Shown here piece by piece: positions 1 to 21,546 of a stretch of DNA of 21,546 nt. The position numbers and the translations under genes were made by a program. This stretch comes from a virus. Numbering within the stretch: the stretch's first letter is position 1; the number at the start of each line of letters is the position of its first letter. A model generated the notes under the pieces. That model saw only the letters and a program-made list of their open reading frames with translations. It was not told the DNA's origin and did no database searches. The stretch is taken from positions 1-21,546 of IMG/VR virus record IMGVR_UViG_3300038305_000112; one strand, written 5' to 3'.

Positions 1-1201
1 GCTGTAAGACTTCACGAGGATCACCGTTAGTTAATATGACCTTACCTGCTTTAACCTGTGGGTTAGAGTTTCTAGGCATACGAGAAGCATCCATAGCTAT
101 CATAGGATGTATTGTCAAAGCAAGTGCGTCTATACGCGCACGTAGTTCTGTGTCAAGTGCTTTCTGTGAGTTGTATCCCTTTTCACACACACCTCTACCC
201 CAGAAACGGCTAGGTACTACATCCCAAGGGAAAGCAACAATAGGTCTATCTTGCATCATGTAGGGGTTTTCTTCCGCTTTTAAAAGAATACCATCATTAG
301 CAATTACAACCATAGCCTCTACATAATAAGAATCTGAGCTATCATCCTCCAACTCTCCCATAAGAGAAACTTCTTCTTCCTCTATCTCTTCCTCTGTATT
401 TTCAGACTCTTGAGCTTTCTTAAGTAAGTGTCTAGGAACTAAACCATAATATTTAGTTAGCCTAATCTTATCTTCAGCAAAGGTAGTTAAGTCTTGGTCA
501 GGTTCAATGTTAAAGTCAGTAGACGCTATAGATAAAGTTTCGTCACGATAGACTCCCTTTTCTTGTAACTGTTCTACTAAGTGTGTTGACACAAACTCAT
601 CAACAGCACAACCTAACGCTGACTCAATGTCAGTAGCTACTGGGTCTATTAGAAAGTTTTGGGGCATTACAGGACGTAACTTTACACAGGTACGGTCTTT
701 AATTGTAACACCTACTGCCTGTAGTTCTCCACCCATCATCGGTTGTGAGGCAGGAGCCATTTCCTTCTCTTCTTCAAGGACAATCTCTGCAATGCCTGTA
801 CCAAACACAGCGGCATTAATAATACACTCAGCTATTGCTTTTCGTGCTTTGTTCTTTTTAAAGTCTCTCTCTAGGTTTTTACGTAAGAGAACAATGTCAG
901 CGGTATCTTCATCGTTTAAATCATCACGTATATCAAACCACTTACCACGACCAAAAGTAGCTTCCTCTAGTTCTGCAACGGAAGACTCAACGGCCTGTTG
1001 CAGTGCAGGGGAAATAATCTTAGACCTTTCTGAATCCCTTGTTCTATCTTCAGGAGACCACTGTCCTCTCCATAGCCTGTAATATTCATCAAACTTGTCG
1101 GAATAATTGGCCTCGTAATGATCACGCCAATTATCACATTTATCCATAACCCAACCTTCTAGGTCTTGTTCTATAGAGAAATCTTCTTTATTTTCTAACA
1201 T
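1..1201 (-). CDS. Portal protein, partial (C-terminus beyond left edge)
   Basis: An open minus-strand frame starts with ATG at 1201 and runs through 400 codons off the left edge, so the C-terminus is missing. The product resembles podovirus portal proteins, which form the dodecameric ring at the capsid vertex through which DNA is packaged and ejected. The N-terminal region has the pattern YYRLWRGQW, then SKIISPALQQAVESSVAELEE, typical of marine podovirus portals, followed by FGTGIAEIVLEE and, near the break, PWDVVPSRFWGRGVCEKGY. An acidic stretch rich in Glu lies around residue 270. ATG follows the terminase stop by 2 nt, with AGGG 8 nt upstream as ribosome binding site. Position right after the large terminase fits the family. 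The family assignment is by recognition of sequence pattern and gene order, not by a database search. Confidence 0.82.
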   Translation of the reverse strand, partial: MLENKEDFSIEQDLEGWVMDKCDNWRDHYEANYSDKFDEYYRLWRGQWSPEDRTRDSERSKIISPALQQAVESSVAELEEATFGRGKWFDIRDDLNDEDTADIVLLRKNLERDFKKNKARKAIAECIINAAVFGTGIAEIVLEEEKEMAPASQPMMGGELQAVGVTIKDRTCVKLRPVMPQNFLIDPVATDIESALGCAVDEFVSTHLVEQLQEKGVYRDETLSIASTDFNIEPDQDLTTFAEDKIRLTKYYGLVPRHLLKKAQESENTEEEIEEEEVSLMGELEDDSSDSYYVEAMVVIANDGILLKAEENPYMMQDRPIVAFPWDVVPSRFWGRGVCEKGYNSQKALDTELRARIDALALTIHPMIAMDASRMPRNSNPQVKAGKVILTNGDPREVLQ

Positions 1202-1203
1202 AG

Positions 1204-2457
1204 TTAATACCCTGCGTATTTATCTAAGTATTCGTAGTCTTCCTGTTCATAGTCATAAGCATAGGAAACTTTAGCTAACTGGTCTATATATGCTAGTGAA
1301 TCTATTAAATCATCGTGGACTAGTGGGTTGGGGAATTGAAATAACTCATCAAGAAACTGACTGTTCCAATCTCCTTTGTTTAATGTAATGTTACCATGCT
1401 CAAAGCGGCCTTGTAAAGCCCATACTATCCTATCTATTTTCTTTTTGTTACCATGAGTAAGTTCTTCAATCCTAAAAAACCTTTGATTCTTTTTCATTTC
1501 ATTATTAAGGTAAGGGTAGACCGCATTCTTAAGTGCGCCTTTTTCTATTCCTACTGCTACTGGTCTGTAGTCTCTGACTGCTTCAAAGATTCTTCTGGCG
1601 GTCTCTTCAACACCCCACCTCCCATGTATGATATTAGCAACCCACCATCCTTTCGTACCTGCCTTAACCACAGAAATTGCCGTTTGGTCAAGCCTTTTGG
1701 TTTTGGTTGTGACCTTAGAAACTTCAGCAAATCCTGCCAAATCGACAGCAATGTAAAAGTCACCACCTTCAGGCTCCTCTGTATCAAACTTAACATTTTC
1801 TTCCTTAAAGAGTTCACTATCATTTGCTTCAAAGGAAGCCATAAACTCCTGTCTGAAGGAAAAGGAAGACATTGATTTCTTAGCCGCTTCAATCTCTTCA
1901 GGGTCTAGCAATGGGTTATCATAGCTTGTAAAATGAAAACCTGCAAAACTAGGATCATCAGATACACAAGCGTATGTATATAGTTCATAAAAGTGATTAC
2001 GTCCCATAGGCGTACCTATAAACAACGCATCACCCTTTTGGTCAGCCAAGGCAGGTCTCAGTATCTGCTCCCAAACCTCTGGCTTCATGTCAGCGTACTC
2101 ATCCATTACTAGGAACTTAAGGCTGACACCCCTCATTGTCTCTGGTCTATCCGCACCCTTTAGGGCAATTACAGCACCATTAATGAGTTTAATCTGTAGG
2201 TTATTAACGTGGCTAGAGGCTATGACGTTATGTCCTAACTCTAGTAGCATCTGCCACATAATGTCCCTAGCCTGTCCCTGTGTAGGGGCAACGTAGAACA
2301 CATGGCCTTTGGTATCACTAAGGGCGCGGAGTATTAACATCCATGCCGCTAGTCTACTCTTACCTGTACGTCTACCTGCGGCTATAACTTTAAATCTTGT
2401 TTCGTTGTTATATACTTTCTGTTGCCACGGTAGAAGAGAGACATTTAAATCAGTCAA
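1204..2457 (-). CDS. terL: Terminase large subunit (TTG start)
   Basis: This is the ATP-driven packaging motor and headful or end-cutting nuclease. The N-terminal ATPase has a Walker A motif AGRRTGKS at residues 27-34 and a Walker B FLVMDE ending in D119-E120. The C-terminal RNase H-like nuclease shows AVDLAG with D239, GIEKG with E305 and HDDLIDSLAY with D382, D383 and D386. At 417 residues it is short but within the range of podovirus large terminases. The start is TTG at 2457: no in-frame ATG lies upstream before a stop, and AAGGA sits 5 nt before the TTG. The start overlaps the stop of the upstream gene by 8 bp, which suggests translational coupling. The portal gene follows 2 nt after its stop. 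Confidence 0.95.
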   Translation of the reverse strand: MTDLNVSLLPWQQKVYNNETRFKVIAAGRRTGKSRLAAWMLILRALSDTKGHVFYVAPTQGQARDIMWQMLLELGHNVIASSHVNNLQIKLINGAVIALKGADRPETMRGVSLKFLVMDEYADMKPEVWEQILRPALADQKGDALFIGTPMGRNHFYELYTYACVSDDPSFAGFHFTSYDNPLLDPEEIEAAKKSMSSFSFRQEFMASFEANDSELFKEENVKFDTEEPEGGDFYIAVDLAGFAEVSKVTTKTKRLDQTAISVVKAGTKGWWVANIIHGRWGVEETARRIFEAVRDYRPVAVGIEKGALKNAVYPYLNNEMKKNQRFFRIEELTHGNKKKIDRIVWALQGRFEHGNITLNKGDWNSQFLDELFQFPNPLVHDDLIDSLAYIDQLAKVSYAYDYEQEDYEYLDKYAGY

Positions 2458-3247
2458 GGGATTCCTTAAACGTCTTAGCTGTTTTAGCTTTTTCTTCTTT
2501 TAGTTTGTCGTTAAAATCTGTCGTTATAAATTTTTTAAACATATTATTCATTGGGTACTTTTCATTACTATTGTTTTTTACACCGTATAGGTTTTCTAAG
2601 TGCCAACTATATTTTGTTTTTAATAGCTCCTGTAAATCAGCTTTATCTCTTGTACTAGGGTTTTTCTTTTTATTTCGGTTGATAATATCGCTAGCTTTGT
2701 TATAAAACATTGCCGCTTCTTTTTTCTTTTCTTTAGACCCTGTTTTTATTTGTCGTTTAGAAGACCTTAAAATATCGTCTCTTATAAAATCTAACGCTTT
2801 TGACCAGTCTGTTTTATTCATAGCAGTAGCAAGGTCTATTATTCTGTTTGCTGTTTCTGTTGAAGCATCTGTTCCTTCCTGATGTCTATACTCATGCGCC
2901 CATAAATTCGCGGTGGCGGCTTTATCTATAGCATTAACTGTGTTTGCTTCTTTTGGTATAGAAATTAAACTATTGTCTTGTGCTTCGAAAACATAAGGTC
3001 TGTCGCTTCCCTGTTCTCCAACCGAAAAACCTTTTAAAGTTAAGCTATTCCTTCCTATTTGTTCAGGAGTAAGTCCGTGATACCTTGCAAGACTAGGGTC
3101 AAGAGTGCCTTTATAATTAGAGTAAGGAGCAATAGCCATTTGAAAATCTATATCACCCATCTGCATTCCCTGCAAGACATTTTTATAGTCTAGTCCGTTT
3201 TCTTGAGATATGCGTTTTGCTTTCTGCTCTAAAGTTTCTCTGGACAT
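2450..3247 (-). CDS. Putative HExxH zinc-metalloprotease-like protein
   Basis: A 265-residue protein not recognised as a named family. The informative element is LWAHEYRHQEG, which places H118-E119-Y120-R121-H122 in an HExxH arrangement, the zinc-binding and catalytic motif of zincin metallopeptidases. E131 in the following helix-like segment is a possible third ligand. The C-terminal half is Lys-rich (KEKKKEAAMFY, NRNKKKN, DKLKEEKAKTAK) and probably helical. There is no signal peptide or membrane segment. It lies between the probable endolysin and the large terminase, starting 1 nt after the endolysin stop with only a weak ribosome binding site, so it is probably translated by coupling. It could act in virion maturation, wall digestion during entry, or late host modification; the sequence does not decide between these. 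The motif is seen directly; protease activity is inferred. Confidence 0.55.
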   Translation of the reverse strand: MSRETLEQKAKRISQENGLDYKNVLQGMQMGDIDFQMAIAPYSNYKGTLDPSLARYHGLTPEQIGRNSLTLKGFSVGEQGSDRPYVFEAQDNSLISIPKEANTVNAIDKAATANLWAHEYRHQEGTDASTETANRIIDLATAMNKTDWSKALDFIRDDILRSSKRQIKTGSKEKKKEAAMFYNKASDIINRNKKKNPSTRDKADLQELLKTKYSWHLENLYGVKNNSNEKYPMNNMFKKFITTDFNDKLKEEKAKTAKTFKESLD

Positions 3248-3248
3248 A

Positions 3249-3626
3249 TTAATAGCACCACATTACAGGAGACTCACCAACGTCCAACTTGCGGATGTCA
3301 ACATGGACAAAGCTGTCAGCAACTCCGATACCGTTGAACCCCATCGCAGTGGCGTGTTTAACGATGTCATACCTTTGCTGAGAATTCTCAGTCCTGATGT
3401 CACAGGCGATACCTTGTGCGTGAGTTCCTGCAACTTTTTTCTTAGCCTCTATGGGGTGACTAGGGTCTCTGTAACCACTAGTGATTATAAACGGAAAACC
3501 ACATACATAACGTAGGTGATCTAATTTGATTAGGAATTGATCATCAATCTTATTCTTACCTGTGTACTGACAGGCAAACTCTTCCCTGTTAAAGTGTCTT
3601 AACATATCGTTAATGTTATTAATCAT
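3249..3626 (-). CDS. Peptidase M15-type protein, probable endolysin
   Basis: A 125-residue protein of the M15/VanY-like zinc peptidase fold, which cuts D-amino-acid peptide bonds in peptidoglycan and is common as a phage endolysin. Visible landmarks are the N-terminal F-REEFAC segment, ITSGYRDPSHP, then GTHAQGIACDI with H69 and D76, and FVHVDIR with H108 and D110; H69, D76 and H108 are the expected zinc ligands. The ATG at 3626 is preferred because GGAG lies 9 nt upstream. A TTG two codons earlier (3632) would put that site only 3 nt away. The gene overlaps the preceding probable small terminase by 8 bp. There is no signal peptide, so a holin or other export route would be needed; no holin is visible next to it. 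Confidence 0.85.
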   Translation of the reverse strand: MINNINDMLRHFNREEFACQYTGKNKIDDQFLIKLDHLRYVCGFPFIITSGYRDPSHPIEAKKKVAGTHAQGIACDIRTENSQQRYDIVKHATAMGFNGIGVADSFVHVDIRKLDVGESPVMWCY

Positions 3627-4029
3627 TGACAACTTCTCCCTCTAATGGGTCTTGCTGTTCATTACCAGAGATAACAGTGGTTTCACCACCTACTCCAGTG
3701 ATAGAGATGTTGATAGCACTACGACCACCACTACCTCCTTTCTCCTTCTCAAAGTAACTGATAGGTAACATCCTATCCATTACCAACTTCCATGCCGCTG
3801 ACTGATTCTTATGATCGTTGTCAAGAGCCGCATCAAAGATTGCATCCATCACTTTGCGTGACTTTGGGGACGCAAGCATCCTAGCTTTATAGTCGTTGAT
3901 GATTGAAGCATCACCTTTGGGGCGACCTACCCCTTTTCTATTACCTGTTGTTTTAGACACTACAGATTTCTTTGGTGGCCGACCCTTCCGCTTCGCGGCT
4001 GTGGCTGACCTATCTATTTCTTTACTCAA
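3619..4029 (-). CDS. Probable terminase small subunit with AT-hook-like N-terminus
   Basis: First gene of the leftward late block, 136 residues. The N-terminus has two AT-hook-like basic motifs, KRKGRPPKK and GVGRPKGD, suited to minor-groove DNA binding. The middle is helical (SRKVMDAIFDAALDNDHKNQ, then AAWKLVMDRMLP), and the C-terminus has a Gly-rich strand segment GRSAINISITGVGG. Size, DNA-binding tail and position upstream of the large terminase suggest the small subunit that recognises the packaging site; this is inference from context. The start is TTG at 4029, supported by AGGGG 6 nt upstream. The leftward promoter at 4171-4199 would give it a leader of about 135 nt carrying CTTAAG repeats. 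Confidence 0.55.
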   Translation of the reverse strand: MSKEIDRSATAAKRKGRPPKKSVVSKTTGNRKGVGRPKGDASIINDYKARMLASPKSRKVMDAIFDAALDNDHKNQSAAWKLVMDRMLPISYFEKEKGGSGGRSAINISITGVGGETTVISGNEQQDPLEGEVVND

Positions 4030-4047
4030 AGTATTCCCCTTAGTTAT

Positions 4048-4345
4048 CTTAAGGATACTTAAGTAGAGTTTAGTTATTTTCTTTAATTATTAATAAAAGT
4101 AAAATACTATAGTTTACTTAAGGTACTTAAGGCGCGGATGGTTTCCTTTAACTAACTTAGTATACTTGATATTATAGCACAGATCAGTCTAAAAGTCAAG
4201 CATTATTTTCTATATTTACTAAATTATATTGAGTACACCCAAGCCCCCTTGTGTGTCAACCTGTGTGTCCCTTAACTGCTTGTGTCAATACCAAAGGGCC
4301 ACCTGTGTTTTCCTTATGTAATTCAAGGACTTAGGTATACTTAAG
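4048..4345. repeat. Cluster of CTTAAG-centred repeats, possible operator or iterons
   Basis: The palindrome CTTAAG, usually inside TACTTAAGG, occurs at 4048-4053, 4058-4063, 4117-4122, 4126-4131 and 4340-4345. The first two copies are 10 bp apart and the next two 9 bp apart, about one helical turn. A degenerate version surrounds 4155-4169 (CTTAGTATACTTG), over the leftward -10 region. Another copy, at 7533-7538, lies upstream of the ssDNA-binding protein gene. Placement in the late promoter and its leader suggests a binding site for a regulator or replication protein. The hexamer also occurs inside coding regions, so only the clustering is meaningful. Confidence 0.5.
4171..4199 (-). promoter_or_regulatory. 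Leftward sigma70-type promoter for the late block
   Basis: On the minus strand TTGACT (4199-4194) is followed by a 17-bp spacer and TATAAT (4176-4171): a full consensus -10, five of six matches at -35 and optimal spacing. Transcription would begin near 4164 and run into the probable small terminase gene about 135 nt downstream. It shares the contexts GCTTGACT and CTATAATA with the rightward promoter at 4811-4838, so both should be read by the same host sigma factor. Confidence 0.75.
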
Positions 4346-4415
4346 GATACACCCCCTTTTTCCTAATTTACTCCTTTTTTGTATGCCAGAGGGTACTGTA
4401 ACAATCCTGCGATTG

Positions 4416-4435
4416 CCCCACGCCCCCCCGCCCCC
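4416..4435. other. C-rich/G-rich tract beside the DnaA boxes
   Basis: The plus strand has runs of 4 C (4416-4419), 7 C (4423-4429) and 5 C (4431-4435) separated by 1-3 bases, ending 4 bp before the first DnaA box. The minus strand therefore has G5, G7 and G4 runs and could form a G-quadruplex if the G7 run supplies two tracts. A GC-rich block between DnaA boxes and the unwinding element is also known in some bacterial oriC regions. Confidence 0.6.
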
Positions 4436-4437
4436 AA

Positions 4438-4512
4438 AGTTATCCACAGGTTATACATGAGTTATCCCCAGTATCCACGGCCTGTGCATAAGTTATCCAC
4501 AGGTTATACACA
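4438..4512. other. DnaA-box cluster, candidate replication origin
   Basis: Four perfect matches to the DnaA box TTATNCACA occur in 73 bp: TTATCCACA at 4440-4448 and 4493-4501, TTATACACA at 4504-4512, and TTATGCACA on the minus strand at 4483-4491. Degenerate copies are TTATACATG (4451-4459), TTATCCCCA (4462-4470) and GTATCCACG (4471-4479). Forward boxes start at 4440, 4451 and 4462, and again at 4493 and 4504, so each step is 11 bp. A 20-bp direct repeat is present at 4438-4457 and 4491-4510, 53 bp apart, close to five helical turns. The cluster lies between two divergent promoters and near AT-rich DNA. Binding of host DnaA is the natural reading; origin function is inferred. Confidence 0.75.
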
Positions 4513-4810
4513 AGGCTCCATGTTGGCACGGGTATTGCATGGGTAAAGTGTGAGTATGCCATAGGATACCTATAGAGCCACATGCATACATCATGCCAAG
4601 TAACCATAAGTTTATATTATGATAGACACAAGATCATCATTGATAGTTATATGTTTATAGATGGCTCTGTATTGCGTTCTAAGCGTGTTTGTCCTTGGTC
4701 TATATAATGGCATAGGTAAGTAGTCGATCGTACAAATTAGGCCACAGCCCAGTAGTGGCGCGGTGTTCAGCCTATCTATAAAATAAGTTAAAATAAATGT
4801 ATATAATTGC

Positions 4811-4838
4811 TTGACTCATACACTTATACGCCTATAAT
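4811..4838 (+). promoter_or_regulatory. Rightward sigma70-type promoter for the early/replication block
   Basis: TTGACT (4811-4816), a 16-bp spacer and TATAAT (4833-4838) form a near-consensus promoter. Initiation is expected at about 4844-4846, giving a leader of about 315 nt before the first early gene at 5162. AT-rich DNA directly upstream (about 4770-4810) could act as an UP-like element. It matches the leftward promoter in both hexamers and their immediate flanks. Confidence 0.78.
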
Positions 4839-4844
4839 AGGCAC

Positions 4845-5161
4845 AGGCAACGGGGGAACGGCTCCCCAGATTGATACCTAGCTTCAGCAGTTACCACGGT
4901 AGCTTATAGGCTGAAGACGAAGGAGAAAGTCCCTGAAGCCCTCCGCAATAGCGGTTTGAACTCTCAGCTTATTAGCCGTGGCAATAGTGAGACAGACGAC
5001 CATACTAGGTGGACAGAGTAACCAAGATTAAAAATGGTTATGGCGGGAAGTAGCTTTAGGGCGAAGGTGTACCGTTAAGCAGTACCATATTTAATCGGCG
5101 GTTATTCACTGGAAATACTAGACAACTGGTGTTTGCATTGAATAACTAAAGGTATTTCAAA
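4845..5161 (+). ncRNA. Candidate structured leader RNA of the early operon
   Basis: This untranslated stretch between the promoter and the first early gene can form several helices. They are GGGGA/TCCCC (4853-4857 with 4863-4867) near the 5' end; CCGC/GCGG with loop AATA (4943-4954); TCTCA/TGAGA (4962-4966 with 4988-4992); TAACCA/TGGTTA (5019-5024 with 5035-5040); and GTTATTCA/TGAATAAC (5101-5108 with 5139-5146), which ends just before the ribosome binding site of the gene at 5162. GCTTCAGC at 4881-4888 can pair with GCTGAAG at 4910-4916 or with CTGAAGC at 4933-4939, but not both. It matches no RNA family I recognise. It could be a regulatory leader, a stable 5' structure or a replication primer. 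Helices are visible in the sequence; folding and function are not shown. Confidence 0.45.
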
Positions 5162-5587
5162 ATGAAGAAAACAAACAAGATAAAACACTTTAAGCATTCA
5201 TATTCAGAGTTATCTAAAGTGGGTGTTAAATATTACAAGGATACAAACTTTTGTACAGTTATTGGCTTAGCTGTAGCATGTGACCTGTCATTCGGTAAGG
5301 CTAGGGCAATCGCAGAGCGTACAGTTAAAAGAGTTAAGGGTCGCGGTCTTTCACAGTGGGACATTCATAAACTCTATCAGTCAATGGGTAAACAACTAAC
5401 CCATGTTCCTAATGTTTACGGTGCTACACTGGGAACCGTAGCCAACCATGCCCCAATGTCAGGTCGTTATATGTTCTTAACTAGAAGCCACTGTGCTGTT
5501 AGCCGTGATGGAGTCCTTGAGGATTGGAGTGCGAAAGGTAGTAGACATAGAGTAAGGATGTGTTATAAAATTGAAGACTTAAAGTAG
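5162..5587 (+). CDS. Putative papain-like cysteine-peptidase-fold early protein
   Basis: First gene of the rightward block, 141 residues. The arrangement resembles small phage proteins with a papain-like fold: C31 at the start of a helix after YYKDTNFC, H110 in FLTRSHCAVSRDG and D121-W122 in LEDWS, spaced as a Cys-His-Asp triad would be. The middle is basic (ERTVKRVKGRGLS). It could be an inactive or active protease, or an acyltransferase-like early host-takeover protein; the fold call rests on these three positions only. The ATG at 5162 has AAAGG 9 nt upstream, and the last leader hairpin (5101-5146) lies directly before that site, so its translation may depend on leader folding. Confidence 0.45.
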   Translation: MKKTNKIKHFKHSYSELSKVGVKYYKDTNFCTVIGLAVACDLSFGKARAIAERTVKRVKGRGLSQWDIHKLYQSMGKQLTHVPNVYGATLGTVANHAPMSGRYMFLTRSHCAVSRDGVLEDWSAKGSRHRVRMCYKIEDLK

Positions 5588-5595
5588 TTAAATTG

Positions 5596-5626
5596 GTAGC
5601 ATTGGTTTATATCAGTGCTACTTCTT
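5596..5626 (+). terminator. Hairpin after first early gene (weak terminator or processing site)
   Basis: GTAGCATTG (5596-5604) pairs with CAGTGCTAC (5613-5621) over 9 bp with one wobble and an 8-nt loop. It is followed by TTCTT, a poor U-tract. It lies 9 nt after the stop at 5587. It may reduce read-through or act as an RNase III-type processing site between early genes. Confidence 0.4.
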
Positions 5627-5657
5627 GTAACTATTTAAACAACTGAGGTAATACAAA

Positions 5658-5891
5658 ATGAAACCAACAGTATACGATATAAAGCAATCCCTAGCACTTG
5701 GCTCTCATTTCTTTAGCCGTGACACTTTGCGCTTTTTTGGTCAGACCATGTCTAGTTTTAAGACTGACTGGCACAATAAAGATAAAGGCATTGTAAGAAT
5801 ATACGCGCCTATGAGAGACCATACAGGCCAAAGAATGGGAACAACAGAAAGATTTGTTGATATTAATACTTTTATGGAGGTGACAGCATGA
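5658..5891 (+). CDS. Small conserved-looking phage protein of unknown function
   Basis: A 77-residue protein without a membrane segment or zinc motif. The N-terminal part, with GSHFFSRDTLRFFGQTMSSF, resembles a small protein found in many unrelated phages that carries a FFSRDTMRFFG-type signature; the C-terminal half, RIYAPMRDHTG and TTERFVDINTF, looks like short beta strands. I do not know its function. The ATG has TGAGG 9 nt upstream. Its stop overlaps the next start as ATGA, so the two are probably translationally coupled. Confidence 0.65.
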   Translation: MKPTVYDIKQSLALGSHFFSRDTLRFFGQTMSSFKTDWHNKDKGIVRIYAPMRDHTGQRMGTTERFVDINTFMEVTA

Positions 5892-6127
5892 AGACTAGAG
5901 AGCAATGGCAAGCAGAGACCAAGGTTATCAGAGATATGGCCGAACTAATTTGGAAAACTAGCATCCCGTTTGAAGAGAGATACCTAGCAAGCAATGATTT
6001 CCTATCTGAGCAGTGCGGTCTTTGGGAGCAACAGTTGATGAGTACCTATAACGAAATGATCGACATGGCGTTTGATCGTGATCTTGAGAACGAAGACTAT
6101 CCAACAGTTGAGGAGATGACAGCATGA
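5888..6127 (+). CDS. Small hypothetical early protein
   Basis: A 79-residue acidic, probably all-helical protein (ELIWKTSIPFEERYLASNDF, then STYNEMIDMAFDRDLENEDY). No family is recognised. It begins inside the stop of the previous gene (ATGA) with a strong GGAGG 7 nt upstream. Its own 3' end repeats the same junction design, GAG GAG ATG ACA GCA TGA, for the gene that follows. The three genes therefore look like one coupled translation unit. Confidence 0.65.
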   Translation: MKTREQWQAETKVIRDMAELIWKTSIPFEERYLASNDFLSEQCGLWEQQLMSTYNEMIDMAFDRDLENEDYPTVEEMTA

Positions 6128-6303
6128 TAAACTGTAGAGAATACAGCGACAACGAACTAGCGCTACACGTACTTAATGATGAGTATTTTATGTCAGAGAT
6201 AGAGCATCAGGAGTATTTATTAGCCTTAGTCGCTGAAGAATTCCAATATACTCCTGTACAATTTGACGTACTAATCAAAGCACTAGCAGAGATAGAGCAT
6301 TGA
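6124..6303 (+). CDS. Small hypothetical early protein, 59 residues
   Basis: An ATG overlapping the preceding stop (ATGA at 6124-6127) opens a 59-codon frame ending at TGA 6301-6303. The product starts MINCREYSDNELALHVLN and ends LIKALAEIEH; it is acidic and predicted to be helical throughout. GAGGAG lies 8 nt upstream. No function is recognised. Coupling and strong ribosome binding site make it more credible than its length suggests. Confidence 0.6.
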   Translation: MINCREYSDNELALHVLNDEYFMSEIEHQEYLLALVAEEFQYTPVQFDVLIKALAEIEH

Positions 6304-6317
6304 GTAGTAAGCACCAC

Positions 6318-6346
6318 AAAGCCTTTAATTTACATTCTAAGGCTTT
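6318..6346 (+). terminator. Hairpin after the first early gene group
   Basis: AAAGCCTT (6318-6325) pairs perfectly with AAGGCTTT (6339-6346), with a 13-nt loop, followed by CTAGTGTTTATT. It begins 15 nt after the stop at 6303. A second hairpin follows at 6372-6393 (AGCCTA/TAGGCT). The U-tract is weak, so partial termination or RNA processing is as likely as full termination. Confidence 0.4.
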
Positions 6347-6398
6347 CTAGTGTTTATTAGTAGGGTAGCATAGCCTAACCCATGAAATAGGCTTAGAA

Positions 6399-6426
6399 TT
6401 GACTATATGAGGTTTTAAGGTATGAA
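6399..6426 (+). promoter_or_regulatory. Weak candidate promoter before 6422 gene
   Basis: TTGACT at 6399-6404 repeats the -35 hexamer of the two main promoters, but 16 bp later only TATGAA (6421-6426) is available as -10, and it overlaps the start codon of the small gene at 6422. The TTGACT follows the two hairpins at 6318-6393, a sensible place for re-initiation. The poor -10 keeps confidence low. Confidence 0.2.
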
Positions 6427-6529
6427 TAATAACAGAGAGCCAGAAAGTGACTTATGGGCGTGGTTGGGTGTAGCAGGGTTAAGCCTCTGTTATGTAATTT
6501 TAGGAACTATTGATTATTGGAGTCTATAA
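6422..6529 (+). CDS. Single-pass membrane micropeptide, 35 residues
   Basis: ATG at 6422, with GAGG 9 nt upstream, opens a 35-codon frame. It starts MNNNREPESDL, a polar head, followed by one hydrophobic segment WAWLGVAGLSLCYVILG long enough to span a membrane, and ends TIDYWSL. The next gene starts 2 nt after its stop, and its ribosome binding site GGAG (6519-6522) lies inside the last codons of this gene. It could be a small early membrane protein acting on the host envelope, or holin- or antiholin-like, but it sits in the early block rather than near the lysis gene. No family is recognised. Confidence 0.5.
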   Translation: MNNNREPESDLWAWLGVAGLSLCYVILGTIDYWSL

Positions 6530-6530
6530 A

Positions 6531-6782
6531 ATGGAAATTGAAGGATTGACACAAAAGGAAATAGTGAAGGCACAGTTTGACGCCCTCGCTCGCTTAGGGG
6601 ATGAGAGAACCTATGCTCAGAACTTGCTATATGACAAAGTAAGGCGCGAACACTTAGCCAATGTACATATGGAGGGCTTAGAGAGTGTCTATGCTTGCAG
6701 ACCTTTCACAGAACATTCTAAGCAGGTAATGCGTGATAAAGCAGTCTCATTTATGGCTAATGTTTATGGAGTGAATTTATGA
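6531..6782 (+). CDS. Small hypothetical early protein
   Basis: An 83-residue helical protein starting MEIEGLTQKEIVKAQFDAL, with a basic mid-region (LLYDKVRREHLANVHM). No family is recognised. An in-frame TTG at 6510 would add seven residues, but the ATG at 6531 has GGAG 8 nt upstream and is preferred. The stop overlaps the next start (ATGA at 6779-6782). Confidence 0.6.
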   Translation: MEIEGLTQKEIVKAQFDALARLGDERTYAQNLLYDKVRREHLANVHMEGLESVYACRPFTEHSKQVMRDKAVSFMANVYGVNL

Positions 6783-6997
6783 ACTGGCGAATTGGTAAAA
6801 ATACGCTGTCAATAGAACTCAGGAACGGTACAGGTATAGATATAGAGTTCGTGGATTCTAGGGCAGTATGGACGGTAAACGAAAATGATCCTTTCAGTTT
6901 ACAGGCAATGCCCTTTAGTGGTACAATAATATTGTTACCATTACTGGTCATATCTTTTGGCTATGTCTATAAGGTGGAGGAAATTGACAATGAGTAG
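6779..6997 (+). CDS. Small membrane protein with C-terminal transmembrane segment
   Basis: A 72-residue protein. The N-terminal 45 residues look like short beta strands (KNTLSIELRNGTGIDIEFVD, then SRAVWTV). Residues 48-64, GTIILLPLLVISFGYVY, form one strong transmembrane helix, followed by a short acidic tail. The membrane prediction is clear from hydrophobicity; function is unknown. It overlaps the previous gene by 4 bp and the next by 8 bp, so it is within a coupled string of early genes. Confidence 0.55.
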   Translation: MNWRIGKNTLSIELRNGTGIDIEFVDSRAVWTVNENDPFSLQAMPFSGTIILLPLLVISFGYVYKVEEIDNE

Positions 6998-7211
6998 AAT
7001 AAAGGAACGCTTGATCGGGTATGAAGGAGGCGATGATAACGACATCAGACCCATTACCCGATTGATTGATGAGATGGTTGACTATGAAATGTTAGCCATG
7101 ACATTACAGGAGGCGCACCAACGCGCAGAGGATAGCGTCAGGGCTTACTACAACACCCTGACAGCCAAAGAGTTTTTAGACCAACATAAGAGGGCTTTCA
7201 GCCATGAGTAG
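6990..7211 (+). CDS. Small hypothetical early protein
   Basis: A 73-residue acidic, helical protein beginning MSRIKERLIGYEGGDD and containing LIDEMVDYEMLAMTLQEAHQ. No family is recognised. The ATG at 6990 is chosen over upstream in-frame codons because GGAGG lies 9 nt before it. The gene overlaps both neighbours by 8 bp. Confidence 0.6.
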   Translation: MSRIKERLIGYEGGDDNDIRPITRLIDEMVDYEMLAMTLQEAHQRAEDSVRAYYNTLTAKEFLDQHKRAFSHE

Positions 7212-7404
7212 ATGCAAAGCGTGTGACGTTATAATGAATGAGTTTGAGATGAGAAGGATTGACAGAGCGACAGGTGACTACTCTGAGTTATGCTCAGATT
7301 GCCTGTCAGCATCCAATGAGGCAACACAGGACAGCCCTATGCATACGATTCTTGATGATGTTGTCAATCCCTTTGAATTCCTAGCGGACATGGAGGAGCA
7401 ATAG
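7204..7404 (+). CDS. Small zinc-ribbon-like protein
   Basis: A 66-residue protein with two Cys pairs, C4-x2-C7 (CKAC) and C30-x2-C33 (LCSDC), spaced as in a zinc ribbon or knuckle; the C-terminal half is acidic (ILDDVVNPFEFLADMEEQ). Such phage proteins may bind nucleic acid or a host protein, but nothing more specific can be read. It starts within the last codons of the preceding gene (8-bp overlap) and is the last gene before a 181-bp gap. Confidence 0.6.
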   Translation: MSRCKACDVIMNEFEMRRIDRATGDYSELCSDCLSASNEATQDSPMHTILDDVVNPFEFLADMEEQ

Positions 7405-7426
7405 TAGTATTGATTTGATGAATAAT

Positions 7427-7458
7427 GGGTATAACTTTGAATGATTAAGGTTATGCCC
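7427..7458 (+). terminator. Hairpin in gap before the replication genes
   Basis: GGGTATAAC (7427-7435) pairs with GTTATGCCC (7450-7458) over 9 bp with one wobble. No U-run follows, so intrinsic termination would be weak. It may be a processing or attenuation structure separating the small early genes from the replication genes. Confidence 0.35.
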
Positions 7459-7465
7459 TAATTCA

Positions 7466-7474
7466 TGTTATACT
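7466..7474 (+). promoter_or_regulatory. Possible extended -10 promoter before the SSB gene
   Basis: TGTTATACT contains an extended -10 (TG, one base, TATACT). The best -35 candidate, TTAAGG at 7445-7450, is poor. The 181-bp gap (7405-7585) is AT-rich and also holds TATAAT at 7506-7511 without a -35, and a CTTAAG copy at 7533-7538 followed by TTATACATAAGG. An internal promoter is plausible but weakly supported. Confidence 0.3.
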
Positions 7475-7585
7475 ATACTTATGTATTAAAGGAAAATATT
7501 TAATATATAATTATAGTATTAACCAAACGATTCTTAAGTTATACATAAGGGTCATTCACTAAGCTAGAAAAAAGAGGTAGTAACT

Positions 7586-7951
7586 ATGGCAGTATTAGAA
7601 GGTCTATTAGCATTTGAAAACTTGGAAGAGCATGAGATGTATCAGGGTCAATCAACAGGTAAGTTCTCTGTTGTCCTAACCTTGGACGATTCAACTGCTG
7701 ACGAGTTGGAAGGCAAAGGCGTTAAGTTGCGTGAGTATGAAGGCGCAAAGCAACGGAAGTTCTCAACTAAGTACAGTGTCCCTGTGCTTGATGCAGAAGG
7801 AGGTTCATTCAAGGGACGTATTGGCAGAGGGTCTAAGGTTCGTGTCCTGTATGCAGAGGGACAGCCTCATCCTGTACACGGTACTTCAGTCTATCTCAAC
7901 AAGATCAAGGTCTTAGAGCAAGCTGAAGATACTGGTGGAGAGGACTTCTAA
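7586..7951 (+). CDS. Single-stranded DNA-binding protein, T7 gp2.5-like
   Basis: A 121-residue protein likely to coat single-stranded DNA during replication and recombination and to recruit the polymerase and helicase. It has a beta-rich body (KFSVVLTLDDSTADEL, RKFSTKYSVPVLDAEGG, GSKVRVLYAEGQ) and an acidic tail AEDTGGEDF ending in Phe, the feature through which T7 gp2.5-type proteins contact replisome partners. It is about half the length of T7 gp2.5, so the family call rests on body pattern, tail and position directly before the primase-helicase. GAGG precedes the ATG by 8 nt. It is followed immediately (0 nt) by the primase-helicase start. Confidence 0.72.
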   Translation: MAVLEGLLAFENLEEHEMYQGQSTGKFSVVLTLDDSTADELEGKGVKLREYEGAKQRKFSTKYSVPVLDAEGGSFKGRIGRGSKVRVLYAEGQPHPVHGTSVYLNKIKVLEQAEDTGGEDF

Positions 7952-9571
7952 ATGACATCCTCGTTTGTCCGACATGAGCCATGCCCCAAGTGTGGCTCAA
8001 AGGATAACTTGGCGAGGTACTCCGATGGTCACGCCACCTGTTTTTCAGGTGGTTGTGACTACTACGAGAAAGGTAACGGTCAGGTTATAGAACAAGCAAC
8101 ACAAAGAAAAGCGAGGCATTTGGAAATGACAGGAACAGTAGCGGCAATCCCCGATAGGAGAATAAGCCAAGAGGTGGCTAAGAAGTACGGAGTCACCGTT
8201 GAGTTTGCCCCTGATGGGAAGGTCAGTAAACATCACTACCCATACCACGACAAGGACTCAGGTGCAGTGTTAGGCACTAAGGTACGCATTGTGGACAACA
8301 AGAACTTTTATGCTACAGGAGAATTTAATAATGTTGGGTTGTTCGGTCAACAGGCTTTCAAGGGTGGCGGTAAGTACATTACGGTCACAGAGGGCGAGGC
8401 AGACGCACTTGCAGTTCACGAAATGTTTGACGGAAAGTGGCCTGTTGTCTCCATTAGAAGTGGCTCAAGCGGAGCATCAAAAGACATTAAAGAAAACCTT
8501 GAGTGGTTAGAGTCCTTTGAAAACGTAGTCATTTGTTTTGATGCAGATAAAGCAGGACAGTTGGCGGCTAAGTCTGTCCTTGATTTGTTCACCCCTAACA
8601 AGGCAAAGAATGTCGTATTGTCCATGAAGGACGCAGGGGATATGCTCAAGGCTAACAAGGTCACAGCCTTTGTTCGTGAGTGGTGGAACGCTAAGTCATA
8701 TCAGCCTGATGGAATCATTGCAGGTAATGAGACTTGGGATTTAATCATCAAGCAATCCGATGTCAAGTCCATACCCTATCCTTGGGCTTGTCTGAATGAG
8801 TACACCTATGGCTTCCGTCCGCGTGAGTTAGTCACAATCACTAGTGGTAGCGGCATGGGTAAGTCTCAGATGGTACGTGAGTTAGAGCATTACTTGCTAG
8901 GTGCTACGGAGGACAACATAGGCATCCTAGCGTTGGAAGAGGACATACCTAAGACAGCATTAGGCATCATGTCCATTGAAGCTGAGAAGCAACTACATCT
9001 TAACCAGACTATCTCTGAGGAAGAGAAGAAGAGTTATTGGGATAAGACGTTAGGCTCTGGCCGAATCTATATGTTTGATCACTGGGGTTCTACTAATGAG
9101 GACAACCTACTTGGGCGCATACGTTATATGGCTAAAGGGTTGGACTGCAAGTGGATCATCCTTGATCACCTTAGCATTGTGGTTAGCGATCAGGACAATG
9201 GGGACGAGCGTAAAGCCATCGACAGCATTATGACTAACCTTAGAAAGCTAGTTCAAGAGACAGGTGTAGGGCTATTCCTAGTATCACACTTGCGTAGACC
9301 TAGCGGCTCAAAGGCGCATGAAGATGGCGGTAAGATTAGTTTGGGAGAACTACGTGGTTCAGCGGCTATTGCACAGCTAAGTGATATGGTCATTGGACTT
9401 GAACGAGATCAGCAACACGCTGACCCTGAGACACGGAACACCACAACAGTTCGTGTACTCAAGAACAGATTTGTTGGACTCACTGGTGCGGCTTGTTACC
9501 TTTACTATGATAAAGAGACAGGTCGGATGATTGAAACTAGTTGCCCTATGGGTGAAGAATCGGAGTTTTAA
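7952..9571 (+). CDS. Bifunctional primase-helicase, T7 gp4-like
   Basis: This protein unwinds the fork and lays down primers. Residues 11-35 form the zinc-binding domain (C11, C14, C30, C35) that reads the priming site. The Toprim primase core has TEGEAD with E147 and VICFDADKAG with D197 and D199. The C-terminal RecA-like helicase has Walker A GSGMGKS with K304, Walker B WIILDH with D405, then LVSHLRRPSG and a GELRGSAAIAQLSD motif typical of DnaB/gp4 helicases. Length (539) is close to T7 gp4 (566). All key residues are present. It follows the SSB gene without a gap and is followed 1 nt later by a small gene. Confidence 0.95.
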   Translation: MTSSFVRHEPCPKCGSKDNLARYSDGHATCFSGGCDYYEKGNGQVIEQATQRKARHLEMTGTVAAIPDRRISQEVAKKYGVTVEFAPDGKVSKHHYPYHDKDSGAVLGTKVRIVDNKNFYATGEFNNVGLFGQQAFKGGGKYITVTEGEADALAVHEMFDGKWPVVSIRSGSSGASKDIKENLEWLESFENVVICFDADKAGQLAAKSVLDLFTPNKAKNVVLSMKDAGDMLKANKVTAFVREWWNAKSYQPDGIIAGNETWDLIIKQSDVKSIPYPWACLNEYTYGFRPRELVTITSGSGMGKSQMVRELEHYLLGATEDNIGILALEEDIPKTALGIMSIEAEKQLHLNQTISEEEKKSYWDKTLGSGRIYMFDHWGSTNEDNLLGRIRYMAKGLDCKWIILDHLSIVVSDQDNGDERKAIDSIMTNLRKLVQETGVGLFLVSHLRRPSGSKAHEDGGKISLGELRGSAAIAQLSDMVIGLERDQQHADPETRNTTTVRVLKNRFVGLTGAACYLYYDKETGRMIETSCPMGEESEF

Positions 9572-9572
9572 T

Positions 9573-9875
9573 ATGGCTAATAGAGTTGGACAGTATTATA
9601 TCTCAGAGACAGACATAGCAGACCCTGTTATGATTGACGAAACAATTAATGAACTTAAGAGTCTAGGTAAGAATAAAGTTTATCCTTATGGGGCAGGACA
9701 GGTGTGCTTTCACCATAGAAAGTGTTACTTTTTTATATCACCCCATACGATGAAGTGGGCGCCAAGACACAAAGCTAATCAGAAATGGTATAGGGGCTAT
9801 AATAACATCCCTGAGATTTTAGAGTCTATTAATGGATGGTGTGATTATAGAGATAGAAAACAGAAGGGGCTTTAA
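9573..9875 (+). CDS. Small hypothetical protein between helicase and polymerase
   Basis: A 100-residue protein, strongly basic in its C-terminal half (HHRKCYFFISPHTMKWAPRH, then KANQKWYRGYNN) and rich in aromatic residues, which would suit nucleic acid binding. No family is recognised. The ATG at 9573, with GGAG 7 nt upstream, is preferred to an in-frame ATG at 9531 lying inside the helicase gene. Its stop overlaps the polymerase start by one base (TAATG). Position inside the replisome genes suggests an accessory role, but that is inference. Confidence 0.6.
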   Translation: MANRVGQYYISETDIADPVMIDETINELKSLGKNKVYPYGAGQVCFHHRKCYFFISPHTMKWAPRHKANQKWYRGYNNIPEILESINGWCDYRDRKQKGL

Positions 9876-11605
9876 TGAAACAGTTTGTACTTGACATTGA
9901 AGCCAATGGGCTTGACCCTGATACAGTATGGTGTATTGTTGTGCGACAGATAGGACACGATGATTCCTTAACTTGGTCGGGAGATAGACTACCTGAATTT
10001 ATAACTTGGTTACAACTACAGGACGAGTGCGAACTAATTGGTCACAACCTTATAGGATATGATATACCTGTACTGGAGAAACTACTAGCGGTAGACTTTA
10101 GCAAGTGTAAAATAACTGACACACTGGTAATGTCCCGACTAGCTAATCCGTCAAGAGAGGGTGGTCATTCCTTAGATAACTGGGGTTCTATACTTAATTG
10201 CCCCAAAGGAGATCATAATGTTTGGGATGTTTTTTCGTATGATATGTTGGAGTATTGCATACAGGACGTTAGAGTTAATGCGTTGGTGTACCAGAGATTA
10301 CTTTCTGAGCTTAGAGGCTTTGAGTCTGAAAGTATTGATCTTGAGCATCAAGTACAAAGCATTGTTACTCAGCAGATTAAACAGGGGTGGCTCTTAGACC
10401 AAGAGAAAGCTTATCATTTACTGGCTACATTAAAGGAGAAAAAGAACGACCTTGAAGATGAAGTGCATCAGGTTTTCAAACCGTTACCGACATTTGTCAA
10501 AGAGATTACGCCCAAGTTTAAGAAGGATGGTACGCAATCGGTTGTTGGACTCAAGTTTCTTGGTGATAACTGGGAGGAAGCGGTAGCACCCTTTAGTCGC
10601 ATAGATTTCCCTGTGTTTAATCTAGGTTCAAGACAGCAGATAGGTAGACACCTACAGTATTATGGGTGGAAGCCTAAGCAATTCACTGAGACAGGACAGG
10701 CCATCGTTGATGAGGCAGTGCTAGGTACAGTGAAGGGCATACCACAGGCCGCTTTGATAGCTGAGTATCTTATGATACAGAAGCGTGTGGCTCAGGTTCA
10801 GAGTTGGTTAGAGGCTGTTAAAGAGGACGGTAGAGTACATGGCTACGTTAATCCTAACGGAGCAGTGACAGGACGTATGACTCATTCCAGTCCTAACATG
10901 GGACAAGTACCTGCGGTTTACTCACCGTATGGTAAGGAGTGCAGGGACGTATGGACAGTACCAGAAGGTTACAAACTTGTAGGCATGGACGCAAGCGGTC
11001 TTGAGTTACGGATGCTTGCACATTACATGAATGACGAGGGCTATACAAATGAAATTCTCACAGGAGATATTCACACGGCAAATCAGTTGGCTAGCGGCCT
11101 TGAAACTAGAGATCAAGCAAAGACTTTCATATACGCTTTCCTTTATGGGGCAGGAGATGCCAAGATCGGAAGTATCGTTGGAGGAACTGCAAAGGATGGT
11201 AAACGACTTAAGGAAAAGTTCCTTGGCAATACGCCTTCTCTTGGAAGACTACGAGAACGAGTTGCAGTGGCATCTGGAAGAGGTTATGTTCTTGGATTGG
11301 ATGGGCGAAGGGTCTATGTACGGTCACAACACGCGGCACTGAACACTTTGTTGCAGTCCGCAGGGGCTATTGTTATGAAGAAAGCCTTGTGTTTGTTGGA
11401 TGAGTACGCAACTAAGTGGAACATTAACTATAACTTTATAGGAAACATACACGATGAAATCCAGACAGAGGTTAGAGAAGAGAAATCAGAGGTTTTCGGA
11501 AGACTTGCAACCAGTTGTGTCGAAGCCGCAGGAATCCACTACAAACTTAACTGCCCCCTCGCAGGGGAGTTTAAAGTTGGAGATAGTTGGGCGGACACCC
11601 ACTAG
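9875..11605 (+). CDS. Family A DNA polymerase with 3'-5' exonuclease, T7-like
   Basis: This is the replicative polymerase. The N-terminal proofreading domain shows DIEANGL (D7, E9), HNLIGYD (D63) and YCIQDV (D131), so the exonuclease looks intact. The polymerase domain has TGRMTHSSPNMGQVP, motif A GMDASGLELR (D372), motif B RDQAKTFIYAFLYGAG (R412, K416, Y420, Y424) and motif C IHDEIQ (H526, D527). At 576 residues it is about 130 shorter than T7 polymerase, so the thioredoxin-binding insertion is probably absent. The residue equivalent to E. coli Pol I Phe762 is Tyr420. The last 29 bp overlap the next gene, whose ribosome binding site lies within the coding sequence here. Confidence 0.96.
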   Translation: MKQFVLDIEANGLDPDTVWCIVVRQIGHDDSLTWSGDRLPEFITWLQLQDECELIGHNLIGYDIPVLEKLLAVDFSKCKITDTLVMSRLANPSREGGHSLDNWGSILNCPKGDHNVWDVFSYDMLEYCIQDVRVNALVYQRLLSELRGFESESIDLEHQVQSIVTQQIKQGWLLDQEKAYHLLATLKEKKNDLEDEVHQVFKPLPTFVKEITPKFKKDGTQSVVGLKFLGDNWEEAVAPFSRIDFPVFNLGSRQQIGRHLQYYGWKPKQFTETGQAIVDEAVLGTVKGIPQAALIAEYLMIQKRVAQVQSWLEAVKEDGRVHGYVNPNGAVTGRMTHSSPNMGQVPAVYSPYGKECRDVWTVPEGYKLVGMDASGLELRMLAHYMNDEGYTNEILTGDIHTANQLASGLETRDQAKTFIYAFLYGAGDAKIGSIVGGTAKDGKRLKEKFLGNTPSLGRLRERVAVASGRGYVLGLDGRRVYVRSQHAALNTLLQSAGAIVMKKALCLLDEYATKWNINYNFIGNIHDEIQTEVREEKSEVFGRLATSCVEAAGIHYKLNCPLAGEFKVGDSWADTH

Positions 11606-12113
11606 AGATTGTATTGATTGTGGTACAGGGCTTGTTCTGGGAGAGAACTGGACAGAAGCTAGGGATAGACAGGGTAAGTATGTTTGTAAACCTTGTTGGC
11701 ATATGAGAGACTCTCAACGTATGTGGGTTAATGGTAAACATATTTCCAAGTCACACCCCCTGTACAAAGCAGGGAGATACAAAGGGTTTGAGGAAGCGGC
11801 CTTTAGTTCCTTGGAGAACTACAAGGAGAGTGCGGAAGGTGAGGTATACATTATCACCAACAAAGCTTGGGATGGTTGGGTCAAAGTAGGCATGGCTGTG
11901 GATGCGGAGGACAGGCTAAAAAACTATCAAACCTCTTCCCCTTTCAGAGATTATGTGTTATACTATAGTTATAAGACTGATGATAGACGTAAGGCTGAAT
12001 CTACAGCCCACTCAAAACTAGAGCAGTTGTTTGAAAGGAATAACGAGTGGTTCAAATGTACACCACAGGAAGCCAAAGGGGTTTTACATGAACAACAACA
12101 AGACAACGGATAA
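11577..12113 (+). CDS. Zinc-ribbon plus GIY-YIG/T5orf172-like nuclease (TTG start)
   Basis: With a TTG start at 11577 the product has 178 residues. C12, C15, C37 and C40 form a zinc ribbon (CIDCG, then VCKPC). From about residue 88 it resembles the T5orf172/GIY-YIG nuclease group: EVYIITNKAWDGWVKVGMA, a following RLKNYQTSSPF, AESTAHSKL with E141, and NEWF near the end. An ATG at 11454 would put 41 more codons inside the polymerase motif C region. The TTG has GGGGAG 7 nt upstream and is preferred. It might be a homing-type endonuclease, or a nuclease acting on host DNA or branched DNA. Catalytic status cannot be settled here. Confidence 0.7.
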   Translation: MEIVGRTPTRDCIDCGTGLVLGENWTEARDRQGKYVCKPCWHMRDSQRMWVNGKHISKSHPLYKAGRYKGFEEAAFSSLENYKESAEGEVYIITNKAWDGWVKVGMAVDAEDRLKNYQTSSPFRDYVLYYSYKTDDRRKAESTAHSKLEQLFERNNEWFKCTPQEAKGVLHEQQQDNG

Positions 12114-12975
12114 CTTGGTGCAAGACATCTACGATTTAATGATCAGCAAGGACGCTGATTCATCGGTAGACGTTGAGGCAGAGATAGATAAGTTTGGTGA
12201 GGGTGTTAAGGCTCTTATGCGTACAGAGTTTGGACAGGAAAAGCGTAAGGATAACCGTAAGCTACGCCTGTCTAACATCGGACGCACTGACAAGTACCTA
12301 TGGAATCATGTCAACGGTACTGAGGGCGAAGACATTCTACCGCACACTTATGTGAAGTTTATGTACGGTCACTTGATTGAGGAGATGTTGTTATTCCTTA
12401 CTCGCATGGCAGGACATAGTGTAACTGACGAACAAAAGGTATGTAAAGTTGAAGGAATCGTGGGTCACATGGACTGCAAGATTGACGGTGTTGTTACTGA
12501 TGTTAAGTCAGCAAGCAGTTATGGGTTTAAGAAGTTCAAGGATGGATCGCTTGCCTTTGACGATCCCTTTGGTTATATTGATCAGATCAAAGCCTACGCT
12601 CACTCAGAAGGAGACAGGAAGTTCGGATGGTTAGCTATGGACAAAGCCAACGGACACCTGACCTACCTCAAGTACGACTTGGATGATAAGGATGCTAGAG
12701 TTTACGATTCGCTGTCTCAAGATATAGCAGAGAGAGTACGCCATGTAAAAAAGCTAGTAAAGTCTTCAGAACCAGAGTTACTTTGCTACGAGCCTTTGCC
12801 CGATGGCAAGTCAGGAAACTTAAAACTCTCTGTTGGTTGCTCTTACTGTCAGTTCAAAAAACATTGCTACCCAGACTTAAGAGTATTCAATTATTCCTAC
12901 GCTCCTAAGTTTCTTTGTAAAGTAGTTAAGGAACCTAACGTACAGGAGATCATACTAGATGAAGAAGGTTTTTAG
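12088..12975 (+). CDS. PD-(D/E)XK exonuclease (RecB/Cas4-like) with C-terminal Cys cluster
   Basis: A 295-residue nuclease likely to process DNA ends in recombination or degrade host DNA, filling the role of T7 gp6 exonuclease. Visible motif order: GHLIEE (H95, E98), GHMDCKIDG (D129), TDVKSAS with D138 and K140, and DQIKAYA (Q166), the standard PD-(D/E)XK RecB-like arrangement. Near the C-terminus CSYCQFKKHC (C251, C254, C260) resembles the cysteine cluster that holds an iron-sulfur centre in Cas4 and AddB; a clear fourth ligand is not identified. The ATG at 12088 has AAAGGGG 6 nt upstream; an earlier in-frame ATG (12031) lies inside the preceding gene. It overlaps both neighbours. Confidence 0.85.
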   Translation: MNNNKTTDNLVQDIYDLMISKDADSSVDVEAEIDKFGEGVKALMRTEFGQEKRKDNRKLRLSNIGRTDKYLWNHVNGTEGEDILPHTYVKFMYGHLIEEMLLFLTRMAGHSVTDEQKVCKVEGIVGHMDCKIDGVVTDVKSASSYGFKKFKDGSLAFDDPFGYIDQIKAYAHSEGDRKFGWLAMDKANGHLTYLKYDLDDKDARVYDSLSQDIAERVRHVKKLVKSSEPELLCYEPLPDGKSGNLKLSVGCSYCQFKKHCYPDLRVFNYSYAPKFLCKVVKEPNVQEIILDEEGF

Positions 12976-13339
12976 ATCGGGACTTGAGTCTGCTCTTTAC
13001 GATGTTCTTAATAAAGAGTTTAAGTATGAGCCTTACAAGCTACCTTACATTATACGTAAGAACTATCTTCCAGACTTTGTACATGAAGACAAGAAGATAC
13101 TGATTGAGGCTAAGGGTTACTTTAGAGTAGGGGACACACAGAAATACACATCCATAAGAGATTCTATCGGAGATTGGGAGTTAGTATTTGTGTTGTCAGA
13201 CCCTAACAAGAAAGTAAGGAAGGGCAGTAAATTAACTATGGGGCAGTGGTGTGATAAGGAAGGCTTCTCTCATTTCACTGTAAAGACAAGCAAAGAGTTA
13301 CTGAAGTATGTGAGGAATAAAAATGTCACTAACACTTGA
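12959..13339 (+). CDS. Endonuclease I (Holliday junction resolvase), T7 gp3-like
   Basis: A 126-residue enzyme resolving branched DNA and helping break down host DNA. It closely follows T7 gp3: FRSGLE with E10 (T7 E20), LPYIIRKNYLPDF with D39 (T7 D55), and ILIEAKG with E50 and K52 (T7 E65, K67), then the KVRKGSKLTMGQWCDKEGF tail pattern. All four catalytic positions are conserved. The ATG at 12959 lies inside the end of the exonuclease gene (17-bp overlap), and AGGAG is about 10 nt upstream. Confidence 0.92.
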   Translation: MKKVFRSGLESALYDVLNKEFKYEPYKLPYIIRKNYLPDFVHEDKKILIEAKGYFRVGDTQKYTSIRDSIGDWELVFVLSDPNKKVRKGSKLTMGQWCDKEGFSHFTVKTSKELLKYVRNKNVTNT

Positions 13340-13490
13340 GGAATTAAAGGAAGAAGTAATAAGGGAGTACGATGTTGTTCTGTTGTGTGAAGTGTTAGAC
13401 ATAACCCCTGAAGATATTTTGGAAGCTTTTGAAGATCGTTTAATCATTAATAGAGATAAATTCACAGAGGATACTGAAGATGAGACTTAA
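13323..13490 (+). CDS. Small acidic phage protein, 55 residues
   Basis: ATG at 13323 opens a 55-codon frame that overlaps endonuclease I by 17 bp and the next gene by 11 bp. The sequence starts MSLTLEELKEEVIREYDV, has a core LLCEVLDITPEDILEAFEDR and ends in an acidic tail. The LDITPEDILEAFEDR core resembles small proteins found near replication genes of other marine podoviruses, though I cannot name a family. Function unknown; overlap on both sides supports it as a real gene. Confidence 0.6.
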   Translation: MSLTLEELKEEVIREYDVVLLCEVLDITPEDILEAFEDRLIINRDKFTEDTEDET

Positions 13491-13872
13491 TGACGCAACT
13501 CCTGCTGATTGGGATAGGGTAGCTAAGGAACATCCTGCTATAGACCCTAATGATAGTGTAACATTAAAGCCTTATACGGACATGGCGATGGAAGAGGCTC
13601 ACAAGATGATATTAAAGGAAAGTTGTACTCAAGACCTTGATTGGGGAGAGGATGTGATCAACAGACCTATACACTACAACACAGGAAACATTGAGTGTAT
13701 AGAAGCCATTGAAGAGTCCATGTCCTCAGCAGGTTTTAAGGGCTATCTCAAGGGCAACTGTATGAAGTACCTTTGGCGTTATGACTACAAGGGTAAGAGG
13801 GGAGAGGACTTACGGAAAGCACAGTGGTATTTAAACAAGCTTACAGAGAAAATAGAAGAGGAGAACACTTAA
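13480..13872 (+). CDS. DUF3310 protein, T7 gp1.7-like
   Basis: A 130-residue protein. The C-terminal half is a clear DUF3310 domain: DVINRPIHYNTGNIECIEAI, then GYLKGNCMKYLWRYDYKGK and GEDLRKAQWYLNKL. The same domain is in T7 gp1.7, reported as a nucleotide kinase, so a role in nucleotide supply would match its neighbour, the ribonucleotide reductase. The first 50 residues are a separate, less conserved extension. ATG at 13480 has GAGG 9 nt upstream; the stop overlaps the reductase start by one base (TAATG). Confidence 0.85.
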   Translation: MRLNDATPADWDRVAKEHPAIDPNDSVTLKPYTDMAMEEAHKMILKESCTQDLDWGEDVINRPIHYNTGNIECIEAIEESMSSAGFKGYLKGNCMKYLWRYDYKGKRGEDLRKAQWYLNKLTEKIEEENT

Positions 13873-15746
13873 TGGATCAGTATCAGCAGTTTATACATAA
13901 GTCTCGCTACGCACGTTGGATGCCTGAAGAGAAACGTAGAGAGACTTGGGAGGAGACAGTACAGCGTTATGTGGACTTCTGGGTCAACCGTGGACAGCTT
14001 GACAAGAAGACAGCCAAACGACTGTACAACGGAATACACAGCTTAAAAGTAATGCCCTCAATGCGATGTATGATGACAGCAGGGGAAGCCTTAGACAAAG
14101 ACAATGTAGCAGGATTTAACTGTAGCTACTTACACATAGACTCACCTCGTAGCTTTGATGAGTTGATGTATGTTTTGATGTGTGGTACTGGTGTAGGCTT
14201 TAGTGTTGAGCGTAACTTCATCAACAAGCTACCTGTAATTGCTGAGTCCTTCCATAAAACTGACAGTATGATTGTTGTTTCCGACAGTAAGATTGGTTGG
14301 GCATCTGCATTCCGTGAGTTGCTAGCTATGTTGTACGCAGGTAAAGTACCTCAGTGGGATGTAAGTAAAGTAAGACCTGCGGGAGCAAGGCTTAAGACAT
14401 TCGGTGGTAGAGCAAGCGGCCCTGAGCCTTTGGTAGATTTGTTTAACTTCTGTATAGAGGTGTTCACCAAGGCCACAGGACGCAAGCTGACATCCATTGA
14501 GTGTCACGACATCTGCTGTAAGATAGCTGACATTGTAGTGGTGGGTGGTGTACGTAGGTCTGCTTTGATTAGCCTGTCCAACCTATCCGATCCTCGCATG
14601 GCTAAGGCTAAGATGGGTGATTGGTGGCGCAGTGAAGGACACCGTAGACTAGCTAACAACAGCGTAGCGTACACAGAGAAGCCTGACTTTGAGTCCTTCC
14701 TGTCTGAGATGCAGAATATGTACGAGTCTAAGGCAGGTGAGCGTGGTATCTTTAGTAGAGTTGCGGCACAGAAGATAGCCGCTAGGAATGGACGTAGAGA
14801 CGCAGAGCAGGACTTCGGGACTAACCCTTGCAGTGAGATCATATTACGCAGTAATCAGTTCTGTAATCTGTCTGAGGTGGTTGTACGTGCTAACGATACC
14901 AAAGCTACCCTCAAGGAAAAAGTAGAACTGGCGGCTATTATAGGGACACTACAGGCTACTCTGACTGACTTCAGGTATCTACGTAAGTTGTGGCAGAGAA
15001 ACACAGAGGAAGAGGCGTTGCTTGGTTTAAGCTTGACAGGCATTATGGATCATAAGGTCTTAAGTAATGACACAGCGTCAGCAAAGTGGTTGGAGGATTT
15101 AAAAGATGTGGCAATCAAAACTAATAAAGCTTGGGCAAACAAGTTGGGAATCAACCAGTCAGTGGCTATTACGTGCGTTAAGCCTAGTGGTACTGTGTCT
15201 CAGTTGGTCGATAGCGCTAGTGGCATTCACCCTAGGTTTTCTAAGCATTACATTAGAAGAGTTCGTTCAGACGCGAAAGACCCGCTTGCACAGTTCATGT
15301 CAGCAGGAGGATTCCCTGTAGAGCAAGACATTATGTCCCCTGCATCCTTAGTCTATAGCTTTCCTGTAAAGTCCCCAGAGACTAGTGTTACAGTCAAACA
15401 GGTGGGTGCAATGGAACAGCTTAAGTTATGGAAGGCTTACCAGAACCACTGGTGTGAACATAAGCCAAGCATCACTGTTTATTATACAGACGATGAGTTC
15501 TTGGAGGTTGCTCAGTGGATTTGGAATAACTTTGACTTGTGTAGTGGGATTAGTTTGTTGCCAGTTAGTGATCATGTGTATCAGCAAGCTCCTTATGAAG
15601 ACATCAGCGAGGAGAAGTATCAGGAGTTAGTACAGCAGATGCCTGTGGGTGTTAATTGGAATGACCTTGAACATTTTGAACAAGAGGATAATACTACAGG
15701 TTCTCAAGAGTTAGCGTGTACTGGAGGAGCGTGTGAGATAGTGTAG
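13872..15746 (+). CDS. nrdJ: Class II (adenosylcobalamin-dependent) ribonucleotide reductase
   Basis: This enzyme makes deoxyribonucleotides from ribonucleotides using coenzyme B12, without oxygen. It resembles the monomeric Lactobacillus leichmannii type. All five key cysteines have counterparts: C84 in FNCSY and C331 in FCNL (redox pair), C320 in NPCSE with E322 (thiyl radical site and catalytic Glu; the 11-residue spacing to C331 matches C408/C419), and C616/C621 in the tail CTGGACEIV that passes electrons from thioredoxin. CVKPSGTVSQLVDSASGIHP is also typical. Length is 624 against about 739 for the reference. ATG at 13872 has GAGGAG 8 nt upstream; an in-frame ATG at 13824 lies inside the previous gene. 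It is the last gene of the rightward block. The host must supply B12. Confidence 0.93.
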   Translation: MDQYQQFIHKSRYARWMPEEKRRETWEETVQRYVDFWVNRGQLDKKTAKRLYNGIHSLKVMPSMRCMMTAGEALDKDNVAGFNCSYLHIDSPRSFDELMYVLMCGTGVGFSVERNFINKLPVIAESFHKTDSMIVVSDSKIGWASAFRELLAMLYAGKVPQWDVSKVRPAGARLKTFGGRASGPEPLVDLFNFCIEVFTKATGRKLTSIECHDICCKIADIVVVGGVRRSALISLSNLSDPRMAKAKMGDWWRSEGHRRLANNSVAYTEKPDFESFLSEMQNMYESKAGERGIFSRVAAQKIAARNGRRDAEQDFGTNPCSEIILRSNQFCNLSEVVVRANDTKATLKEKVELAAIIGTLQATLTDFRYLRKLWQRNTEEEALLGLSLTGIMDHKVLSNDTASAKWLEDLKDVAIKTNKAWANKLGINQSVAITCVKPSGTVSQLVDSASGIHPRFSKHYIRRVRSDAKDPLAQFMSAGGFPVEQDIMSPASLVYSFPVKSPETSVTVKQVGAMEQLKLWKAYQNHWCEHKPSITVYYTDDEFLEVAQWIWNNFDLCSGISLLPVSDHVYQQAPYEDISEEKYQELVQQMPVGVNWNDLEHFEQEDNTTGSQELACTGGACEIV

Positions 15747-15768
15747 AGTTATAACAAGTTATAAAACT

Positions 15769-15804
15769 AAAGCCCTTTAGGTTTCCCTAGAGGGCTTTTT
15801 TATT
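15769..15804. terminator. Strong terminator between convergent operons
   Basis: A 13-bp stem with one wobble (15769-15781 with 15786-15798, loop TTTC) is followed by TTTTTTATTTAT on the plus strand, a classical intrinsic terminator for the block ending with the reductase. On the minus strand the same hairpin is followed by AGTTTTAT, so it probably also stops late transcription arriving from the right. Only 57 bp separate the two converging genes. Confidence 0.92.
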
Positions 15805-17798
15805 TATATTGTTTTACCAAATAAACCTAACTGGCCTGATTTATTAGGACGAGGAGGCTGTCCTGTCTTACTTGTTCTTGATGGTAATTGCTCTTTTTGT
15901 TGTCTTTTTTCTTCTCTAAGACCTATAGCTTTTTCTATGGCGTTTGTAGTATTAGTAACAGTAGTAAGAAAAGTAGTAACATTCATAAGAGTTTCGTTTG
16001 GTGTTCTTCCTTTTAAGTTTTTAATACCAGAAGCCCATCTAGGGTCTATCAAAACACGTATCATACCATTATCAGATTTTAACATACCTCTTAGTTTAAT
16101 AGCGGCCGCCCCTACTTGTCCTAATCCACCAGTTCCTTGCATAGCAATATCATCGCTTGTTTGAGCTATTTTTTTAGCTATGCTAGCATCTCCAAAAATG
16201 TGTTGCATGACTAACGATAAATCAGCTACTGTATTCGCGGCATCAGGTGAAGAAGGTTTTAACATGGCAATAAGCTCTTCTCTTTTTTTCTTGTCCTTAA
16301 GAACAGTATCATAAAACTTTTTAGGGTAGTCTCCAACAGAAACAGTATCATCTACAGCGTTTTGCAACATACTAACCACTTTAGCGCGTTGGCCTTGTAT
16401 CTTCATATCAGCATAGCCAGAAACTTTATTTTTTAATACTTGAGATAAAGCCTTACGTTGATTTTGTATGATAGCTCTTTGTTTTTTTCCTGCGGTAGTA
16501 GATATATCAGAACCTTTATCTAAGACCTGATCTAAATTATCTACTAACATATCTAAAAACCCAACATTATTAAAAGAAATGTCTCCTTCAATACCTAAGT
16601 CTCTTTTTAATTTGTTTATAGACTCTAAAGAAAGAACTTGTTCATTTGTTCTTTTAGTTGGCTTTGTCTTTAAAGCTGTTTTATATTTAACAAACTGGCT
16701 TTGTAGTAAAGGACTAGCCTTAAGAATTTTATTTAACTCTTCAGTATCCAAAGTTTTTCTGTAGACTTCTTGTCTAGTTTTTTTCCAACGTGCCTCATCT
16801 AATTTACTTAAAAAAGGTGGAGGAGCGATACCGTTGCCGTCACTTGTAGGAGTAAACTTAGCCCCTGCATACTGTAAATCTTGATCTCCCACGCGTTGTA
16901 ATTTTAATATGTTTTCAGTTAAATCGTCATTTCTTTGCGATATAAAAGCAGCAAGTTCGCCTCTAGTCGCTTCATTTATGTTTAATTGTCTTTGTCCATG
17001 TATTAAAAGAAGATCATTAGTGGCTTCTGAGGGAGTTACAGTTATTCCTAATCTTTGAGCCGCCTCTAAAACTTGTTTAGTTTCTTCTTTTGTTAAAGAC
17101 TCTACAACATTAGGAGAATCTACCGTTAGTTTTTGTAATTTAGCTTTCTCTAAAAATCTTTTACTAGCTATTCCACCATCAAGAATTCCTTGCAGAGGTA
17201 CTCCTAAAGCGACACCTAACATAATATTAGAGGCTCTTTGTGTAGAACCGCCTTCAGTGAATTCCATTCCTCCACTTATTCCCCCAAGTTTACCGCTTTG
17301 TACTAATCTTCCCATAAGTGATGGTGCGCTTTTTGTCGGAGATACGGCTAAAGAAGGAAACACCTGACCTAGTAGGAGAGATAATGATGAAGGTTTTTCA
17401 CCAGTTAATTCTTCCCTATATTGAGAATATAAATCTTGTCTTGCTATTTCAGGTTCTGTTATATGTTGACTTATAAACTTTTCTCTATCTTCCATAGTGA
17501 AAAAGTCTTCACCTAACAACCAATTAAGCCCTACAGGAGGCAATGTAGCCACTTCTGAAGCCAACTGTGCAACACCCACTACACCAGTATTCATCCCTGA
17601 AACAAAATCCATAGATGTGGCAGAAATAGGTTTTAGCAGATTTTCAACAGGGTCTGAAACAAGACCAACAACTTTTTGAATAGGTGATCTAGGGTCTCCT
17701 GTTAGTTCGTCTCGTTTTATCGCAGAAGAAAGTTGTTCAGGTTCTTCATTACCAATTTTAGTAAACAGTAAATTGCGTTCTTCTTGTGTAAGAGCCAT
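15804..17798 (-). CDS. Large probable internal virion or DNA-ejection protein
   Basis: A 664-residue protein, last gene of the late block before the terminator. No enzyme motif is recognised. The N-terminal third holds Gly- and Ala-rich, moderately hydrophobic segments (SATSMDFVSGMNTGVVGVAQ, and later NIMLGVALGVPLQGILDGG); the rest is mainly charged helices, ending in a basic, Pro- and Gly-rich tail. Large size, helical and amphipathic character and position at the end of a run of late genes fit an ejection protein of the T7 gp14-16 or P22 gp7/16/20 kind, but this is inference from context. It begins with ATG at 17798, overlapping the upstream stop by one base (TAATG). Confidence 0.5.
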   Translation of the reverse strand: MALTQEERNLLFTKIGNEEPEQLSSAIKRDELTGDPRSPIQKVVGLVSDPVENLLKPISATSMDFVSGMNTGVVGVAQLASEVATLPPVGLNWLLGEDFFTMEDREKFISQHITEPEIARQDLYSQYREELTGEKPSSLSLLLGQVFPSLAVSPTKSAPSLMGRLVQSGKLGGISGGMEFTEGGSTQRASNIMLGVALGVPLQGILDGGIASKRFLEKAKLQKLTVDSPNVVESLTKEETKQVLEAAQRLGITVTPSEATNDLLLIHGQRQLNINEATRGELAAFISQRNDDLTENILKLQRVGDQDLQYAGAKFTPTSDGNGIAPPPFLSKLDEARWKKTRQEVYRKTLDTEELNKILKASPLLQSQFVKYKTALKTKPTKRTNEQVLSLESINKLKRDLGIEGDISFNNVGFLDMLVDNLDQVLDKGSDISTTAGKKQRAIIQNQRKALSQVLKNKVSGYADMKIQGQRAKVVSMLQNAVDDTVSVGDYPKKFYDTVLKDKKKREELIAMLKPSSPDAANTVADLSLVMQHIFGDASIAKKIAQTSDDIAMQGTGGLGQVGAAAIKLRGMLKSDNGMIRVLIDPRWASGIKNLKGRTPNETLMNVTTFLTTVTNTTNAIEKAIGLREEKRQQKEQLPSRTSKTGQPPRPNKSGQLGLFGKTI

Positions 17799-19195
17799 TA
17801 TTTTGCCACCGTGTAATCACCGTTGTTAAGCCTAATAGTTATTAATTTACCAATATTTTTTCTAGCTTCTAAATTAACTAAAGCTTTTTGTTCCTTAGTG
17901 GGTTTCCAATTAGGATTATTAGATGTTTTTTTCATTTCCTCAAGCCGATCTTTAACTATTTCTTGTTTAATCTGTTCAACTGTCATCCCTTTACCTTTTT
18001 TAGTAAGAAACACTGGCCCTTTGCCTTTATTAGGTAAGTAAAGCTGACTAAATAAATTAAAGTTTTCTTTAACAGTTTCAAAATTAGATACAACTGTTTC
18101 CGTTTTATCTAAAGGGTCTACATCTATTGTAAAACCGCTAGTTCTTGGAAAATCTTCAGTGTATTTTCTCCAAGCACTGTCAAAGCCAGTTAAAGATTGT
18201 GTTTCCTCTAGCCACGCTCTTTGAGCTTCTGATCTGTTTAAATCAGACTCTAAACTAGCCTCTAAAAAGTTTACAAGTGCTTGAGCTTGGTTTGATGTTT
18301 GGCTAGGATTAGCGGTGTTTTTTGTTATTTCAGTGTTTTCTAAATTAGAAATAGCTCCTTTTTGAGCTTCTAATAATAATGCTTTAAGTCTTTTAGACAG
18401 CGAGTTGTAAGTCAATGTAGCATCTACTGTAGGGTCTAAAGTTCCTACATCAAGCCCTGCTTTACTGCCTATACTGTATAAAGTTTGGTTTATAGTTGCC
18501 AGTGGAACAGACCCTGTTCCAAAGTCTACTTCATTTGACAGTTCTTTCATTTGAGTTACAATAGGAGCATACTGTGAATAACGATCCACTGCTTTTTTTC
18601 CTGTATCTGCTATGCGTTTCACATCTGCTTCGTATAGCGATTTTTTTGTAAATAAATCAAATTCTTCTTTTGGACTAAGAATTACTTTTTTAGGAGGTTG
18701 TTCAGGTTGTGCTAGATTAGTCAATATTTTAATACCTCCTTCTAAGGCAATAGTACTTCCTGAGCCTTGTTCAGCAATAATAGCCTCTGCTACTTTAGCA
18801 TAACCTAGTTTACGTACCTGTTCTGCAATACCTTGCCTTCTTTCATAAGAAGAATCTAATTTTGCTTCTGATGCATCCCTTTGTCTCTTCTGTTGAGCAA
18901 AGGCCGCCACTAACTTAGGTGTTTGAGCAGGATTAATTGAATTGACAAGCTGAAGTATCTTAGGTTGGTCGTTTGGATCGTTTATGTCCAAGTTTGCCAT
19001 CATAGCCTGTGCTTTCTCAGCAGTAGTTCTAGTGTCTGAGCCTGTCATTGCGCCTATGCCTCTGCGTAAACCTGTTGCAAACTTTTGTCCTTGTTGCAAC
19101 ATACGCTGTTCATAGGTGGACGGAATAGCCGCTTGTGCCTGTGGTTGTAATAGCTGAGAAGTCAGCATACCTTGTAAATCTGTTGGGTTAGCCAT
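17798..19195 (-). CDS. Helical virion-associated protein, unknown function
   Basis: A 465-residue protein, Ala- and Gln-rich and mainly helical. The N-terminus (LTSQLLQPQAQAAIPSTYEQ, then LRRGIGAMTGSD) and segments such as AKVAEAIIAEQG and KRLKALLLEAQKGAISNLE suggest amphipathic helices; a basic segment KGKGPVFLTKKGKGM lies near the C-terminus. No family is recognised. Size and place between two other large late proteins suggest a structural or DNA-ejection component. Start ATG 19195 has GGAGG 9 nt upstream, inside the end of the preceding gene. Confidence 0.5.
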   Translation of the reverse strand: MANPTDLQGMLTSQLLQPQAQAAIPSTYEQRMLQQGQKFATGLRRGIGAMTGSDTRTTAEKAQAMMANLDINDPNDQPKILQLVNSINPAQTPKLVAAFAQQKRQRDASEAKLDSSYERRQGIAEQVRKLGYAKVAEAIIAEQGSGSTIALEGGIKILTNLAQPEQPPKKVILSPKEEFDLFTKKSLYEADVKRIADTGKKAVDRYSQYAPIVTQMKELSNEVDFGTGSVPLATINQTLYSIGSKAGLDVGTLDPTVDATLTYNSLSKRLKALLLEAQKGAISNLENTEITKNTANPSQTSNQAQALVNFLEASLESDLNRSEAQRAWLEETQSLTGFDSAWRKYTEDFPRTSGFTIDVDPLDKTETVVSNFETVKENFNLFSQLYLPNKGKGPVFLTKKGKGMTVEQIKQEIVKDRLEEMKKTSNNPNWKPTKEQKALVNLEARKNIGKLITIRLNNGDYTVAK

Positions 19196-19197
19196 CT

Positions 19198-21546
19198 CTA
19201 CTCTCCTCCGTCATAATCATAATAATCATCATACTCGTCCATTTCATCCTCTAAATCAGAATAAACAGGATTACCTATCCAATCAGGAAGCCAATCATAT
19301 TCTCCACCACTACCTCCAAAAAATTTTTCTAATAAACCACCACCAAAGCTTCCAGTTGTTGGGTTTTGTGCGCCTAACACACTTTGTAACGTAGAAGCTA
19401 ACTGCTGTTGTCTCAGTTCATTAGCTAACTGGCTTCCCTGCATTAAGGACTCAATACCTGCCGTACCAAGCTGTGCCTGTAGGTCAGCACCTTGTAGCCT
19501 TCCTAAGCTTGAGAACTGTGCAGGTACTTGGCTTTGTCTTAGCATCTCAAGGGCTTGCTGTTGTGGCGTATAACCTGCCTGTAGCATTCCTGAGCCTAAG
19601 CCTAGTCTTCCTTGCTGTAGTGCTTGTTGTATCTGTGCGCTAGACATATCAGAACGCTGTAGATTTAATAGGTCTTCTAGTTGCTGTCTACCCATTGTGT
19701 TACTTGCTTGTGTCCCTGTAAGACCTAAGTTAGCTAAGGTAGTACCTCGTCCAATACCTGCGGTCTCAAGATCAGAAGCCATACCTGCAAGATTACCTGC
19801 TGTTGTACCTGCGGTAGTAGCACGAGACAGTCCTTCACTTTGCAACTGTGATTCAATCTGCTCTGCACTTAAACCTAAGGTAGACAACTGTGTTGCCCTT
19901 GCTTGTGAGGCTGAGTCAAGATCAGACATAATTCCTGCCATCTGTCCTGCCGCTTGCGTTGTTTGCAAGCCTCTGGACAATCCTTCACTTTCTAGCTGAG
20001 ACTGTATCTGATCAGCACTTAGACCTAGCTGAGATAATTGTGTTGCTCGTGACTGTGCCGCAGATTCTATATCTGAGGAAGTACCTGCGAGTCCTGTAGT
20101 AAGTCCTGTTAATGCTTGTGCTGTACTAATTCCTTGCTGTTGCTCTGTCAAAGCTTGCTGTCTAGCTGACAGACCTGCACGAGCCATTGCTTCCTGACGA
20201 GCAGTTTCCATAGCTAAGAGTTCTGGGGAAGCTCCACCATAAGCGGCAGATGAAACACCAGTACGTCCTTGAGCCAACATACGCTCCTCTAAAGCTAAAC
20301 GCTGACGTTCTTCTTCAGGAGTCTGTGTTGCTCTAATAGACTGATAGATGTCAGCTTGTCTCTCCTCTGGTGACATAAGCAAGCCTTGTCCCGCCTGACC
20401 TGCTAGTCCTGCGTACTGTGAACGTAAAGCCTCTATGTCTGTAGGAGCAGACACATCGCCTAAACCTGCACTACCTAAACCATAAGCTTGAGTGGCTAAG
20501 TCTGTAGGTAAAGTGCTTGCAGAGTCTTGTAATCTACTTCCTGCTTGTGAGGTAAGTAAACCCTGTAAGTCTCTAAAACCTTCCTGTCCTTGACCATACT
20601 GACCTAAACCTTGACTACCTAGTTGTAGTGCTTGGTCTCCTAATCCACCAATAGCTTCATTAGGTTGCTGACCTAAGTAACTACCAACTTGTCCTGCAAA
20701 TTGACCACGTAGTTGATTAAGGTCATAAGGCTGTCCTGCCCTTCCAAACTGTTCCTGTGCGCCTGAGATACCTGCTTGAGTTAAACCTTCCAAACCAGTA
20801 GGTTGACCGTACTGTCCTAGTGATTGACCAAACAGACCACCCATTGCTCCACGCTGTGCGGCTAAAGAAGGATCATAGTCACCTACCTGTCCAAAGAACT
20901 GACCTGCCTGTCCCAGTGCTTGCTCTTGCATTGCTCGTTGAGCAGGGCTTAGGTTTACGTTATAACCGCCTCTAGGATCAGTCTCTACTTGAGCAAGATT
21001 ACTTGTAACCGTGTAGGGTTTAAACTTAGAACCTTCAGCCGCACGTTGGCCTACTTGTTCAGCTAAATTAAAACCTGCTTGTCCTGAACCATAAGCGGCA
21101 TCTATTCCTTCTCTGCCTCCATAATACTGACCAAAGCTTCCTAAAATGTCTTGTAAAGAACCTCCAGTAAATAAACTTCCTAAACCCAACAATCCCATTC
21201 CTGTGTCTAAGCCACCAGTGCTAGGGGACATTCCTGAGTAGTCTAATCCTCCTCCTCCTTGGCCTGTAGGTGTTTGACCATAAGTATTAGCACCACCAGA
21301 GGTATCAAAGTACCCACCTGTGTTGTTACCGTTAGTTAGTACAGGGTCGTTAGCTATGCCTGTTGGCGGTTCTGAAGGAATATAGTCGTTATAGTCGTAC
21401 CTTAATTCCTGTAGTGGTGTCTCATCATACCTCAGTTCTGGTACGTCCTGTCCTGTAAAACCAAAGTTATTACCACCACCGCCTTGTGATGGCACTCTAG
21501 ATACTAAACCGCTAGGTGTAGGAATCCTACCATTATCCTGAAAAGC
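19198..21546 (-). CDS. Large Gln/Gly-rich structural protein with 50-residue repeats, 5'-partial
   Basis: The frame is open to the right edge of the window: 17 more codons (AFQDNGRIPTPSGLVSR) precede the first internal start, a GTG at 21495, so the true start is most likely just outside. At least 782 residues are present. The N-terminal part is Gly-, Gln- and Tyr-rich and low complexity (many LGQYGQ-type units). A central helical part has EERMLAQGRTGVSSAAYGG and PELLAMETARQEAMARAGL, a pattern seen in marine phage virion proteins. Tandem 50-residue repeats follow, and an acidic, Tyr- and Asp-rich tail (EDEMDEYDDYYDYDGGE) ends it. A virion role, possibly internal or tail-associated, is inferred; no enzyme motif is seen. 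Confidence 0.6.
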   Translation of the reverse strand, partial: AFQDNGRIPTPSGLVSRVPSQGGGGNNFGFTGQDVPELRYDETPLQELRYDYNDYIPSEPPTGIANDPVLTNGNNTGGYFDTSGGANTYGQTPTGQGGGGLDYSGMSPSTGGLDTGMGLLGLGSLFTGGSLQDILGSFGQYYGGREGIDAAYGSGQAGFNLAEQVGQRAAEGSKFKPYTVTSNLAQVETDPRGGYNVNLSPAQRAMQEQALGQAGQFFGQVGDYDPSLAAQRGAMGGLFGQSLGQYGQPTGLEGLTQAGISGAQEQFGRAGQPYDLNQLRGQFAGQVGSYLGQQPNEAIGGLGDQALQLGSQGLGQYGQGQEGFRDLQGLLTSQAGSRLQDSASTLPTDLATQAYGLGSAGLGDVSAPTDIEALRSQYAGLAGQAGQGLLMSPEERQADIYQSIRATQTPEEERQRLALEERMLAQGRTGVSSAAYGGASPELLAMETARQEAMARAGLSARQQALTEQQQGISTAQALTGLTTGLAGTSSDIESAAQSRATQLSQLGLSADQIQSQLESEGLSRGLQTTQAAGQMAGIMSDLDSASQARATQLSTLGLSAEQIESQLQSEGLSRATTAGTTAGNLAGMASDLETAGIGRGTTLANLGLTGTQASNTMGRQQLEDLLNLQRSDMSSAQIQQALQQGRLGLGSGMLQAGYTPQQQALEMLRQSQVPAQFSSLGRLQGADLQAQLGTAGIESLMQGSQLANELRQQQLASTLQSVLGAQNPTTGSFGGGLLEKFFGGSGGEYDWLPDWIGNPVYSDLEDEMDEYDDYYDYDGGE
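19690..20079 (-). repeat. Tandem 150-bp coding repeats (2.6 copies)
   Basis: Within the preceding protein, unit 1 (20079-19930) starts SSDIESAAQSRATQLSQLGL, unit 2 (19929-19780) starts MSDLDSASQARATQLSTLGL and unit 3 (19779 to about 19690) starts ASDLETAGIGRGTTLANLGL and then decays. The period is exactly 50 residues. The first two units share most residues, including the QLGLSADQIQSQLESEGLSR type core; the DNA is also similar but with synonymous changes, so the duplication is not recent. Each unit looks like a pair of amphipathic helices. Confidence 0.85.

Follow-up and report, generated by a model that had tools for sequence, protein, structure and literature searches.

The primary origin of bacteriophage T7 relies on promoters of the phage's own RNA polymerase, and it is this enzyme which opens the origin. 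To our knowledge, it has not been settled how DNA synthesis starts in phages that have a T7-type replisome but lack such a polymerase. Iteron plasmid origins of the RK2 and P1 oriR type combine a direct-repeat array with DnaA boxes in a small origin region. The DnaA oligomerisation region of the E. coli oriC is built of strong boxes that anchor rows of weak ones head-to-tail (PMC4285127). DnaA boxes are already known from phage genomes: they have served to predict origins in individual phages (PMC11512268), and in a survey of alphaproteobacterial phages for sites of cell-cycle factors, DnaA sites were found without positional asymmetry (PMC9437464). The locus described here has the 9-mer consensus and the strong-and-weak arrangement of oriC, but its array is shorter, is not directly adjoined by an evident AT-rich unwinding element, and lies upstream of a T7-type helicase instead of DnaB with DnaC. 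As in the iteron plasmids, repeats and DnaA boxes occur in a small region, although no Rep gene was recognised in the phage and DnaA boxes and other repeats seem to be alternatives, not co-residents. With T7, whose whole genome holds a single exact DnaA box, it has in common the downstream genes for a T7-like single-stranded DNA-binding protein (SSB), primase-helicase and polymerase, but not the reliance on phage RNA polymerase promoters. What seems to be new is a conserved, phased array beside sigma54-type sites in an uncultivated phage group, together with its cassette-like turnover.

The window, i.e. the whole stretch of DNA analysed, spans the 21,546 bases of a virus record. It belongs to a group of uncultivated phages, mostly from marine sources, that have a T7-type replisome and whose longest contigs in this comparison measure 31-38 kb. 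Genes for portal, large terminase (terL), endolysin and a terS-like protein lie on the minus strand; beyond a divergent gap of 1.1 kb, the plus strand encodes a gp2.5-like SSB, a gp4-type primase-helicase, a family A polymerase, a Cas4-like exonuclease, endonuclease I and a class II ribonucleotide reductase. The array is located in this gap, at the junction between packaging and replication genes. At least 600 IMG/VR sequences are related to the large terminase, the top 80 of them with 77-89% identity, whereas isolates reach just about 25-43%; the replisome genes are closest to those of the Pelagibacter phages HTVC103P and HTVC115P (about 50%). Aligning terL to 84,980 species genomes named no host; apart from distant relatives, only contigs of metagenome-assembled genomes of unrelated taxa were matched, labelled Sphingobacteriales, Verrucomicrobiales, Acidimicrobiaceae, Euryarchaeota (an archaeon) and Crocinitomicaceae (L379-L383), which are probably mis-binned viral contigs. 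Between terL and the endolysin gene, the window carries a gene for 265 amino acids (2450-3247, minus strand) without PHROG match that is present in 5 of the 81 sequences compared; because of this rare gene, the distance from terL to the junction exceeds that of most relatives. A T5orf172/MUG113 (GIY-YIG-like) gene at 11454-12113 on the plus strand overlaps the end of the polymerase gene.

Within 73 bp, the array contains four exact and three weaker DnaA boxes, six of the seven in forward orientation (Table 1), and the remainder of the window has a single additional exact match, at 18573. The DnaA-box array is real and far above chance: none of 1500 Markov-1 random windows had three or more exact boxes in any 75-bp stretch, the maximum being two. 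The four perfect boxes (three forward, one reverse) and three degenerate ones of the preliminary description, and its judgement that such a cluster is very unlikely by chance, are thereby confirmed, and two details need correction. Its direct repeat with an offset of 53 bp is 21 bp long and not 20 bp (AAGTTATCCACAGGTTATACA, at 4437 and 4490). Its forward boxes stepping by 11 bp hold for the exact boxes at a single step, 4493 to 4504; the ladder emerges when the weak boxes are included (4440, 4451, 4462, 4493, 4504, with 4471 off register) and is clear across relatives.

Table 1. Features at and around the divergent junction (positions in the window)
Feature	Position	Strand	Remarks
terS-like small gene	3619..4029	-	left of junction; anchor for comparing relatives; no family match, putative assignment from position
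Predicted strong sigma70-type promoter, TTGACT-17-TATAAT (extended -10)	4171..4199	-	towards terS-like gene; in most of 108 junctions
Left 16-bp element	4381..4396	+	GTATGCCAGAGGGTAC, then GTAACAATC; kept in boxed and box-less relatives
C-rich tract (other strand G-rich)	4416..4435		left cassette border; conserved in boxed and many box-less relatives
DnaA-box array	4440..4512	+	exact (TTATNCACA): 4440-4448(+), 4483-4491(-), 4493-4501(+), 4504-4512(+); one mismatch: 4462-4470(+); two mismatches: 4451-4459(+) (TTATACATG), 4471-4479(+) (GTATCCACG); position shared with 46 of 108 relatives
Perfect sigma54-type (-24/-12) promoter-like site	4523..4539	+	TTGGCACG-GGTA-TTGCA; about 10 bp from last box
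Right 16-bp element	4554..4569	+	GTATGCCATAGGATAC; degenerate direct repeat of left element
Predicted sigma70-type promoter, TTGACT-16-TATAAT	4811..4838	+	towards structured RNA and early genes
Structured RNA candidate	4853..5156	+	upstream of gene at 5162; neighbour of the array (about 340 bp away), not implied to belong to it
T7 gp4-type primase-helicase	7952..9571	+	part of phage replisome

For comparison, 108 distinct junctions were anchored on the terS-like gene. Two to seven exact boxes are present in 46 of them, one in 3 and none in 59, proportions that differ from unbiased frequencies in that part of the set was retrieved via the conserved left element. The expectation that the same array would be found at the same place in related phages was thus borne out for 46 junctions, where the boxes mostly lie about 300-600 bp upstream of terS, and not for the 59 without exact boxes. 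Across 23 contigs and the window, the junctions hold 42 exact boxes in 14.4 kb and the remaining 763 kb hold 30, a 74-fold difference in density. Weak boxes are over-represented at offsets of -22, -11, +11 and +22 from the exact ones (at +/-11, the mean is 4.7-4.8 matches out of 8, where the background is 1.85), and 73 of 138 neighbouring box pairs are exactly 11 bp apart, a count that leaves out spacings of 1-2 bp, which stem from truncated loci. Strong and weak boxes thus stand in helical register, as in an oriC-type origin. In most boxed genomes with a sigma54-type site, the rows place boxes about 20, 31, 42, 53, 64, 75, 86 and 97 bp ahead of that site.

In a phylogeny of the packaging proteins built with FastTree, the state of the array changes 12 times, compared with about 33 times (minimum 26) for shuffled labels; the array is therefore inherited, yet labile. 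Loss of the boxes from near relatives whose neighbouring genes are retained had been named in the preliminary description as evidence against its proposal, and such differences do in part occur: the sister pairs L037/L039 and L043/L036, whose packaging proteins are 98.9% and 98.6% identical, respectively, differ in the array. Both pairs are near-identical up to about the C-rich tract and diverge from the array onward; L036 has apparent decayed boxes, and its next gene closely matches that of L043 again. Many boxed and box-less genomes have common flanks, which are the GTATNCCNGNGGGTAC element with GTAACAATC and the C-rich tract on the left and the GTATGCYANNGGATAC element on the right. In L185, L213 and their relatives, the place of the DnaA boxes, about 260-400 bp upstream of terS, is taken by direct repeats of the AACAGTTAGACTTAGG type, four to five in number and spaced by about 31 bp. 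L157-L163 have four to nine TTGGCATGG...TTGC units 29 bp apart at the array position and no DnaA boxes; these units match the sigma54-type pattern considered below, and the tandem copies could be iterons instead of promoters. Altogether, direct repeats other than DnaA boxes are present in 4-9 copies in about 20 box-less junctions (null almost never above 2). Counted as 13-mers, repeats at this fixed place, a hallmark of iterons, reach at least three copies in all boxed junctions and 3-9 in many box-less ones, with null counts of mostly 1-2. Since sisters differ, other repeats replace the boxes and the flanks are kept, we read the segment as an exchangeable cassette and the array as one of several apparently interchangeable repeat cassettes at this place. 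The small early genes gave no informative family match, so that a Rep initiator may be among them.

Neither a DnaA protein nor a T7-type RNA polymerase was found in related contigs. The DnaA C-terminal domain was absent from about two dozen related records (the control was detected in 10 genomes). A tblastn search of the window and 23 related contigs, in which the T7 and P-SSP7 polymerases as controls detect each other at 26% identity, gave no T7-type RNA polymerase, and neither did Pfam (PF00940) in the window and nine related contigs, where T7, P-SSP7 and P483 as controls were positive. The earlier remark that no such polymerase is in view, made for the window, therefore holds for related contigs of 13.5-38 kb too; as most of these have no completeness certification, the absence of the polymerase from the group is well supported by these searches, short of proof.

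A synthetic DnaA array used as query, at a lenient E-value limit of 10, matched many phage records. Several lytic phage isolates have clusters of four to seven exact boxes, which lie for the most part in non-coding gaps and in some cases at the genome ends or next to them: the Berlinviruses P483 (KP090453) and A7 (MK685668), the SP6-like ZK1 (OK625527), the Lactococcus 949-type phage WRP3 (KM677185), Limnohabitans phage DC31 (PQ492658) and Vibrio phage BD1 (PV244424). The comparison with the array described here was made on the boxes, and in contrast to our group, Escherichia phage P483 encodes a T7 RNA polymerase (Pfam) along with its five exact boxes, and BD1 has its own RNA polymerase by annotation. 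The preliminary description had rightly attributed a T7-like replisome to the phage, as SSB, primase-helicase and polymerase genes are present, but the contrast it drew with T7, which implied that a phage with its own polymerase would have no array, does not hold: P483 has both, and arrays lie at the two genome ends of the SP6-like ZK1. Lack of a polymerase is therefore not a general reason for such arrays, and a role at genome ends or in titration has to be kept in view. Tandem exact boxes are absent from the isolates with the nearest replisomes (HTVC103P, HTVC115P, HTVC134P, CRP-125, CRP-804, CHOED, MQM1 and Slicky01), from CRP-13, which has a similar portal, and from the terminase relative MW202722.

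The likeliest single explanation, to which we assign a probability of about 0.45 and thus somewhat less than even odds, is that the array, within an exchangeable cassette for the origin or its control, forms an oriC-like platform for DnaA and serves a DnaA-dependent step of replication. Host DnaA would bind the exact boxes and then fill the weak ones, and the DnaA oligomer on the 11-bp ladder would help to open neighbouring DNA. If it works like T7 gp4, the phage primase-helicase needs single-stranded DNA and no loader and could then enter the opened DNA, after which phage polymerase and SSB would take over. We infer all of these steps, from DnaA binding and DNA opening to helicase entry and a replication start at the array, from the location of the array, its oriC-like grammar, the apparent absence of a T7-type RNA polymerase and the replacement of the boxes by what look like other iterons. 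Against a function as origin speaks that there is no evident AT-rich element directly beside the boxes. The neighbouring DNA is C-rich, the least stable 50-bp segments, which are close to promoters, lie at 4071-4120 (about 320 bp to the left) and 4772-4821 (about 260 bp to the right), and some 60 bp to the left of the array there is a T-rich stretch that is conserved. A minimum of GC skew near 4500 was discarded as origin marker, for it is confounded by the switch of gene orientation at the same place. With 59 of 108 junctions box-less and 12 gains or losses on the tree, the array is not essential to the group.

A wider proposal, which is speculative and on balance doubtful, is that this widespread T7-replisome group swapped RNA polymerase-driven initiation for an exchangeable initiator cassette, in which host DnaA, other iterons or tandem sigma54-type sites would start replication at one spot and tie phage copying to host replication or growth control, with close relatives exchanging cassettes. 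The turnover also suggests that selection acts on the coupling of these marine viruses to the replication control of their hosts. The conserved phased array at a divergent junction, together with natural array-less sisters, allows for a direct test of the initiation question, and the array in P483, a phage with its own RNA polymerase, makes this question testable in E. coli.

Alternatively, DnaA on the array might act on the adjacent sigma54-type promoter and perhaps on the divergent sigma70 promoters, so that early transcription would follow the DnaA level or growth state of the host; we consider this possible, though not probable. The predicted site next to the array is the only one in the window that conforms to the strict pattern TGGCAYR-N4-TTGCW with invariant GG and GC, and it starts 20 bp past the start of the last box, as in most boxed relatives. 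Junctions contain 22 strict sites in 28.6 kb, as against 7 in 746 kb elsewhere, an enrichment of about 80-fold, and sigma54-type sites co-occur with boxes (35 of 46 boxed versus 13 of 62 other junctions; Fisher p about 2e-8, relatedness ignored). However, the phase is not strict, with distances of 18, 26, 28 or 40 bp in some relatives, 11 boxed junctions have no strict site, and tandem sites in 3-9 copies (L002, L024 and L157-L163) include the box-less loci of L157-L163 mentioned above. Moreover, sigma54 requires its own AAA+ activator, and the phage genes include no sigma54 activator domain; since one from the host would do, a functional sigma54 promoter is still conceivable. We know of no case in which DnaA acts as a sigma54 activator. 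The sigma70-type promoters are about 240 bp (left) and 300 bp (right) away from the array, which weakens the earlier suggestion that DnaA switches these two promoters; the sigma54-type site so close to the last box reopens that suggestion in another form.

Unlikely, in our view, is a role as a DnaA sink, by which multiplying phage DNA would titrate host DnaA in a datA-like manner and stop re-initiation in the host or alter DnaA-controlled host genes. Clustered strong and weak boxes would each bind several DnaA molecules, and the mioC region titrates about eight of them (PMC5835720). Arrays in phages with their own RNA polymerase, and gain and loss between sisters as expected of a helpful but dispensable trait, are consistent with titration, which would need, however, neither a constant position nor a replacement by other repeats at that position. 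About as unlikely is that the junction holds the phage ends or a packaging signal at which the array would act, like the repeats near T7-type ends. The junction is immediately upstream of terS, there is a slight excess of contig ends 350-460 bp ahead of that gene, and the arrays of ZK1 are at both ends of its record and those of A7 and P483 beside the end region; on the other hand, contig ends vary base by base, and many contigs of 31-38 kb cross the junction and break at various places. A cohesive end at the C-rich tract was rejected since contig ends do not fall on one base. That the boxes are sites of a phage-encoded or other protein and resemble DnaA boxes by chance is very unlikely: other repeat families do occupy the position in relatives and the DnaA assignment is made from sequence, but the boxes have the exact DnaA consensus, and the weak variants follow the 11-bp spacing that DnaA arrays typically show.

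To the right of the array, the gene at 5162 is preceded by the candidate structured RNA and this, in turn, by the plus-strand sigma70-type promoter. The RNA, which is also seen in L014, L140, L145 and L393-L417, shows strong covariation: a model of its first half has 33 matches (27 distinct), in which 97.8% of cells pair and two-sided changes are seen at 22 of 38 pairs, a value reached by no shuffle and compared with 3-7 pairs for slid versions, in an alignment which, being fitted to the model, favours the structure. An earlier alignment of eight sequences showed two-sided changes at 32 of 90 pairs. An Rfam search with the window and the RNA gave no credible family. The end of the RNA is predicted to pair with the sequence immediately ahead of the start codon, which suggests a possible role as a cis-regulatory leader. 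A relative of the protein encoded at 5162 is present downstream in all 31 contigs found by the RNA sequence, mostly about 275-350 nt past the motif. This gene (5162-5587, plus strand) encodes a 141-amino-acid protein of the family phrog_3754 (function not annotated), in seven members of which Cys31, His110 and Asp121 are invariant, a pattern that would fit a papain-like fold.
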